Shown: positions 1 through 64,000 of the stretch, in pieces
How the letters are laid out: each line of letters opens with the position of its first letter
How positions within the stretch are numbered: the first letter of the stretch is position 1
Assembly (NCBI GenBank): GCA_016779205.1
Contig: JADHOC010000013.1
Location: 62,001-126,000 of the forward strand
DNA from: Planctomycetota bacterium
GTDB lineage: Bacteria; Planctomycetota; UBA1135; GCA-002686595
Reading direction: 5' to 3'
Length of the DNA: 64,000 bases
Notes under the pieces: generated by a model
The model's input: only the letters and a program-made list of their open reading frames with translations
Told to the model about the DNA's origin: nothing
Database searches by the model: none
Program-made: the position numbers and the translations under genes

Positions 1-163
1 GTGGGCCGGGGCTGCCGGGCGGGTCGGCACCGACGGGTGCCTGGCCGTGCAGCGAAGGCCCGGAGCCTGCCCGCAGAAAGTCGGGCTCGGATCGGGGGGC
101 GACGGGGTCTAGACTCCTCGCTCCCCCCCCTTCATCTCCCAGGCTGCCCCCAGCCCCGCCACG

Positions 164-511
164 ATGGACCCCAAGCTCTACCAAGTCATCCACCTCGTCT
201 CCGTGGTCTTCCTCGTGGCGATCACCTTCCGGGCCTTCGCCGCTCCGACCCCCGAGAGCCGTCGGACGAACCTGATGCTGTCGGGGATCGCGTCCTTTGG
301 AGCCCTGCTCGGAGGCTTCGGCCTCATGGCGAAGCTGCAGCTGGAGTGGGGGCCCTGGCTCTTCGTGAAGATCGGCTGCTGGCTCGCGCTCTCCGCGCTG
401 GCTGGCATCGCCTACCGGAAGCCGGAGTCGACCAAGAGCCTGAGCTGGCTCGCCTTCGCGCTGGTCGTCACCGCGGTGTTGATGGTGTACGTGGTCCGGC
501 CCGGCGTGTGA
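164..511 (+). CDS. Small four-helix integral membrane protein
   Basis: Encodes 115 residues, nearly all hydrophobic, with four predicted transmembrane stretches (about residues 8-27, 38-58, 63-82 and 92-112) and only short polar loops. Size and helix pattern resemble small inner-membrane proteins of the SirB/DUF2269-like type, but no diagnostic motif is visible, so the role is unknown. The ATG at 164 starts immediately before a hydrophobic helix. A longer open frame covers the same bases from position 1 in another frame, but it is Arg/Gly/Pro-rich shadow sequence. A strong hairpin follows about 85 bases after the stop, so the gene is probably monocistronic or ends a transcript begun left of the window. 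Confidence 0.7.
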   Translation: MDPKLYQVIHLVSVVFLVAITFRAFAAPTPESRRTNLMLSGIASFGALLGGFGLMAKLQLEWGPWLFVKIGCWLALSALAGIAYRKPESTKSLSWLAFALVVTAVLMVYVVRPGV

Positions 512-595
512 TGGGCGCGCCGGGGGCCTCACGGCTCCCCGGCGGCAGAGGCGGCGGATCTCCCGCAACGGGAGGTCGGGCCGATCGTTCGATGG

Positions 596-626
596 AGGCG
601 CGGCGCCCGCTGTGGGCGCGGCGCCT
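596..626 (+). terminator. Stem-loop downstream of the small membrane protein gene
   Basis: Thirteen-base arms (596-608 and 614-626) pair with a single internal mismatch around the loop GCTGT. It lies between the membrane protein stop at 511 and the HEAT-VWA start at 716. No T-run follows, so it is a terminator-like or mRNA-stabilising hairpin rather than a classic intrinsic terminator. Confidence 0.5.
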
Positions 627-715
627 TCGCGTTCGGGGCGACGCGATCGCCCACCGGCCGGCTCGAGCCTGGAGCGCGGGGCGACCTCCGCCCCCGTTCT
701 CATGGGAGGTTCGAC

Positions 716-2392
716 TTGGCAGATGGAGTCCTGGGGCGGCGCCGCCGCCAGAGGGGTGTGGTGGGGCTGATCCTCTTGGGGCTGGCCACTGCGGGCGGCG
801 CGGGCAACGAGGCCGGGGCGACCACGGTGGTGGGGGGGCCGGGTGAGGCTGACCTGCTGGCCCGGGGACCGGCGAGCCCCGTGAGCACAGGAAGCCGAAC
901 GGCCACCGGGTTCCCAACGGGCAAGGAGGACGGGACCGAGCGAGACCGGCGAGCCGCCTTGAACCGGCTCGAGCGACAGCTACGGGAGGCCCGCCCCGAG
1001 CGCCGCCGCCGGGCGGTGGCAGGGCTCGCCGAGCTCGGGGGAGACCGGGCGCTGGCGCGGGTGGTGGAGGCCCTGGCGGATCGCTCCGCCGAGGTGGCGG
1101 ACGAGGCGCAGCTCCGGCTCCCGGGCCTGCTCGGGGCGGACCTCCTCGAGCAGGTTCGCCGCGGCAAGGGGCTGACGACGGGGCCGCCGCTGCTCCGGCT
1201 CCGCTGGGCGGAGCTCATGGGAAGAGGCGTCGCGCCCCAGGACGCCCAGGGGCTGGGCGGCCTGCTCGGAGTACGCGGTGCCGCGGAGCGGCGCCTGCTC
1301 CTGTGGAGCGTGGAGCGACTCGGTCGACGCCGTCTGATCGCCGGCGAACAGGGGCGGCTCGTGGAGCGGGTCCTCGGCCTGACCCGGAGGGGGCGAGATC
1401 CCGGCGTCCGCGCCGCGGCACTCCAGGCCCTGCTGCCCCTGGCTCCCGGGCGCGCCGAGCCGCTCATCCGTGCCTGGATCGGTGGGGGGGGGCGGGAGCT
1501 CTGCTGCTCGGCGTTGATGGCGGCGATGGAGCTGGACCTACCGGATCGGACCCGCCTGCTCGGAGCCGCCCTGGCCCACGGGGACTGGGGCGTTCGCCTG
1601 CGGGCCATCGAGCTGGCCCGGGAGGAGACGTCGCCCGTGATCCTCGACCTGCTCGTGGCACGCCTGCGCGAGGAACCGCGGGCGGCGCTCCGGGCTGCGG
1701 TGGTGGTCACGCTCCGGAGGCTCACGGGCCTGCGGTACCGGGACCAGCCGGACGCCTGGGAGGCGGCTCTCCGCACCCTCTCACCTGGCGGAGCCCTCCC
1801 GCGCCTTGCCTCCACGTCCTCCTCGGGGGATCGCGACACGGCGGCCCGTGGGACTGTCGCAGCGCTGGGGCGCCTGGATCCCATGAGCGACCGGCTGGCC
1901 ATCCTCATCGACTTCTCCGGTTCCCTCTGGTTCAAGAACGCGGAGGGTCACAGCAAGAAGGACCGGCTGGATCCCCAGGTGACCCGGCTCCTCTCCGGGT
2001 TCGATCCGGAGGTTCGTTTCATGCTGGTTCCGTACACCCACGAACCGCACCCCTTCGAGCGCGAGCTCGTCGGCGCGAGCCGGCGCAACATCCGCCGGGC
2101 CCAGCGCTTCTTCGAGGCGGCACGCATGAACGGAAGCGGCGATCTCTACGGGGCGCTGAGCCTCGCCCTGGATACGCCCGAGGTCGACCGCGTCATGCTC
2201 CTCACAGACGGCGCGCCCTCGGGCGGTGAGCGCTGGAACATCGAGCTCATGGTGCCGCACCTCCAGGAGCGCCTCCGGTTCCGACCTGCGCTGCTGGACT
2301 TCATCCTCGTGGACAGTCCGCGCAAGCTCGAGCGAGGGTGGGGGCAGCTCGCGGAGTCGACGGGTGGACGGCTGATCCGCCTGTCGTGGTGA
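716..2392 (+). CDS. Secreted HEAT-repeat protein with C-terminal von Willebrand A domain
   Basis: 558 residues from a TTG start. A clear ribosome binding site (GGGAGGT at 704-710) sits five bases upstream, and the TTG precedes an Arg-rich then hydrophobic leader (residues about 7-28) typical of a signal peptide. Residues about 70-370 are repeated Leu/Ala/Arg-rich helical units of HEAT or Armadillo type. Residues about 390-558 form a VWA-like domain with a MIDAS motif DFSGS at 399-403 and TDG at 497-499, which suggests metal-dependent ligand binding. It is probably an exported or periplasmic protein-interaction factor. The partner is unknown and the neighbouring methyltransferase gives no clue. 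Confidence 0.8.
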   Translation: MADGVLGRRRRQRGVVGLILLGLATAGGAGNEAGATTVVGGPGEADLLARGPASPVSTGSRTATGFPTGKEDGTERDRRAALNRLERQLREARPERRRRAVAGLAELGGDRALARVVEALADRSAEVADEAQLRLPGLLGADLLEQVRRGKGLTTGPPLLRLRWAELMGRGVAPQDAQGLGGLLGVRGAAERRLLLWSVERLGRRRLIAGEQGRLVERVLGLTRRGRDPGVRAAALQALLPLAPGRAEPLIRAWIGGGGRELCCSALMAAMELDLPDRTRLLGAALAHGDWGVRLRAIELAREETSPVILDLLVARLREEPRAALRAAVVVTLRRLTGLRYRDQPDAWEAALRTLSPGGALPRLASTSSSGDRDTAARGTVAALGRLDPMSDRLAILIDFSGSLWFKNAEGHSKKDRLDPQVTRLLSGFDPEVRFMLVPYTHEPHPFERELVGASRRNIRRAQRFFEAARMNGSGDLYGALSLALDTPEVDRVMLLTDGAPSGGERWNIELMVPHLQERLRFRPALLDFILVDSPRKLERGWGQLAESTGGRLIRLSW

Positions 2393-2473
2393 AGGCCTGC
2401 GGGGGCGTGCGGCCGCGGCCAGCAGGGGTCACCCCTTGCGCAGGGGCTGTCGTTCAACGATCCTCCCGGCCGC

Positions 2474-3124
2474 GTGACGCCGAGCGATGAACACAACGAT
2501 CCCGTGGGAGAGGCCCCGCCGGACTGGGCCGAGAGCTACCGCGCGGGCCAGACCCCCTGGGACCTCGGGGCCGCCCACCCCGAGCTCGCCCGCAGGCTGC
2601 AGGACGGCTCCCTGGCGCCTCCCGCCTCCGGAGGCCGGGCGCTCGTCCCCGGCGCCGGCCGCGGCCACGACGCCCTGGCCCTCGCGCGGCGTGGCTGGAC
2701 CGTGGTGGCGCTCGACCTCGTGGAGACCCTGGCCGACGACCTGGCGGGCCCCCTGTCGCGCTCCGGCGGCCGCTTCGTGGCGGGGAACGCCCTGGAGTTC
2801 GAAGACGAGCCCTTCGACCTCATCTGGGACCACACCTTCTTCTGCGCCATCGACCCCGCGGATCGCGCGCGCTGGGGCCAGCGGGCGGGGGAGCTCCTAC
2901 GACCGGGCGCCGTCTACGCGGCCCTGGTCTTCCCCTTCGGCAAGCCGGCCGCCGAGGGCGGGCCGCCGCACGGGATGAGCGGCGATCACCTGGCCGAGGT
3001 GCTCGCCGCGCGCCTCGAGGTCGTCGAGGAGGCCGAGGCCCTGCGCAAGGTCCCTGCGCGTCGCTGGGGCGAGCGGTTCTTCCTCGCCCGTCGCCGCCCC
3101 ATGGGCCTCACGCCGACCCCGTGA
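2474..3124 (+). CDS. TPMT-like SAM-dependent methyltransferase
   Basis: 216 residues from a GTG start; a second in-frame GTG lies 30 bases further in. The N-terminal segment has the PWDLG...HPEL pattern characteristic of the thiopurine S-methyltransferase family, followed by a class I SAM-binding glycine motif (LVPGAGRGHDALALA, residues about 57-71) and an acidic strand end (VVALDL). Bacterial members methylate sulfur, selenium or tellurium compounds or other small nucleophiles. The substrate cannot be read from the sequence. The length is normal for the family. It stands alone, converging on the amidohydrolase operon 18 bases downstream. Confidence 0.85.
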   Translation: MTPSDEHNDPVGEAPPDWAESYRAGQTPWDLGAAHPELARRLQDGSLAPPASGGRALVPGAGRGHDALALARRGWTVVALDLVETLADDLAGPLSRSGGRFVAGNALEFEDEPFDLIWDHTFFCAIDPADRARWGQRAGELLRPGAVYAALVFPFGKPAAEGGPPHGMSGDHLAEVLAARLEVVEEAEALRKVPARRWGERFFLARRRPMGLTPTP

Positions 3125-3142
3125 GGCCGATGGTACAGGGGC

Positions 3143-4414
3143 CTAGCGGCCTCGCTTCTGGTAGGGGTTGTAGGGGCCCGATACGGGTTGGCCGCGCTCG
3201 AATCTGGAGACCACGGCGCCCTCGATGACCGTCCCGACGCAGTGCGTCGTGTACTCGAAGGGGTCACCGTCGTAGAGCGCGAGGTCGCCGTCCTTGCCCA
3301 CCTCGAGGCTCCCGACCCGATCCTCGACCCCGAGGATGCGGGCGGCGTCGATGGTCACCGAGCGCAACGCTCCCTCGAAGCCGAGGCCGTGGCTCGCGGC
3401 CACGGCGGCCTCGAAGAGGATGACCCGGGTCTTGGGCACGTAGGACTCGTACCCGCTCTTGATCGCGAAGGGGATGCCCGCCTCGCTGAGCCGCGCGGCC
3501 GTCTCGAAGGACAGGTTCTCCGCGTCACCCGAGGCGCGCTTCATCGTCGGGTGGAGGATGACCGGGATGCGGGCGGCCGCGAGTTCGTCGAGCAGGAGGT
3601 AGGCCTCGCTGGCGCCGTCGAGGACGAGGCGGAACCGGAACTCCCGGGTGAGCCGGAGCGCGGACGCGATGTCCTGGGCCCGGTGCGCCGTGACGATCAT
3701 GGGCACGTCCCCGTCGAGCACCGCGCACATGGCCTCGAGGGCGAGGTCCCGCGCGGGGGGGCTGTCCGCGTCGGCGGCCTTTCGGGCTGCCGCGTACTCC
3801 TGCGCCTCGATCAGCTTGGAGCGGAGCATGGACATCATCTTGGCGCGGGTCCCCGGCGACGACTTGTCGGAGCGCTTGGCGGCGTTCGAGAGGGTGGCGG
3901 CCACCGCGCTGAACGGGCGGACGGCCGCGTCGTCGGCGGTGGTGGAACGGGTCTTCACGATGAAGAGCTGGCCCGGGACGAGCTCGCGCGGGGCGTGACC
4001 GGTCTGCACGGTCGTGACCCCGAAGCCGCGCACCCAGTGGACGAGGGCCTCGCGCGGGTTGTAGGCGTCGAGCGCCCGGAGCTCGGGCTGGACCGCGGCG
4101 GAGTCCTCGTGCTGCTCCTGGTCGCCCTTCTTCTGGTTGTAGTAGCCCGCGACGCCCACGACCGAGCGCGCGTCCACGAGGCCGGGCGTGACGACCGCCG
4201 CCTCGAGCACCTCGAAGCCGGCGGGGATCTGCACGGCGTCGCGGGGTCCGATCTGGGCGATCTTGCCGTCCCTGAGGAGGACGACTCCGTCCTCGATGGG
4301 GGGGCCGGCCATGGTGTGGATCACGCCGCCGCGGACCGCCACCTGGGCGGCGGCGCCGGGCGCGAACGGGGCGAGGGCGAGGGCGAGGGCGGCGAGTATT
4401 TGGCGGTGTCCCAT
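3143..4414 (-). CDS. Secreted amidohydrolase-fold protein lacking metal-binding residues
   Basis: 423 residues with a signal peptide (about 1-23) and the fold of imidazolonepropionase-like amidohydrolases: an N-terminal beta-sandwich strand set, PGLVDA at 77-82, and a C-terminal GSLEVGKDGDLALYDGDPF segment. It is a clear paralogue of the protein encoded just upstream, but nearly every metal ligand is replaced. The HxH pair becomes R83/V85, the central His cluster keeps only H244, the HH pair becomes D266/G267, and the HTDD motif becomes KSGY (319-322). The start overlaps the upstream stop as TGATG, so the two are translationally coupled. It is probably a non-catalytic partner or a strongly diverged enzyme. 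Confidence 0.82.
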   Translation of the reverse strand: MGHRQILAALALALAPFAPGAAAQVAVRGGVIHTMAGPPIEDGVVLLRDGKIAQIGPRDAVQIPAGFEVLEAAVVTPGLVDARSVVGVAGYYNQKKGDQEQHEDSAAVQPELRALDAYNPREALVHWVRGFGVTTVQTGHAPRELVPGQLFIVKTRSTTADDAAVRPFSAVAATLSNAAKRSDKSSPGTRAKMMSMLRSKLIEAQEYAAARKAADADSPPARDLALEAMCAVLDGDVPMIVTAHRAQDIASALRLTREFRFRLVLDGASEAYLLLDELAAARIPVILHPTMKRASGDAENLSFETAARLSEAGIPFAIKSGYESYVPKTRVILFEAAVAASHGLGFEGALRSVTIDAARILGVEDRVGSLEVGKDGDLALYDGDPFEYTTHCVGTVIEGAVVSRFERGQPVSGPYNPYQKRGR

Positions 4415-5721
4415 CAGTCCTGGTCTCCCTGGTTGTCGTCCCCGAAGCAGCAGTAGTACGGATCCTGGTCGTGGGTGGCGCCGTAGCCGCCCTCGGCGTA
4501 GAGGCGGTCCTGTGGGTCTGCGCGATCGAAACGGCGCTCGCCCTCGACCCAGGTCTCGAGGATCTTCGTGTAGACGCTGAAGGGGTCCCCGTCGAGGATC
4601 GCGAAGTCGGCGTCCTTGCCGGCGACCAGCGAGCCCGTGCGGTCCTGCAGGTCCATCATCTCGGCGCCGGAGAGGGTCAGGGCACGCAGGGCGGCGGGGC
4701 GCGTCATCCCTGCGCGCACGGCGAGCGCCGCGCTGCGCAGGAAGAGGCGTGAGTCGGTGATCCCGTCGTCGGTGTGGAAGGCCACGTTGACCCCGGCGCG
4801 CTCGAGCACGCCGCCGGTCCGGAAGGCCACGTCGACGGCCTCGAGCTTGCCGCCGGGGCTGTCGATCACGATCACGGAGCAGGGGGCGCCCGCGGCGGCG
4901 ATCTCATCGGCGACCTTCCACGCCTCGCTCACATGGTGCAGAACGACCCGGAAGTCGAACTCATCCGCGAGGCGCAGGACGGTGATGATGTCGTCGTGCC
5001 GGTGGGTGTGATGGTGAACGATCCGCTTGCCAGAGAGCACCTCGCCCAGGGCCTCCAGGCCGATGTGGCGGTTGGGCATCTTCTCCGGGTCGCCGGCGGC
5101 GGCCTCGATCTTCTGGGCGTACTCCTGCGCGGCGATGAACTGTTTGCGCACGAGGGCAGCGGACCGCCCGCGGGTCCCGGGGAACGTCCCGCCTCGCATG
5201 GAATTCGTCCCGTTGGCCATCTTCATCCCGCCCATGGGCGCGCCGTCGGCGTCGCGGATGAACATGTCCTCGATGGTCGTCGCCTCTCGGAGCTTGAGGT
5301 AGGCGGTCTGTCCGCTCAGGAGGTGCCCGGAGCCGGGCATGCAGTTGAGGGTGGTGAGCCCGCCGGCCAGGGCGCGCCGGTACCCCGAGTCCCTCACGTT
5401 GAGGGAGTCGGACACGCGCACGTCGGGCTGGATCGGACCGGAGCTGTCGGCGCCGGCCGTGCCGCCGAGGTGGCTGTGGGTGCAGATGAGCCCCGGGATG
5501 ATGACCTTCCCGCTGGCGTCCACGATCGTGGCGCCCTCGGGCGGCGCGGTGTCGGCCGTTGGTCCGACGGCCACGATCTTGGAGCCGACCACGACCAGCG
5601 TCCCGTCCTCGATGGGGGGGCCGGCGACCGTGTGGATCTTGGCGCCGACGAACGCCGTGGGGGGCGGGTCAGCGGGCTGCGGGAGCGCGGGGAGCGCGGA
5701 GGCGATGAGGGCGAGGATCAT
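4414..5721 (-). CDS. Secreted metal-dependent amidohydrolase (imidazolonepropionase-like)
   Basis: 435 residues with a signal peptide (about 1-16). The amidohydrolase superfamily signature is intact: PGLICTHSH with H82/H84, a His-rich metal and substrate site HHHTHRHDD (236-244), an HH pair at 262-263 and the catalytic HTDD at 316-319. It ends with the usual composite-domain return segment (GSLVAGKDADFAILDGDPF). This group hydrolyses amide or peptide-like bonds in exported compounds, and the substrate is unknown. It is the first gene of a two-gene operon, followed with a TGATG overlap by a paralogue that has lost these residues. A His/Asp/Tyr/Cys-rich C-terminal tail is present (residues about 418-435). 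Confidence 0.88.
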   Translation of the reverse strand: MILALIASALPALPQPADPPPTAFVGAKIHTVAGPPIEDGTLVVVGSKIVAVGPTADTAPPEGATIVDASGKVIIPGLICTHSHLGGTAGADSSGPIQPDVRVSDSLNVRDSGYRRALAGGLTTLNCMPGSGHLLSGQTAYLKLREATTIEDMFIRDADGAPMGGMKMANGTNSMRGGTFPGTRGRSAALVRKQFIAAQEYAQKIEAAAGDPEKMPNRHIGLEALGEVLSGKRIVHHHTHRHDDIITVLRLADEFDFRVVLHHVSEAWKVADEIAAAGAPCSVIVIDSPGGKLEAVDVAFRTGGVLERAGVNVAFHTDDGITDSRLFLRSAALAVRAGMTRPAALRALTLSGAEMMDLQDRTGSLVAGKDADFAILDGDPFSVYTKILETWVEGERRFDRADPQDRLYAEGGYGATHDQDPYYCCFGDDNQGDQD

Positions 5722-5753
5722 GGGGGCTCCGGGACGGTGCTTGGGCTCCCCCG

Positions 5754-5759
5754 ATCATA
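5754..5759 (-). promoter_or_regulatory. Possible -10 element for the amidohydrolase operon
   Basis: On the minus strand these bases read TATGAT, five of six matches to the sigma-70 -10 consensus, 33 bases upstream of the ATG at 5721. No convincing -35 element lies at the right distance, so this is weak. Confidence 0.28.
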
Positions 5760-5785
5760 AGAGAGAGCTCCGGCCGAACCGCCCC

Positions 5786-7375
5786 CTAGCTGCGAGGGCG
5801 CCGGGCGACCACGAACTGGAACCTCCCGTAGCGGCCGGCCAGCCCGGGCAGCGAGCCCGCGGCGCCCAGCGCGCCTCCCGCGGCCCGCAGCCACTTGCCG
5901 AGCCCGCCCTTCATATTGCGGGTTCGGAATTCGATCTCCTCGGGGGCTGGCACGGGCTGGGCGCCGAGGCGGCCGACCTCGGTGAGTCCTGCCTCCGAGA
6001 GCCAGCCGCTCACGTCCCTCGGAGCGAGGGGCTCGAAGGGGCCGATGTTGGGGTCGGGAGCGAGCACGTACTCCACGCCCTTCGGCCCCCGGCCGCGGGC
6101 CCGGAGCCGCTCGGTCCAGGGGTGGAAGGACCGGGCGGACACGAAGCCCACGAGGAGCTTGCCCCCGGGCTTCAGCCAGCGCGCCATCTCGGCGATGAGC
6201 CCGGCGCGCTCTTCGCTGCGGACGCCCTCGAGGCGGAAGAAGCAGGACACCACGTCATAGGTCTCGGCATCCGGCCTCTGGGCGTCCTCACCGTCACCGT
6301 CACCGACGCCGACGCCCGGCCAGGCGAGCGCCGCGCCGCGGGGACTCACGCGACCGGCGCAGAACTCTGCCACCTCCGGCGACCGCTCGACCACGTCGAA
6401 CCGGAAGCCCTTCCGCTCGGCCGCGAGCCGGGCGGTGACGATTCCCGTGCACGGCAGCACGTCGAGCCAGCGCCCCCGGCTGTCCTCGGTCCCCTCGCCC
6501 GCGGGCCGCTCCGCGCCCTCGGGGAGCAGGGCGGCGAGCGCCTCGCCGAGGGCTCGCTGCTCCCACGCGCGGGGCTTGTTGTGTCGGAGCCCGTTCAAGA
6601 CCCTCGCGCGCTGGTACGTCGCGAGGAGGTCGGGGGCCCAGTCGTCCGGGCGAACGGAGGAGGGGATCGGCCGCCCCGCGTAGTGGTCGCGGTGGGTGAC
6701 CTGATCGAGGGGCCGCCGCTTCGGTCCGCGGCGGGGGGTGACCTTGGGGTGACCCAGGGCGAGCACGGCGATGACCATCCGGTCGTAGGGAAGGCCCACC
6801 ACCTCGCGCACCTCCTCGGCGCCGCCGGTCTGGGTGATCCAGAAGGTGCCGAGCCCCAGGGCGTGGGCGGCGAGGCTCATGTTCTGGATGAGCGCCGACG
6901 CCGACTGGATGTTGGCCCAGGCCTCCTCCGAGAAGTCGCGGCCATAGCTGATGACGATGTTGACCGGGGCGTTCGCCATCTGCGTGGAGAGCCCCGCGAG
7001 GGTGGCGTTGACCCCGGGGTCGGTGACCGCCACCAGGTCCCACATCTGATAGTTGCACGAGCTGGGCGCCCAGATGCCCGCGTGCATGACCTGGTCCACC
7101 AGCTCCGGCTCCACGGGCTGGTCCGTGAACTTCCGGATGGAGCGCCTCCCGTAGAGCACCTCCCAGAAGTCGGCGGAGGGGAGCTGGGCCAGCGGCCGCT
7201 GGGTCCCGTCGTCGGCGGCCGAGGCGTCGAAGGTCGGATTCCCCTCCGGCGCGTCGGGGATGCCGTCGCCGGCCGCGGCGCCATTTCCCCCCTGGGCGGG
7301 GGAGCCCTGGGATATTTCGTCGCCTTCGGAGTCGCGCGGCATCATGGGACCGCCGAAGTCTACGTCCCAGGCCAT
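5786..7375 (-). CDS. Nitroreductase-SAM methyltransferase fusion protein
   Basis: 529 residues. Residues about 65-240 are a nitroreductase-family flavoprotein domain (FMN-binding RRSIRKF from 77, SSCNYQMWD from 105, and the ALGLGTFW segment near 172-179). Residues about 265-529 form a class I methyltransferase-like domain with motif I LDVLPCTG (304-311), an acidic VVERS strand and a post-motif LKPGGKLLVGF segment. The first 60 residues are low-complexity. The ATG at 7375 shares its CATG with the divergent lipoprotein start, and a downstream ATG (residue 11 or 12) is an alternative start. Both domains look complete; the joint substrate is unknown. Confidence 0.8.
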   Translation of the reverse strand: MAWDVDFGGPMMPRDSEGDEISQGSPAQGGNGAAAGDGIPDAPEGNPTFDASAADDGTQRPLAQLPSADFWEVLYGRRSIRKFTDQPVEPELVDQVMHAGIWAPSSCNYQMWDLVAVTDPGVNATLAGLSTQMANAPVNIVISYGRDFSEEAWANIQSASALIQNMSLAAHALGLGTFWITQTGGAEEVREVVGLPYDRMVIAVLALGHPKVTPRRGPKRRPLDQVTHRDHYAGRPIPSSVRPDDWAPDLLATYQRARVLNGLRHNKPRAWEQRALGEALAALLPEGAERPAGEGTEDSRGRWLDVLPCTGIVTARLAAERKGFRFDVVERSPEVAEFCAGRVSPRGAALAWPGVGVGDGDGEDAQRPDAETYDVVSCFFRLEGVRSEERAGLIAEMARWLKPGGKLLVGFVSARSFHPWTERLRARGRGPKGVEYVLAPDPNIGPFEPLAPRDVSGWLSEAGLTEVGRLGAQPVPAPEEIEFRTRNMKGGLGKWLRAAGGALGAAGSLPGLAGRYGRFQFVVARRPRS

Positions 7376-8006
7376 GCCGAATTCCTCCCCTGCTCCGATC
7401 CTCCTCGCGCTCCTCGCCCTCGCATCCGCTCTCGCGGGGGGGTGCCGGACGCACTATTCAGGGGTGATCGCCTCTGCCTTCGACCGAAACGCCCGGCGCC
7501 AGCCCCCCGAGGAGCCGCGCCTCGAGCGGGAGGTACAGGGCGAGCAGCTCTCGGGGGCGCCCCTGGAGGAGCGGAGCTACATGCGCATGCCAGACGGCGG
7601 ACGGCCCAACCATGGCCGCCACTCCAAGTGGTATCCCAATGGCGCGCCGCGCTCCGTGCGCTCGTACCACCTCGGGGAGCCGGTGGGGGTCTGGTGGTCC
7701 TGGTGGCAGAACGGCGGGCTCCGATCGGCGACGACCTTCGACCCCGAGCGGCCGACCAGGATGGCGTGGTGGCACGCCAATGGCTTCCTCGCGTCCGAGG
7801 GCATGGCGCTGCAGGGCGTGCGCACCGGCCCGTGGACCTCCTGGCACGAGAACGGCAGCCTCGCGAGCGAGGGGGACTTCGCCGGGGGCCAGCGCTCCGG
7901 GGAGTGGGTGCTGTACGACGAGGACGGCGAATGGTCCGAGCGCGGCCGCTACATCAACGGCAAGCGCGTCGGGAAGTGGGAGTACGCGTCCCAGCCGGGC
8001 TTCTGA
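7374..8006 (+). CDS. Lipoprotein with MORN/YwqK-type repeats
   Basis: 210 residues. An N-terminal hydrophobic leader ends in a lipobox (LAGGC, Cys at about 23), so the mature protein should be lipid-anchored. The rest contains at least four repeats of the MORN-2/YwqK pattern, with units such as WYPNG, WWQNGGL, WHANGFL and WHENGSL, each followed by a G-x-x-x-G-x-W turn. These beta-hairpin repeats occur in surface or periplasmic proteins of unknown function. The open frame extends upstream to 7260, but the ATG at 7374 immediately precedes the signal sequence. It is divergent from the nitroreductase fusion with overlapping start codons. Confidence 0.8.
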   Translation: MPNSSPAPILLALLALASALAGGCRTHYSGVIASAFDRNARRQPPEEPRLEREVQGEQLSGAPLEERSYMRMPDGGRPNHGRHSKWYPNGAPRSVRSYHLGEPVGVWWSWWQNGGLRSATTFDPERPTRMAWWHANGFLASEGMALQGVRTGPWTSWHENGSLASEGDFAGGQRSGEWVLYDEDGEWSERGRYINGKRVGKWEYASQPGF

Positions 8007-8061
8007 TCCGCCGAGGGCGCGCCTCGACCCGTCCACGCGGCGCCGTCGGCGCGCGGGTGGC

Positions 8062-8934
8062 TCAGGGGCGAGCGGTCGTACGGAGGCGCCGGAGGGCGCC
8101 CTCGATCGTGGCTCCGGTCCAGCCCCGCCGCTCGAGGCTCGCGCGCAGGCGGAGGTGCTCCCGCCTGGCGGCCGCCTGGCGCCGGTGCGCCCGGGCCTTG
8201 GTCCTGAAGAAGCGCCGCGTTCCCACCGTGCCGAGCGCAGGGCCGGCGCCCAGGGCGACGGCGTCCTTCGCCGGGTCGGTGAGGGTCTCGAGTTGTCGCC
8301 GGCGCTCCCCGGTCTGGTGACCCAGCTGGGTGATGCGCAGGGTCATGGGCGAGGGCGTGATGGTGGGGAAGCCGGCGCGCTCCACCGTGACCCCCCAGGG
8401 GCGTAGCTTGGCCTCCAGGTTGGCCTGCAGCGTCTCGTCCAGCCCGATCCCGGAGCGGAGCTGGTCCAGGGAGGCGGCGCGGAGCACCTCCTGGACCCCC
8501 AGGGTCAGCATCTGGGTCATCCCCCGCACGAGGTCGTCCACCTGGATCAGCGCCTTCCGGATGTCGACGACCCGGTAGACGATGTTCGCGTCCGCGACGA
8601 ACACGTGGCCGAGCGGGGTGGCGACGCGCTGGGCGGGGAGGTCCAGGGTGCGGGAGCGGGTGGGGACGCGCCGCGCTTGCTGGAGGAAGGGGATCATCGG
8701 GTGGAAGCCTGGCTCGAGCACCTGGCGCGGGCACCCGGCCATGAACGGGAGCCTCCGAACCAGGGGCAGCGCGGGGCGGAGCCAGCGGGGGAACGGGCGG
8801 TCGATTCGACCCATGGTGTAGATCAGCCCCGTGTTGCCGCTCTTCACGGTCACGCCGCTCGCCCGCACGACGGCGAGCACAGCGGCGCCGATGTAGTAGA
8901 GGGCGTCGGGCGAGATGGAGGGGAACTGGAACAC
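8062..8934 (-). CDS. SPFH/band 7 domain membrane protein (second of pair)
   Basis: About 290 residues from a GTG at 8934. An N-terminal hydrophobic segment (YYIGAAVLAVV) is followed by an SPFH/band 7 domain with the elements LEPGFHPMIPF, DANIVYRVVDIRKAL and a late GVTVERAGFPTITPSP segment. The C-terminal third is Arg/Ala-rich and poorly conserved. The frame is open to 9054, but that extension overlaps the upstream gene and is Arg-rich, so the GTG eight bases after the upstream stop is preferred. It is paralogous to the upstream SPFH gene and likely forms a hetero-oligomeric membrane scaffold with it, similar in concept to HflK/HflC. Confidence 0.72.
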   Translation of the reverse strand: MFQFPSISPDALYYIGAAVLAVVRASGVTVKSGNTGLIYTMGRIDRPFPRWLRPALPLVRRLPFMAGCPRQVLEPGFHPMIPFLQQARRVPTRSRTLDLPAQRVATPLGHVFVADANIVYRVVDIRKALIQVDDLVRGMTQMLTLGVQEVLRAASLDQLRSGIGLDETLQANLEAKLRPWGVTVERAGFPTITPSPMTLRITQLGHQTGERRRQLETLTDPAKDAVALGAGPALGTVGTRRFFRTKARAHRRQAAARREHLRLRASLERRGWTGATIEGALRRLRTTARP

Positions 8935-8941
8935 GCCTTGA

Positions 8942-9763
8942 TCAGGTGGGCTCGTCGTCGCCGGCGGTCCCGGCCTCGCCCTCGGGGTCTTCCTCGTCCT
9001 CGAACGGATCCTCCCCCGCTCCGGGGTTGTTCTGCAAGCGGCGCCGGACCTCACGGCGCTGCCGCTCCCGCTCGTCTTCCTCCAGCTGCGCCTCCACGCC
9101 TTCGACCTGGACCTCGCGGGAGGCCTTGCTGGGGCGGCGCAGCGGGCCGGGGTCCTCGGGGTGGACGGAGACCACCGCGCCGGAGACCAGGGCGACGGCG
9201 GCTTCCTCGGTGAGCCCGCGCGCGCGGAGGTCGTCGTACAGCCGCCGCTTCTCCCCGGTGAGCAGCTCGAGCTGGGTGATCTCGAGGGTGGTGGGGGAGG
9301 GGGAGATGTTGGAGAAACCGAACTTGAGGATGCGCACGCCCCACTGGTCCTCGACCGGCTCGAGCTCGGCGCGGATCGCGTCGCACATGCCGTCGACGTC
9401 CGTCACGGTCTTGCGAGTCTGGCGCGCGACCACCGACTGCACGGCGATGACCACGCGGTTCTGGAGCCCGGTGACGAGGTCGTCGATCTCGATCAGCGCC
9501 TTGCGCAGGTTCACGATCTGATAGACGACCTTGGCGTCCACCTCGTAGACGAGGTCGTCATCCAGCTGGATGACCTGCGGCTCGAGGTCGAGCGTGGTGT
9601 GCTTGGTCTCCTCGGTGCGGAAGGTCTGGATGATCGGCCACTTGAAGTTGATGCCGGGGCCCACCACCTCCCGGGCTCGACCGAGGGTGAAGCGGAGGGC
9701 GTGCTGGCCGTCGTAGACGACGACGAAGAGGCCCGTGAGTGCGCCGAGGAGGTTGAGAGACAT
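8942..9763 (-). CDS. SPFH/band 7 domain membrane protein (first of pair)
   Basis: 273 residues. A short N-terminal hydrophobic anchor (residues 3-17) leads into an SPFH/band 7 domain: VGPGINFKWPIIQ, VYEVDAKVVYQIVNLRKAL, and a GVRILKFGFSNISPSP segment near the end of the domain. A charged Glu/Arg-rich tail follows and ends in an acidic stretch. Band 7 proteins oligomerise into membrane rings that organise lipids or regulate proteases such as FtsH. No NfeD or FtsH partner is adjacent; the only neighbour is the paralogous gene eight bases downstream. The ATG start is unambiguous and divergent from the HMG-CoA reductase gene 79 bases away. Confidence 0.8.
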   Translation of the reverse strand: MSLNLLGALTGLFVVVYDGQHALRFTLGRAREVVGPGINFKWPIIQTFRTEETKHTTLDLEPQVIQLDDDLVYEVDAKVVYQIVNLRKALIEIDDLVTGLQNRVVIAVQSVVARQTRKTVTDVDGMCDAIRAELEPVEDQWGVRILKFGFSNISPSPTTLEITQLELLTGEKRRLYDDLRARGLTEEAAVALVSGAVVSVHPEDPGPLRRPSKASREVQVEGVEAQLEEDERERQRREVRRRLQNNPGAGEDPFEDEEDPEGEAGTAGDDEPT

Positions 9764-9842
9764 GGTGTGGGGAGCGGTGAGCGACCTTGGGACCCAGACG
9801 CTATCGGATCGCCAGGCAGGCGAGTAGCCTGCCTCGCGAGCA

Positions 9843-11057
9843 ATGGAAGACCCCCCCGAGCACCCCGGCCAGGAGCCGGCGCCTGCCCCGCTGCAGATCC
9901 CCCGGGGGCCGCGCGGTGAGGAGCCCTCCGCGTCCCTGGTCCGCGCGCGCCACGGGCTCGCGGAGCGCGCCGCTGGCGCTGCCCTCCCTCACCTGGGGGG
10001 CCTCCCCGTTCCGCCCGAGGCGGCCCGCGGAAACATCGAGAACATGGTGGGCTGGGCCCAGGTCCCGGTCGGCCTCGCGGGCCCCTTGCTCCTGGAAGGG
10101 ACCCACGGCAGGCGGGACGTGCTCGTGCCCCTCGCGACCACCGAGGGCGCGCTTGTGGCCTCCACCTCCCGTGGGATGGGGCTGGTGCGGGGGGCTGGCG
10201 GCGTGCGCGCCCGCGTGACGAGGGACGAGCTCTCCCAGCACCCCGTCCTCGTCTACGAGGACATCGAGGGCGCGCTGGACGCAGCCGAGGCCGCGCGCGG
10301 GAGCCTCGAACGCTTCCAGGGCCTCGTCTCGACGATCACGACCCACGGCCGCCTGGTCCGCGTCGAGCCTGAGGTGCTCGGGAGGCGGCTGGTCCTGCGC
10401 CTCGTGTTCACCACGGGCGACGCCATCGGCATCAACATGGCCGCCCACGGCGCGGAGCTGTGCTGCGCGGACCTCGCCGGGCGGACGGGTGCGGTGGAGC
10501 GACACGTCCACGGCCAGGATGTGGAGAAGCGGGCCAACGCGCGCGCGCTCATCGAGGGCCGCGGCCGGAGCGTGGTGGCCGAGGCGACCGTCCCGCGGCA
10601 GGTGCTCGCTGAGCGCGCCCGTACGAGCCCGGAGGCCATGGTCCGCGTGATGCGCACGTACGCCGCAGGGTTCGCGCAGCTGGGGACCCAGAACTGGACG
10701 ATCCAGTCTGCGAACACCCTCGCCGCGCTCTTCCTGGCCTGTGGGCAGGACGTCGCGTACGTCACCGAGTGTGCCACCGGCCTCCTCGACCTCGACGTGA
10801 CCGGGGAGGGGGACCTCCAGGCCACCCTGACCCTCCCGAGCCTGCTCCTCGGGTCCGTGGGGGGAGGCAGCGGCCAGGGAACGGCCCAGGAGGCGCTCCA
10901 GATCATGGGGTGCGCCGGGCCTGGCAAGGCCACCACCCTGGCCGAGATCGCGGCAGGGACGGTCCTCGCGGGCGATCTTTCGCTCCTGGCGGCCTTCGCG
11001 AGCCATGAATTTGTCGCAGCCCACGAGTCCTTGGGGCGCAATCGCCCCCAGCCCTAG
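9843..11057 (+). CDS. Hydroxymethylglutaryl-CoA reductase, class I
   Basis: 404 residues. Reduces HMG-CoA to mevalonate, the committed step of the mevalonate route to isoprenoids. Family motifs are present in order: ENMVGWAQVPVGLAGPL (66-82), the catalytic Glu in EGALVAST (E101), the TGDAIGINM loop (191-199), the catalytic Lys region EKRANARALIEGRGRSVV (K229), GQD with catalytic Asp303, the GSVGGGSGQGTAQEAL segment and a C-terminal His (H394). The overall pattern fits the eukaryote/archaea-like class I enzyme rather than the Pseudomonas-type class II. No other mevalonate gene is in the window. The first 30 residues are Pro/Glu-rich and not conserved. Confidence 0.93.
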   Translation: MEDPPEHPGQEPAPAPLQIPRGPRGEEPSASLVRARHGLAERAAGAALPHLGGLPVPPEAARGNIENMVGWAQVPVGLAGPLLLEGTHGRRDVLVPLATTEGALVASTSRGMGLVRGAGGVRARVTRDELSQHPVLVYEDIEGALDAAEAARGSLERFQGLVSTITTHGRLVRVEPEVLGRRLVLRLVFTTGDAIGINMAAHGAELCCADLAGRTGAVERHVHGQDVEKRANARALIEGRGRSVVAEATVPRQVLAERARTSPEAMVRVMRTYAAGFAQLGTQNWTIQSANTLAALFLACGQDVAYVTECATGLLDLDVTGEGDLQATLTLPSLLLGSVGGGSGQGTAQEALQIMGCAGPGKATTLAEIAAGTVLAGDLSLLAAFASHEFVAAHESLGRNRPQP

Positions 11058-11125
11058 CGCGGGGTGGGGGGAGCCGCAGGCTGGGACCGGGGAGCGCCGG
11101 AGTCCCCAGTGAGGGCGTTCGCTGC

Positions 11126-11153
11126 TTGACGGTGGCCCCAGCATGCCTACCCT
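11126..11153 (+). promoter_or_regulatory. Possible sigma-70 promoter upstream of fusA
   Basis: TTGACG (11126-11131) and TACCCT (11148-11153) are separated by 16 bases, about 190 bases before the fusA start. The -35 is close to consensus and the -10 is weak. It is the only plausible promoter pair seen in the 288-base gap after the reductase gene, which otherwise shows nothing recognisable. Confidence 0.3.
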
Positions 11154-11345
11154 CTTGGGCTCATTCTCGGAGTTTCGCCCTCTCGCGGACCACCCGGGTC
11201 GCGGCTTCCCGCTGCCCCGAGTCTTCGCCCGAGCGTGGACTTCCATCCACCGTCGCCATCTGACGGAGCCCTCGGCTCCCCGGCCAGCGTCCCCCTAACT
11301 AAGCGTCTCCAGACCCGAGCGCGTCTCTGCGCTCCCTGACTTCCG

Positions 11346-13460
11346 ATGAGCACCACCGTGGAGAAGAAGAACGTCTCCCCGCGTCAATTCGCGGCCAAGA
11401 AGAACGATCCCTCGATGAAGCGCAACATCGGGATCATGGCCCATATCGACGCCGGAAAGACCACCGTCACCGAGCGAGTCCTGTTCCTTACGGGCATGGT
11501 CCACAAGACCGGCGAAGTCCACGACGGCGACGCCACCATGGACTTCCTCGAGGAGGAGCAGAAGCGGGGCATCACCATCCAGTCGGCGGCGACGACTTGC
11601 GAGTGGAACAACCACGCCATCAACATCATCGACACGCCGGGACACGTCGACTTCACCGTCGAGGTGGAGCGCTCGCTCCGCGTCCTCGACGGCGCGGTCG
11701 CGGTGTTCGACGGCAAGCAAGGTGTTGAGGCGCAGTCGGAGACGGTCTGGCGCCAGGCCGACCGCTACGGCGTGCCGCGTATCTGCTTCATCAACAAGAT
11801 GGACAAGGTCGGCGCGAACTTCGAGTTCAGCGTGGGCACCATCCGCGACCGCCTCGGCGCGAACCCGATCCCGATCCAGCTGCCGATCGGCGCCGAGAAG
11901 GACTTCGCGGGCTTCGTCGACCTGATCCGCATGAAGTACATCGAGTTCATCGACGACTCGAAGGACGGCGGCCGCTCCTACATGGAGGGCGAGATCCCCG
12001 AGGAGCACAAGGAGGCCGCCGAGGCCGCGCGCCACATCATGGTCGAGGCGGCCGCGACGGGCGACGAGGACCTGATGAACAAGTACCTCGAGGGTGAGGA
12101 GCTCACCGAGGAGGAGATCATCAAGGGCCTCCGCGCCGAGACGCTCGCCATGAACTGCGTGCCGGTCCTCGCGGGCTCCGCGCTAAAGGACAAGGGTGTC
12201 CGCTTCGTCCTCGACGCGGCGCTGGACTTCCTGCCGGCGCCGGCCGAGCTGGGCGACGTCGAGGGCACCGTCCCCCGCAAGGAGGAGAAGATCACCCGGA
12301 AGCCCACCACGGACGACTACGTCTCCTTGATGGCCTTCAAGACGGTCGCGGAGCCCACGGGCGACATGACCTTCGTCCGGGTCTACTCGGGAACGCTCGA
12401 GAAGGGCTCCAAGCTGCAGAACCCGCGTACCGGCAAGACGGAGCGCATCGGCCGCCTCGTCCGCGTCCACGCCAACAAGCGCGAGGCCGTCGACTCGGTC
12501 CCCGCTGGCGACATCGCGGCCATCATCGGCCTCAAGAACACGGTGACCGGCGACACCCTGTGTGACGACGACCACCCGATCCAGCTGATGAAGATGTCCT
12601 TCCCCGAGGCGGTCATCTCCATGTCGCTCGAGCCCGAGAAGGCCACCGACCGCGACAAGCTCAGCGAGATCATCGGTCGCATGATGCGAGAGGACCCGAC
12701 CTTCAAGGCCTTCACCAACGAGGCCACCGGCGACCTGATCATCTCCGGCATGGGTGAGCTCCACCTGGAGATCATGGTCAACCGGATCAAGAACGACCAC
12801 AAGTGCGACGTCCGCACCGGTCGGCCGAAGGTCGCGTTCAAGCAGCGCATCAAGAAGCAGATCGACACCGAGGCGCGTCACATCCGCCAGTCCGGTGGCT
12901 CCGGTCAGTACGCCGTCATCAGCGTCGTCATCGAGTACGACCCCGAGGTCAACGGCTTCGAGTTCGTGGACGGCATCAAGGGGGGCGCGGTCCCGCGTGA
13001 GTACATCCCGAGCGTCGCGAGCGCCCTCGAGGAGTCGTTCACCACGGGCGGCAACACCGGCATTCCCTTCGTCAGCACGAAGGCCCGCCTCTATGACGGT
13101 AAGAGCCACGACGTTGACTCCAGCGAGATGGCGTTCCGCGCCGCTGGCAACCTGGCCTTCCGCCAGGCGATCGAGAACAACACCGTGCTTCTCGAGCCCA
13201 TCATGAAGGTCGAGGTCAGCGTCCCCGAGGAGTTCGTCGGCTCGGTCGTCGGCGACCTCAACTCGCGGCGCGGTGAGATCGCTGAGATCGAGCACCAGGG
13301 CGACATCCGCCTCGTGCACGCGATGGTCCCGATCGCCGAGATGTTCGCGTACTCCTCGGCGCTCCGGGGTTCGACCCAGGGTCGCGGCCAGTTCTCCATG
13401 GAGCTGTCCGAGTACCGTGACGTCCCGGCCGGGATCGCGGCCAAGCTGATGGGGGAGTGA
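11346..13460 (+). CDS. fusA: Elongation factor G
   Basis: 704 residues, full length for EF-G. This translational GTPase moves tRNAs and mRNA on the ribosome after peptide transfer. GTPase motifs are AHIDAGKTT (32-40), the switch I region with [16 protein letters not shown] (96-100) and NKMD (150-153). Domains II to V follow, including [12 protein letters not shown] in domain III and the domain IV-V segment [10 protein letters not shown] near the C-terminus. The gene is not next to rpsL, rpsG or tuf, which is usual for the spirochaete-planctomycete-deltaproteobacteria type of EF-G. That subtype assignment is an inference. A strong hairpin follows the stop. Confidence 0.95.
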
Positions 13461-13499
13461 CCCCACCTGCTGTGCGCCCCGGCAACTCGCCAGGGGCCG

Positions 13500-13536
13500 A
13501 GCGCCCCCCTCTCCGCCCCGTGGAGAGGGGGGCGCT
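13500..13536 (+). terminator. Perfect 15-bp stem-loop after fusA
   Basis: Arms at 13500-13514 and 13522-13536 are perfectly complementary (15 base pairs, GC-rich) around a seven-base loop, 40 bases after the EF-G stop. No clear T-run follows; in this GC-rich genome the stem itself is the best terminator evidence. Confidence 0.7.
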
Positions 13537-13611
13537 ATCGTTCGTGGGGACTGGCGCCTGGGGCCGGACTTGTGTCGCGTTGAAGCCAGCAACGCTCAGC
13601 CCCAACGGACC

Positions 13612-14556
13612 ATGGCCCCGCTCGATCTTCGCCTCCCCGGCCTGCTGCTCGCCCTCCTGACGCTCCCCCTCCTGTGGTCCTGCGCGACCGGGTCCTTCCA
13701 GCCGTCCCTCTCGGGCTCCTGGAGCTTCGAGGGGGACCAGGACCCTGCGTCCGGTGCGGACGGTGTCGGGACCGACCTCACGCAGCCGTCCGCCGATTCC
13801 GAGAGGACCTCGTTCCTGCCCTTCTTCGGAGAGGCTGCCCGCGAGCGCGGGTACGACCTGCCGCTCCCCCTCGGCGCGGGCGTGACGATGATGTCGATCA
13901 ACCGGCCGACGGAGATCTCGCGGGTCCAGGCGGGCGTCAACGGGGGAGGGCTCTCGGACGTCAATTTCCTCGAATTCGAGGCTGAGGCTGCGGTGCGCTC
14001 GGCGGTGGCCCGCCTCGACGCCTGGCTCCTCCCGATCCTCAACGTCTATCTCCTCGGGGGGTACATCTGGAACAACTCCGAGGTCGCGACCACGGTCAAC
14101 CTGCCAGGGAACACGTCCGTGGACATCGTCTCGGAGGGTGACCTCGAGGGGCCGCTCTACGGCGGAGGCGCGACGCTCGTCGGCGGGTACAAGGAGCTCT
14201 TTGCGACCCTGGACATGAACGTGACCCACTCCCAGCTCGGCGAGCTCTCGGAGTTCCTCGCAAAGCTCTACTCCGTCCGGGTCGGCTGGAACACCAAGCT
14301 GGGTGAGAACCCCTTCCGGCTGTACACGGGCGCGACGTACTGGGACACCGAGCGGACGATCGAGGGGACGATCCCGCTGGCCGGGGGAGGGCCGATCAGC
14401 ACCGTCGAGTTCGCGGTGGACCAGCGACCGGTCGACCCCTGGACCATCACACTCGGGACTGCGCTCACCGTCTCCGACCGGCTCTGGTTGATGCTCGAGC
14501 TTGGGGGGTGGGACGACACCCAGGTGGTGATCGCCGGGGTGACCTTCCGCTTCTGA
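13612..14556 (+). CDS. Predicted outer-membrane beta-barrel protein with lipoprotein-like leader
   Basis: 314 residues from the ATG at 13612, which directly precedes a hydrophobic leader ending in LLWSCA, a possible lipobox (Cys at about 23). The mature part consists of alternating beta-strand-like segments with aromatic ends (for example NVYLLGGYIWNN, ELFATLDMNVTHSQL, WTITLGTALTVS). It ends in VIAGVTFRF, which fits the C-terminal Phe signal of outer-membrane barrels. No enzymatic motif is visible. A possible role is a small outer-membrane pore or surface protein. It stands alone between fusA and the convergent DUF1552 gene, eight bases apart. Confidence 0.68.
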   Translation: MAPLDLRLPGLLLALLTLPLLWSCATGSFQPSLSGSWSFEGDQDPASGADGVGTDLTQPSADSERTSFLPFFGEAARERGYDLPLPLGAGVTMMSINRPTEISRVQAGVNGGGLSDVNFLEFEAEAAVRSAVARLDAWLLPILNVYLLGGYIWNNSEVATTVNLPGNTSVDIVSEGDLEGPLYGGGATLVGGYKELFATLDMNVTHSQLGELSEFLAKLYSVRVGWNTKLGENPFRLYTGATYWDTERTIEGTIPLAGGGPISTVEFAVDQRPVDPWTITLGTALTVSDRLWLMLELGGWDDTQVVIAGVTFRF

Positions 14557-14564
14557 GCCGGCGG

Positions 14565-15929
14565 TCAGCCGAGCGTCAGCGGCTCGTCCGCCGCCCCGAA
14601 GCTCTCGGCGGGGACGCCGACGGCGCGAAGCGTGGCGAGGTGGAGCCGGTCGAGGCTCGTCGCCCTGGGGTGGGCCAGGAGCCGTCCACCCCGGAGGGCG
14701 CCGCCCGCGCCCCCCGCGATGAGGGTCGGCAGGTCTCGCTCGCCGTGCTCGTGCCCGTCCGAGATGGAGGAGCCGTACACGACCATCGAGTGGTCGAGGA
14801 GCGAGCCGTCAGCCTCCGGGAGCGCCGCCATCCGGTCCAGGAGGAGCGCGACGCGCTCGTGGTGCCAGGTCACCACGCGGTCGTACATCTCTCGCTTGGA
14901 GCGCCGTGAGCTCCAGCTGGTGATGCCGTCGTCGTCCTCGGTCTTCCCCGAGGTGTCCCTCCAGTGGGAGAGGGCGTGCCAGGTGCCCTTCACCTCCGGG
15001 ACGAAGGTGCAGTAGCGGTTCGACTGACCGTGGTCGAGCATGACCGAGGCGCATCGAGAGGCGCCGGACCACAGCGCGAGGGCCACGAGGTCCAGGAGCA
15101 GCTCGAGGTAGGCCCCGTGGTCCTCCGGGACCGCCTCGATGGGGCGGTCCAGGTCGAAGGGGAGTCCCAGCTCCGCGGCGGCCTCGAGTCGGCGGGCGGT
15201 GGCCTCGTCCCGGACGAAGGCGATCCGACGTTCGATGCTTCGAATCGCGTCCAGGTAGGCGGAGAGCATCCGCCGGTCCGCCGCGGACACGCGCTTCTCC
15301 AGGGCGCGGACCTGGTCCTTCAGGTCGTCGAGCAGGCTGGTGTCCGCCTCTGGCCCCCCCCCGAACAGCTGCTCGAAGACGGCGCGCGGGTCCGTCTCGC
15401 GGAAGACCGGCCGCCCCGGGGCGCTCCAGGAGATCGTGTTGCGGGAGACGTCGGCGGCGAAGAACCCCTCGCCCCTGGTGCTGATGGAGAGCGCGGGGAC
15501 GACGTGCTCGGCCGCGAAGCGCTGACCGATGAGCTGGTCCACGCTGGGGCCGTCGGCGTCCAGCGAGCGGTGGTCCCACCCTCCGCCCGTGAGCCAGGTC
15601 GCCGTCCCTGCGCCGTGCCCGTTCCCGCGCGGCGTGAAGATCCGCTCGGGGATGACGAGCCGCTGCCGGTGACGCTCGAGGGGCGCCATGGTCTCGTTGA
15701 GCTCGCGGAGCCGGCCATTCCGGTGGGCCCGAGGCTCCCAGGATCCCTCCGCGACGCCGTTGGGGAAGTAGAGCCAGGCCGCTCGGACCGGGGCAGCCGG
15801 TCCACGTGGGGCCAGGGCCTCCAGGTACGGCGCGACCACGGCGGCGCACGCCCCGCGCAGGAATGTCCGCCGGGGGAGCGGGCGGCCCATCGGGGGCCGG
15901 CTGGCCTCGAACTGCGGCGGCTGCATCAT
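14565..15929 (-). CDS. DUF1552 domain secreted protein
   Basis: 454 residues. The N-terminus carries a twin-arginine-type leader (PLPRRTFLRGACAAVVAPYL), indicating export of a folded, possibly cofactor-bearing protein. The body matches the DUF1552 family of planctomycetes and relatives: AAWLYFPNGVAEG, STRGEGFFAADVSRNTISW, the LDDLKDQVRALEKRVSAADRRMLSAYLDAIRSIE type helix, and a C-terminal YGSSISDGHEHGERDLPTLIAGGAGG. This family is nearly always paired with the multidomain DUF1592/1588 cytochrome encoded immediately upstream, as here, with an ATGA overlap. The biochemical role is unknown; oxidation of a polymer or sugar substrate has been proposed for the pair. Confidence 0.85.
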   Translation of the reverse strand: MMQPPQFEASRPPMGRPLPRRTFLRGACAAVVAPYLEALAPRGPAAPVRAAWLYFPNGVAEGSWEPRAHRNGRLRELNETMAPLERHRQRLVIPERIFTPRGNGHGAGTATWLTGGGWDHRSLDADGPSVDQLIGQRFAAEHVVPALSISTRGEGFFAADVSRNTISWSAPGRPVFRETDPRAVFEQLFGGGPEADTSLLDDLKDQVRALEKRVSAADRRMLSAYLDAIRSIERRIAFVRDEATARRLEAAAELGLPFDLDRPIEAVPEDHGAYLELLLDLVALALWSGASRCASVMLDHGQSNRYCTFVPEVKGTWHALSHWRDTSGKTEDDDGITSWSSRRSKREMYDRVVTWHHERVALLLDRMAALPEADGSLLDHSMVVYGSSISDGHEHGERDLPTLIAGGAGGALRGGRLLAHPRATSLDRLHLATLRAVGVPAESFGAADEPLTLG

Positions 15930-17794
15930 CGGCTCTCGATCCGGGTGAAGGGGCGGCTGGTGACCAGGGCCGCGATCAGGGCGCCGAAGCCGCGGTCCTC
16001 CAGGACCGCGCCGAGCTCCACGACCGTGCGCTCGTCCGACCACTCGAGGGAGCGACCGAGGGAGAAGCGCAAGAGGCGCCGGGCTACCTCGCGGGAGAGC
16101 TCGGTTCGCCGGTCCCGAAGGATGGCGCCGGCGAGCCCCTCGGGCCCGCGGAATTCTTCACCGCCGGGCAGCGCCCCGGTGGCCTTGACCCGGTGCCCGA
16201 AGTCGTCGTGGTCCCGACGACGCCCGAAGCGATCGAAGCCGTCCAGGGCGAAGCCGAGGGGGTCGATGCGATCGTGGCAGGACGCGCAGGCCGGCGACGC
16301 GCGGTGACGTTCCAGGATCCCGCGCGCACCGCGCGCCTCGCCCTCCTCGAAGGCCTCCTCGTCGAACTCGCTGGCGCCGGGCGGCGGCGGGGGCGGCGGC
16401 GTCCCGAGGAGGTCGTCGAGGATCCAGGCTCCGCGCAGCACCGGGCTGGATCGGTCGGGGTAGGACGTGGCCGCGAGCACCGCGGCTTTACCGAGGAGCC
16501 CTCGCCGGAGCGCGGGCGCCTCCACCCTCGCGACCTCGCCGCCCGGGTGCTCCACCCCGTAGAAGCGGGCGAGCTCCGCGGTGAGGAATGTCTCCTCGCC
16601 GAGGAGGAGCTCGTCCAGCGGGCGCCCCTCGCGCACGAGCATGAGGAAGAAGCGCGCGACCTCGTCCCGCATGTCGGCCATGAGGGAGTCCGTCATGGCG
16701 GGGTTGTCGATCGGGTCGGGCTTGAACTCGCGTCCGACCCGGCGGGTGCCCAGCCACTGCCCCGCGAAGCTCCGCGCGAATCGCAGGGCGCGGGGGTCCT
16801 CGAGCAACCGCGCGGCCTCGCGGGCGAGGACCTCGGGCTCGATGAGCTCGCCCGTGTCCGCGAGGTCCAGGAGCCGCTCATCGGGTGGCCCGGCCCACAG
16901 GAGGAACGAGAGCCGGCTCGCGAGGCCGTGGGGGCCCACCGCCCGCTCGCCCTCCAGGGGGCGCTCCGCGACGTCCTCGAGCCGCAGCCGGAAGTGCGGG
17001 GACGAGAGGACCGCGAAGAGCGTCGCGCGCAGGGCCTCCTCCGCGGTCGCGCCGTCAGCGAGGCGGGACGCCCGGAGGTCCTGGTAGCGCGTGAGCTCCT
17101 CGGGCGAGGGCGGGCGGCGGAAGGCCTGGCGGAGGAAGGGAGCCAGGGGGAACCCGTCCGCCCATCCCGGGGGGGAGTCGTCCGGGCAGGCCGTATCGAT
17201 GGCGACGCGCACGGCGACATCGGCGCGCTGGAGCCACTCCCCGTGGACGAAGAGGGTGGCTCCGTTCGTGTCGAAGCTGTTCTCGGCGACGAGCTCGGGC
17301 GGCATCAGGGTGGCGACGTCCACCTCCACCTCGAGCAGGTCCCGGAGGGCGTGGGCCAGCTCGTCGCGGGTCAGCCGCCTCGCCGGCTCGGCCCCGGCGG
17401 CTCCGCCCGTGGCAAGGGCCTCACGTTCGACCGCCCCGAGGAACGCGAGGGCCGACGCCCGGTCGTCGCCGTCCAGCCCGCCGCCTCGCCCGGACCGGAG
17501 GGGGGGCGGCATCGCACCGGTCTCGATCATCGCCCCCGCCCGGCGCCAATCGAAGAGGTGCTCCGCGGCGCGCTCGGCGCCGATCAGCCGAGCGACGTCG
17601 AAGCCCGCCTCGGCCTCATCGCCGTCGTGACACTCGACGCACACCAGCTCGATCACGGACCGCCCCTCGGTCACGGGGTCGTCGACCGAGCTGGCGCCAC
17701 GGTGCTGCGGCGCCGGCCCGGCGGAGAGGATCAGCGGGACCGCTGCGATCCAGCCGCTCGGGCGGCGTGCGTTGTGCTTCTCTCCGTTCAACAT
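15926..17794 (-). CDS. Planctomycete-type cytochrome with DUF1587-1595-1592-1588-1585 domains
   Basis: About 622 residues from the ATG at 17794; the frame is open to 17851. A hydrophobic leader is followed by a c-type haem motif CVECH, then segments matching DUF1587 (RRLTRDELAHALRDLL), DUF1595 (FLRQAFRRPPSPEELTRY), DUF1592 (LASRLSFLLWAGPPDERLL) and DUF1588 with a second haem motif CASCHDRIDPLGFALDGFD. A DUF1585 tail follows. This architecture marks periplasmic cytochromes abundant in planctomycetes and myxobacteria. The DUF1552 partner follows with a four-base overlap. It is likely an electron-transfer or oxidative enzyme in the periplasm with an unknown substrate. The Pro run in PPPPPPPG is a linker. 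Confidence 0.85.
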   Translation of the reverse strand: MLNGEKHNARRPSGWIAAVPLILSAGPAPQHRGASSVDDPVTEGRSVIELVCVECHDGDEAEAGFDVARLIGAERAAEHLFDWRRAGAMIETGAMPPPLRSGRGGGLDGDDRASALAFLGAVEREALATGGAAGAEPARRLTRDELAHALRDLLEVEVDVATLMPPELVAENSFDTNGATLFVHGEWLQRADVAVRVAIDTACPDDSPPGWADGFPLAPFLRQAFRRPPSPEELTRYQDLRASRLADGATAEEALRATLFAVLSSPHFRLRLEDVAERPLEGERAVGPHGLASRLSFLLWAGPPDERLLDLADTGELIEPEVLAREAARLLEDPRALRFARSFAGQWLGTRRVGREFKPDPIDNPAMTDSLMADMRDEVARFFLMLVREGRPLDELLLGEETFLTAELARFYGVEHPGGEVARVEAPALRRGLLGKAAVLAATSYPDRSSPVLRGAWILDDLLGTPPPPPPPGASEFDEEAFEEGEARGARGILERHRASPACASCHDRIDPLGFALDGFDRFGRRRDHDDFGHRVKATGALPGGEEFRGPEGLAGAILRDRRTELSREVARRLLRFSLGRSLEWSDERTVVELGAVLEDRGFGALIAALVTSRPFTRIESR

Positions 17795-17929
17795 CTTCGG
17801 GGCCGTCCGAGCCGGGCCCCGGGCTACATCATGGGGGGCGAGCCCCAGCAATATAGGCGGTGGGGACGGAGTGGTGACTGTTGGAGGCGCCCCGCGGACG
17901 CTGAATCCGGCCCCAGGGCGGGGAATCCC

Positions 17930-18622
17930 TCAGGTCGTGGGGCGGGCGGGGCTCCCCAACGCGCGTTGGAGCAGGCAGCGCTCGGGGTCGATGACGGACC
18001 CGAGCCGGTACCCCTCGAGCAGCTCCCTGGAGCGGCGGGCCAGCTCCCGCCGGACCTCGCGGCGGCGACCGCGGACCCTGGCGATCGACATCCGGTCGTA
18101 CTCGGTGGTCTGGTGCCGCAGCCACGCGATCGTCGCGGCCTCGGCCCGCCGCTCGACCCCGATGCGCTTGGTCCTCGCCACGGTCCCGCTGCCCACGGGC
18201 ACGGCGTGCCTGGTGATCGCCGCGGCCACTCGCTCGCCCAGCTCCCTGTGGGCGTCGTGGAAGTCCAGGAACGCCACGACCTCCGCCAGGAACTCCTCCT
18301 CGTAGCGGGCCTGCTCCTGCTCGCGCCGGACCCGTCCCGCGTCCAGTCGCCGCTGATAGGCGGGGTCGGCTCGCTCCTGTTCCAGGTCGGCTCGCACTCG
18401 CTCGATGGTCTCCGGGGGAGCCCACACCCCGAGGCTGATGCGTCGCCGCCCCTTGCGTGTGCTCATGAGACGATGGTCTCCGGCGGCCTTGACCCGTCGG
18501 GTGGCGGCGGGGTCGCCCGGGGGGAGCAGGGCCCACCCGGGCGGGACCTCCGCGACCCGCCCGTCAGGTCCCTCGATCCGGCGCTCGGGGTCGCCGGCGG
18601 CGCGCTTCTGGCTCGTGCCCAT
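17930..18622 (-). CDS. DUF2293 domain protein
   Basis: 230 residues from the ATG at 18622. The open frame continues upstream to 19810, but that part lies antisense to the beta-propeller gene and is shadow. The protein has an N-terminal PPGWALLPPGDPAATRRVKAAG segment broken by charged helices, a long Arg/Glu-rich central helix (about residues 75-120), and a C-terminal AAAITRHAVPVGSGTVART...HQTTEYDRM block. These features match my recollection of DUF2293 proteins, including the HxTxYD element. Function is unknown; the strongly basic composition (many Arg) suggests nucleic-acid contact. It is divergent from the beta-propeller gene. Confidence 0.7.
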   Translation of the reverse strand: MGTSQKRAAGDPERRIEGPDGRVAEVPPGWALLPPGDPAATRRVKAAGDHRLMSTRKGRRRISLGVWAPPETIERVRADLEQERADPAYQRRLDAGRVRREQEQARYEEEFLAEVVAFLDFHDAHRELGERVAAAITRHAVPVGSGTVARTKRIGVERRAEAATIAWLRHQTTEYDRMSIARVRGRRREVRRELARRSRELLEGYRLGSVIDPERCLLQRALGSPARPTT

Positions 18623-18712
18623 GGACCGAGGGTTTAGCGGAGAAGATCTCCGCATTCGAGGGAACCTCGGCGGTTCTGGCGCAGAGGCTGCCGGGCAACC
18701 CAGCGAGCCAAT

Positions 18713-18742
18713 CGCCGCGCTCAACGGCGGACGAGCGCGGCG
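18713..18742 (+). promoter_or_regulatory. Inverted repeat in the divergent region before the beta-propeller gene
   Basis: Ten-base perfect arms (18713-18722 and 18733-18742) around a ten-base loop end 30 bases before the start at 18773. A second, smaller inverted repeat (GCGGAGA and TCTCCGC, 18637-18653) sits near the DUF2293 start. Either could be an operator or a leader hairpin; no regulator is known. Confidence 0.35.
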
Positions 18743-18772
18743 TTTCATTCCGTCCGCTGTAGACTCTGCGCC

Positions 18773-19798
18773 ATGACGACCACGGCCAAGAGACGCTGGA
18801 GCAGAGAGCTCGAATCCGAGGTGGACGGCATTGCCTTCGCCTCGACCGGTCCCGTGCTGCTCCACGGCTACGACCCTCCGGCAGGGGGCAAGTGGATCGA
18901 CGATGTCATCCCCGGGAAGCTCGGTGCCTTCGACCGTGGCTCGGGGGAGCGCCTCTGGATCGCGCCCTGCGAGGTCGGCTACGGCCGCGGCTTCGGCGCG
19001 GGGCTCGGCCAGAAGGGCCAGGTGATCGTGCTGGGCCCGAGCCAGGGGGGGCACCGGATGGTGCGCATGGCGATGGCCGACGGTGAGCTCCTCGACTCCA
19101 ACGACATCGAGCCGTTCGACGACGCCGTGGTCCACCCCGAGGTGGTCGTCTGTGCCAACGCGCGGTCGGTGTGGGGGCTCGACACGCTCGACCTCCAGGA
19201 GAGCTGGCGGTACGGACGCGAGGGGGAGCGCTACCACGGCCTCGCGCTTTGCGGAGCCCATGCGTACGTCGTCGTCTCCAGCACCGAGTCCGGCAAGTAC
19301 GGCGTCGTCCGGCTCAACGCGAAGAGCGGCGACTTCGAGGGGTACTTGCTCCAGCCGACCATGCCGCTCATCCGCGGGATCGCCGCGGCCGGGACCGCGG
19401 TCGCGATCGTGACCTGCGAGCTCGAGTTCCTGCTCGACGACGACAACCGCATGGACTTCATGCTCCAGCTCGCCTCCCATCCGGACCAGGGGCCGCGAGA
19501 CGCCCTGAGCATTGCGGCGCTGCGCGCGGACGCCTCCGCGGGTGAGGCGCCCCTCTGGTATCGGATCCTGGAGACCCGGCCGGTGGACGACCTCCCGGAT
19601 GTGTCCGTGACGGCGGATAGCGCCAAGTTCTATCTGGAGCGCCAGGCCCACCTCGAAGCCGTCGACGGCCTCTCGGGTCGAACGCTCGGGAGCTGGACCG
19701 TGCCTGGCCTCGACGAGAAGGTCGCATTTCAGGTCGTCGATGGGGCCGGGCTGCTCGCCGAGGAGACGCGGGTCTCGGTCTTCGAATTGCCCGCCTGA
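18773..19798 (+). CDS. Cytoplasmic PQQ-like beta-propeller protein
   Basis: 341 residues with no signal peptide. It shows repeated short beta blades with the quinoprotein-like pattern of a residue exchange such as GAFDRGSGERLWI, WGLDTLDLQESWRY, VVRLNAKSGDFEGYLL and LEAVDGLSGRTLGSW. These resemble PQQ-type repeats, where small-residue-Asp/Gly-x-Gly precedes a Trp. No metal or PQQ ligand can be assigned. In planctomycetes such proteins are often scaffolds or sensors. The ATG at 18773 is well placed. It is a single gene, divergent from the DUF2293 gene and about 290 bases before tex. Confidence 0.68.
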   Translation: MTTTAKRRWSRELESEVDGIAFASTGPVLLHGYDPPAGGKWIDDVIPGKLGAFDRGSGERLWIAPCEVGYGRGFGAGLGQKGQVIVLGPSQGGHRMVRMAMADGELLDSNDIEPFDDAVVHPEVVVCANARSVWGLDTLDLQESWRYGREGERYHGLALCGAHAYVVVSSTESGKYGVVRLNAKSGDFEGYLLQPTMPLIRGIAAAGTAVAIVTCELEFLLDDDNRMDFMLQLASHPDQGPRDALSIAALRADASAGEAPLWYRILETRPVDDLPDVSVTADSAKFYLERQAHLEAVDGLSGRTLGSWTVPGLDEKVAFQVVDGAGLLAEETRVSVFELPA

Positions 19799-20087
19799 GC
19801 GGGTATCCACCTAGCCCGCCGGCGCCCGTCCGCGCCCATCCCATCTGCAATTCGCCCGCGGCGAGTCCCGCAGGCCCCATGCGGTCGCGGGATTGTGCTA
19901 TCTCTTGCACCACACGGTGACCGTCCCTGGCCCCCGTGACCCGAGCGACCGACCGCGCACGGAGCTGGATCCAGCTCCGCGGGTCGAGCGCTGCCATTCT
20001 CCGAGCGCGGCTCTCTCCCCCCAGAGCAGGGTCGCCCAGCATGTGGGACCTCGGTTCGACCGAGTCGCCACCAGCCCCCCAAGTCGC

Positions 20088-23000
20088 GTGACAGCACAAC
20101 CGATCCTCGAGGCCCTCGCGAAGGAGTTCTCGACCGACGTCCCGTCCATCCAGGCCACCTTCGAGATGCTGGACGCCGGCCTCTCGGCGCCCTTCATCGG
20201 GAAGTTCCGCAGGGCCCGTACGGGCGCGATGTCCGAGGTCCACGTCCGTCGCCTCGCGCTGAAGCGGGAGGAGCTGGTGGAGCTCGACCGACGAAGGGGG
20301 ACGATCCTGCGCGCCATGGAGCGCGTCGAGGGGATCTCACCGAAGGCCATCGAGGAGGTGACCCGGTGCATGGATCGGTTCCGTCTCGAGGACCTCTATG
20401 TGCCTCACCGCCGGCCGGAGCCCGAGGTCCAGCTGGCGCTGGACCGAGGCCTGGGTGGGCTCGCCGACCTGCTCGTGGCACCGCTGCCGAAGTCGGAGCG
20501 CCCTCCGTCGGAGAAGGGGCCGGGGTCGAAGAAGTCGAAGGAGGCCGACGGGGAGTCGCCCGACCCCGAGGTGACCGGCGCCGCCGCGAGCGAGGTCGAC
20601 GCAGAGGCGCCCGCCGCTGAGCCCGCCGCTGAGCCCGCCGCTGAGCCCGCCGCCGAGCCGGCTGCCGAGACCACCGCTGAACCTGCTGCCGACTCCACTC
20701 CTTCCGCAGAAGCTGAGTCACCTGCTCCCGAGGTGGAGGAGGCCGTCGAGCCGCCCGCGCCCGGGGACGCCGCGAGCATCGAGGTCGACCCGGAGGAGGA
20801 CCGTCCGCCCACCGTGGGGCACGACGCCAAGCTGGGAGACGACGTCCCCGAGGACGAGTCGACCGAGGCGCCCGCGGCAGATGCTGGCGAGCCGGAGTCC
20901 GCCCCGGCCGAGGCCCCGCCCGCCGAGCCCGAGGCTGCGCCGACCGAGCCCGAGGCTGCGCCCGCTGAGCCCGAGTCCACGGAGGCGAAGCCCGCCGATG
21001 ATGCCTCCGAGTCCCCCGAAGCTCCGGAGGCGGCCGCTGGCCCCGACCCGGGCGCGGTGACTCCGCCGGCCGCCACCGAGGGGGAGCCGGCGAGCACCCC
21101 CGTCGCGGAGGCTCCCCCCGCGCCGACCCCTTCGCCCCAGCCCGAGGCGCTGGTCATCACCGCAGAGCTCTCGAAGCTGTGCGCGCCCTTCGTGAACCCC
21201 GACAAGGGGGTCCACACCGAGGCGGAGGCGCTCGCGGGCGCCGTGCGCATCCTCTCCGATCGCCTCGGGCGCGACTCGCGCCTGCGCGACACTGTCCGCC
21301 GCGTCATGCGGAAGAAGGGCGTGCTCCGCGCGCGGGCCCTCGTGGACGACAAGAAGGCCGGTCGCCACAAGAACCTGCTGAAGCTCAAGACGCCGCTCCG
21401 TCAGCTCCAGGGCCATCGCCTCACCGCGATCCGTCAGGCCCAGAGCGAGCGGGTCATCTCCACCTCGATCGAGCTCCACCCCTCGGAGGTGGTCGGTCGC
21501 GTCCGCGCGGCGCTGGGCAAGCACACCCGCCCCGAGTACGAGCCGCTGCTGGATGACATCGCCCGCAAGGCCTTGGCCCAGCGGATCCTCCCCGTGATCG
21601 AGGAGGACATCCGCCTCGAGCTCAAGGAGCGGAGCGACGACGAGGCCCTGCGCTTCCTTGGTGCTCACCTGCGCCAGATCCTCCTCACGCCCTTCTTCGG
21701 TCGCGTGCCCGTGGCTGGCCTGGACGTCAGCGCGAAGGGGGACATGACCCTCGCGTTCCTCGGCGCACAGGGGGACCTCGCCGCCGAGGTCAAGGTCGAG
21801 GTGGGTGAGAAGGAGCCCGCCGCCATCGGCGCCGAGGTCGCCGCCGCCGTCGAGCAGCACGGCGCGGCCGCCATCGCCGTGGGGAGCGGCAAGTCCTCGC
21901 GGGCCGCCGGGCACCGGCTCCGGGAGGCGCTCTCCTCCGCCAACGCGGAGACTCCGGTCATGGTCGTCAACGACGCCGGCGCCTCGAGCTACGCGAACGG
22001 GACCCGCGCCCGCGCGGAGCTCGCGGAGTGCAGCATCGGGCTCCGCCTCGCCATCAGCATGGGGCGGCGCCTGCAGGACCCCATGGCGGAGTTCCTCAAG
22101 GTCGACCCCAAGCAGCTCAGCCTCGGCGCCGAACAGCGTCTCGTGAGCAAGGCCAACCTGCGGCGCGTGCTGCAGGACGCCGTGGAGTCTGCGGTGGCGT
22201 TCGTCGGCTGTGACTTCGACACGGCCCCGCGCTCGATCATCGAGCACCTGCCGGGGCTGGACGAGGAGTCCGCCAAGCGCCTCGCGGATCGCCGCGACGC
22301 GGGTGACATCGAGTCCCGCGAGGCCATCCGCGCCGAGGGCATCCTCGACGAGGCCCAGTGGACGAGCGTCGCTGCCTTCCTCCGCATGCGTCGGTCCTCC
22401 GAACCCCTGGACCGGACCTCCCTGCACCCCGAGCAGTACCAGCTCGCCCGACAGCTCCTGGAGAGCAGCGGCGGGTCGGTCTCGGAGTCGCTCGGGCGCC
22501 CCGGGGCCACGAAGGGACTGCGACGCCAGTCCTTCGAGGTGGACGAGTTCACCTGGCGCGACCTGATGCGGGAGCTGAGCTTCCCCGGCCGCGACCCGCG
22601 GGGCCGCAACCATGTCCCCGAGTACATCTCGGAGTCCACCGACCCGATCCGGCTCCAGCCCGGCCGCGTCATCACCGGTGTGGTGACGAACGTGGCGAGC
22701 TTCGGCGCCTTCGTGGACGTGGGTAAGAAGCAGGACGCGATGATCCACATCTCGCAGCTCGCTTCCCGCTACATCAGGGACGCGCGCGAGCTCCTGTCCA
22801 TCGGGGCGACCATCCGGGCCAAGATCGTGGAGGGGAACTCTTCCCGCCTCGCGCTCTCGCTCAAGGACGTCCCGAACGAGGAGCGCCAGGACCGCGGCGC
22901 CCGCCGACGGGGCGGGAGCACCCGGCGGCGTGGGGGAGGTCGCGGAGCCCGGGGCTCGGACCAACCCACCGGACCGGCGGGCCGGATCTGGCGGCGTGAC

Positions 23001-23342
23001 GGTGCTGCTGGTGCAGCCACCTCATCGAGGCGGGGGACCCGCCGCGGTGGTCCGCGCCGTGGCGGTCGCGATGATGGCCGCTTCGAGCGCGGGGAGCGGG
23101 TCGACCTGCGGAAGATCAACGCCCAGAGCGACAAGCTCAGCAGCAACCCCTTCGCCCAGTTCTTCAAGCAGGACGATGGGCCGCCCAAGGAGCCCACCAC
23201 GACGAAGAAGAAGGGCCCGAAGAGCAAGAAGCCGGACGCGGGACCCGATCCGGCGGCGGCCCAGGAGCCCGCCGCGCCCGAGCAGGCGCCGCCGACCGCC
23301 GGGGCTCAGCCCCAGGGCTCGGAGACCCCGGGCGAGGAGTGA
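20088..23342 (+). CDS. tex: Tex-family RNA-binding transcription accessory protein with long insertion
   Basis: About 1084 residues from the GTG at 20088 (the frame is open from 19893). The Tex N-terminal helical domain is seen at about 1-130 (ALAKEF, PFIGKFRRARTGAMSEV, LEDLYVPHRRP). The core resumes near residue 350: a YqgF-like region (AGLDVSAKGDM), AVGSGKSSRAAG, VVNDAGASSYANG, the helix-hairpin-helix region ISMGRRLQDPMAEFLKVDPKQL and FDTAPRSIIEHLPGL. An S1 domain follows (about 855-930, VITGVVTNVASFGAFVDVG). Between 134 and 350 is a Pro/Ala/Glu-rich insertion not found in ordinary Tex. A Gly/Arg-rich then Lys/Pro-rich tail ends the protein. The typical length is 700-800. The role is likely in transcription or RNA handling. 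Confidence 0.85.
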   Translation: MTAQPILEALAKEFSTDVPSIQATFEMLDAGLSAPFIGKFRRARTGAMSEVHVRRLALKREELVELDRRRGTILRAMERVEGISPKAIEEVTRCMDRFRLEDLYVPHRRPEPEVQLALDRGLGGLADLLVAPLPKSERPPSEKGPGSKKSKEADGESPDPEVTGAAASEVDAEAPAAEPAAEPAAEPAAEPAAETTAEPAADSTPSAEAESPAPEVEEAVEPPAPGDAASIEVDPEEDRPPTVGHDAKLGDDVPEDESTEAPAADAGEPESAPAEAPPAEPEAAPTEPEAAPAEPESTEAKPADDASESPEAPEAAAGPDPGAVTPPAATEGEPASTPVAEAPPAPTPSPQPEALVITAELSKLCAPFVNPDKGVHTEAEALAGAVRILSDRLGRDSRLRDTVRRVMRKKGVLRARALVDDKKAGRHKNLLKLKTPLRQLQGHRLTAIRQAQSERVISTSIELHPSEVVGRVRAALGKHTRPEYEPLLDDIARKALAQRILPVIEEDIRLELKERSDDEALRFLGAHLRQILLTPFFGRVPVAGLDVSAKGDMTLAFLGAQGDLAAEVKVEVGEKEPAAIGAEVAAAVEQHGAAAIAVGSGKSSRAAGHRLREALSSANAETPVMVVNDAGASSYANGTRARAELAECSIGLRLAISMGRRLQDPMAEFLKVDPKQLSLGAEQRLVSKANLRRVLQDAVESAVAFVGCDFDTAPRSIIEHLPGLDEESAKRLADRRDAGDIESREAIRAEGILDEAQWTSVAAFLRMRRSSEPLDRTSLHPEQYQLARQLLESSGGSVSESLGRPGATKGLRRQSFEVDEFTWRDLMRELSFPGRDPRGRNHVPEYISESTDPIRLQPGRVITGVVTNVASFGAFVDVGKKQDAMIHISQLASRYIRDARELLSIGATIRAKIVEGNSSRLALSLKDVPNEERQDRGARRRGGSTRRRGGGRGARGSDQPTGPAGRIWRRDGAAGAATSSRRGTRRGGPRRGGRDDGRFERGERVDLRKINAQSDKLSSNPFAQFFKQDDGPPKEPTTTKKKGPKSKKPDAGPDPAAAQEPAAPEQAPPTAGAQPQGSETPGEE
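20600..21010 (+). repeat. Pro-Ala-Glu low-complexity repeat inside the Tex gene
   Basis: The core of the Tex insertion contains near-tandem 12-base units encoding Ala-Glu-Pro-Ala (GAGCCCGCCGCT and variants, clearest at about 20615-20660) and longer irregular Glu/Pro/Ala-rich repeats to about 21010. The encoded segment should be extended and unstructured. Repeat number is likely to vary between strains by slippage. Confidence 0.6.
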
Positions 23343-23360
23343 TGTCAGGTGGCCCGGGCC

Positions 23361-23391
23361 GGGCTGAGCGTGCGACCTCGCCGCTCGGCCC
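23361..23391. terminator. Stem-loop between convergent tex and membrane coiled-coil gene
   Basis: Ten-base arms (23361-23370 and 23382-23391) pair with one G-T wobble around an eleven-base loop, centred in the 57-base gap between two convergent genes. It is suited to act as a bidirectional terminator; no T-run is present. Confidence 0.5.
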
Positions 23392-23399
23392 CGCCGGGG

Positions 23400-24383
23400 T
23401 CAGCGGCCCTCGTTGTGCCCGCCGTCCGGGTGGAGCGGGGGGGGCGCGGCCGAGGCCTGCTCCATCTGATCGATCAGCTTGAGCCCGTCATCCGAGGCGA
23501 CGCTCGAGGTGCCTAGCTCGTGTTCGGCGAGCGCGGCGGTCACCTCCAGGTCAGCCTCCGAGAGCAGGTCGGCGCCCGGCTCGCCGGGCGCCATGATGTC
23601 GAGCTCGTCTTCGCTGCTGATGAGGTCCTGCGGGAGGGAGCGGAGGTCGTTCATGAAGGAGGCCATGGCCTCCCTCGAGCTCCCGCCGTAGATCGGCTGC
23701 GTCCCCGTCTCGGCGGACGGCTCGAGGGGCAGGGGCGCGTCGCCCTGGGAACCCAGCAGACCCATCAGCTGGTCCGTGACCTCGCGGGTCCGTTCGGCCG
23801 AGGCGGAGATGAGCCCCTTGAGCTCCTCGTGGGCGAGGTCCAGCCGTCGGTCCACCTGCGCGCCGAGCTGGTCGAGGCTGGCGGCGAGCCGGAAGATCCG
23901 ATCATTGCCGGCCTCCTGACTGGACGACGCCGAGGTGGCCGTGGCCTCGAAGCCACTCTTCACGGATTGCTGCAGGGCGACGATGTCCTGCCGCAGCATC
24001 TCGACGGTGGCTATGGCTTCCCGGAATTGCGCCTCGACGGCTTCGGACTCGCGCTCCAGCTGCTCCAGCAGGCGCGGGCTGGTGGTGTCCTTGGTGGGCC
24101 CGTTGCGGCGCATCCCGAGGGAGACGCCGATGGTGAGGACGCCGAACAGCGCGAGCGGCCCCTTGTCGAGCCCGGCCCGGGCCAGCAGGTCGAGCGCGGG
24201 GACGACCGACTCGGGGAGCTGGGGGGCGAGCCCTGCGACCAGGGCAACGGTGATCATCGCGACGCCGCCCGCAGCGAACAGCAGGGGGATCGCCCTCCCG
24301 ATCAGGCTGGGCCGGCTCGGCTTGCCGTAGGGCACAGAAGATCCGGTACGAGGTGAGATCGATTGGGTGGCGTTGCGCTGCAT
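23400..24383 (-). CDS. Membrane protein with two transmembrane segments and a long coiled coil
   Basis: 327 residues from the ATG at 24383, which has a GAGG ribosome binding site eight bases upstream; the frame is open to 24452. Two hydrophobic helices (about residues 29-50 and 65-85) are followed by a heptad-rich helical region (about 95-205; ERESEAVEAQFREAIATVEML and RRLDLAHEELKGLI, with long Leu/Ile spacing). An acidic, poorly structured C-terminal region is Glu/Asp/Leu-rich. The layout resembles signalling or scaffold proteins with a cytoplasmic coiled coil, but no HAMP or MCP methyl-accepting motif is visible. It is convergent with tex and divergent from enzyme I. Function is unknown. 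Confidence 0.65.
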   Translation of the reverse strand: MQRNATQSISPRTGSSVPYGKPSRPSLIGRAIPLLFAAGGVAMITVALVAGLAPQLPESVVPALDLLARAGLDKGPLALFGVLTIGVSLGMRRNGPTKDTTSPRLLEQLERESEAVEAQFREAIATVEMLRQDIVALQQSVKSGFEATATSASSSQEAGNDRIFRLAASLDQLGAQVDRRLDLAHEELKGLISASAERTREVTDQLMGLLGSQGDAPLPLEPSAETGTQPIYGGSSREAMASFMNDLRSLPQDLISSEDELDIMAPGEPGADLLSEADLEVTAALAEHELGTSSVASDDGLKLIDQMEQASAAPPPLHPDGGHNEGR

Positions 24384-24634
24384 GGGATGATCCTCGGGCT
24401 GTGGTCCGTCGACGCAGGCTGGCGCGACGGCGCACAGGGGAATTCGACTCACTCTGTGGCAGAGCTTTACATGTTCCTGCTGTCAGCCCGATCCGCGGCA
24501 ACGCACTCCCTGGCGGGTGGCCTCGACCCGGGCCCCATCGACGACCGATACAGAGCGTGAGGGCGTAAGATGTGCCCCTGAACCGCCCTCGACAGGCCTC
24601 TCCCGGCCCGGTCCCAGGGCCGCTCCCCGTCTCC

Positions 24635-26407
24635 ATGGCTCTCATTCAAGGACTCTCTGTTTCCCCCGGGCTGGGCCTGGGCCCCGTGCATGTCGTGCGC
24701 GCGAGGCTGGATTCAGCGCCTATCTGGACCCTGCGTTCGGGGGAGCTGGACGCGGAGGTCGAGCGCCTCGACCGAGCCATCGCGCGGGTGATCGACGTGC
24801 TCGGAGTGCGTCAGGCCGAGGTGGCGAAGGCGGTGGGGGAACAGGATGCGGGCATCCTCGGCGTCCACCAGATGATCCTCCAGGACCCCGGCGCCCGCGA
24901 GCAGGTGGACCGCACGATCCGCGAGGAGCGAATCAACGCCGAGGCGGCCGTCGAGCGACTGATCGATCGGCTGAAGGAGACCATGGGGCGGCTCGAGGGC
25001 GACTCGGTCCGCGGGTACGCCGCGGATATCAGCGAGCCCTGGCACGCGGTCATCGCGGCGCTGATGCGCTCCGACAAGGAGACCATCTCCCAGGGGGAGG
25101 ATCGCGTGGTGATCGCGGCGGCGGAGCTGACGCCGGAGGCCGTGACCTTCCTCCCGCGCCACCGGGTCATCGCCGTGGTCACGGAGGCGGGCGGCCGCTT
25201 CTCTCACGGCGCCGTCCTCGCGCGGTCGTTCGGAATCCCCTGCGTGGTTGGGATCCCGAACCTGCTCGCGCGGCTCGAGCAGAACATGCCCGTCCTCGTG
25301 GACGGGGACAACGGAGCCGTCACCCTCGCGCCCGACGCGGCCTCCGAGGGTGAGTTCCAGCTCCGCCTCGCGCAGCGCTCTGTCCGCGAGGCAGCGCTCG
25401 CGTTACACGCCACCGAGCCCGCGGTGACCCTCGACGGCGAGACGGTGTCCGTCCTCGTCAACCTCGAGTCCGTGCGGGACCTGGAGATGTTCGAGCACCG
25501 ACGGTGTGACGGCGTGGGCCTGCTCCGGACCGAGTTCCTCTACATGGAGCGGACCGTGTTCCCCTCGGAGGAGGAGCAGTACCGGCTCTATCGGCGCATG
25601 GTCGACGCCATGGGGGACCGGTACGTCGTGATCCGAACCCTCGACATCGGCGGCGACAAGCAGCTCCCGTACTTCAAGACTCCGCGGGAGAACAACCCGG
25701 CCCTCGGCTGGCGTGGGACCCGGATCACCCTCGAGTGGCAGGACCTCCTGCGGGTCCAACTCCGAGCGATCATGCGTGCGAGCCTGCACGGTGAGGTCCG
25801 GGTGCTGCTGCCGATGATCACCTCGCTGGAGGAGGTGCGCGCGGTCCGGGCCATCTTCGACGAGACCCGGGAGCAGCTCTCGACCCAGGGGTACGATGTC
25901 GCAAGCGACATCCCCGTCGGGGTCATGATCGAGATCCCCTCGATGCTCTGGGTCCTCGACGAGGTGCTCGACCTCGTGGACTTCATCAGCGTCGGGACGA
26001 ACGACCTGGTCCAGTACCTCCTCGCGGTCGACCGGGACAACGTCTTCGTCTCGAGCCTCTACGAGCCCTTTCACCCCGCGGTCATCCGGGCGCTCGGGGC
26101 GATCGGTGACGCGGTCCGCCGTTCGGGAAAGAGCGCCTGCGTGTGCGGCGAGATGGCCGGGGACGAGGCGGTCGCCATGATGCTGGCGGGGATGGGCTTC
26201 GACTCGCTCAGCGTGGCCCCGAACTTCCTGTCGGCCCTCAAGTTCGCGGTCCGGCGCACCACGATGGCCGACGCCCGGGGCCTCGCCGAGGCCGTCCGGG
26301 CGGCCTCCACCGTGGATGAGGTCCGGGCCCTCCTGGACGAGGTGCGGGAACGGTTCCGCCAGGAGATGCTGGAGGCGGTCTCAGGGGCGGCCGCTGGAGA
26401 CGGTTGA
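24635..26407 (+). CDS. ptsI: Phosphoenolpyruvate-protein phosphotransferase (PTS enzyme I)
   Basis: 590 residues from the ATG at 24635; an upstream in-frame ATG at 24572 would add a Pro-rich lead. It transfers phosphate from PEP to HPr at the head of the PTS. The phosphohistidine motif GGRFSHGAVLAR has H191 (E. coli H189). DGVGLLRTEFLYMERT, RTLDIGGDKQLPYF, the GWRGTRI turn and SVGTNDLVQYLLAVDRDN follow. The active-site CGEMAGDE has C504 (E. coli C502). No HPr gene is adjacent, and no EIIBC permease is in the window. A PTS EIIA domain does occur on the transporter at 58115-60217, so regulatory use is possible. Confidence 0.95.
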   Translation: MALIQGLSVSPGLGLGPVHVVRARLDSAPIWTLRSGELDAEVERLDRAIARVIDVLGVRQAEVAKAVGEQDAGILGVHQMILQDPGAREQVDRTIREERINAEAAVERLIDRLKETMGRLEGDSVRGYAADISEPWHAVIAALMRSDKETISQGEDRVVIAAAELTPEAVTFLPRHRVIAVVTEAGGRFSHGAVLARSFGIPCVVGIPNLLARLEQNMPVLVDGDNGAVTLAPDAASEGEFQLRLAQRSVREAALALHATEPAVTLDGETVSVLVNLESVRDLEMFEHRRCDGVGLLRTEFLYMERTVFPSEEEQYRLYRRMVDAMGDRYVVIRTLDIGGDKQLPYFKTPRENNPALGWRGTRITLEWQDLLRVQLRAIMRASLHGEVRVLLPMITSLEEVRAVRAIFDETREQLSTQGYDVASDIPVGVMIEIPSMLWVLDEVLDLVDFISVGTNDLVQYLLAVDRDNVFVSSLYEPFHPAVIRALGAIGDAVRRSGKSACVCGEMAGDEAVAMMLAGMGFDSLSVAPNFLSALKFAVRRTTMADARGLAEAVRAASTVDEVRALLDEVRERFRQEMLEAVSGAAAGDG

Positions 26408-26415
26408 ACTGGGGG

Positions 26416-26446
26416 TTGAGGTATCGGTGTCCAGTCTTGATACAAT
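26416..26446 (+). promoter_or_regulatory. Candidate promoter for the Myb-like repeat gene
   Basis: A TACAAT hexamer at 26441-26446 is a good -10 match and lies 32 bases before the GTG at 26479. TTGAGG at 26416-26421 is a possible -35, but the 19-base spacing is wider than usual. The local sequence is notably more AT-rich than its surroundings. Confidence 0.4.
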
Positions 26447-26478
26447 TCGGGCAGCGCGCGAAACCCCACTGATCGACC

Positions 26479-27204
26479 GTGACCACAGGCCAATCAAACT
26501 CTCCGACGGACCCGGCCCAGGACAGACCCTGGTCCGAGTCCGAGCTCGACGCGCTCCGCGCCTCCTTCGGACAGAAGGAGCATTCATTCCTGGCCCGTGA
26601 ACTCGGGCGACCTGTGGAGGAGATCCGCGCGAAGGCGGAGGAGATCCTCTGCCGCGAGGCGGTCTCAGGCCCGTGGTCTCCAGAGGACGTGGAGACCCTG
26701 CGCCGCTACATCGGCGGCGTGGAGACGAGCCTGCTCGCTCGAATGCTCGGGAGGACCTCGGAGGACCTCGAGACGAAGCTCGTCGAGCTCGCGACGACCC
26801 TCGAGGACCGGCCGCTGTCCGGTCCGGAGCTGATCCTCTTCAAGCGTCAATTCGGCACCCGCTCTGACGAGGATCTCGCCATCATCTACGGGCGGACCCT
26901 CGAGCGGATCCGGGCCGAAGCGGCGCGACTCTGCCTGTCGAAGGACAAGGCGTACATGCGGCGCAGGACGAGCGGGAACGAGCGGACGCGGATGCCGCGG
27001 TGGACCGAGCCGGAGCTCCAGACGCTGCGCCAGCTCTACCCTGGCGAGAGCAACCTGCAGATCGCGCAGCAGCTCGGGCGCTCGGTGAAGAGCGTGGTGT
27101 CGAAGGCGCACAACCTCGGCCTCAAGAAGGACAAGGCCCGGCTCGAGGAGATGGGACGCCAGAACGTCCGCCTCCGGTACGACCGCGGCTCTGCGTCCGA
27201 GTGA
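26479..27204 (+). CDS. Four-module Myb/SANT-like HTH repeat protein
   Basis: 241 residues from a GTG start. It contains four tandem modules of roughly 42-48 residues. Each begins with a (P/R)W(S/T)-x-x-(E/D)-x-x-x-L helix and has LGR (or YGR) before the next helix. The first conserved hydrophobic (W18, W66, L113, W175) to the Gly of LGR (43, 91, 138, 200) is 25 residues in each module. The third module has Leu in place of Trp. The last module (LKKDKARLE) extends into a basic tail. This resembles Myb/SANT or short HTH DNA-binding repeats seen in planctomycetes, so multi-site DNA binding is likely. It is convergent with the monooxygenase gene. Confidence 0.72.
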   Translation: MTTGQSNSPTDPAQDRPWSESELDALRASFGQKEHSFLARELGRPVEEIRAKAEEILCREAVSGPWSPEDVETLRRYIGGVETSLLARMLGRTSEDLETKLVELATTLEDRPLSGPELILFKRQFGTRSDEDLAIIYGRTLERIRAEAARLCLSKDKAYMRRRTSGNERTRMPRWTEPELQTLRQLYPGESNLQIAQQLGRSVKSVVSKAHNLGLKKDKARLEEMGRQNVRLRYDRGSASE

Positions 27205-27222
27205 CGCTCCCTTCGGGGGGCG
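27205..27222. terminator. UUCG-tetraloop hairpin between convergent genes
   Basis: Seven-base arms (27205-27211 and 27216-27222, one G-T wobble) close a TTCG tetraloop directly after the Myb-like repeat gene stop and 23 bases before the end of the convergent monooxygenase gene. UUCG loops are unusually stable, which fits a compact terminator. Confidence 0.55.
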
Positions 27223-27244
27223 CAGACGAGCGGCGGGCCGGGGA

Positions 27245-29509
27245 TCAGCTCCGCGGCCTGCGACGGGCGGCCGCGTATTGCACGGGCCAGTGCTGACCGG
27301 CCTCTCCCGCCTCGTTCGCGGCCCGCAGGGTCAGGTGGGGGTCCTCGAGGTGCGGGCGGGCCATGGCGCAGAGGTCGGCGCGACCGGAGGCGAGGATCGT
27401 GTTGACGTGGTCGATGCCCTGGATCGCGCCCACGGCCATCACGGGCAGCTCCGCCTCGTAGCGGATGCGCTCGGCGAACGGCACCTGATACATGCGCCCG
27501 TACACGGGCCGCGAGGTGGGGACGTTCCCGGCGCTGGACACGTCGATGACGTCCACGCCGTGCCCCTTGGCGAGGCGGGCGAAGCGCACGGAGTCCTCCA
27601 CCGTCTGGCCGCCCTCGTGGAACCAGTCCGTGGCCGAGAGGCGGAGGAAGAGCGGCATGCCATCGGGCATCGCCGCGCGGACCACGTCGAGGACCTCCAG
27701 GGGGAAGCGCGCGCGGTCCTCAAGGCGCTCTCCGCCGTACTCGTCCGCGCGGTCGTTCACCGCCGGTGAGAGGAAGCTGGAGAGCAGGTATCCGTGGGCC
27801 GCGTGGACCTCGATGACGTCGAACCCCGCGCGCACGCTGCGCTCGGTCGCGGCCTTGAACTCGGCCAGCACAGCGTCCATGTCGGCGCGGTCCATGGCCT
27901 TCGGAGCGGGGGCCCCGGGGAGGAAGGGAGCGTCGGTGGGCCCGATGGTGGCCCAGGCGCTCGCGTCCACCAGCGGGGCGTCGCCCTCCCAGGGGAGGGA
28001 GTAGGACGCCTTCCTGCCCGCGTGCCCCAGCTGCATCGCCACCTTGGCCCCCGAGTGTTCGTGGGCGAAGTCGACGATCTCCTTCCAGCGGGCCTCGTGC
28101 TCGTCGGTGTAGATCCCGGTGCAGCCGTGGGTGATCCGGCCCTGGGCGGAGACGTTCGTGGCCTCGGTGAACAGCAGGCCCGCGCCGCCGACGGCGCGGG
28201 CGCCGTAGTGCACGTCGTGCCAGCGGAGGGGGGTGCCCTCGACGGCGCTGTACTGGCACATGGGGGAGACGACCACGCGGTTCGCCAGCACGACGTCGCG
28301 GGTACGGAACGGCGTGAAGGCGGGGAGCGTGATGACGTCCGGGTCGCCGCCCTCCTGCTCGATGAAGCGCCGCCGCGCGCTGTCCACGAGCTCCGGATCG
28401 CGGAGGGCGAGGTTGTCGTAGGTGATGCGCTTGGAGCGCGTCATCAGGTTGAACGTGAACAGGACCGGGTCCTGCTTCATGTAGCGGCCAGAGTGCTCGA
28501 ACCACTCCAGGCTCGTCTGGGCGGCCTTCTGGGTCTTGAGGACCTCGACGCTCCGCCGCTCCTGATAGCTGGCCAGCGCGGCGGCCACGTCGGCGTCGTC
28601 GACACCGGTGCGGGCGGAGACGAGGGCGTCCACGAGGGCGATGGAGTCCTCCATGGCGAGCTTGGTCCCGGACCCGATGGAGAAGTGGGCCGTGTGGGCG
28701 GAGTCGCCCACCAGGACCGTCTTCCCGTCCACCCAGGTCGCGCAGGCGACCGTCGGGAAGACCCGCCAGATGGAGCGATTGGTCAGCAGTTCGTGGCCGT
28801 CGAGGTGCTCGGAGAACAGGTCCGCGACATAGCGCACGGTCGCCTCCTCGTCGCCGTCGCCGAGGCCCGAGCGCCGCCAGGTCTCCTCGTCGCACTCGAC
28901 GATCCAGGTGGACCGGGGCTCGTCCCCGCGCTCGAAGGGGTAGGCGTGGATGTTCCAGACCCCGTGCTCGTTCTCCTTGAAGATGAACGTGAACGCGCCG
29001 AGGGGCTTGTCCGTGCCGAGCCAGCAGAAGCGAGCCTTGCGCCAGTCGATGCAGGGGCCGAAGCGGTCCCCGGCGCCCTCCCGGACGGCGCTGTTCAACC
29101 CGTCGCTGGCCACGACGAGGTCCGCGGACTGCTCGAGCGTCGCGCGGTCGACCTCCACCTCGTAGTGGGAGCGAACCCCGAGCGCGGTGGCGCGCCGGTC
29201 CAGGATCGCCAGCAGCTCCTTGCGGGCCAGCCCGCAGAATCCGTGCCCCGTGGAGCGGACCATCTCGCCGCCGATGAAGGTCTCGATGTCCGTCCAGTAG
29301 GCGAACGACTCGCGGATCTCCTTGAAGCTCTCGGGGTCGGCGGCCTCGACGTTGCCGAGGGTCTCGTCGCTGAAGACGACGCCCCAGCCGAAGGTGTCGC
29401 CGTGGGCGTTGCGCTCGTAGACGTCAATCTCCGCGCCGGGGAATGCCCTCTTGGCGAGGATGGCCGTGAACAGCCCGCCAGGACCTCCTCCGATGACCGC
29501 GATCTTCAT
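27245..29509 (-). CDS. Two-domain FAD monooxygenase/OYE-type oxidoreductase (salicylyl-CoA 5-hydroxylase or 2-aminobenzoyl-CoA monooxygenase/reductase type)
   Basis: 754 residues. Residues 1-370 are an FAD-dependent aromatic hydroxylase: GxGxxG at the N-terminus ([11 protein letters not shown]), [14 protein letters not shown] and a SIALVDAL segment. Residues about 395-754 are an old-yellow-enzyme/NADH:flavin oxidoreductase domain ([71 protein letters not shown] begun at about 575). The combination matches bifunctional enzymes that hydroxylate and then reduce CoA-linked aromatic rings. A choice between salicylyl-CoA and 2-aminobenzoyl-CoA cannot be made here. No other aromatic-catabolism gene is near. 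Its start is 79 bases after the metallopeptidase stop. Confidence 0.85.
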
Positions 29510-29548
29510 GGGCGGAGCATAGTCCGAGGCGGCGAGGGATCCCGCCCG

Positions 29549-29576
29549 GGAGCCGCTCCCTTTTTGTCGCGGCTCC
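29549..29576. terminator. Hairpin between metallopeptidase and monooxygenase genes
   Basis: Eight-base perfect arms (29549-29556 and 29569-29576) enclose a twelve-base loop containing TTTTT. It sits just downstream of the metallopeptidase stop on the minus strand and before the monooxygenase start, so it may end the upstream transcript. Confidence 0.45.
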
Positions 29577-29588
29577 GAGGTCGGGCCC

Positions 29589-30797
29589 TCATTCGCCGTT
29601 GCTGCCCTGGGACAGCTGCAGGGAGAGCCAGCGCAATCCCCCAGGCACGCTCCGGACCCGCTCCACCACCCCGGAGCAGGTCGCGCCCGAGGCGCTGAAC
29701 TCGAAGCGGACCATCAGGTGGCGGGTGCCGAGTTCGCGCGAGGCGACCTCGAGGGTGGGGCCGGCCTGCACGGCGCCCGCGGGCCAGCCCTGGCTGAGCA
29801 CCGCGCGCTTCGGGAGGACGCTCCCGTCGGCGGTCACGAGCTCGAACTCGGCGGCCAGGAGCCTCTCCAGCGAGGGCGTGGTGCGGGAGCGCGAGGCGCC
29901 ATCCTCGGCCGCGTCCACCGCGGCGGTGAGGAGCTCGATCGCGGCGCCGACGTCCACCCCTGCGCCCTCGTCCACGGGGTCGGACGGACGCTCCTCCCAG
30001 AGCGACTGGACGAGGGCCGCGCCCACCGGGTCCACCTCGAGGAGCTCGGCGCGCACGAAGGGATAGAAGTCGTTCACCCCGTAGAGCGCCTCCGTGGTCT
30101 CCGCGAAGTACTCGTTCAGGTCGTTCAGCGCGTAGTGCCGATCCTCGGCGCCGGACCAGCGCAGGGTGCGATCGTAGACCCCGCGCTCGCGGACGGCGGC
30201 GAGTGCGGCCTCGACCCGACGTCGCTCGGACCAGACCTCCTGGTGCAGCAGCGCGTGCGCGAGCTCATGGAGGACCATCGACGCCTGATGCCGCCGCCAG
30301 TCCAGGTAGGTCCGGGCGCTCGTGATCTCGACGGCCCGTTCCTTCGCCGGGTCGAAGCCGTTCCGCTCCAGCCAGCTCGCGCTCGGGTGGTAGCAGGCGC
30401 AGGGGGCCACTGGATCCGCCACGCCCAGGAAGATCGGCACCGACCTCAGGAAGGCGTGGCGGGTCGCGGGAGTCTGATCGAGGACGTCTCCGAGGTCGCG
30501 GTCCAGGGCATCCAGGGCCCGGGCACCGACGTCGCCCTCGTCGCCGTCGATCAGGCTCGGGGCGACCCGGACATCGAAGCCGCGGACCGGGCGCGGCACG
30601 TACTCGCTCGCGGGCAGGGAACCGCTGCGGCGCGGGCCCTCCTGCGTCGACTGGCCGCCTGCTCCCTGGGGAGCCGCCTCGGCCGGCGGGCGCCCGGCGC
30701 CGCTGGCGGGGGACGTGAGCCGGGAGGGACTCGGCGATCCCGTGCCGCAGGCAGCGGCCCACAGGGCGACCAGCCACAGTCCAGCCCGCGCGCTCAA
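29589..30797 (-). CDS. Lipoprotein zinc metallopeptidase (HExxH, NEYFAE type)
   Basis: 402 residues from a TTG that overlaps the upstream yceH stop as TTGA. The leader ends in a lipobox (AAAC, Cys17), followed by a Pro/Gly/Ser-rich linker to about residue 65. The catalytic segment is HELAHALLH with H177, E178 and H181, and a downstream NEYFAETTE (228-236) supplies a probable third Glu ligand. This resembles a family of peptidases with an ATLF-like zinc site and the sequence GVNDFYPFVRAEL; I recall similar sequences in fungal conidiation-type proteins, but that link is unverified. It is likely an outer-surface peptidase. The substrate is unknown. Operon partner: yceH. Confidence 0.75.
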   Translation of the reverse strand: MSARAGLWLVALWAAACGTGSPSPSRLTSPASGAGRPPAEAAPQGAGGQSTQEGPRRSGSLPASEYVPRPVRGFDVRVAPSLIDGDEGDVGARALDALDRDLGDVLDQTPATRHAFLRSVPIFLGVADPVAPCACYHPSASWLERNGFDPAKERAVEITSARTYLDWRRHQASMVLHELAHALLHQEVWSERRRVEAALAAVRERGVYDRTLRWSGAEDRHYALNDLNEYFAETTEALYGVNDFYPFVRAELLEVDPVGAALVQSLWEERPSDPVDEGAGVDVGAAIELLTAAVDAAEDGASRSRTTPSLERLLAAEFELVTADGSVLPKRAVLSQGWPAGAVQAGPTLEVASRELGTRHLMVRFEFSASGATCSGVVERVRSVPGGLRWLSLQLSQGSNGE

Positions 30798-31486
30798 GCT
30801 CCGAGCTCCTCCCGGAGCTGGGCCATGCTCCGGGTCAGGTCCGCGACCTGGCGCTCCAGCGCCTCCACGCGCTCCGCCAGCGGTGTCCCCTGGACCTCCT
30901 TCGCTCCGGGCAGCGGAGCGGGCGCCCCGGAGGGGGCGGGGGCGGAGGCGAGGACGGAGGCCGGTGCGGCCTCGGCGGGGGGGCTGTCCCCGGCGCCCGG
31001 GGCGACGCTCCTGCAGAGGAGCTGGGAGGTTCTCGGGGCGCGGCCGCCTTCCGCGGTCTCCGCGTAGCCCTGGGTCCGGAGGGCCTCCAGCGCTTGCCCC
31101 AGCGACTCGGGGTCCGGGAGGTCCCGCATGCGCCTGGCCCGGGAGCGGAGCTCGCCCGCGGTCTGGGGGCCGCGGAGCAGGAGCTCGGCCAGGACCGCCG
31201 CCTCCCGCTCACCGATCCCGAGGGTCTCCATCGCGTTGTGCCTCCAGCGCTCCACGCGGCTGCCCGCGGGGACGCTCTGGCCCGCGAGCCCCTTCATCCG
31301 CAGGCCCTGGAGGGCGATCCTCACCTCGGCCTCGGAGAAGTCCGTGACGGGGTCACGGTTGCTCTTCTGGTTGCAGCCGTTGGTCGTGGCGTTGAGCGAC
31401 AGCGGGTACTGGTCCGGCGTCGTGAAGGCCTTCTCGATCAGCACGCCCAGCGCGCGCGCCTCGTGTCCGTTCAGCGAGATGTCCAT
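30794..31486 (-). CDS. yceH: YceH (DUF480) family protein
   Basis: 230 residues from the ATG at 31486; an upstream extension to 31636 overlaps the trmL region and is not conserved. The DUF480 signature is strong: LNGHEARALGVLIEKAFTTPDQYPLSLNA (given here only by its position, residues 4-32) followed by NGCNQKSNRDPV and a winged-helix region with ERWRHN. The C-terminal third is Ala/Pro-rich, then ends in a coiled-coil-like helix (ERVEALERQVADL). YceH is a conserved winged-helix protein of unclear function. It overlaps the metallopeptidase gene by four bases and is divergent from trmL by 52 bases. Confidence 0.9.
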   Translation of the reverse strand: MDISLNGHEARALGVLIEKAFTTPDQYPLSLNATTNGCNQKSNRDPVTDFSEAEVRIALQGLRMKGLAGQSVPAGSRVERWRHNAMETLGIGEREAAVLAELLLRGPQTAGELRSRARRMRDLPDPESLGQALEALRTQGYAETAEGGRAPRTSQLLCRSVAPGAGDSPPAEAAPASVLASAPAPSGAPAPLPGAKEVQGTPLAERVEALERQVADLTRSMAQLREELGA

Positions 31487-31538
31487 GGGGCCCACCCTAA
31501 GGGATGCGGTCGGAGGGGCAGTGGGTATCCTCTCCACG

Positions 31539-32063
31539 ATGGAAGCTCCGGAGAAGAGCGAGGTCGGGCCGGGGATCGACGTGGTCCTGGTGCACCCCGA
31601 GATCCCGCACAACTCTGGCTGTGCGGGGCGCCTCACGGCGGCGATGGGCGCCCGGCTCCACCTCGTCGAGCCCCTCGGATTCAGCCTCGAGGACCGCTAC
31701 CTCAAGCGGGCGGGCCTCGACTACTGGCCGCTGGTGGACCTGAGCGTGCACGGGAGCGTGGAGGCCTGCTTCGATGAGCTTCGCGGCCGGAGCGACCGCC
31801 CGTTCGAGGAGCGGCTACGCCTCTTCTCGGCGCGGGGCGGCGAGTCCCTGCGCGAGGTCAGGTTCCATCCGGGCGACATCCTGGTGTTCGGGAGCGAGAG
31901 CAAGGGGCTCCCCCCTGAGCTGCTGGAGGCCCACGCCGACCGCCGCGTGCGGATCCCCATCCACGAGGGGGTGCGCTCCATCAACCTGGCCAACGCGGTG
32001 GCCATCGCCGTGTTCCTCGCGACCGGCGAGGTCTCGCCGGACGACCTCCCCGCGGCTCACTGA
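31539..32063 (+). CDS. trmL: tRNA (cytidine/uridine-34-2'-O)-methyltransferase TrmL
   Basis: 174 residues from the ATG at 31539. It is a SPOUT-class enzyme that methylates the 2'-OH of the wobble base of tRNA-Leu isoacceptors. The family motifs are HPEIPHNSGCAGRL (near residues 17-30), HLVEPLGF, the knot motif LVFGSESKGLP, and the C-terminal RIPIHEGVRSINLANAVAI. Length is normal (E. coli 157 residues). The only difference is a short N-terminal extension. Its last seven bases overlap the end of the convergent GT-C glycosyltransferase gene. Confidence 0.92.
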   Translation: MEAPEKSEVGPGIDVVLVHPEIPHNSGCAGRLTAAMGARLHLVEPLGFSLEDRYLKRAGLDYWPLVDLSVHGSVEACFDELRGRSDRPFEERLRLFSARGGESLREVRFHPGDILVFGSESKGLPPELLEAHADRRVRIPIHEGVRSINLANAVAIAVFLATGEVSPDDLPAAH

Positions 32064-33802
32064 CCCCAGGAGGCGCGGGCGGTCGCGGGGGCCGCGCGCT
32101 CGAAGAGGATCAGCGTGAGCTCGGTGAAGTCCCGCGCGGGGCCCCCGAGCCCGTCGGTCGGCACCGAGTGCAAGCGGAGCCGGGTCCCCTCGAAGAGCGG
32201 GCGCTCCTCTGGCCGGGAGGTCTGCCCCTGGGTCTGCAGGGCGCGCTTCAGGGCGCGCAACAGGCCAGGCTGGTCCTCCCGCACGGCGCCCGGTCGCCAG
32301 GTGGCATACAGCAGGTTCGGCGCCGGCGTCCCGTGATCCAGGAACCACGCGTGGGGGACGCGCTTCTCGTGTCCTGCGGTCCCGCCGGACTTGACCTCCC
32401 GTCGAGCCACGGATGGGGTGACCAGCCCGTTGCGGTCCACGAAGTCGAGGGAGGGGGCGAACCACCCGGGCGAGCCGATCGGACCGAAGGCGAGGACCTC
32501 CCCGGGTCGGGTCTCTGCCGCGAGGGCCTTGCCGAGCAGCGTGAAGTTGCCCTCGTTCTCCCGGGCGACGTCGACGCGCTGCGCCTCGCTCCGGTACCCG
32601 CCCTTGAACGAGCGGAAGCGGAGCGCGCTGCGGAGCCCCTCGGGCGCGACGTGGAGGTCGAAGAGCGGGAGCGGTTGCGCAACGGCGAGCCCCAGGGCGA
32701 GGGCGACCCCGGCGCTCCGGGGGACGCGGTCGATGCCCACGGCGGCGAGCAGGGCGAGGGCCGGCGTGCAGGGGGCGAGGAAGCGGAAGAACGGCATCCA
32801 GTCCCCGCCCACCATCACGTTGTACGCCGCGAAGCCGAGGGCCAAGAACAGGCCCGCTCCGGCCGCAACGCGCGCCCTCGCCGCGGGGTGACCGAGGGCC
32901 GGCAGCGCCAGCGCCAGCGCGGCGAGGGGAGTGAGGGCCACGAGGCCCCAGGTCGCCACCTGTCGCAGCCCGCGGCCCATGACCTCGGCGCCGCCGCCGG
33001 TCTTGGCCGCGACCGTGTTGGGGAGCCACTCTCCGAAGGTCGCCTGCCGCCAGAAGAGCTGGGCCGCGACGGCGGCGGCCGCCGCGACGGCGATCCAGAC
33101 GAGGCGCTGGCGGTGCCGCCGAAGGGACCCCAGGCCCTCTCCGGAGAACATCGACTCCGCGGTGATGGCGGCGGCCGCGGCGCCAATGACCCAGAGGATG
33201 CCCTCGACACGCACGGCGCACACGGCGGCGGCGGTGAGGGCGAGCCAGGCGAGGTCGGAGGGGCGGCGGAGCTCCCCGCGCAGGAGTCCGACGAGGTAGG
33301 ACGTGAGGAGCAGCGTGAAGAGCGTCGTCTCCATCCCTCCGCTGGTCCACGCGACGAACGGGGCGGAGGTGGCGAGCAGCGCCACCGACGCGAACTCGCC
33401 CGCCCTCCCGAGGCGCAGCTCGGTGGTGACGAAGCGCAGCTGGACGATGAGCACGCCCATGGCCAGGGCGAGCTGGAGGGGGCCCAGGAACTCGGGGAAC
33501 GGCGCGCCGGCCCAGTAGAGGACGGCGAGCAGCGCGGTCCAGAGCAGGTTGCTGAAGCCCTCGACGGGCTGCCCGCCGGGGCCGAGCTCGAAGGAGTTGA
33601 ACACCGGCGTGCCCAGCTCGACCCAGTTGCGGGCGAAGCGGAGCGAGATGTAGGCGTCGTCCACGAGGAACTCGACGCGCCCCACGAGGGCCAGCAGCAC
33701 GGCGGCGGCGAGCGCCAGCAGGGCGAGGCTGAAGCGCCGGGCGGCGGCGCTCCTGCCCGAGGGGTGGGGCCCTGGCTGCTGCTCGGCTGTCGGCTGTTCC
33801 AT
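32057..33802 (-). CDS. GT-C family membrane glycosyltransferase
   Basis: 581 residues with a short cytoplasmic N-terminus and about ten to eleven transmembrane helices. The first periplasmic loop carries the hallmark Asp pair of GT-C enzymes (DDAYISLRFARNW, D48/D49). It is followed by PVEGFSNLLWT and, further on, GGDWMPFFRFL. These features match polyprenyl-phosphate-sugar-dependent transferases related to mycobacterial arabinofuranosyltransferase-like and RgtA/B-type proteins. The C-terminal ~180 residues form a soluble periplasmic part. The sugar and acceptor are unknown. It is divergent from rlmD, and an alternating set of inverted repeats lies between them. Confidence 0.85.
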   Translation of the reverse strand: MEQPTAEQQPGPHPSGRSAAARRFSLALLALAAAVLLALVGRVEFLVDDAYISLRFARNWVELGTPVFNSFELGPGGQPVEGFSNLLWTALLAVLYWAGAPFPEFLGPLQLALAMGVLIVQLRFVTTELRLGRAGEFASVALLATSAPFVAWTSGGMETTLFTLLLTSYLVGLLRGELRRPSDLAWLALTAAAVCAVRVEGILWVIGAAAAAITAESMFSGEGLGSLRRHRQRLVWIAVAAAAAVAAQLFWRQATFGEWLPNTVAAKTGGGAEVMGRGLRQVATWGLVALTPLAALALALPALGHPAARARVAAGAGLFLALGFAAYNVMVGGDWMPFFRFLAPCTPALALLAAVGIDRVPRSAGVALALGLAVAQPLPLFDLHVAPEGLRSALRFRSFKGGYRSEAQRVDVARENEGNFTLLGKALAAETRPGEVLAFGPIGSPGWFAPSLDFVDRNGLVTPSVARREVKSGGTAGHEKRVPHAWFLDHGTPAPNLLYATWRPGAVREDQPGLLRALKRALQTQGQTSRPEERPLFEGTRLRLHSVPTDGLGGPARDFTELTLILFERAAPATARASWGQ

Positions 33803-33814
33803 CTTCGGGGTCGT

Positions 33815-33842
33815 CGCTCCCTACCGGGGAGCGTACGCTCCC
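33815..33842. promoter_or_regulatory. Three alternating CGCTCCC/GGGAGCG heptamers in a divergent promoter region
   Basis: CGCTCCC (33815-33821), GGGAGCG (33827-33833) and CGCTCCC (33836-33842) alternate in orientation. The last two form a perfect 16-base palindrome (33827-33842). They lie 13 bases upstream of the GT-C start codon on one side and 40 bases before the rlmD start on the other. They could be an operator, or alternative hairpins in one of the leaders. Confidence 0.42.
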
Positions 33843-33882
33843 GAGCCCCGTATCGCTCGTCCTTGCCCGTACCTTCACGCCC

Positions 33883-35334
33883 ATGCCCACCGAACCCTCC
33901 GAGCCCACCTCCGCCCCGCCGGTCCGCCGGAAGCCGCGGCGAGGCGACCGCTTCGACGTGGACGTCGCGGTGATCGATGACCGGGGCCGTGGGGTCGGTC
34001 TGGTGGGGGAGAGTCGGCTTCGAATGCGCCACGCGAACCCCGGCTCCCGCGTCACAGCCGAGGTGCTGAAGCGTCGCGGAGGACGGGTGGAGGCGCGGGT
34101 GGTGGAGGTCCTCAAGGCGGGCCCGCACGCCACGGGCGCTCGGTGTCCCCACGCGGGCGTCTGCGGAGGCTGCGCCCTCCCCACGCTCGAATACGGCGAG
34201 CAGCTGCGGCAGAAGCGAGGCCTGGTGGAGCGAGCGCTGGCCGCGTCCTTCGATGCTGCCGGGCTCGGCGCGCCCCCGCCGGTGGCCGACGTGGAGCCCG
34301 CGAGCCAGCTGGAGGGGTACCGGAACAAGATGGACTTCACCTTCGGGTCCCGGCGCTACGTGCTCAGCGAGGAGCCCGACGGCGTCGACGCGAGCTTCGG
34401 GCTCGGCCTCCACGCGCCGGGGCTCTTCAGCAAGGTGCTGGACGTCGAGCGGTGCGCCATCGCCTTCGAGGGCTCGGACGGGATCCGGAACACGGTCCGC
34501 GAGCTCGCGCTGGCGGCGGGGCTCGCCCCCTGGGACCTGCGCGCCCACGAGGGGCTGCTCCGTCACCTGGTGGTCCGGCGCGGCGTGAGGACCGACGAGA
34601 CCATGGTCGACCTCGTGACCTCGGAGCGCGCCGCCGAGCAGATCGATCCCCTCGTGCAGGCGCTGCTCCAGCGCCACCCGGAGATCACCACCGTGGTGCA
34701 GAACGTGACCCGGCGGGCGGCCACGGTGGCCTATGGCGAGGAGGAGCACATCCTCCACGGGCCGGGGACCATCGATGAGGTGCTCTGCGGCAAGCGCTTC
34801 CGGATCTCGGCGGACTCCTTCTTCCAGACCAACACCGAGCAGGCGGAGCGGCTCTTCGAGATCGTCGGCGAGGAGGCGCGGGTGGAGCCCGGTCAGCGCC
34901 TGTTCGACGTCTTCTGCGGCGCGGGCACGATCGGCCTCGCCATCGCCCCGGAGGGGGTCGAGCTGGTCGGCTTCGAGAGCGCTCCATCCTCCATCCGGGA
35001 CGCCCGACAGAACGCAGCTCGGAACGGCCGGGAGGACGCCGTGTTCCATGAGGGCGACGTCCTGGAGACGCTCCGGCTCGAGTCCGCGTCCCGGCGACCC
35101 GACGTGCTCGTGGTGGACCCGCCGCGCGCGGGGCTGCACCCGAAGGTCCCCGCGCAGCTCATCGAGCTCGGCGCAGGCCGGATGATCTTCGTGTCCTGCA
35201 ATCCAACCTCCGGGGCCCGGGACGTGGCGGCGCTCTGCGCGGGAGGCTACGAGGTCACCGCCGTGCGACCGGTCGACCTCTTCCCGCACACGCCTCACGT
35301 TGAGGTGGTCTTCACGCTGGAGCGGAGGCCTTGA
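33883..35334 (+). CDS. rlmD: 23S rRNA (uracil-5-)-methyltransferase RlmD-like
   Basis: 483 residues. A basic N-terminal segment leads into a TRAM-like beta-barrel (about 20-80), then the Fe-S cysteines CPHAGVCGGC (C88, C94, C97) with a probable fourth at LDVERC. The SAM-binding core includes FQTN, DVFCGAGTIGLAIA, VDPPRAGLHP and the catalytic VSCNPTSGARDV. The family methylates U1939 or U747 of 23S rRNA (RlmD/RlmC/RlmCD) or tRNA U54; the exact site cannot be assigned. The algH-type gene follows with a four-base TTGA overlap, so the two are coupled. Confidence 0.88.
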   Translation: MPTEPSEPTSAPPVRRKPRRGDRFDVDVAVIDDRGRGVGLVGESRLRMRHANPGSRVTAEVLKRRGGRVEARVVEVLKAGPHATGARCPHAGVCGGCALPTLEYGEQLRQKRGLVERALAASFDAAGLGAPPPVADVEPASQLEGYRNKMDFTFGSRRYVLSEEPDGVDASFGLGLHAPGLFSKVLDVERCAIAFEGSDGIRNTVRELALAAGLAPWDLRAHEGLLRHLVVRRGVRTDETMVDLVTSERAAEQIDPLVQALLQRHPEITTVVQNVTRRAATVAYGEEEHILHGPGTIDEVLCGKRFRISADSFFQTNTEQAERLFEIVGEEARVEPGQRLFDVFCGAGTIGLAIAPEGVELVGFESAPSSIRDARQNAARNGREDAVFHEGDVLETLRLESASRRPDVLVVDPPRAGLHPKVPAQLIELGAGRMIFVSCNPTSGARDVAALCAGGYEVTAVRPVDLFPHTPHVEVVFTLERRP

Positions 35335-35909
35335 GCGAGCTGCGCGCCGGTGCCGGGACGATGCTGCTCAGCGCGCCCGCGCTCCTCGACCCGAACTTCA
35401 TGCACACCGTCGTGCTGATGTGCCAGCACGACGAGGAGGGCGCCTTCGGCCTCGTCGTCAATCGGACCACCCAGGCGCGCGTGGGCGACCTGTTCCCGGA
35501 CCACCCGGACCTGGGGTCCCTGGATCTCAAGGTGCGGGAGGGGGGGCCCGTCGCGCGGGACACGCTGCAGCTGATCCACCGCTTCTCCGGCGACCTCGCC
35601 GGCGCGACCGGGGGGCTGGAGGTGGGCGACGGGATACGCATCGGCGCGGACCTGGAGTCCCTCGTGCGGCGTCCTGGGGCGGCGGAGGCCCTCGAGGAGC
35701 ACGCCCGATTCGTGGTGGGATACTCCGGCTGGGCGGCGGGGCAGCTCGACGACGAGATCCGTGGCGGTTCCTGGCTCCCCTTGCCCACGGCCGCCGACCT
35801 GGTCTTCGCGGACGGAGCGGCCGAGGAGGTCTGGCGTGCGGCGATCCGGCGGCTCGGCGGGGGCGGGGCGTCCCTCGCCCATTTGCCCCCGGACCCCACC
35901 TGGAATTGA
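35331..35909 (+). CDS. yqgE: YqgE/AlgH family protein
   Basis: 192 residues from a TTG whose last two bases and the next A form the rlmD stop (TTGA). It has the DUF179 signature: GTMLLSAPALLDPNFMHTVVLM, then GAFGLVVNR and a GGPVARDTLQLIHR segment, with RFVVGYSGWAAGQLDDEI near the middle of the C-terminal half. The function of this widely conserved family is unsettled; in Pseudomonas AlgH was first linked to alginate regulation. Length and motifs are complete. A strong hairpin follows before the large membrane protein gene. Confidence 0.9.
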   Translation: MSELRAGAGTMLLSAPALLDPNFMHTVVLMCQHDEEGAFGLVVNRTTQARVGDLFPDHPDLGSLDLKVREGGPVARDTLQLIHRFSGDLAGATGGLEVGDGIRIGADLESLVRRPGAAEALEEHARFVVGYSGWAAGQLDDEIRGGSWLPLPTAADLVFADGAAEEVWRAAIRRLGGGGASLAHLPPDPTWN

Positions 35910-35918
35910 CGGAGCGCC

Positions 35919-35949
35919 GCCCCGGTGACGCGATCCAGGTCACCGGGGC
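35919..35949 (+). terminator. Perfect 11-bp stem-loop after yqgE
   Basis: Arms at 35919-35929 and 35939-35949 are fully complementary around a nine-base loop, starting ten bases after the yqgE stop. The following bases are pyrimidine-rich but not a T-run. Likely ends the rlmD-yqgE transcript. Confidence 0.6.
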
Positions 35950-35986
35950 TATCCTCTCCTCACCGACCTTCCCCGGTGATCCCTCC

Positions 35987-38290
35987 TTGTCCACCTCCAC
36001 CGCAACCGATCCGCGCCCCGACGAGCCGGCGGCTGGATCAGAGCTGACCCGCCGCAGGCTGGGCTGCTCCGGGACCCTGCTCAGCAGCGGGTGCGGATGC
36101 CTCGCGTTCATGTCGGGCGCCGCGCTCGCCATCGCGTTGTTCGGGGCACACTTGCTCTCTGGCTGGGGGGCGCGCGCGCTCGAGGAGCTCCTCGCCAGCG
36201 GGCTCAACGCCACGGTGGAGGTCTCCGGGTTGGACCTCTCCTGGAGTCGGCGGCAGACGGTTCAGTCCGTGACCGTGGTGGGGCCCGACGGCCAGCAGGT
36301 CGCCCAGGCCAGCGCAGAGCTCCCGTCGCTCCTCGACATACTCAACGGAGGCGACCCGACCTTGGACGTGAGCGTGGACGTGCTCTCGCTTCGCTCCCGG
36401 GTCGACGAGGGAGGCGTCGATGACCTTCAGCGGACCATGCAGATCGGCGAGCAGGGGTTGCTGGAGACCGCGCTGCGAAGCCTCGCGCGTTGGGGGGCTG
36501 GCACCTCCCCGCTCCCGGACGTGAGGGTCTCCCTCTCGGTCAAGGACTGGACGGTGGACGACACTGCCTCCGGGCGTGGGCTGGTGAGGGTCAGGGACAG
36601 CGAGGCCACGATCGTCTGCCGCATGGAGGCGGCGGCGCTGATCCTGGATCGCGCCCTCGTGACGTGGCCGGGGCGAGCGGAACCGGCCGAGGTGAGTGGC
36701 GCGGTCCATCTCGGGCCCGCGGCGCCCGTTGCGGACCGCTCGCCGGTCACCGTGCAGCGCCTGGCGCTCTCGTCGGATGGCGTCCCGCTGGACGTGGCGC
36801 GCTCGATGGGGCTGATCCGCCGCACCCCCCCGGAGAAGCGCGGCCCCTCGCCGACCCCGGAGGCCTGGATGCACGGCCAGGCGGTCGACTTCCTGATGGC
36901 CGAGCTGGAGGCCGGGGCTGTGATCGACGTGGACGTCGGACCGGACCCTGGCGGCGAGCAGCTCCTCGGGCGCTTCGAGGTGAGCGGTCCGAGCATGACG
37001 CTCTCCCTCGACGTCGAGTGGGAGGGGGGCCTCATGGTGCCGAGGAGTAGCGGTAGCCGCGCCGCCCTCGACGTGCTCGTGCGAGGCGCGGCGGGTGGCG
37101 TCGCCGGGCTGCTGGAGGGGGCGCTGCCGGAGCGCCTGTCCGTGCAGGAACTGAGCGGGCCGCTCGACTGGACGCTCGCGAGCAGGTCGTTCTCGGTGCC
37201 GTTCGAGCCGCGGGATGTGCTCAACCTTCGATCCGCACTCATGGAGGCCATGGGGTCGATGCAGCTCGGCGCCTATGCCCGCGTCGCGGGCGGCAGGGAG
37301 GCCCAGGTCCGCCTGCAGGCCGAGGTCGCGCCAGACCTCGAGCTCAGCCTGGCGCACTTCCTCACGAACATCGCCTTCGATGGGGAGCGCGGGTCCACGG
37401 TCACGAGCTCCTGGCGCGACGGGTCATCCCGGATCGCGAACCTGTCGCTTCGGACCCCCTCTGCGGGGGGGGCGAATGCCAGCCCGGGCGAGATGCAAGT
37501 CGCCGCCTTCGACGTCCCGACCGTCATGCTGGGGGGCGACCGGCAACTCCCGCGAGAGATCCAGGCGCTGCTCCCCGAGCGGTTGTCTTCGATCGCCCTC
37601 GAGGGGCTCGCCCTGCCTCGCTTCGGCGACTGGGAGCCCACGGGGACCGGAGAGCAGGTACGGCTCAACGTGGTCGCCGGAGGTGGGAATGAGTTCTATG
37701 GCTTCGTGGAGGGGTCGATCCTCTCGCTGCCCTTCGCCCACCTGGAGACGAGCCCCGACGCGGCGATCAGCCGGACGCTCTTCGAGCGGCTGATGCCATG
37801 GTTCACGGCGGTCAGGCCCCAGCCCGGGGCCGCGCCGAAGCTGGAGCTCGACGTGGTGGAGTACACCGTCGACCTGGCAGCGGCCGAGTTCAGGGAGACC
37901 GGTCAGATGACCCTCGCCATCGGCTCCATGCTGGCTCGCCTGCAGTCGGGCCTCGCCGGGTCGACCTTCAACGTCCCTCAGACCGAGTGGGTCGAGTGGG
38001 GCCCGGACAAGGTCCGGTTGGAGTTGAACGACGACATCGTCCGCTACCGCCGGGCCCAGATCCCGCTCGGTGAGGACGAGGAGCCGGTACAGCTGAGCGG
38101 CTTCCTCGATCGGGGGGACAACGTGCTCTCGATCAAGGCGGTGGTGCCTGCCAACGTCGTGGTAGGGGCCGAGGACGCCGGCATCCTCCCCGCGCAGTTG
38201 ACGCTCACCGGACCGGCCGACCGTCTCGACCTCGCCGTGGATCGGGACGTGATCGCGCCGCTCATCGACGCCATTCGCGGCGGCGAGTAG
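35987..38290 (+). CDS. Large AsmA-like membrane-anchored protein, function unknown
   Basis: About 767 residues. The most plausible in-frame start is TTG at 35987; the frame is open from 35300, but that region is occupied by yqgE. A short charged cytoplasmic segment (ELTRRRLG) is followed by one transmembrane helix (CLAFMSGAALAIALFGAHLL). A long extracytoplasmic region then begins with LNATVEVSGLDLSW and has repeated beta-strand-rich units. This layout is reminiscent of AsmA/DUF748-type lipid-transport bridge proteins, but no family-specific motif is secure. No ribosome binding site is evident at the TTG. It is convergent with the lysR gene. Confidence 0.65.
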   Translation: MSTSTATDPRPDEPAAGSELTRRRLGCSGTLLSSGCGCLAFMSGAALAIALFGAHLLSGWGARALEELLASGLNATVEVSGLDLSWSRRQTVQSVTVVGPDGQQVAQASAELPSLLDILNGGDPTLDVSVDVLSLRSRVDEGGVDDLQRTMQIGEQGLLETALRSLARWGAGTSPLPDVRVSLSVKDWTVDDTASGRGLVRVRDSEATIVCRMEAAALILDRALVTWPGRAEPAEVSGAVHLGPAAPVADRSPVTVQRLALSSDGVPLDVARSMGLIRRTPPEKRGPSPTPEAWMHGQAVDFLMAELEAGAVIDVDVGPDPGGEQLLGRFEVSGPSMTLSLDVEWEGGLMVPRSSGSRAALDVLVRGAAGGVAGLLEGALPERLSVQELSGPLDWTLASRSFSVPFEPRDVLNLRSALMEAMGSMQLGAYARVAGGREAQVRLQAEVAPDLELSLAHFLTNIAFDGERGSTVTSSWRDGSSRIANLSLRTPSAGGANASPGEMQVAAFDVPTVMLGGDRQLPREIQALLPERLSSIALEGLALPRFGDWEPTGTGEQVRLNVVAGGGNEFYGFVEGSILSLPFAHLETSPDAAISRTLFERLMPWFTAVRPQPGAAPKLELDVVEYTVDLAAAEFRETGQMTLAIGSMLARLQSGLAGSTFNVPQTEWVEWGPDKVRLELNDDIVRYRRAQIPLGEDEEPVQLSGFLDRGDNVLSIKAVVPANVVVGAEDAGILPAQLTLTGPADRLDLAVDRDVIAPLIDAIRGGE

Positions 38291-38338
38291 CCGGGTGCCG
38301 GCGGTCGACCCCGACCGTGACCTGGACGGGGCGCCCGG

Positions 38339-39232
38339 TCAGGCCCTCGGCGCCGCCTCGAGCATCGCATCGAGGAGCGGGTTCTCGGGGCAGTCCTTCC
38401 GCCAGGCCGCGACGATGTCGAGCTCGGCGGTGGGGGAAGGGAGCGGCCGTGACTGGACGGCCTCGGATGCGGGCTCGTCGCCTGCCAGCCACGGGAGGAT
38501 CGACCAGCCGAGACCGGCCGCGATGAAGCCCAGGATGGTCTCGGCGCTCGACCCCGACAGGGTCGAGACCGGCGAGACGTCGTGCTGGCCTAGCGCCATG
38601 AACTGCAGCTCCCGGGCGCGCGGCTGGGAGTAGGCCACGAAGGGGAGCGTCGCGAGAGCCGCCAGGTTCACGGGCTCATCCTCGGGCTGGGCGTGCTGCT
38701 CGGGGAGCACGACGTACGGACGCAAGGCCGCGACCTTCATGGTCGCGATGTCATCGGGAGTCTCGTAGAGGTGATCGATGGCGAGGTCCACGGCGCCCTG
38801 GCGCAGCAGCGCGGGGGCGTCGTCGCCGGTCTCCTCCAGGTGGATCTCGATGGAGGGGTGCTCGGCGTGGAGCCGTTGGACCCAGGCGGGGATGAGGCGC
38901 CGTAGCAGCAGGCTGGAGCTGCTGACCCGGAGCGTCCCCCCGAACTCTCCGCCGCGTACGGACCGGATGACAGAGGGGAGGGATTCGAAGAAGGGGCGGA
39001 CGAAGTCGAACAGCCGCTGGCCCGCGGGGGTCAGGGCCATCCGGTCCTTCGCGACCCGCTCGAAGAGCGTCACCGCCAGCTCATCCTCGAGCTTCTTCAC
39101 CTGCTGGTGAACGGCCGGCTGGGTGATGGGATAGGGGAACGCGCGTGCCGCGCGGGCGTAGCCCCCGGTGCGAGCGACCCAGAAGAATCCTTCCAGTCGG
39201 TGGATGCCGAGGTGCTGGGGGGTGCTCGCCAT
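38339..39232 (-). CDS. LysR-family transcriptional regulator
   Basis: 297 residues. The N-terminal winged HTH is recognisable: LEGFFWVARTGGYARAARAF, then ITQPAVHQQVKKLEDELAVTLFER (given in part; residues about 13-60). A co-inducer-binding domain follows (about 90-290). LysR proteins control a neighbouring or divergent operon in response to a small molecule. Here it is the last gene of the nth-TPR peptidase-frataxin cluster, ten bases after frataxin. No divergent target is present, so its regulon may be elsewhere. Confidence 0.92.
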   Translation of the reverse strand: MASTPQHLGIHRLEGFFWVARTGGYARAARAFPYPITQPAVHQQVKKLEDELAVTLFERVAKDRMALTPAGQRLFDFVRPFFESLPSVIRSVRGGEFGGTLRVSSSSLLLRRLIPAWVQRLHAEHPSIEIHLEETGDDAPALLRQGAVDLAIDHLYETPDDIATMKVAALRPYVVLPEQHAQPEDEPVNLAALATLPFVAYSQPRARELQFMALGQHDVSPVSTLSGSSAETILGFIAAGLGWSILPWLAGDEPASEAVQSRPLPSPTAELDIVAAWRKDCPENPLLDAMLEAAPRA

Positions 39233-39242
39233 ATCGGTGGGC

Positions 39243-39569
39243 TCAGATGGGGTGGGGGATGGCGCGGCCGAGGGTCTCGGCCACGGTGCCTGCGATCCTC
39301 TCGAAGAGCTCGTGCCCGTCCTTGTCGCACCGCCAGGTCTGGCTCTCCGGATCCAGTACGTAGTGCCAGGCGCGGACCCCGGCGGCGTACCACATCTCGT
39401 TCGTGGCGGTCTGGCGGTTGAGGACGTAGGTGGGGCCGCCCTCGAACTGGATCTTCAGCACGCCGTCAGCGGTGGAGAAGTCCACCTCATCGGGGTCGAA
39501 GTCCTCGAGCCAGTCCTCGACGCGTCGGATGACGTCGTCGGCGAGTCGTAAGAAGGTGGGACGATCCAT
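39243..39569 (-). CDS. cyaY: Frataxin (CyaY) family iron-binding protein
   Basis: 108 residues, the size of bacterial CyaY. The pattern fits the family: an acidic first helix (FLRLADDVIRRVEDWLEDFD, here rich in Asp/Glu), then GVLKIQFEGG, YVLNRQTATNEMWYA, GVRAWHYVLD and a TWRCDKDGHELFERI helix. CyaY donates or regulates iron for Fe-S cluster assembly with cysteine desulfurase IscS. The gene sits between the TPR peptidase gene (12 bases upstream) and lysR (10 bases downstream). A cysteine desulfurase gene lies about 14 kb away. Frataxin is best known in proteobacteria and mitochondria, so its presence here is notable. Confidence 0.83.
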   Translation of the reverse strand: MDRPTFLRLADDVIRRVEDWLEDFDPDEVDFSTADGVLKIQFEGGPTYVLNRQTATNEMWYAAGVRAWHYVLDPESQTWRCDKDGHELFERIAGTVAETLGRAIPHPI

Positions 39570-39581
39570 GTGGTGGTGGGG

Positions 39582-40391
39582 TCAGGCCAGGCCGAGCGCG
39601 GCCACGCCGTCTTCGCCCAATCCTAGGAGGTGCCCGATCTCGTGGAAGAGCGTGACGCGGATCTCCTCGGCGAGGTGTTCTTCGTCGCGCGCCATGCGCT
39701 CCAGGTTGCGCTGGAAGAGATAGATGGACGGGGGGAGCTGGGCGGGGAAGTCCTCCGCCAGGTCGTGGATGGTGGGGCCCACGAAGAGCCCCAGGATGTC
39801 AGGCGGCGTGGAGGAGGGGTCCCTTGGGTCCACGAGCTCGCGGAAGGGGACCGGCTCCCGGACCACACGGATCGCCTGGACCCGCTCCGCGAACGGCGGG
39901 GCGAGGGAGGCCAGCGCGTCCTCGACGATCCGGTCGAACCTCGGGGCCGTGATGCGCACGGGAGCGGGGCGATCGGGGTCGAGCTCGGCGGCCTCGACCA
40001 TCAGGGCGTGGGCGTGGTCGTGGTCCCCCGCGTGATCGGCAAGGAGGGCCAGCCGTTCACAGATCCAGGGGTCCCTCTCCACGGCCGAGATCGCCTGGAA
40101 GGCCGCGTCGGCCCCGTCGAGGTCCCATGATTCCAGGGCCACCTCCCCCCGTAACTCGACGACCTCGAGGTCATCATCACCCAGGGAGGACGCGGCGGCT
40201 CCCAGCCGCGCCCGGGCGGGTTCGAGCATCCCCAGGTCCAGGTAGGCGCGGACCTCGAGGAGGGCGCGGGGCCCCTCGAGCCCTGAGCGGGATGCCTGGG
40301 TGAGGGCGAGCTCCGGGTCGCCCGCCTCGAGGGACCCCGCTGCCTGTTCGAGGGCCTCGTCGAGGCCCTCATCGTCTCGTTCGGTCTGCAT
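39582..40391 (-). CDS. TPR-like protein with C-terminal minimal metallopeptidase domain
   Basis: 269 residues. Residues about 1-145 are Ala/Leu/Glu-rich helical pairs with a TPR-like rhythm (ALEQAAGSLEAGDPELAL; DLDGADAAFQAI). The C-terminal ~110 residues match the small zincin family (PF06262-type): IYLFQRNLERMA, EEIRVTLFHEIGHLLGLGE with H250-E-x-x-H254. The family's protein is usually about 110-130 residues, so the TPR-like part is an addition. The start overlaps the nth stop as TGATG. Likely a cytoplasmic peptidase; the substrate is unknown. Confidence 0.8.
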   Translation of the reverse strand: MQTERDDEGLDEALEQAAGSLEAGDPELALTQASRSGLEGPRALLEVRAYLDLGMLEPARARLGAAASSLGDDDLEVVELRGEVALESWDLDGADAAFQAISAVERDPWICERLALLADHAGDHDHAHALMVEAAELDPDRPAPVRITAPRFDRIVEDALASLAPPFAERVQAIRVVREPVPFRELVDPRDPSSTPPDILGLFVGPTIHDLAEDFPAQLPPSIYLFQRNLERMARDEEHLAEEIRVTLFHEIGHLLGLGEDGVAALGLA

Positions 40392-41086
40392 CAGGAGCTC
40401 ACCTTGCGCTGGCCCGGGCGCCGCCTGGCCGCGTCATCCCGCCGGCGCTCGTCCTGCGCGCGCTTCTTGGTCGCCGCCCAGGAGCAGATGGGGCATGTCG
40501 AGAGGTCATGGAAGCGCGCCGGGCAGTGCTCACGTCCGAAGAAGATGATCTGCAGGTGGACCTTGGACCAGGTCGACTCGGGGAAGACCGCCTTCAGGTC
40601 GCGCTCGGTCCGCTCGACGGTTGTGTCGTTGGAGAGGCCCCAGCGCGCGGCGAGGCGGTGGATGTGGGTGTCGACGGGGAACGCCGGCATCCCGAAGCAC
40701 TGGGCCATGACGACGCTTGCGGTCTTGTGCCCGACCCCGGGCAGCGCCTCGAGGGCGGCGAGGTCGCCGGGGACCTCGCCGCCGTGCCGCTCCATGAGGA
40801 TCTCGGCCAGCCGACGGATGTTCTTGGCCTTGGTGGGGGCGAGGCCGCAGGTCTTGATGGACTCGAGGATGTCGGCGACCTCGAGCTCGGCCATGGTCGC
40901 GGGGTCGCTCGCCTTCCTGAAGAGGTCCGGGGTGACGAGGTTCACCCGCAGGTCCGTGGTCTGTGCCGAGAGGAGGACGGCGACCAGCAGCGTGAACGGG
41001 TCCCGGTGATCCAGGGGGATCGGCGGGTCCGGGTACAACTCCTCGAGCTGGAACAGGATTCGCTCCGCCTTCTCACTGCGCTTCAT
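40391..41086 (-). CDS. nth: Endonuclease III-like DNA glycosylase
   Basis: 231 residues. It removes oxidised pyrimidines and nicks DNA. The helix-hairpin-helix is LPGVGHKTAS with catalytic K121, and the catalytic Asp is D139 in VDTHIHR. The Fe-S region is unusual: C188, C198 and C201 are spaced 9 and 2, and no fourth Cys follows within the normal distance, because CSWAATKKR replaces it. The C-terminal tail is Arg/Lys-rich. The canonical cluster is C-x6-C-x2-C-x5-C. This gene starts a tightly packed four-gene unit with TPR peptidase, frataxin and LysR. Confidence 0.9.
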   Translation of the reverse strand: MKRSEKAERILFQLEELYPDPPIPLDHRDPFTLLVAVLLSAQTTDLRVNLVTPDLFRKASDPATMAELEVADILESIKTCGLAPTKAKNIRRLAEILMERHGGEVPGDLAALEALPGVGHKTASVVMAQCFGMPAFPVDTHIHRLAARWGLSNDTTVERTERDLKAVFPESTWSKVHLQIIFFGREHCPARFHDLSTCPICSWAATKKRAQDERRRDDAARRRPGQRKVSS

Positions 41087-41145
41087 GGGCGCAGCCTAAC
41101 CCCTCGGCCCCTCGCCCGCCCTCGCAACGGCGGCGCAAGGTCCGC

Positions 41146-42552
41146 TCAGAAGGTCCAGCGGGCGCCGGTCTCGGCGGGCGGGCGCGTCTCCACCGGCGAG
41201 GGCTGCAGGGCGACGGTGGCCCGGTTGTCGGGGCCCGAGGACGGGGTCGTGTCGAGCCCGGGGAGGGATGGGATCCCGAGGCGCGGCTGGCAGTCGCGCA
41301 GCTGGAACGCCGCGGCCGTGGTGATCTGCTCCTTGCCGCGGACGAACAGGAAGCGCATCTGGGTCCCCAGGGGGAGCCCCGTGAGCTTCGCGACGCCATT
41401 CGGATCGGGCCGCGCGCTCTTCACCATGCGCCACCCGGGCTCGAACGCGGGGGCTCGGGCGGGGTTCTTGCCGGCCATCTCACGAACCTCCTTGACGGAG
41501 TTGTTCATCTCCATCTTGATGGGCTTGACCGTTCCTCGCGCCGTGGCCAGCTCCTTCGCGGCTTGCTTGGCTTGCATCTTTTGTTTGACCGCTTCGGAGG
41601 AGACCTGGTCCCCGGACTTCTCGAGTTGGCCCTCATCGGTCGCATAGTCACTGACGCCCTGCTGGCGGGACCTGAGGATGGCGGCGGCGTGCTGGGGGTC
41701 GAAGACATGGACGCTGACCTGTCGGGGCCGCTCCGCTCCCTCCTGCGAGAACTCCATGTGCACCTGTCCGAGCGCGGGCACCGTGATCTCGACCTGCTCC
41801 TGGCCGCCATAGGTGAGCTGCTGGCCGACCTTCTCGGTCCACCGGGCGTCACCGGGGCGCCCCACCGAGACGCGCCACGTGCCGTCGCTCGGGAGGCTCG
41901 CCTTGATGCGACCTCCGGGGAGCAGCTCTGCGGCCACGGCACCGTTCCGGGGCTGGGCGAGACCCCGCGGGTTGGACTCATCCCGCACGAGATCGCGCGA
42001 GGTGGGGTGCCCGACTCCCGGGGGGAGGAAGAAGACGGGCTGGCCCGTGACCTTGGCTCCAAGCTCGTCGACCAGGGAGCCTGTGATCTGGATCGACTCC
42101 CCGAGGCGCGCGACGGTTCGGGTTCGCTTGTTCGACTCGAGGACGACCTCGCGCCGCCAGGTCGGGAGCCCCTCCATCTCGACCTTGAGGTTCCAGGGGC
42201 CCGAGTCGACGGTCTCCCAGCGCTTGCGCCCGTTGGCCTCAAGGGACCTGCCGGTCCGGGTCGCCGTGATCCGTGCTTCCGGGAGAGGTTGCCCCACCTC
42301 GTTGAGGACGACCACTTCCCAGGACCGCGCAGGACCCTGGTCGGTGATCGGGTTGAACTCCCGCTCCTTCGTGATCGAGGCGAGGCTCTCGCCGGGCCCC
42401 TCGGCGGGCTGAGGGGGGAGCGCCGGCTCGGCGCTGGCCTCGATCTCCGTCTCCGTCGCCTCCTGCTCGATCGCAACCGGGTCCAGGGCCACCAGGACGA
42501 GTCCGGCGGCCATCAGGGCGGCGAAGGCGATGAGGAGTACGGAGCGGTTCAT
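41146..42552 (-). CDS. Membrane-anchored protein with carboxypeptidase-regulatory-like domain
   Basis: 468 residues from the ATG at 42552; the frame is open to 42834. The N-terminal hydrophobic helix (LLIAFAALMAAGLVLVAL) is either a signal peptide or an anchor. An acidic/Pro-rich linker follows, then Ig-like regulatory modules (WEVVVLNEVGQPLPEARITATRTG, IQITGSLVDELGAKVTGQPVFFLP). A Lys/Gln/Ala-rich helical stretch is at about 305-365. No catalytic motif is visible. A related but longer protein with six such modules is encoded at 50662-52653, and both likely act outside the cytoplasm. Confidence 0.65.
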   Translation of the reverse strand: MNRSVLLIAFAALMAAGLVLVALDPVAIEQEATETEIEASAEPALPPQPAEGPGESLASITKEREFNPITDQGPARSWEVVVLNEVGQPLPEARITATRTGRSLEANGRKRWETVDSGPWNLKVEMEGLPTWRREVVLESNKRTRTVARLGESIQITGSLVDELGAKVTGQPVFFLPPGVGHPTSRDLVRDESNPRGLAQPRNGAVAAELLPGGRIKASLPSDGTWRVSVGRPGDARWTEKVGQQLTYGGQEQVEITVPALGQVHMEFSQEGAERPRQVSVHVFDPQHAAAILRSRQQGVSDYATDEGQLEKSGDQVSSEAVKQKMQAKQAAKELATARGTVKPIKMEMNNSVKEVREMAGKNPARAPAFEPGWRMVKSARPDPNGVAKLTGLPLGTQMRFLFVRGKEQITTAAAFQLRDCQPRLGIPSLPGLDTTPSSGPDNRATVALQPSPVETRPPAETGARWTF

Positions 42553-42683
42553 GACTCTGGCTGGGACGAGGGGGAGAGCGATTCTCTTCCCCGATGGCCG
42601 CGTTCTTCGGCTGCGAAAGTCTACCCCTCTGCCCCGGGCCACGACCGGACAGGGCGCGGGCTCTGGGGGCGTGGATGGGGGTG

Positions 42684-43265
42684 TCAGGCGGGCTCCAGGC
42701 CCAGGATGGGGTCTCCTTTCTGGACATCGCCACCATCGGCGGCGAGCCAGCGCACCACCCGCGCTCGTGCTGGGAGTCCCCTGGTCGCCCGGTAGGGCAC
42801 CGTCGAGAAGGTCTTCATGACCTCGATCAGGCACACGGCCGCGCCCTCCTCGAGGACATCGCCCGGGGCGCAGAACGGGTCCTCACCCGGTCCGGGTCGG
42901 TGCCAGACGCGCCCCGACTGCTCGGAGACCAGCACCAGGCCCGCGCCCACATCGTCGGCCTCGCCCTCGTCCTGCATGGCTTCACCGGCGCTCGCGGGGT
43001 CGACGCGGTAGAGCACATCGCCGTACCCCACCGGGGCGAGCACGCGCTCGGACGGGTCACTGATCACGGCCCCGCGTACGCCCTCCGGGATACGCAACGC
43101 CGCGGCGCCCTCGAGGCGCTGGAGCGCCCCCGCCTGCATCCCCGGCGCCACGACCGCGCCCCGGGTCAGCGGCGCGGTGAAGTACCCGACGTCGGGCGCC
43201 CGGAGGATGAGGATCCCCTCCTCCTCGGAGAGGCGAAGGTCGAGGTGGTGGTTGGGGACGCTCAT
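42684..43265 (-). CDS. Biotin carboxyl carrier protein of acyl-CoA carboxylase
   Basis: 193 residues from an ATG overlapping the carboxyltransferase stop (ATGA). The C-terminal ~75 residues form a biotinyl domain: [25 protein letters not shown] with biotinyl Lys151, then [23 protein letters not shown]. The first ~115 residues are an extra domain of unknown function. The three-gene order biotin carboxylase, carboxyltransferase, carrier points to one ATP-driven acyl-CoA carboxylase. The larger reading frame to 44657 is antisense shadow. Its own function is only to carry CO2 on biotin between the two enzyme subunits. Confidence 0.85.
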
Positions 43266-44989
43266 CCTCGGACCTCCGTCAGGGCGGCCAGGTCGTGGAG
43301 CGACCAGATGCGCGGGTTCTTGGTGCGGCGCGTCCCGCTGGACTGGTGGGCCGCCTCGGCGAACATCTCGAGCCATCCCCGCAGCTCGTTCATCTGCACG
43401 ATTTCGTCGGTGTCCATCTGCGAGGCGGAGCGGTAGGGGTCCATGTCGCCCTCGATGCGTGCCTCGGTGTCCCGCATGCCCTGCTCGATGGCGGCGCGCT
43501 CCTCGGGGTCCTCGGACAGGATCTCGAAGTCGTCGTCCAGCTTCGTGTTGAACGCCGCGATCGCGAGCGTCCGCCCCTCCATCACCGACTGTCGCGTGAG
43601 CGGCGTGGAGAGCTGGACGACGGGCTCGTACGGAAGCCCCGCCATGGCGTAGTACCCCGCGCCCGACGCCTTGCGGAGCAGGACCGTGAACATGGGGACC
43701 GAGTTGGTGCTGTTGGTGTAGATGAGGGATGAGCCGTAGCCCAGCAGCCCCTGCCGCTCGGCCTCGACGCCGATGTCGAATCCAGAGATGTCCTGGAGCC
43801 AGACGATGGGGATCCCGTCGGCGTCGCAGGCGCGGCTGAAGGCGGCGACCTTGGCGATGCCCTCCCGGTAGAGGATGCCGGCCGGCTTCTGGCCATCCCT
43901 CCCGTCCGGGTCGTCGATGAGCCCCTGGCGGTTGGCGACGAAGCCCATGTAGAGCCCGTTCACCCGGCCCACGCCGACGATCAACTCCCGGCCGCGGTCG
44001 GGCAGCACCTCCCAGAAGAGGCTGCGGTCGACCAGGCGAGCGATGACCTCGTCCGCCGCGTAGGTCATGCGGTGATCGGGGGGGAAGATGCCGTCCAGCT
44101 CGTGGGGGGGGAAGTGGGGGAGTCCGGCGTCGGCGCCGTGGCGGTAGTAGTCCGCGGCGCTGCTGCCGAGCTTGCCGACCTCCTCTCGGATGACCTGGAT
44201 CGCCGCGGTGTCGTCGGGGACGCGCACGTCGGCGCAGCCGGACTGGTGGACGTGGACCTCGGGCCCGCCGATGTCGAGGCTGGAGAGGTGCTGGCTCTTG
44301 GCGCCCTTGATGAGGGCGGCGCCCGCGATGACCATGTAGGCCTGCTCGGTCATCACCACCCGGTCGGAGATGATCGGCATGTAGCCGCCCCCGGCGATGC
44401 AGTCGCCGAAGACGCCGGCGATCTGGGGGACGCCGCCCGCGGCGAGCTCCGCGTTCTTCTTGAAGATGTGCCCGGCCCCGGTGGCGCCGGGGAAGGACCT
44501 CGACTGCTCGGGCAGGAAGAGCCCGGAGCAGTCCACGAGGTAGATCACAGGGATGCTGAGCCGCAGGGCCATCTCCTGCGCGCGCTCGATCTTCTCCGGG
44601 GTCTTGGGCCACCAGGAGCCGGACGCCACGGTGTTGTCGTTGGCGATCACCATGCACCAGCGCCCGTCGACCAGGCAGAAGGCGGTGACCACCCCCGCCG
44701 CCGGGCTCTCGAGCTTGCCGAACTTGACGCCGTGGTTGGCGAACGTGCCGACCTCCCGGACGGGGGAGCCCTCATCACGCAGGGCCTCGACCCGCTCCCT
44801 CGCGGTGAGCTTGCCCTTCTGGTGGACGCGCTGGACGTACTTGTCGCCCCAGCCGCCGGCCACCGCCGCGCGGCGCTCCTCGAGCAGCGCGTTCTTCTCG
44901 GCCATGGCCTCGCGGTGCCGCTGGTAGCTGGACTCGTCGAGGAAGCTATCCCTGGGGCGCCCGAGGGGAGTGAGGGGGACGTGTGCCAT
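43262..44989 (-). CDS. Acyl-CoA carboxyltransferase, glutaconyl-CoA decarboxylase alpha-like
   Basis: 575 residues. A fused two-halves crotonase-fold carboxyltransferase, with [21 protein letters not shown] in the first half and [32 protein letters not shown] in the second. The arrangement and length match the alpha subunit of glutaconyl-CoA decarboxylase (GcdA) and related carboxyltransferases more than the shorter propionyl-CoA type. Conserved elements include [12 protein letters not shown] and [13 protein letters not shown]. Partners are a biotin carboxylase upstream (six-base gap) and a biotin carrier downstream. With a biotin carboxylase present, the unit probably carboxylates an acyl-CoA with ATP rather than decarboxylating one. 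Confidence 0.85.
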
Positions 44990-44995
44990 CGTCGA

Positions 44996-46348
44996 TCAGG
45001 CGGGCCAGCCGGGGATGGAGCGGGTGTCGTAGTTGCCGCTCGTGAACTCGTCGCTCCCGAGGACCGCGAGGTGCAGCGGGATCGTGGTGGAGACGCCCGT
45101 GATGCGCGCGCCGCCGAGGGTCCGCTTCATGGTCTCGATCGCCTGGGGGCGATCCGCCGCGTGGACGATCACCTTCGCGATGAGGGAATCGTAGTACGGC
45201 GGCACCTCGGCGCCCTCCCGCACGTGGGTGTCCACCCGCACCCTGCCGGGGCCGAGGTCGAGCGGAATGGAGAACTCATCCAGGGTGCCCGGGGTGGGCC
45301 GGAATCCGTCCGAGGGGTCCTCGGCGTTGATCCTGCACTCGATGGAGTGCCCCTCGAGGGAGACGCCGTCCTGGGTGAAGCCCACGGCTCCGCCCGCGGC
45401 GATGCGGAGCTGCTCCCGAACGATGTCGATCCCCGTGACCATCTCGGTGACGGGGTGCTCCACCTGGAGGCGGGTGTTCATCTCCATGAAGCTCAGTCGA
45501 CCGGTCTCGGGGGCGGCGAGGAACTCGATCGTCCCGGCGCCCACGTACCCGATGGCCGCGGCCGCCTGGGCCGCGCGCGCGCCGAGCTCGGTGCGCTCTT
45601 CCGCGGAGAGCGCGGGGGAGGGGCTCTCCTCGATGAGCTTCTGGTGATTGCGCTGAACGGAGCAGTCGCGCTCGAAGAGGTGGACTGCCCGGCCGAAGCG
45701 ATCCCCGATGATCTGGACCTCGATATGCCGACCCCCGGTGACGAACTTCTCGAGGAAGAGCGCGCCGTTGCCGAACGCTGCGGTCGCCTCCGCGCGGGCG
45801 GAGGGGAACGCCTCCCGGACCTCGGCCTCGGTCCGGCAGATCCTCATGCCGCGGCCCCCGCCCCCGGCGTCGGCCTTGAGGATGACGGGGTAGCCGACCT
45901 CCTGCGCCACGCGGACCGCCTCATCCACGTCGGTCAGGAGCCCGTCGCTCCCGGGGGTCAGATCGAGGCCTGCGGCGCGCATGGCCACCTTGCTCGGCCA
46001 CTTCAGGCCCATGCGCTCCATGGTGGAGGGAGCCGGGCCGATGAAGGTCAGCCCGTTCTGTTCGCAGAGGGCGGCGAAGCGGGCGTTCTCTGCGAGGAAG
46101 CCCCACCCCGGGTGCACCGCCGCGCAGCCCGTTTGCCGCGCGGCCTGGACGATGGCGGACATCCGCAGGTAGCTCTCCGCTGGCGCGGGGCCGCCGACGC
46201 AGACCACCTCGTCGAACTCCTCGGTCCACGAGGCGCCCTGATCGGCGGAGGACACGATGCCGACAGCGCGGACTCCGGCGTCGCGGGCGGCCCGCGCGAT
46301 GCGCACGGCGACCTCTCCGCGGTTCGCGACGAGTAGGCTCCTGAACAT
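44996..46348 (-). CDS. accC: Biotin carboxylase subunit of acyl-CoA carboxylase
   Basis: 450 residues from the ATG at 46348; the frame is open to 46423. It carboxylates the biotin on the carrier protein using ATP and bicarbonate. The family signatures are MFRSLLVANRGEVAVRIARAA at the N-terminus, the ATP-grasp GGGGRGMRIC, the VQIIGDRFG and HLFERDCSVQRNHQKLIEESPSP segments, EMNTRLQVEHPVTE and the later GHSIECRINAEDP. Length is normal for AccC-type subunits. It is the first gene of the three-gene operon and is divergent from a secreted helical-repeat protein gene 52 bases away. The acyl-CoA specificity is set by the carboxyltransferase. Confidence 0.92.
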   Translation of the reverse strand: MFRSLLVANRGEVAVRIARAARDAGVRAVGIVSSADQGASWTEEFDEVVCVGGPAPAESYLRMSAIVQAARQTGCAAVHPGWGFLAENARFAALCEQNGLTFIGPAPSTMERMGLKWPSKVAMRAAGLDLTPGSDGLLTDVDEAVRVAQEVGYPVILKADAGGGGRGMRICRTEAEVREAFPSARAEATAAFGNGALFLEKFVTGGRHIEVQIIGDRFGRAVHLFERDCSVQRNHQKLIEESPSPALSAEERTELGARAAQAAAAIGYVGAGTIEFLAAPETGRLSFMEMNTRLQVEHPVTEMVTGIDIVREQLRIAAGGAVGFTQDGVSLEGHSIECRINAEDPSDGFRPTPGTLDEFSIPLDLGPGRVRVDTHVREGAEVPPYYDSLIAKVIVHAADRPQAIETMKRTLGGARITGVSTTIPLHLAVLGSDEFTSGNYDTRSIPGWPA

Positions 46349-46400
46349 GGGGCGGAGGGTAGCAGCTTGAGGAGGCCGGAGGCGACAATACACGGCCGCC

Positions 46401-48734
46401 ATGCTGCTCCGGCTCGCCCGCATTCACTCCTCCCTCGCGCTCCTGTATCTCGCGTCCGGCCTCGCCCTCGCGGGCCCGGCGCCCGGGCCATGGATCGGGG
46501 CCGCGCTGCGCCCAGCCCAGGGCGACCTCGGGCGGCTCATCTCCGAGCTCGGGGCGGATGAGCTGGAGGTGCGGGACCTGGCCCAGCAGCGGCTCGCAGG
46601 CCGTCTGCTCGAGCTCGAGTCAGGGGCCGAGCTCGTTCCGCTCCTCGAGGGCAAGACGCCTGGCGTTCGGAGGCGCCTGGCCCTCCTCCTCGGGGCCGAT
46701 GACCGTCTGCTCCGTCACGCGGTCGAGCTCTCCGTGGCGGGCAACGCGGAGTTCGCCGACGTGGGCCGCCAGGCCATCGACGCCCAGCTCCTCCGGTGGA
46801 GTCGCAGCGCCTTCGATGAGCCCGCGGTGGCGTCGTACGACGTGCCGCGGATCCCGGTCCGGCTACCGGCTGACTGGGAAGAGCGAAGCAGCTCAGCGGT
46901 GGGGGTGGACCCGAACGCAGGCGGTGGCGTGGGGGCCTTCGATCGACTGGACCTCCATGGCCGCGGCCCCGCCCCGGTGATCCTCGATCCGCAGGTGGTC
47001 GAGCGCATGATCCGCCGCCCCGCTCCGCCCCTGGACGCCGCTCGCGTGGATGGGAGCTGGACGGAGGTGCTGGAGGCGTTGGCCACCGTTCATGACGCAG
47101 GCTTTCAGGTCCAGGGCTACCGCTACCCCGAGGACCGCGGCGCCGGTGAGTCCACGGAGGAGGCGGCCCCCGCACGCCCCTGGATCCACGTGGTGGGGCG
47201 AGGGAGCACCGAGCGCGGGGCGGTGGGGCGGGACCTGCGGGCGAGCGGGGGGAGCGTCATCGAGCGCTGGTGCGTGACGGCGGCGCGTCAGGGCAACGTG
47301 GTCCGCCAGAGCGCGGCTGCCCGGGCCCTCGCGGGCCTGGACTGGGCCGCGGCGGTGCACTGGTTCGAGGAGTGGTGGCAGTCCACCGGCGACGTGGTCG
47401 CGCTCGAGGGGCTGATGGCGGCGTCGGCCCGCGGCCGGGTGGCGCCTTCCCTCCAGCGCGCCACCTCGGTGCGCACGATCCTCGCCTTCGTGGACCGCGA
47501 GGCGCGGGAGGTGGCCGCGCTTGCTCGGGCGATCGGTCGGGCGAAGAGCGACGATGACCTCGCCGAGGCGCGGCGGCTCCACGGAGAGGCCGAGGCGATG
47601 CTGGACCGGCGCGCGGCCCGGGTCGCCGCGGGGCTGGCGGCGCTGGCTCCCATCACGGCCGCAGAGGGGGACGGCCCCTCGGGCGCGCCCATGGCGCCGC
47701 TCTTCACGGAGGGCTTCGAAGGAGCGCCGCCCACCGGTCGATGGGCGAGGCTGGTGGCCCTCGAGGGGCTCGGCCTCCCCGACCCGCTCGCCGCCTCCCT
47801 GGCGATCCGCGTGCTGCGCGGCGAGCTGGAGGGGCGATCCCGGCGCCAGGCCCTGCGAGCCCTCCTGGTCCTTCGCCCCCTCGGCGCCCGCGCCCCCGTG
47901 GAGATCCCCGACCCCGGAGCGCTGCTCCGGGAGTCACGGGGCGGCGACATCGCGGGGCTCGGCCTGGAGCTTGGCCTCGCCGGCGTCCGCCCTCCGAAGG
48001 GTTGGAGTGGGGGCGCGGCGCAGGAGCCGGCGCAGGTCGCGGAGCTGCTCGTGTGGGCGGCGCTGACGGCCGAGCGCGACGGGACCCCGAGCCCCTCGCC
48101 TCCCTGGCGCCTGGCGGCGGTCCGCGCCGCGCTGGAATTGGAGGTGGAGTGCCGGCGGCTCGATCAACCCGGTCCCATGGAGATCGCTTCTCGGACGGTG
48201 CGCGGCGACCTCGTGAGAGCCTTCGGGGTCCTCGCGGCGGGTGTGGCGCCGGAGCTGACAGGGGATGAACTCGAGGCCCTCAGGGCGGTGTCCCTCCGCG
48301 CGGGGCTCGCCACGGGCCAGGTGAAGCGGGGCGCGCTCGACGGAGCGCTGGAGGTTCTCGAGGGGTCGAGGGATCAGGCCGAGGCGGTGGAGGCCGCATG
48401 GATGAACCTCGCCGCCCTGGTGGGGGACCCGGAGGTTGGGGCCCTGGCGCTCGAGACCCTGCAGGCCTCCCTGGTGGAGTCGCTGGAGGGGCGAGCGCGG
48501 GGAGCGGACGGGACCTCCACCGCCCTCAGGCAGGCGGCCGAAGCCGCCTGCGTGGCCCTGGACCGGGCCAGGCGCGACGATCTCTCCGAGCGGTTCTCCG
48601 GGGAGCTGCGGCGGGTGGCCACCATGGGCTCACACCCCCTGGCAGATCTGTTTCTGGATGAGGCGTGGCCGCCCTCGCGTCCGCTCCCACCGAGAGACCT
48701 TGAGCAGCTCTCCGCCCCACTTCCACCGCGCTGA
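46401..48734 (+). CDS. Secreted alpha-helical repeat protein, function unknown
   Basis: 777 residues. A signal peptide (about 1-24, ending near LALAGPA) precedes long runs of Leu/Ala/Arg/Glu-rich helical pairs that look like HEAT/Armadillo units (ELEVRDLAQQRLAGRLLEL; GVRRRLALLLGADDRLLRHA). The middle (about 150-290) is less regular, with Trp- and Pro-rich patches. No catalytic motif or metal-binding pattern is visible. It is a likely periplasmic scaffold, comparable in type to the HEAT-VWA protein at 716-2392. It is divergent from accC and followed by the CpsD-like ATPase gene after 90 bases. Confidence 0.7.
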   Translation: MLLRLARIHSSLALLYLASGLALAGPAPGPWIGAALRPAQGDLGRLISELGADELEVRDLAQQRLAGRLLELESGAELVPLLEGKTPGVRRRLALLLGADDRLLRHAVELSVAGNAEFADVGRQAIDAQLLRWSRSAFDEPAVASYDVPRIPVRLPADWEERSSSAVGVDPNAGGGVGAFDRLDLHGRGPAPVILDPQVVERMIRRPAPPLDAARVDGSWTEVLEALATVHDAGFQVQGYRYPEDRGAGESTEEAAPARPWIHVVGRGSTERGAVGRDLRASGGSVIERWCVTAARQGNVVRQSAAARALAGLDWAAAVHWFEEWWQSTGDVVALEGLMAASARGRVAPSLQRATSVRTILAFVDREAREVAALARAIGRAKSDDDLAEARRLHGEAEAMLDRRAARVAAGLAALAPITAAEGDGPSGAPMAPLFTEGFEGAPPTGRWARLVALEGLGLPDPLAASLAIRVLRGELEGRSRRQALRALLVLRPLGARAPVEIPDPGALLRESRGGDIAGLGLELGLAGVRPPKGWSGGAAQEPAQVAELLVWAALTAERDGTPSPSPPWRLAAVRAALELEVECRRLDQPGPMEIASRTVRGDLVRAFGVLAAGVAPELTGDELEALRAVSLRAGLATGQVKRGALDGALEVLEGSRDQAEAVEAAWMNLAALVGDPEVGALALETLQASLVESLEGRARGADGTSTALRQAAEAACVALDRARRDDLSERFSGELRRVATMGSHPLADLFLDEAWPPSRPLPPRDLEQLSAPLPPR

Positions 48735-48824
48735 ACGCCAGAATGCACGATAATCTCTCCGGCGCCGCTGTTTCGGCTTCGGCCCTTCCGTCGCCCGAGA
48801 CGATCTAGTACATGAGCGCTACCG

Positions 48825-49562
48825 ATGGCCCCCAGTAAGAACACCGACCGGCTCGAGCCGGCACCCGCGGACGAGGCTCGCGAGATCCCCGTCCGGCGGG
48901 AGGAACTGGCGGTCCACGTCATCCCGCGGAGCCAGGTCGCCGAGCAGTTCCGGTCGCTCCGGAACGCCGTTCACGCGATGAACCCTGACGGGGCCTCGCA
49001 CACGTTGGTCACGACCAGCGCCCTGAGTGGTGAGGGCAAGTCGGTGGCCTGCCTCAACCTCGCCCTCGCGCTCTGCGAGCTGCCCGGGATCCAGGTCCTC
49101 GTCGTCGACGCCGACCTCCACGAGCCTTCCATGGAGCGCTACCTCGACCTGCCCCGGCGGCAGGGTCTGACGGAGGTGCTCACCGGGACCCTCGCGATCG
49201 GCGCGGCCATCCGGAAGACCTCGGTCAAGGGGCTCTCGATCATGAGCGCGGGCGCCCAGCCCGAGAACTCCTCGGAGCTCATCGGCTCGGAGCGGATGAA
49301 GACGGTCCTCAACGCCTTGCGGCAGCGGTACAGCTACGTGCTCATCGACACCCCGCAGGCGCTGACGATCTCGGACGCGAGCCAGCTCGGCGCCATCGCC
49401 GATGGCGTGCTCATGGTCGTCCGCCTCGGTTACACCCCGCGCCACTACGTCGAGCAGACGGTCAACACGATCGAGGCGCTGGGTGGCAACATCCTCGGGA
49501 CCTGCCTGACGGACGCGTCCATCGTGGACACGGCCGAGGGTTACGGTCAGCGCAAGAAGTGA
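48825..49562 (+). CDS. CpsD/CapB-family ATPase (BY-kinase-like)
   Basis: 245 residues. A BY-kinase/ParA-like P-loop ATPase: EQFRSLRNAV (the helix before the Walker A), SALSGEGKS (65-73), Walker A-prime VLVVDADLHEP (91-101) and Walker B YSYVLIDTP. In polysaccharide export such proteins pair with a Wzc/CpsC-type membrane chain-length regulator. No such partner, no membrane segment and no C-terminal Tyr cluster is present, only one Tyr near the end (EGYGQRKK). It is therefore a stand-alone cytoplasmic ATPase whose kinase role is uncertain. It is followed by the convergent SprT-like gene 40 bases later. Confidence 0.82.
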   Translation: MAPSKNTDRLEPAPADEAREIPVRREELAVHVIPRSQVAEQFRSLRNAVHAMNPDGASHTLVTTSALSGEGKSVACLNLALALCELPGIQVLVVDADLHEPSMERYLDLPRRQGLTEVLTGTLAIGAAIRKTSVKGLSIMSAGAQPENSSELIGSERMKTVLNALRQRYSYVLIDTPQALTISDASQLGAIADGVLMVVRLGYTPRHYVEQTVNTIEALGGNILGTCLTDASIVDTAEGYGQRKK

Positions 49563-49602
49563 CCCCTCGGGGTCCACGGGCTCAGACGCTCGACCAGGAG
49601 GC

Positions 49603-50514
49603 TCAGAACGGCAGCTCGTGCTGACGGAGGCTGGCGCGCGCATCCGACAGCTCCCTGGGGAGCTTCAGGTCATCCGCTCGGACGCGGAGCTCGGTCCCCA
49701 GCCTCGCGGAGCGGATCAGCCGGGGGAGGTTCTGCCGCTCCCAACGGAGCGCCGCCCGGTACTCGGGCCAGCCTGCTTCCCTGGCCCGGAACTCCGGCCC
49801 GTGGTGAACCCAGCGCCCTGCCGCGTCGCGGTAGGAGGGCACCACCGAGTGGAGGAGCTCGTGCTTCAGCACGAACGTGACGAACCACTCCGGGACGGCG
49901 CTCTGGTCGAGGACCGGGTGGACCCGGACGACCCGGCTCTCCGGCTCGAAGCTGCCCAGGCGCAGGGACCGCCGTGACTTGCTCCGTGCCCTTCGGCCCC
50001 ATGTGATCTGCGGCCGCTCATGGGGCCCCCGGGGGCGGAAGTCGTTCGCGAACTCACCGACGATCAGGGGCAGGGCCAGCTGCTCGAGGTCGTGGACGTC
50101 GCCCGCCGGGGTGATGGAGACTTTCGCCGCCTTGCGGGGCAGGCTCGCGATCTCGGTGTGGATCCACTCGTCCAGGATAGGGCCGGCCTTGCGGGCGCGG
50201 CGTCCCGCCCGGAGCCACTTGGCGAGGGCGTCCCGGACCTCCTCTGGAGCCGTGGCGAACAGCTTGTGCAGGCGGAGCTGCCAGCCTTGCTGCCCGCCCG
50301 TCGCCTCGAAGGCGCGGGCCTGGACGGGGGCCGAGCGGGACCTCCCGAAGGAGACCTCGATGGGGAGGGAGAAGCGCTCCGTGAGGAAGTGGGACCAGTT
50401 CGCCTCGGTCCACGCCCCGGGCTCCGCCGTCTCGGGCACCGTGGGCTCCGTCACGCGCGCGCTCGGGCGCGGCTGCGGTGTGCGCCGCGATCGGGTCCCT
50501 CGGTGAGCAGGCAT
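49603..50514 (-). CDS. SprT-like zinc metallopeptidase
   Basis: 303 residues from the ATG at 50514; the frame extends to 50559. The zinc site is HELLH (H218, E219, H222), followed by HHGPEFRAREAGW, which supplies a third ligand as in SprT/Spartan-type proteins. The first ~45 residues are Arg/Pro/Thr-rich, and the rest before the active site is mixed helix and strand. In eukaryotes Spartan cleaves DNA-protein crosslinks; bacterial relatives are poorly characterised. It lacks a signal peptide, so a cytoplasmic role is likely. The start is divergent from a hairpin region after the next gene. Confidence 0.78.
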   Translation of the reverse strand: MPAHRGTRSRRTPQPRPSARVTEPTVPETAEPGAWTEANWSHFLTERFSLPIEVSFGRSRSAPVQARAFEATGGQQGWQLRLHKLFATAPEEVRDALAKWLRAGRRARKAGPILDEWIHTEIASLPRKAAKVSITPAGDVHDLEQLALPLIVGEFANDFRPRGPHERPQITWGRRARSKSRRSLRLGSFEPESRVVRVHPVLDQSAVPEWFVTFVLKHELLHSVVPSYRDAAGRWVHHGPEFRAREAGWPEYRAALRWERQNLPRLIRSARLGTELRVRADDLKLPRELSDARASLRQHELPF

Positions 50515-50594
50515 GCCCACATTGAAGCAGCTAGCGGGCCATCTTGCACACCCGCGCACCGGAGGCCGGCCCGTTCAGCAAGGCGGCCACAAGT

Positions 50595-50640
50595 AGGGGA
50601 GGCCCCGCGGCACCGTTCCTGGGCGCGCGGGGCCTCCCCT
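50595..50640 (-). terminator. 15-bp stem-loop after the regulatory-domain protein gene
   Basis: Arms at 50595-50609 and 50626-50640 are perfectly complementary over 15 bases, around a 16-base loop. The structure begins 21 bases after the stop of the minus-strand gene 50662-52653. No T-run follows. It could also serve the region upstream of the SprT-like gene. Confidence 0.6.
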
Positions 50641-50661
50641 CCGGGGCCGGATGCGCCGGGC

Positions 50662-52653
50662 TCAGCGATCGGTGAGCTTGAAGTCGAGGCCCGAGAGGAC
50701 CTGTCCGTTCTGCACCGTGATCGTGCGCTGGGTGCGCTTGAGGTCGCTGTTCTCCTGGAAGGGGCTGTCCCCGCCCTTGCGGGCCCGAGTCGCGTGGATC
50801 TTGTAGGAGCCAGCGCGGATGTTCTTCACCGAGAATTCCCCCTGGGGGTTGGTCGAGGCCGTGTGCTGGCTGCCTCCCGCCGAGGTGGGATACATCTTGA
50901 CCACGGCGCCGGCCATGGGGGAGCCGTTCGGGCCGAGGACCATGCCCGCCACCACGGCGCCCTTCTCCAGCTGGATGGACGGGGCAGCGAACTCCTGCCC
51001 CTCGGCGACGATCAGGTCCTTCACGTACTTGACCGCGTAGTCGCGGTGCCGGACCACCAGCTGGTAGTTGGCGGGCGTCAGGGCCGTGAGCCTGTAGGTC
51101 CCGTCTGCCCCTGACTTGGCGGAGGTCTCCGTGGCATTGCCGGGGGCGGCCGCGCCGAGGGACTGCCAGAAGAGGTCGTCCGACCACTCCTTGTCTCGGG
51201 TCTCGATGACGGCGCCCTCCAGGGGCTGACCATTCTCGCCGAGGACCGTCCCGGCGATGGTCCCGCCGCGCGTCATGCGGATCACGACGCCCGAGAAGTC
51301 CGTCCCGGCCTGCACCTGGAAGGGGTCCGAGCTGGTCTCGGCGTACCTCGCGGCGATGGCCTCAACGATGAACTCGCCGGCCTTGGGGGCGAGGAGCTCG
51401 AACCGACCGCCGGTGTTCTCGAAGCGGGTCTTCGTGCCCGGCACGGCGGACGAGAGGCCGTCGCTGTTCGCGATGGATTGGCGGAGCTGGACTTCGAAGC
51501 GATCGAGGGGCTTACCGCTGGCAAGGTCGACGACCTGGCCCGAGATCATCGGGAGCGGCTGGAGGGTGATGGACACGTCCATCTCGCCCGAATCCACCCG
51601 GGTGCGGGCCTCCGGCTTGTAACGCGGGTGGCGAGCCACGAGCTGGTAGGGGCCCGGGTTGATGTCCGCGATCTCGAACTCACCGGTCTCGCCAGTCTTG
51701 CACGTGGTCGCGGAGCGCGCCTTCACGTTGTTGACCGAGTAGGCCTCGATCGTGACCCCGGGGATCGCCTCTCCGGTGTCCTCGGCAATCACGGTGCCAG
51801 CGATGAGCGACGCGACCTCGAGGACAAAGTCCTTCTCGGTGTCCTTGCCTTCCAGGACAGGGATCCCGAGCTCGGTGATCGAGCCGTAGCCGTCCGCGGA
51901 GATGCGCATGGCGTAGTTGGCGCCCGGGGCGACGTTGTTGAACTGGAACAGGCCGCTCTCGTCCGACTCGACCTCGACGGCGCCGTTGGTCTGGTTCGCG
52001 TCAGCCACGCGCACGTTGAACACGCTCTGGGACAGGACCAGCTTGGCGCCGCTCACGAAGTTACCGCCGGAGTCCGTCACGCGACCGCGCACCACGACGC
52101 CGGTCCCGAGCGTGATGGCCGGGACCTCCGTGACCTTGCCGTCCTGCACGACGATGGAGGGGACCTCCGTGCGGGTGTAGCCCGCCATGGTCGCGATCAG
52201 CGCGTAGTCCGAGAAGACCGGAACGCCGTCGAACTCGAAGGTGCCGTCCGAGCCCGTGAGCGTGTTGACGTCCTTCGAGGGGTCCGGGTCGGCCAGGAAG
52301 AACGACTCGGAGCCGAAGCGGGTGAGGGTGACCTGGGCGCCGCCCACCGGCTTGCCTTCGGGGTCGACGACCTCGCCGCGGAGGATCCCGGTGCCGAGCG
52401 CGACGGAGGCGAGCTCGTCATCGCCAACCGTGGTCGGGACGGTCCCGATATCGCCGATCTCCCGGCCGCCCGTGTCTCCCACGCCGACGAGGTTGCCCGA
52501 CATGCTGTCCTGCCCGGACGGGGCGTCCTTCTCGACGACAACGTCCACCGTCGCGTCGGCATCGCCTTCCTCCGTGGTGGAGACGGCGAAGACGGTGAAG
52601 AACAGCCCTGCGGCGACGAGCACCAGGGTGATGAGAGCGATGAGGAACTTCAT
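50662..52653 (-). CDS. Secreted protein with about six carboxypeptidase-regulatory-like modules
   Basis: 663 residues. A signal peptide or anchor (residues 4-24) is followed by a Ser/Thr/Asp-rich linker and then at least six repeated beta-sandwich units. Each opens with a GxVxDxxGxPxxGAxV pattern (for example GILRGEVVDPEGKPVGGAQV, VVRGRVTDSGGNFVSGAKL, MISGQVVDLASGKPLDRFEV, VVAGMVLGPNGSPMAGAVV). Such CarboxypepD_reg-like domains occur in planctomycete secreted proteins and often act as structural or adhesive stalks. No peptidase or enzyme motif is visible. The length is large but consistent with the repeated architecture. A strong hairpin follows the stop. Confidence 0.75.
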   Translation of the reverse strand: MKFLIALITLVLVAAGLFFTVFAVSTTEEGDADATVDVVVEKDAPSGQDSMSGNLVGVGDTGGREIGDIGTVPTTVGDDELASVALGTGILRGEVVDPEGKPVGGAQVTLTRFGSESFFLADPDPSKDVNTLTGSDGTFEFDGVPVFSDYALIATMAGYTRTEVPSIVVQDGKVTEVPAITLGTGVVVRGRVTDSGGNFVSGAKLVLSQSVFNVRVADANQTNGAVEVESDESGLFQFNNVAPGANYAMRISADGYGSITELGIPVLEGKDTEKDFVLEVASLIAGTVIAEDTGEAIPGVTIEAYSVNNVKARSATTCKTGETGEFEIADINPGPYQLVARHPRYKPEARTRVDSGEMDVSITLQPLPMISGQVVDLASGKPLDRFEVQLRQSIANSDGLSSAVPGTKTRFENTGGRFELLAPKAGEFIVEAIAARYAETSSDPFQVQAGTDFSGVVIRMTRGGTIAGTVLGENGQPLEGAVIETRDKEWSDDLFWQSLGAAAPGNATETSAKSGADGTYRLTALTPANYQLVVRHRDYAVKYVKDLIVAEGQEFAAPSIQLEKGAVVAGMVLGPNGSPMAGAVVKMYPTSAGGSQHTASTNPQGEFSVKNIRAGSYKIHATRARKGGDSPFQENSDLKRTQRTITVQNGQVLSGLDFKLTDR

Positions 52654-52971
52654 TTCGGCGGAGCGGAGGGCCTTGGAGGCGTCTGTGGAGGGGCAGAGAG
52701 CCCCCGAGGAGTGGACAGACGTTGTGTCAGTGCGGGTTCTTCCCGGGAGCCGCCAAGAATGTTGGTGAGGGCTCGGAATGGGTTGGCGACGGACGTTACG
52801 CGCGCTGGGGCTTCTATCGACCGTCGGGGCCGGCGCAGATGAGAGCGGCCGGCATCGGCGGCCCGGGAATCTGCGGCCATTTCCCTCTTCCTAGCCCATC
52901 GGTCGAGCAGGGGCCCATTGGAGGGGGCGCACGCCCCCGAATTCAGGCTCGCCCGAGGGGCCCCCGGGCGC
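52654..52971. other. 318-base intergenic region without a gene
   Basis: This stretch separates the start of the six-module secreted protein gene (minus) from the end of the unknown gene at 52972. It holds a hairpin at 52923-52938 and is otherwise high-GC without a convincing coding frame. The upstream region of the secreted protein gene must carry its promoter, but no good -10/-35 pair was found on the minus strand. Confidence 0.5.
52923..52938 (-). terminator. Short stem-loop after the unknown gene
   Basis: GGGGGC (52923-52928) and GCCCCC (52933-52938) pair around a four-base loop, 34 bases past the stop of the minus-strand gene 52972-53517. The stem is short but very GC-rich. Confidence 0.4.
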
Positions 52972-53517
52972 TCAGCCGCGCGCGGCCGTGGGGGCGGCCC
53001 GGTCCACGGACTCGAGGGACGTGGGCAGGGCGCTCTCCCAGAGCGCGATGCCGCCGATGAAGTAGGCGAAGATCAGCAGCTCGAGGTCGATCTTGCGGTA
53101 GGTGCAGAGCGTGGCGCCGCGGCTGAAGAGCCCGTGCTTCGACTCCGCCACCAGGCCCGACTTGGTGCCGACGATGCGCCACCCTCGCTCGAAGCCCAGG
53201 GTCGGGACCAGCCGCAGGGGCTTGCCCCCGGTCCACATCTCGATGGTCCGCCGCATGAAGCCGGGGCGGATCGTGGATCCGAGCCATTCACGGGCCTCGG
53301 TCCAGCAGGCGAACTGCGCCCGGAGGAGCCCGGGGTCACGCCGGATCTCGACCACCTCGCCCTTCAGCGGACGCCAGGTCGCGCCCACGATCAGCCCGAG
53401 GCGATTTCGAGACACCTGAAGGGTCCCGACCTCGTTTCCCTCCTCATCGCTGAGGACATGGCGGGGCGACAGGAATCCGGAGACGCTGGTCGTGTAGGTC
53501 TTCTTGGGGGAGGGCAT
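52972..53517 (-). CDS. Unknown small protein with a C-terminal hydrophobic segment
   Basis: 181 residues, no signal peptide at the N-terminus. The first ~130 residues are beta-strand-rich with turns such as LSDEEGNEVGTLQVSRN, VVEIRRDPGLLRAQF and FERGWRIVGTKSGLVAES. The composition and strand spacing recall the LURP-one/Tubby-like fold, but no motif confirms it. A hydrophobic stretch (LELLIFAYFIGGIAL) near residue 145-160 could be a membrane segment or a buried helix. It is upstream of, and oriented with, the regulatory-domain gene but separated by 318 bases. No function can be given. Confidence 0.6.
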   Translation of the reverse strand: MPSPKKTYTTSVSGFLSPRHVLSDEEGNEVGTLQVSRNRLGLIVGATWRPLKGEVVEIRRDPGLLRAQFACWTEAREWLGSTIRPGFMRRTIEMWTGGKPLRLVPTLGFERGWRIVGTKSGLVAESKHGLFSRGATLCTYRKIDLELLIFAYFIGGIALWESALPTSLESVDRAAPTAARG

Positions 53518-53612
53518 GGTCCGAGTCCAAGGGCGATATCGGCCGGAAGGGTACCCGTGCTTGTCTCTCGGGTCAGATTCCGTCTTCCGATTCGCATTCC
53601 ATGGGAGGAAGC

Positions 53613-54779
53613 TCAGTCCGCCGCGAGCATGGTGAGGGTCGCGTAGGCCTCGCAGACGGCCGCTGCCCCGCGCTCCACGTCGTCCTGCGTCGAACTGTCA
53701 GGTGTCCCTTGGTGAGCCAGTGAGAACCGCAGGGAGGACGCCGCGAGGTCCGCGTCGACGCCCATGGCCAGCAGGACGGGGGACGGAGCGGCCTGGGTCG
53801 CGTTGCAGGCCGAGCCGGCGCTGACCTCGACCCCCTGGGCGTTGAGCACGCCAAGGAGCGCCGCGGCGTCCAGTCCCGTGCCCGCGAGGTCGAAGCCCAG
53901 GTTCGTGGTGTTGGAGGCTCGATGGGCGGGGTCGCCGTGCACCACGGTCCCGGGGCAACTCTCCAACACGAGGCGCTCGAGCAGGTCCCGGCGCGAGGCG
54001 ATCTCCGCCTGGGCCTCCTCGGAGGCAGCCAGCGCGGCTGCGCGCTCCGCAGCGGCACCCATACCGACGATCCCGGGGACGTTCTCGGTCCCGGCGCGCC
54101 GACCATCCTCCTGGGGGCCACCGGCCAGGAGGGGAGTGATGGGCGCGCCCTCGCGCACGTAGAGCGCGCCGATTCCCCGGGGCCCGTGGAACTTGTGGGC
54201 CGAGAGGCCGAGGTAGTCGCAGCCCAGCTGCTCCACGTCGATGACCATCTTGCCCGGGGCCTGCACGGCGTCCACGTGGAAGAGGACGCCGCGCTCCTGG
54301 CAGGCGGCGCCGATGGCCCCCAGATCGCTGATGACCCCGGTCTCGTTGTTGAGGAGGATGAGCGAGACCATGGCGGGCCCCTCGGCGATGGCTGCCATCA
54401 CGGCGTCCTGGTCCAACGCGCCGGTCCGGTCCACCGCGACCTCGACCACCGCTCCCGCGCGCTCGGCGCACTTGCGTGTGGCGCTGTGTTCCGCCGTGGA
54501 GATGACGGTGGGTCGCCCCGGGGTCGCCGCGGCCGCGCTGTGGAACGCCAGCGATGTGCTCTCCGAACCGCAGGAGGTGAACACGATGGAGGAGGGGGTG
54601 CGCGCGCCGACGAGGGCGGCCACCGCCTCACGCCCGAGGCGCACGGCGCGGGCAGCCTCCCGGCCAGCTTCATGAGCGGCGGAGGGGTTCGCGCCCGGTC
54701 GGCCGAGCCAGGGGAGCATGGCCTGGATCACCGGGTCCGAGGCGGCCGTGGTGGCGTTGCAGTCGAAGTGGAGGGGCAT
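53613..54779 (-). CDS. Cysteine desulfurase (NifS/IscS family)
   Basis: 388 residues. A PLP enzyme that removes sulfur from cysteine for Fe-S clusters and thio-cofactors. Key elements are the N-terminal FDCNATT, the active-site H98 region (STAEHSA), LNNETG, the PLP Lys196 in SAHKFHGPRG, GRRAGTENV and the catalytic-loop Cys325 in SAGSACNATQAAPS. The short loop with Cys fits the group I (IscS/NifS) type. No IscU, IscR or Hsc gene is adjacent; a frataxin homologue is encoded about 14 kb away. It is divergent from the YugP-type peptidase gene. Confidence 0.92.
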   Translation of the reverse strand: MPLHFDCNATTAASDPVIQAMLPWLGRPGANPSAAHEAGREAARAVRLGREAVAALVGARTPSSIVFTSCGSESTSLAFHSAAAATPGRPTVISTAEHSATRKCAERAGAVVEVAVDRTGALDQDAVMAAIAEGPAMVSLILLNNETGVISDLGAIGAACQERGVLFHVDAVQAPGKMVIDVEQLGCDYLGLSAHKFHGPRGIGALYVREGAPITPLLAGGPQEDGRRAGTENVPGIVGMGAAAERAAALAASEEAQAEIASRRDLLERLVLESCPGTVVHGDPAHRASNTTNLGFDLAGTGLDAAALLGVLNAQGVEVSAGSACNATQAAPSPVLLAMGVDADLAASSLRFSLAHQGTPDSSTQDDVERGAAAVCEAYATLTMLAAD

Positions 54780-54888
54780 GACCTCCAGGATTGTAGACCC
54801 TCCCCGGAGTCAGGCGGGGGGTCGGATAGGGGGCTCTGGAATCCCTGCGGCCTCCCGGCCTATAAGGGAGGGAGGACCCACCGGAACC

Positions 54889-55590
54889 ATGCTCTTCGAT
54901 CCCGTCTACTGGCTCATTCTCGGCCCCTGTCTGTTGCTCGGCTTCTGGGCCAGCTCGCGGGTCAAGTCCACCTTCAACGAGTACGCCCAGGTTGGTGTGA
55001 GCAGCGGCATGTCGGGCGCCCAGGCGGCGGCCGCTGTGGCGCGGGCCGGCGGGGCCGTGGTGACGATCGAGCGCGCGAGCGGCTTCCTCTCCGACCACTA
55101 CGACCCCCGGACCAAGACCCTCCGGCTCTCCCCCGAGGTCCACGACGGGCGGTCGGTGTCGGCCATCGCCGTGGGGGCTCACGAAGCAGGCCACGCGATC
55201 CAGGACGCGAAGGGATACCACTGGCTGGGCATGCGCTCGGCGCTGGTCCCCGCGGTCCAGTTCGGCTCACGGTTCTGGACCTTGCCGCTGATCCTCGGCC
55301 TCTTCATGCAGGCGACGGCCCTGGGCGGCCTGCTCATGGCCGCGGGGATCGGGCTCCTCTCGATCACGGTCCTCTTCCAACTCGTCACGCTCCCGGTGGA
55401 GTTCGACGCTTCCAACCGGGCCAAGCTGGTGCTGGCGGAGGCTGGCATCGCGCGGACGGACGCGGAGCGGCACGGCGTGGACCGGGTCCTCGGGGCAGCG
55501 GCGATGACCTACGTGGCGGGCGCCATCTCCGCGGTGGCGACGCTGGCCTACTACGTGTCGCTGTTCCTCGGGGCGCAGCGGGACAGCTAA
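54889..55590 (+). CDS. YugP-type zinc metallopeptidase
   Basis: 233 residues from the ATG at 54889, preceded by a GGAGGGAGG ribosome binding site. The first hydrophobic helix (VYWLILGPCLLLGF) is followed by a cytosol-side segment with RTKTLRLSPEVHDGRSVSAIAVGAHEAGHA, in which H98, E99 and H102 form the HExxH zinc site. Two to three further hydrophobic helices make up the C-terminal half, including VAGAISAVATLAYYVSLFL. This matches the YugP/DUF2324 family, putative membrane peptidases of unknown substrate. Start and length (B. subtilis YugP 225) agree. Divergent from the cysteine desulfurase. Confidence 0.85.
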   Translation: MLFDPVYWLILGPCLLLGFWASSRVKSTFNEYAQVGVSSGMSGAQAAAAVARAGGAVVTIERASGFLSDHYDPRTKTLRLSPEVHDGRSVSAIAVGAHEAGHAIQDAKGYHWLGMRSALVPAVQFGSRFWTLPLILGLFMQATALGGLLMAAGIGLLSITVLFQLVTLPVEFDASNRAKLVLAEAGIARTDAERHGVDRVLGAAAMTYVAGAISAVATLAYYVSLFLGAQRDS

Positions 55591-55600
55591 GGGGGCCGAC

Positions 55601-55628
55601 GCGGCCACCAGGCGGCCACCAGGCGGCC
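55601..55628. repeat. Short tandem repeat GCGGCCACCAG, 2.5 copies
   Basis: The 11-base unit GCGGCCACCAG occurs at 55601-55611 and 55612-55622 and a partial copy at 55623-55628, just after the YugP-type gene stop. It lies in the spacer before pgi. No coding role is apparent. Confidence 0.55.
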
Positions 55629-55756
55629 GGCTGCGACGTCCTGACGCCTCGGGGCCCCTCCAGGGGCGTGCGGAGACTCTCGGCCGGGCGGAGGGTCCCC
55701 TGGTGACGGCGCGCGGGTACCCTCTCGGGCTCACTCCTTGCCGCCCTTCCCCCCAG

Positions 55757-57157
55757 GTGACCCCCTTGGACCGCCTCACTCTCGACTACACGAACGTCCT
55801 CTCCGACGCCATCGGCCCCAAGCACGGCCTCGAGCTGGCTGACCTCGAGGCGCTCTCCGAGCGCTCCGAGGCCGCGCTCGCCGCCGTCCAGGCCCGGCGG
55901 GACCAGGACCTGCGCTGGTTGGACCTGCCTCACCAGTCCGCCGTCCAGCAGGACGTCATGGACTACGCAGCCTCGGTTCAGGGCCAGTTCGAGAACGTGG
56001 TCGTCCTCGGCATCGGCGGGTCGGCCCTGGGGAACCGCGCCCTGCACCGGGCGCTCTCGAGCCCCTTCCACGACATCCAGCCGCCGGCGGGCATGCCCCG
56101 GCTCTACGTGCTGGACAACGTGGACCCCGACCTCGTGGGCGAGTTCCTGGACACGGTGGACCCCAAGACCTGCCTCTTCAACGTCATCTCCAAGTCCGGG
56201 TCGACGGCGGAGACCATGAGCCAGTTCCTGGTGCTGCGTGAGCGCCTGATCGCGGCCCTGGGGAAGGAGGGGCACCGCCGACACATGGTCGTGACCACCG
56301 ACGCCGAGAAGGGCGTGCTGCGCCCGATCGTCGAGTCGGAGGGCTACCAGTCCTTCATCGTCCCCGACGGCGTGGGCGGCCGCTTCAGTGTGCTCTCCCC
56401 GGTGGGCCTGGTGTCCAGCGCCCTGATCGGCATCGATGTGCCGGGCCTCCTGGCCGGCGCCGCCGACATGGATGAGCGCTGCCGCGAGGCGCCGCTCATG
56501 GAGAATCCCGCGCTCGTCTACGCGGCCATCCAGTACCTGATGCAGGAGAAGAAGGGGAACCCGATGTCGGTGACCTTCTCCTACAGCCAGCGCCTCGCCT
56601 GCGTGGGGGACTGGTACGCCCAGCTCCTCGCGGAGTCGATCGGCAAGCGCCTCTCCCGTGATGGTGAGGAGGTCTTCGCCGGCCCGACCCCGGTCTCTGC
56701 CATCGGCGTTACCGACCAGCACAGCCAGGTTCAGCTCTACGTGGAGGGTCCCCACGACAAGTGGTTCACCCTCCTCTCCGTTGATCGGCCGGACCACACG
56801 GTCGAGATCCCGAGGGCCTTCGAGGAGCACGACGCGCTCGCCTACCTGGGCGGTCGCACCATGAATGAGCTCTTCGCCGCGGAGCGCGACGGGACTCGCA
56901 TCGCGCTGACCGACGCCAAGCGCCCGAACGTCACCGTGTCCTTCCCCGCGGTCACCGCCCACCACGTGGGCCAGTACCTCTACCTGATGGAGCTCGCCGT
57001 CGCCGTGATGGGGGAGCACTACGGGGTGGACGCCTTCGATCAGCCTGGCGTCGAGGCCGGCAAGGTGGCCGCGTACGCCCTGATGGGGCGGAGCGGCTAC
57101 GAGGAGCGCCGCGCCGAGATCGAGAAGAGCCTCAGCGGACCCCGGCGGACGGTCTGA
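55757..57157 (+). CDS. pgi: Glucose-6-phosphate isomerase
   Basis: 466 residues from a GTG at 55757. An earlier in-frame GTG (55703) gives a longer, Pro-rich lead. It interconverts glucose-6-phosphate and fructose-6-phosphate. Family elements are VVVLGIGGSALGNRAL (glycine-rich sugar-phosphate site), ISKSGSTAETMSQ, a VPDGVGGRFSVLSPVG segment with the conserved Arg/Gly, and the late C-terminal sequence (QHSQVQLYVEGP). Size is that of the shorter bacterial type. The uspA-like gene follows in the same direction after only four bases, suggesting an operon with the transporter fusion. Confidence 0.93.
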   Translation: MTPLDRLTLDYTNVLSDAIGPKHGLELADLEALSERSEAALAAVQARRDQDLRWLDLPHQSAVQQDVMDYAASVQGQFENVVVLGIGGSALGNRALHRALSSPFHDIQPPAGMPRLYVLDNVDPDLVGEFLDTVDPKTCLFNVISKSGSTAETMSQFLVLRERLIAALGKEGHRRHMVVTTDAEKGVLRPIVESEGYQSFIVPDGVGGRFSVLSPVGLVSSALIGIDVPGLLAGAADMDERCREAPLMENPALVYAAIQYLMQEKKGNPMSVTFSYSQRLACVGDWYAQLLAESIGKRLSRDGEEVFAGPTPVSAIGVTDQHSQVQLYVEGPHDKWFTLLSVDRPDHTVEIPRAFEEHDALAYLGGRTMNELFAAERDGTRIALTDAKRPNVTVSFPAVTAHHVGQYLYLMELAVAVMGEHYGVDAFDQPGVEAGKVAAYALMGRSGYEERRAEIEKSLSGPRRTV

Positions 57158-57161
57158 GCCC

Positions 57162-58052
57162 TTGGATACCCTCGAGCACATGGTCGTGGGCGTCAGCCTG
57201 CACCCCCGAACGGGCGTCCCCGACGTCGGCTCGGTGCGGGCCGCACGTCAGGCGGCCTGGCTCGCCTCGCGGACCGGCGCGCGCGTCACGTTGCTCCACG
57301 CCGCCTGGGCGGAGGATGGCAGCGGGCCCGTCGAGCTCGCCGCCAAGGCCGCGGAGGAGCTCGAGGAGCTGCGCGGGCTCGTGGAGGCGGACGGGGCCAG
57401 CGCGGCGATCCGGATCGTCGAGGACTACCCCTGGCTCGCGCTCTGCCGCGCGGCCCTCGATGATGGGGCGGAGCTCGTCCTCGCGGGCAAGCGCTCCGTC
57501 GCCGAGCGGGGCCGGAGGCAGATCGGGAGCACGGCGGTCAAGCTGCTTCGCAAATGCCCGGTGCCGGTCTGGCTGGTCAAGCCGGACCACGACCTGAACC
57601 ACCGCCACGTGCTGGCGTGTACGGACTTCTCGCCCGTCACCGACGAGGCGCTCGCGGCGTCCGCGTGGCTGGCCGCGCAGTCCGACGGAGAGCTGCACCT
57701 GCTCCACGGCTGGAACCTCACCTGGTCGGAGCAGCGGGCCGCTGCGGACCTTTCCGAGGAGGACTACGCGGCGCGGGTGGAGGACGCACGGGTCCGCGCG
57801 CTCGCCTCGCTCGAGCGGCAGGCGGACGTCCTGGACGTGGACCCGACGCTGCACCTCGAGCGCGGAGACCCGCACGTCCAGATCCTCGAGAAGGTGGAGC
57901 AGGAGCGCCCGGACGTCCTGGTCCTCGGCAGCCTCTCGAAGGGCGGGCGCCCTGGCTTCGATGTGGGGACCGTGGCGGAGCGGGTGCTCCCCCAGGTCGA
58001 GGAGTCGATCCTCTGCTTCAAGCCCAAGGACTTCGTCTGTCCGGTGTCCTGA
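57162..58052 (+). CDS. Tandem universal stress protein (UspA family)
   Basis: 296 residues from TTG at 57162; an ATG at 57180 would give a six-residue shorter protein. Two UspA-type domains: the first (about 1-142) with VVGVSLHPRTG, an ARVTLLHAAW strand and LAGKRSVAERGRRQIGSTAVKLLRKCPVPVWLV; the second (about 143-296) with HVLACTDFSPVTDEAL and DVLVLGSLSKGGRPGFDVGTVAERVL. The second domain's G-S-L-x-x-G-G-R-x-G pattern suggests a partly preserved nucleotide-binding site. It lies between pgi and the APC transporter fusion and may act on or with the transporter. Confidence 0.82.
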   Translation: MDTLEHMVVGVSLHPRTGVPDVGSVRAARQAAWLASRTGARVTLLHAAWAEDGSGPVELAAKAAEELEELRGLVEADGASAAIRIVEDYPWLALCRAALDDGAELVLAGKRSVAERGRRQIGSTAVKLLRKCPVPVWLVKPDHDLNHRHVLACTDFSPVTDEALAASAWLAAQSDGELHLLHGWNLTWSEQRAAADLSEEDYAARVEDARVRALASLERQADVLDVDPTLHLERGDPHVQILEKVEQERPDVLVLGSLSKGGRPGFDVGTVAERVLPQVEESILCFKPKDFVCPVS

Positions 58053-58114
58053 CCGACCGGGCGAACCGGGTTCGGATGGTGGGGGACGTGGGGTGACTCG
58101 CTACCCTGGGCGCG

Positions 58115-60217
58115 ATGGCACAGAGCGCTGAAACAGGGAAGCTCACGAAGGAGCTGCGCCTGCTCGATGTGTACGCCCTGGCGACCGGAGCCACGCTCTC
58201 GGCGGGGCTCTTCCTCCTGCCGGGGATCGCCGCGGGCCAGGCTGGCGCGGCGATCACGCTCTGCTACCTGATCGCCGCGATCCCCCTGGTCCCGGCGGTC
58301 CTCTGCAAGGTCGAGCTGGCCACGGCGATGCCGAAGGCCGGCGGCACCTACTACTTCCTCGACCGGAGCCTCGGACCCCTGGCGGGCACGGTGGGCGGGA
58401 TCGGCACCTGGCTGGCGCTGATCCTCAAGACGTCCTTCGCCCTGGTGGGCCTGGGCGCTTACGTCTCGCTCTACCTCGAGCCCAGCCCGCTGCTGACGAA
58501 GTCCATCGCCGTCGGCTTCGCCCTGCTGTTCGCCATCGTGAACGCCCTCGGTGCGAAGAAGACCGCCGTGTTCCAGCGGCTCCTGGTGGGTGGGCTGATG
58601 ATCATCCTCACGGTCTTCTCCGTCCTCGGCCTCCCGGAGATCGACCCCGCCGCATTCAGCGGCTTCTTCGCCTCCGGGCCGGACGCGATCATCGCCACGG
58701 CGGGCACGGTCTACATCTCCTACGTGGGTGTCACCAAGGTCATCAGCGTGGCCGAGGAGATCAAGGACCCGGAGAAGACCCTCCCGCGCGCGGTCTTCCT
58801 CTCCATGCTCACCGCGGTGGTGATCTACCTGGTGACCACGTCGGTGATGGTCGGCGTGGTTCCGATGGCGGAGCTCAGCGGCAGCGAGACGCCCATGGCC
58901 CAGGCGGCCGAGGTCATCGCAGGCAAGCTGGGGATGGCGGTGATCACCCTCGCGGCGGTCCTCGCGTTCTTCTCGGTGGCCAACGCCGGCATCCTCAGCG
59001 CGTCGCGCTACCCGATGGCGATGGCGGGGGACAGCCTGCTGCCCCCGTCGCTCGCGCGCCTCGGCGGTCGAGGGACCCCGACCCGCTCCATCGCGCTGAG
59101 CGTGGGCATCGTCATCGCCATCGTCCTCTTCCTGGACCCCCTCGGGATCGCGAAGCTCGCGAGCTCGTTCCAGCTCTTCATCTTCGCGCTCGAGTGCCTC
59201 GCGGTCATCGTGATGCGCGAGAGTGGCCTCAGCTCCTACGACCCGGGTTTCCGGACCCCCCTGTACCCCTGGCTCCCGCTCTTCGGGATCTTCGCGCCCT
59301 TCTTCCTGATCGCGGCCATGGGGCTCATGCCGACGCTCTTCAGCCTCGGCCTCGTGGCAGGAGGCGTCGCGTGGTACTGGACCTACGCGAAGGGCCGGGT
59401 GGAGCGCCGGGGCGCGGTCTTCCACGTGTTCGCGCGGCTGGGCGAGCAGCGCCACGAGGACCTGGACTCGGAGCTGAGGGGGATCCTGAAGCAGAAGGGG
59501 CTCAGGGACGAGGACCCCTTCGATCAGGTGGTGGTCACGGCCTCGGTCATCGACCTCGGCGAGAGAGAGGACTTCGACCTGCTCGTGGGCCGCGCGGCGA
59601 GCGCGCTGCACGCCCGGACCGGCACGGACGCGAAGACCTTCGTGGACGGGTTCACCGAGGGGACCAAGACTGGCGCCACCCCCGTCTCGAAGGGCGTCGC
59701 CCTCCCACACATGCACCTGGAGGGCCTCGATCGCCCCTTCCTGGTGCTGGCCAGGAGCCGGGCGAGCCTGACCATCGCAGGCGGCGACGTCTTCGGGCAG
59801 CAGACCAGCACCGACGGCGTGCACGCCGTGTTCTTCCTGGTGAGCCCCGCCGGGGACCCGAGCCAGCACCTGCGGATGTTGGCCCAGCTCGCGAGCAGGA
59901 TCGACGAGGACCGCTTCATCGACGAGTGGTTGAGCGCGGACAACGAGGTCCAGCTGCGGGAGATCTTCCTGCGGAACGAGCGGTACATCTCCATCGAGGT
60001 CAAGCCCGGCCACCCGGCCGAGGCGCTCGCCGGCTGCCGGGTCCGGGAGCTCAGCCTCCCGGAGGAGTGCCTCGTGGTCGCCGTCCGCCGCGCTGGCCGG
60101 ACGCTCGTCCCGCGCGGGGAGACCGTCCTCCTGAGCGGCGACCGGCTCCTCGTCATCGGTGAGCCGGTGCCCATCAGCGAGCTATACGGCCGCTTCGGAA
60201 AGCCGAGCGGGACCTGA
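58115..60217 (+). CDS. APC-family transporter fused to PTS EIIA and RCK_C domains
   Basis: 700 residues. Residues about 1-440 are an APC-superfamily amino acid/polyamine permease with about twelve membrane helices (SAGLFLLPGIAAGQAGAA, KAGGTYYFLDRSLGPLAG, EEIKDPEKTLPRA). Residues about 465-625 form a PTS EIIA type 2 (fructose/mannitol) domain with the likely phosphohistidine H532 in KGVALPHMH. Residues about 630-700 are an RCK_C/TrkA-C ligand-binding domain (YISIEVKPGHPAEALAG, GETVLLSGDRLLVIG). All three parts look complete. The UspA gene is 63 bases upstream. The transported solute is unknown; regulation by phosphorylation is inferred. Confidence 0.85.
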   Translation: MAQSAETGKLTKELRLLDVYALATGATLSAGLFLLPGIAAGQAGAAITLCYLIAAIPLVPAVLCKVELATAMPKAGGTYYFLDRSLGPLAGTVGGIGTWLALILKTSFALVGLGAYVSLYLEPSPLLTKSIAVGFALLFAIVNALGAKKTAVFQRLLVGGLMIILTVFSVLGLPEIDPAAFSGFFASGPDAIIATAGTVYISYVGVTKVISVAEEIKDPEKTLPRAVFLSMLTAVVIYLVTTSVMVGVVPMAELSGSETPMAQAAEVIAGKLGMAVITLAAVLAFFSVANAGILSASRYPMAMAGDSLLPPSLARLGGRGTPTRSIALSVGIVIAIVLFLDPLGIAKLASSFQLFIFALECLAVIVMRESGLSSYDPGFRTPLYPWLPLFGIFAPFFLIAAMGLMPTLFSLGLVAGGVAWYWTYAKGRVERRGAVFHVFARLGEQRHEDLDSELRGILKQKGLRDEDPFDQVVVTASVIDLGEREDFDLLVGRAASALHARTGTDAKTFVDGFTEGTKTGATPVSKGVALPHMHLEGLDRPFLVLARSRASLTIAGGDVFGQQTSTDGVHAVFFLVSPAGDPSQHLRMLAQLASRIDEDRFIDEWLSADNEVQLREIFLRNERYISIEVKPGHPAEALAGCRVRELSLPEECLVVAVRRAGRTLVPRGETVLLSGDRLLVIGEPVPISELYGRFGKPSGT

Positions 60218-60230
60218 ACCCGCCAGCTCG

Positions 60231-60255
60231 CCCCACTTCACAGGTCGAAGTGGGG
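60231..60255. terminator. Stem-loop between convergent transporter and PhyH-like genes
   Basis: Nine-base perfect arms (60231-60239 and 60247-60255) around a seven-base loop. It spans the last bases of the convergent PhyH-like gene and sits 14 bases past the transporter stop, so it may end transcription in both directions. Confidence 0.5.
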
Positions 60256-61077
60256 GAGCGGGTCACGCTGGAGCCAGTTCTGCGGGACCCACCGGGCGTC
60301 GGCGGCGTGGGCGTGGAGGGTGACCGCGACCCGCGAGCGCGGGCTCCGGTTCGCCTCGGAGCGGTGGGGCATGTGGTCATGGAAGATCACCATCGAGCCC
60401 GCGCTCACCTCGATCGGCGTCGCCTCCGAGGGCCACGGAGTGGCGTCCACATCTCGCAGCGCGCCCTCGCGGGTGCCCCAGTCCACCTCGTACCGCTCCC
60501 TCAGCGGGGAGCGGTGAGCGCCCGGCGCCATCCACAGGCAGCCGTTGGTGCGGTCCGCGTCCTCGAGGGCGATCCAGAGGCCGACCACCCGCTGGGGATC
60601 GGTCAGCAGGTAGCTGGCGTCCTGGTGCCACCGCACCTCGCCGCCGATCCCGGGGGGCTTGAAGATCACCATGCTCTGAACGAGCCGCGGCCGCTCGAGG
60701 CCGCCGATGGCGAAGCCCTCCCGCACGGGCCTGCTCCTGGCCAGGTCCTCGAAGGCGGGGTCGAGGTCGTGGAGCGCGTGTCCGATCTTGTTGAGGCACC
60801 GGTCCGGGGCTGCGTTGAGCTCGCCGTCGGCGTCCACGGCCTCGGCCTCCAGGAACCCCTGGACGCTGCGGGCGGAGGCGAAGAAGACCTCCTCTCGCCC
60901 CGCGTCTCGGTCGTCGGTGCGGAAGACCGCCCGGTCGGCCTCGGGGTCGTGGGCTTCCACGTGCCGATTTATGGCTCGGCGGAGCTCCTCGAGGGTCGAC
61001 CCGTCGATGGCCCCGGGCCACACGGCGAAGCCGTCCTCCCGAAAGCGCTCGGCGAGGTCATGGGGGGGGGAGAGCAT
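60238..61077 (-). CDS. Phytanoyl-CoA dioxygenase family protein
   Basis: 279 residues. A non-haem Fe(II)/2-oxoglutarate oxygenase fold with the first metal ligands in RWHQDASYL (H151, D153), the distal His in HDHMPHRSEANRS (H238) and a following Arg (near 248-250) for 2-oxoglutarate. The N-terminal part carries LAERFREDGFAVWPGAI, typical of PhyH-like proteins. In this family hydroxylation targets include acyl-CoAs, halogenated or osmolyte compounds, so the substrate is unknown. Its start codon is about 76 bases from the sigma factor end, in the same orientation. Confidence 0.85.
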   Translation of the reverse strand: MLSPPHDLAERFREDGFAVWPGAIDGSTLEELRRAINRHVEAHDPEADRAVFRTDDRDAGREEVFFASARSVQGFLEAEAVDADGELNAAPDRCLNKIGHALHDLDPAFEDLARSRPVREGFAIGGLERPRLVQSMVIFKPPGIGGEVRWHQDASYLLTDPQRVVGLWIALEDADRTNGCLWMAPGAHRSPLRERYEVDWGTREGALRDVDATPWPSEATPIEVSAGSMVIFHDHMPHRSEANRSPRSRVAVTLHAHAADARWVPQNWLQRDPLPHFDL

Positions 61078-61153
61078 GGCAGCCCCACTGTACGCGGTGG
61101 GCGGGCGCCGTTGCGCACCAGGTGCCCGCGTGCGTTCGACGGGTCAGGCGCCC

Positions 61154-61747
61154 TCAGCTCGGGGTCGCCCTGGACAGCAGGTCGAGCTCGCGCACCATCC
61201 AGTCGCGGGAGAGGTTCCACTCGAGCTGGACCACATCCGTCGGCCGCTGGATGGCCCGTGCGGCCTCGTCGACGGTCAGGCCGAAGACAAGGCAGAGCAT
61301 GGTGAGTTGGCTGCTGCTGCCCTTGAGCTGGTCCATCCGCTCCAGGGCCTCATGGAGTTCCCCCATGCTCACCTCGCGCCGGGAGCCCCGTGCCGCCATG
61401 GGGGAGAGCAGGATCCTCGGCCCCATGCTGGGCAGGTCCGCCTCGGAGGCGCCGGCGTCGTGGGTGCCCATCAGGTCACGCAGGGCCCTGGCGAGGTCCG
61501 CGGTCAGCCCGGCGCGCAGCTCCGCCGATGCGCCCTCGCTCATGAGCTTGACCGAGAGCTGGAGGGCCGCGGACTGAGGGTCCAGGACGGTGGACCCGTC
61601 CCCCTTGATTGACTTCACGCGGAAGCGGTCTCGGGACGCGAGCAGCTCCTGCTTGAGGAGCTCGACGAGCTCCTCCTTGCAGCCGTCCTCGCCAGCGGCG
61701 CTCCGTCGCACGAGGCTATCGAGGGGTCGACGCTGGTGATTGGACAT
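61154..61747 (-). CDS. ECF-type RNA polymerase sigma factor, planctomycete-like and diverged
   Basis: 197 residues from the ATG at 61747; the frame is open to 61894. The C-terminal ~55 residues match sigma region 4 of the planctomycete ECF group: HEALERMDQLKGSSSQLTMLCLVFGLTVDEAARAIQRPTDVVQLEWNLSRDWM (stated by its position, about 135-187), with the EAA-x2-hydrophobic helix and the LEWNLSRDW pattern. The N-terminal region 2 is only loosely recognisable and lacks the usual LVRRYY-like core. It may be a sigma factor that recognises an alternate promoter or a degenerate version. No anti-sigma gene is next to it; the photolyase fusion is divergent. Confidence 0.72.
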   Translation of the reverse strand: MSNHQRRPLDSLVRRSAAGEDGCKEELVELLKQELLASRDRFRVKSIKGDGSTVLDPQSAALQLSVKLMSEGASAELRAGLTADLARALRDLMGTHDAGASEADLPSMGPRILLSPMAARGSRREVSMGELHEALERMDQLKGSSSQLTMLCLVFGLTVDEAARAIQRPTDVVQLEWNLSRDWMVRELDLLSRATPS

Positions 61748-61926
61748 GGCAGGGAAGATCACCGGAGCATGGTCCGGAGAGTTCACAGCGTCCCTTGCTC
61801 CTGCTGCCCCTGCAATTGCGGGTTCTACGGGCGGGGCCGCGGGAAGATCCCTGCGCCCGACCCGGGGACTCCACCGGAGGCACGGTTGATGCATCGCGGT
61901 GGGTCGGGTTAGCGAAACCCCTGAGC

Positions 61927-64000
61927 ATGACCCAGGTTCTCCGACAGTTGCTGCCCGAAGACCTCGCCCGGAGGTGCCTGAGCCCCGATGTCGAGCCCCG
62001 GGCCGCGGGATCCCTTGTCTTGTTCTGGGTCCGGTCCGCCATGCGGGCCGACTCCAACCCGGCCCTCGAGGCCGCCTGCGCGGCCGCCCGCAGCCTGGAC
62101 CTGCCGCTGCTGGTCTATCAGGGGCTCGACGACCGTCACCCCTTCGCCTCGGACCGCGTCTGGACCTTTGTCCTGCAAGGGGCGCGCGACCTCGCCCGAG
62201 ACCTCGAGGCGCGGGGCGTGCGCTATGCCTTCCACCTCCGTCGACCCGGACACACCCAGCCCGCGTTGAAAGACCTGGCGCGCGACGCGGCGTTGATCTT
62301 CTGCGACGCCGTGCCCGTGGCGCCGCTCACGGCCTGGACCGCCGCGCTCGCGGCGTCCGCCGAGGCTCCCGTGGTGGAGGTCGATGCTGCCTGCGTCGTT
62401 CCGCTCACGGCGACGCGCAAGCCCTACGAGCGCGCCTTCGCCTTCAAGAACGCGACCAAGAAGGCGCGCAAGGAGTGGCTCGGCTGGGAGCCGGAGGAGC
62501 AGCCCGCCCCCAGGCCCTACCCGGGAGCCCTCGGGTTCGAGCCGGTGGACTTCGAAGCCGCGGATGTCGCCGCCCTCGTCGCGGCCTGCGACGTGGATCA
62601 CGGCGTCGGCCCGGTGGCCCATACGGTGGGGGGGGCTCGTGCGGGCGAGGCCCGCTGGGCGGCCTTCCGAGACCAGCGCCTGACGCGCTACGCCCGGGAT
62701 CGCAACGATGCCCTGCGCCCCGGCGTGTCACGCCTCTCCGCGTACTTCCACTTCGGCATGCTCTCGCCGCTCAGGGTCGCTCGTGAGTGTGTGGGGATCG
62801 GCGGCGGGGGTGCGGACAAGTTCCTCGATGAGCTCCTCGTCTGGCGCGAGTCGGCGTGGCACTTCTGCCACCACGGGGGCGTGGACCTCGACTCCCTCGA
62901 CGCCATCCCTGAATGGGCGCGCGAGACCCTCGACGCCCACCGGGACGACCCGCGACCGGAGGTTCGCTCGGCGCTCGAGCTGGAGCTGGCGCACACCGGG
63001 GACGACCTCTGGGATGCCGCACAGGAGTCCCTCCTCCGGCACGGCGAGCTCCACAACAACGTCCGGATGACCTGGGGGAAGGCGCTCCTCCCCTGGTCGC
63101 CGTCCCCGGAGGCGGCCCTCGCGCGGCTGGTGGAGCTCAATCACCGATACGCCCTCGACGGCAGGGATCCGTCCTCCTACGGCGGGCTGCTCTGGTGCCT
63201 GGGGCAATTCGACCGCCCGTTCCCTCCCGCGGAGCCGATCACCGGAGAGCTGCGCGGACGCTCGACGGAGTTCCACGCCTCCCGGTTGGACACGGTGAAG
63301 TACAGGTCCCGTTGCACCTCGCCGTCCGCGCCGAGGCGTCGGATCGCCGTGGTGGGGGCTGGCCTCGCGGGGCTCGCGGCTGCGGAGGCCCTCGACGCCG
63401 CGGGGCACGGGGTGGTGGTCTTCGACAAGGGGCGCGGCGTGGGCGGTCGGACCTCGACCCGCAGGGCCGACGCGACGGGCTTCGACCACGGCGCCCAGTA
63501 CTTCACGGCGAGGGACCCGAGGTTCCGGCGTGTGGTGGACATGTGGGTCGAGGAGGGCGTCGTGGCGCCCTGGGAGGGGCGCCTCGCCGTGCTCGACGAG
63601 CCCGCCGTGATCCGGGCCAGGGAGGAGCGCGCGGGCGACGTTCGATTCGTGGGGGTGCCGGGGATGAACGCCATGGCGAAGCGGATCGCCGGGGACCTGG
63701 ACGTCCGCTGCGGAAGCCGCGTGGAGTCCCTCCAGCGGACCGGCGGAGGGTGGGAGGTCGCCCTCGAAGGCGGGAGGTCGCAGGCGGACTTCGACCTGGT
63801 CCTCGTCACGACGCCGCCCGCCCAGGCCGCTCCGCTGCTCGCCGGGTCGCCGGAGCTGCAGGGGCTCGCGGAGTCCGTGTCCATGGACCCCTGCGTCGCG
63901 CTCATGGTGGCCTTCGATGGACCCATCGACGTCTCTTTCGATGGCGCCTTCGTCAACCACGGGCCCCTCTCCTGGATCTGCCGCAACAGCTCCAAGCCGG
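61927..64000 (+). CDS. Class II CPD photolyase fused to an FAD-dependent oxidoreductase (partial, runs off window)
   Basis: The frame is open from the ATG at 61927 to the window end (691 codons seen). Residues about 1-460 are a class II photolyase: an N-terminal antenna-like fold, ARDRNDALRPGVSRLSAYFHFGMLSPLR, then the FAD-binding segments RESAWHF, DDLWDAAQ (359-366) and YALDGRDPSSYGG. Residues about 470 onward form a Rossmann-type flavoprotein: VVGAGLAGLAAAEALDAAGHG with GxGxxG at 477-482 and GRGVGGRTSTRR, as in renalase-like amine oxidases. It repairs UV dimers with light, and the second domain is of unknown role. The C-terminus is outside the window. Confidence 0.88.
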   Translation, partial: MTQVLRQLLPEDLARRCLSPDVEPRAAGSLVLFWVRSAMRADSNPALEAACAAARSLDLPLLVYQGLDDRHPFASDRVWTFVLQGARDLARDLEARGVRYAFHLRRPGHTQPALKDLARDAALIFCDAVPVAPLTAWTAALAASAEAPVVEVDAACVVPLTATRKPYERAFAFKNATKKARKEWLGWEPEEQPAPRPYPGALGFEPVDFEAADVAALVAACDVDHGVGPVAHTVGGARAGEARWAAFRDQRLTRYARDRNDALRPGVSRLSAYFHFGMLSPLRVARECVGIGGGGADKFLDELLVWRESAWHFCHHGGVDLDSLDAIPEWARETLDAHRDDPRPEVRSALELELAHTGDDLWDAAQESLLRHGELHNNVRMTWGKALLPWSPSPEAALARLVELNHRYALDGRDPSSYGGLLWCLGQFDRPFPPAEPITGELRGRSTEFHASRLDTVKYRSRCTSPSAPRRRIAVVGAGLAGLAAAEALDAAGHGVVVFDKGRGVGGRTSTRRADATGFDHGAQYFTARDPRFRRVVDMWVEEGVVAPWEGRLAVLDEPAVIRAREERAGDVRFVGVPGMNAMAKRIAGDLDVRCGSRVESLQRTGGGWEVALEGGRSQADFDLVLVTTPPAQAAPLLAGSPELQGLAESVSMDPCVALMVAFDGPIDVSFDGAFVNHGPLSWICRNSSKP

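Follow-up and report, generated by a model that had tools for sequence, protein, structure and literature searches.

The window, i.e., the whole 64,000-nucleotide stretch of DNA that was analysed, carries a single reading frame on the forward strand (58115–60217, ATG start) encoding a product of 700 amino acids, in which an APC permease domain is followed by a PTS EIIA domain and an RCK_C domain. The genes and features considered here are listed below with the evidence for each.

58115..60217, + strand: APC-EIIA-RCK_C transporter, 700 aa (ORF, Pfam, full-length relatives, structural model)
58154..59329, + strand: APC permease domain, residues 14–405, AA_permease_2 (Pfam, Foldseek match to GkApcT, conservation)
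59609..59971, + strand: PTS EIIA type-2 domain, residues 499–619 by Pfam (Pfam, Foldseek match to EIIA-Ntr 2a0j)
59708..59710, + strand: codon of H532, predicted phosphohistidine (alignment with free EIIA proteins; 43/43 planctomycete members)
59867..59869, + strand: H585 codon, the other active-site histidine of EIIA (comparison with free EIIA proteins; conservation)
60023..60196, + strand: RCK_C (TrkA_C) domain, residues 637–694 (Pfam, Foldseek)
57162..58052, + strand: usp, tandem universal stress protein (Pfam; linkage to the transporter in close relatives only)
55703..57157, + strand: pgi, phosphoglucose isomerase, 4 bases before usp (Pfam; linkage in close relatives only)
24572..26407, + strand: PTS Enzyme I (EI), 611 aa (PEP-utilisers_N, mobile domain, PEP-utilizers_C)

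For usp (TTG) and pgi (GTG), the start codons given were assigned mechanically by ORF calling and are provisional. At the 3' side, a frame running off the end of the window (61795–63999, + strand) joins a DNA photolyase domain to a downstream NAD(P)/FAD amine-oxidoreductase domain; the same pair was observed in L010 (9453–12251), with similar reading frames in L008, L009 and L013.

Domain architecture and the PTS relay of the genome

Against a Pfam cut-off of 27 bits in each case, matches were obtained to AA_permease_2 (E = 3.6e-44, 151.8 bits), PTS_EIIA_2 (E = 2.9e-12, 47.2 bits) and TrkA_C (E = 6e-13, 48.9 bits), assigning the three parts to the APC family, to type-2 EIIA and to RCK_C, respectively. 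The EIIA match of the transporter was weaker than those of the free EIIA proteins of the genome (47 vs. 83–87 bits), and its EIIA fold starts near residue 471, ahead of the Pfam boundary at 499.

The whole-protein model was only moderately confident (pLDDT 80, pTM 0.63), and the arrangement of the domains is therefore tentative. Its N-terminal part displayed an APC/CAT fold, with GkApcT as the best Foldseek match (TMt 0.86). As Foldseek returned transporter folds only for the whole model, the EIIA/RCK_C tail was modelled separately. The tail alone yielded an EIIA-Ntr fold (TMt 0.83 to 2a0j) and matched the RCK_C folds of TrkA TM1088 and of a CpaA-type Na+/H+ antiporter-like protein whose structure was determined with c-di-AMP; many SLC4 cytosolic domains were also among its structure matches.

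H532 is supplied by a GVALPH motif and aligns with the phosphohistidine (VAIPH) of the two free EIIA proteins of the genome, and the second active-site histidine of those proteins corresponds to H585 here. The coordinates, the three domains and the role of H532 as the likely phosphohistidine, all of which had been named in an earlier note on this DNA, were thus confirmed by the reading frame, Pfam and the alignment. The same applies to the usp and pgi genes described there as lying upstream, which were found on the same strand, and to EI, for which all three EI domains were detected.

The earlier note had also suggested looking for HPr and nitrogen-PTS genes, and both HPr and PtsN were found. 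Their genes are neighbours on a different contig, where an hpf-like gene precedes them, and HPr carries the GLHARP phosphohistidine motif. EI and HPr of a PTS relay are both present in the genome, and the absence of HPr, which the earlier note had named as a refutation of its proposal, does not apply. A second free EIIA protein of this genome (L001, 1483–1950, − strand) has an intact phosphohistidine motif and lies outside the ptsN-ptsH cluster. No GAF domain was found in EI. PTS_EIIC (PF02378) had no match in the 4.3 Mb assembly, which is 90.5% complete, and the relay consequently looks regulatory; HPr kinase, represented by a single Pfam family, likewise had no match in this assembly. Planctomycete EI has been placed in a phylogenetic group otherwise made up of organisms without PTS transporters, some Proteobacteria excepted (PMC2405797), a grouping that would agree with a regulatory PTS in this genome.

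Phosphorylation of H532 is likely to be possible. The reading favoured here, which we hold to be probable, is that of an APC-family secondary transporter controlled in cis by a PTS switch. Phosphate from PEP would pass to EI, from EI to HPr, and from HPr to H532 of the fused EIIA domain, the active site being completed by H585. The phosphorylation state of H532 would then shift the seating of the EIIA/RCK_C tail against the transporter and so alter the transport rate, in a direction that is itself conjectural. A second input would come from RCK_C, by way of contacts in the dimer and perhaps of a small ligand, e.g., c-di-AMP.

Distribution of the family and the fate of H532

The cross-genome search proposed in the earlier note was carried out as a family scan of genome contigs, in which the best 80 of 297 relatives were kept, nearly all of them full length. 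Among these 80, the layout was present in Planctomycetota, Kiritimatiellae, Melioribacteraceae, Gemmatimonadales, Rhodothermota, Balneolaceae, Acidimicrobiales, Hyphomonadaceae and their relatives, Bdellovibrionales and Gammaproteobacteria, although many of the genomes are metagenome bins, so individual placements may err. APC-EIIA-RCK_C is an old and widespread family.

Within Planctomycetota, a profile of the tail matched 46 of 392 genomes. In 21 of them the E value was below 1e-60, and the remaining 25 were matched more weakly and in the EIIA part only. In eight aligned genomes of this weaker group, the chain stops after EIIA, giving an APC-EIIA form without RCK_C; the one such relative run through Pfam showed a stronger EIIA match (72.6 bits). 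RCK_C may be a later addition to an older APC-EIIA form. A Usp gene adjoins one RCK-less copy (L133).

Two further arrangements were observed. In seven loci (L037–L042 and L055), the transporter is present as two tandem copies, and in two of these (L040 and L042) H532 is retained in one copy and replaced by Phe in the other, which on sequence grounds is possibly a pair of a switchable and a non-switchable form. In six Salinibacter-like genomes (L028, L029, L032, L035, L036 and L054), an APC paralog without an EIIA match adjoins the APC-EIIA-RCK gene; the tail of the one paralog scanned (L032) matched Usp weakly.

The planctomycete members, selected by phylum and not by residue, retained both H532 and H585 in 43 of 43 cases. 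Their EIIA domains share a mean identity of 39%, and just 6 of the 152 columns do not vary, both histidines being among these six. The earlier note had regarded loss of the histidine in relatives as evidence against phosphorylation. Such loss was not seen within Planctomycetota but was common outside the phylum, where all 53 of the 88 aligned sequences without H532 were found. The other 35 carry H532, each time together with H585. Among the 53, H585 was kept in 15 and replaced by an acidic residue in 38 (37 Asp, 1 Glu).

On a quick tree of the permease part (tail left out), which has no outgroup to fix its root and several long branches of unsure position, two changes of H532 are required. The His-less sequences form two groups, the first comprising Salinibacteraceae and kin and the second Balneolaceae paralogs, Proteobacteria and Acidimicrobiales; the change of H585 to Asp accompanies the loss of H532 mostly in one of the two. 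Because the histidine is a general feature of EIIA proteins, a loss of H532 is the more economical assumption, and from the sequences H532 looks like an ancestral switch that was later abandoned in part of the family.

The presence of the relay was compared with that of the histidine in 50 sampled genomes. Both EI and HPr were present in 25 of 25 genomes with an H532 copy; the five genomes in which they were not found all hold His-less copies only. With kinship left uncorrected, this co-occurrence (Fisher p = 0.05) is a hint at most. Since 20 of the 25 genomes with only His-less copies still possess the PTS, loss of the relay does not explain the loss of H532. Co-occurrence with HPr inside Planctomycetota was also considered as evidence (43 of 45 family-carrying genomes) and was set aside as uninformative, because 375 of the 392 genomes across the phylum have HPr anyway.

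The His-less members bear on a different reading, according to which the EIIA fold acts as a scaffold or sensor that needs no phosphorylation, as in the cytosolic domain of SLC4 anion exchangers, with RCK_C as the main regulator and H532 as an ancestral leftover. These members keep the full architecture and fold, with R587, F601 and W605 invariant, and as all of this outlasts H532 in other clades, the EIIA domain can serve without phosphorylation and part of the regulation may not need phosphate. The many SLC4 cytosolic domains in the Foldseek list fit the same reading, as does the likeness between SLC4 and EIIA noted in PMC4664831. However, the retention of both histidines among only six invariant planctomycete columns would be hard to explain if they were useless, and the genome does encode EI and HPr; for the protein in the window, we consider this reading quite improbable.

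Gene neighbourhood and the transported substrate

The earlier note had joined PEP-dependent phosphorylation to a control of amino-acid uptake by glycolytic flux. The first part is supported by the relay and by both histidines, whereas the amino-acid and glycolytic parts were not borne out. As a special case of the PTS switch, uptake of amino acids tied to glycolysis through PEP nevertheless has evidence of its own. The closest solved relatives by fold and sequence are amino-acid carriers, GkApcT (5oqt/6f34) being the best PDB sequence match, and PEP feeds the relay. Moreover, pgi, usp and the transporter gene are consecutive in the window, and L008 and L010 show the same order; the record of L009 ends too early to tell.

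The linkage of pgi and usp to the transporter was, however, confined to relatives 93–98% identical. It was not found in loci from four further genera within the same family, and no steady partner of this type was seen in more distant planctomycete loci, the pgi query covering 1.5 kb flanks. As the linkage was seen only at identities of at least 93%, the pair was rejected as a functional clue of any strength. The label of an amino-acid carrier is taken over from the name of the family. In GkApcT, a lysine of TM5 has a role in proton coupling, and this lysine is not shared by all APC members; in the present protein it is replaced by Leu161, which is near-invariant in the family. K105 does not vary and K208 hardly does, and K208 (TM6) aligns with an alanine of GkApcT.

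Conserved neighbours elsewhere are ion transporters instead. The nhaA gene lies near the transporter on the same strand, mostly directly adjacent, in 7 Balneolota/Rhodothermota and 11 Alphaproteobacteria loci, six of which hold H532 copies (L027, L037, L038, L039, L041 and L087). A CPA1 antiporter was found near ten loci, and trkA-trkH directly upstream of the transporter in one (L086). Eight alphaproteobacterial loci contain sbtA, and the eight with a P-II-like gene overlap largely with them.

The sbtA loci belong to Hellea-like and related alphaproteobacteria (L064, L068, L070, L072, L075, L082, L084 and L085); in most of them, sbtA is accompanied by both the P-II-like gene and nhaA, forming what is possibly a bicarbonate/sodium gene cluster. 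In eight Phycisphaera-like loci (L015–L018, L020 and L022–L024), a gene for a large 4Fe-4S protein occupies a steady position about 1 kb downstream (e.g., L023, 9283–12576).

Judged by these neighbours, the context in Balneolota/Rhodothermota and Alphaproteobacteria appears to point to Na+/pH/bicarbonate physiology, and the context elsewhere as a whole suggests a physiological link to Na+/pH/HCO3- or to K+ more than simple amino-acid uptake. Its bearing on the window is only indirect, because it comes from other phyla and, in the alphaproteobacteria, from His-less members. Given these neighbours, the replaced lysine and the narrow pgi/usp linkage, the coupling of amino-acid uptake to glycolysis is regarded as rather doubtful.

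The trkA-trkH pair of L086 also bears on a reading in which the transporter serves K+/osmolyte homeostasis and is governed mainly by c-di-AMP bound to RCK_C. Structures similar to the RCK_C domain include RCK_C domains determined together with c-di-AMP (5f29, 4ys2), and the synthase domain DAC was found in 18 of 18 sampled genomes with an H532 copy, including the genome of the window. Nevertheless, of 28 sampled genomes sharing the architecture, 8 gave no DAC match, and some members have no RCK_C; c-di-AMP is considered unlikely as the main control.

Two proposed regulatory inputs and comparison with known systems

The PTS switch acting in cis thus remains the preferred explanation. In an extended form, the PTS phospho-switch and an RCK ligand switch would act as two inputs on one APC chain tied to ion or bicarbonate physiology, and the phospho-switch would have been retired twice with the fold kept, marking a path from EIIA to a plain regulator of the SLC4 type. 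This extended form is tentative, and we would put it below an even chance by some distance.

No description of the APC-EIIA-RCK_C architecture was found in the literature searched, most subscription journals lying outside it, and domain databases may well list the combination. If the proposal is true, PTS control extends to the APC fold, and EIIA and RCK control, which meet in trans in E. coli, are combined in one protein. The copies with and without the phosphohistidine that stand side by side in Balneolaceae (L040 and L042) make the role of the phosphate directly testable.

As in the present protein, an EIIA domain is fused to a secondary transporter in LacS, a GPH symporter. LacS belongs to another transporter family, its EIIA is Glc-like and not of type 2/Ntr, and it has no RCK_C. 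Its fused EIIA-like domain is phosphorylated by HPr, and LacS is the precedent showing that such a domain can set transport in this way (PMC10710835). In E. coli, PtsN opposes the RCK-type control of YcgO in trans, with an effect that depends on its phosphorylation state (PMC11808508), and it also acts on TrkA, as cited in PMC4664831. The likeness here is that of an EIIA-Ntr protein acting on cation transport proteins with RCK domains; in contrast, PtsN is a separate protein, while EIIA, RCK_C and the APC core of the window protein form one chain.

GkApcT, a bacterial CAT homologue, shares the transporter fold but has no EIIA/RCK tail. The SLC4 anion exchangers have a cytosolic domain of EIIA-like fold attached to a transporter (PMC4664831), but this domain is N-terminal to an unrelated transporter core, and the proteins are eukaryotic and have no PTS relay. 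LacS, with its EIIA domain on the transporter chain, and PtsN in its action on TrkA and YcgO are the nearest working analogues. Each part is known, and the combination of APC, type-2 EIIA and RCK_C would represent a variant of PTS-regulated secondary transport.
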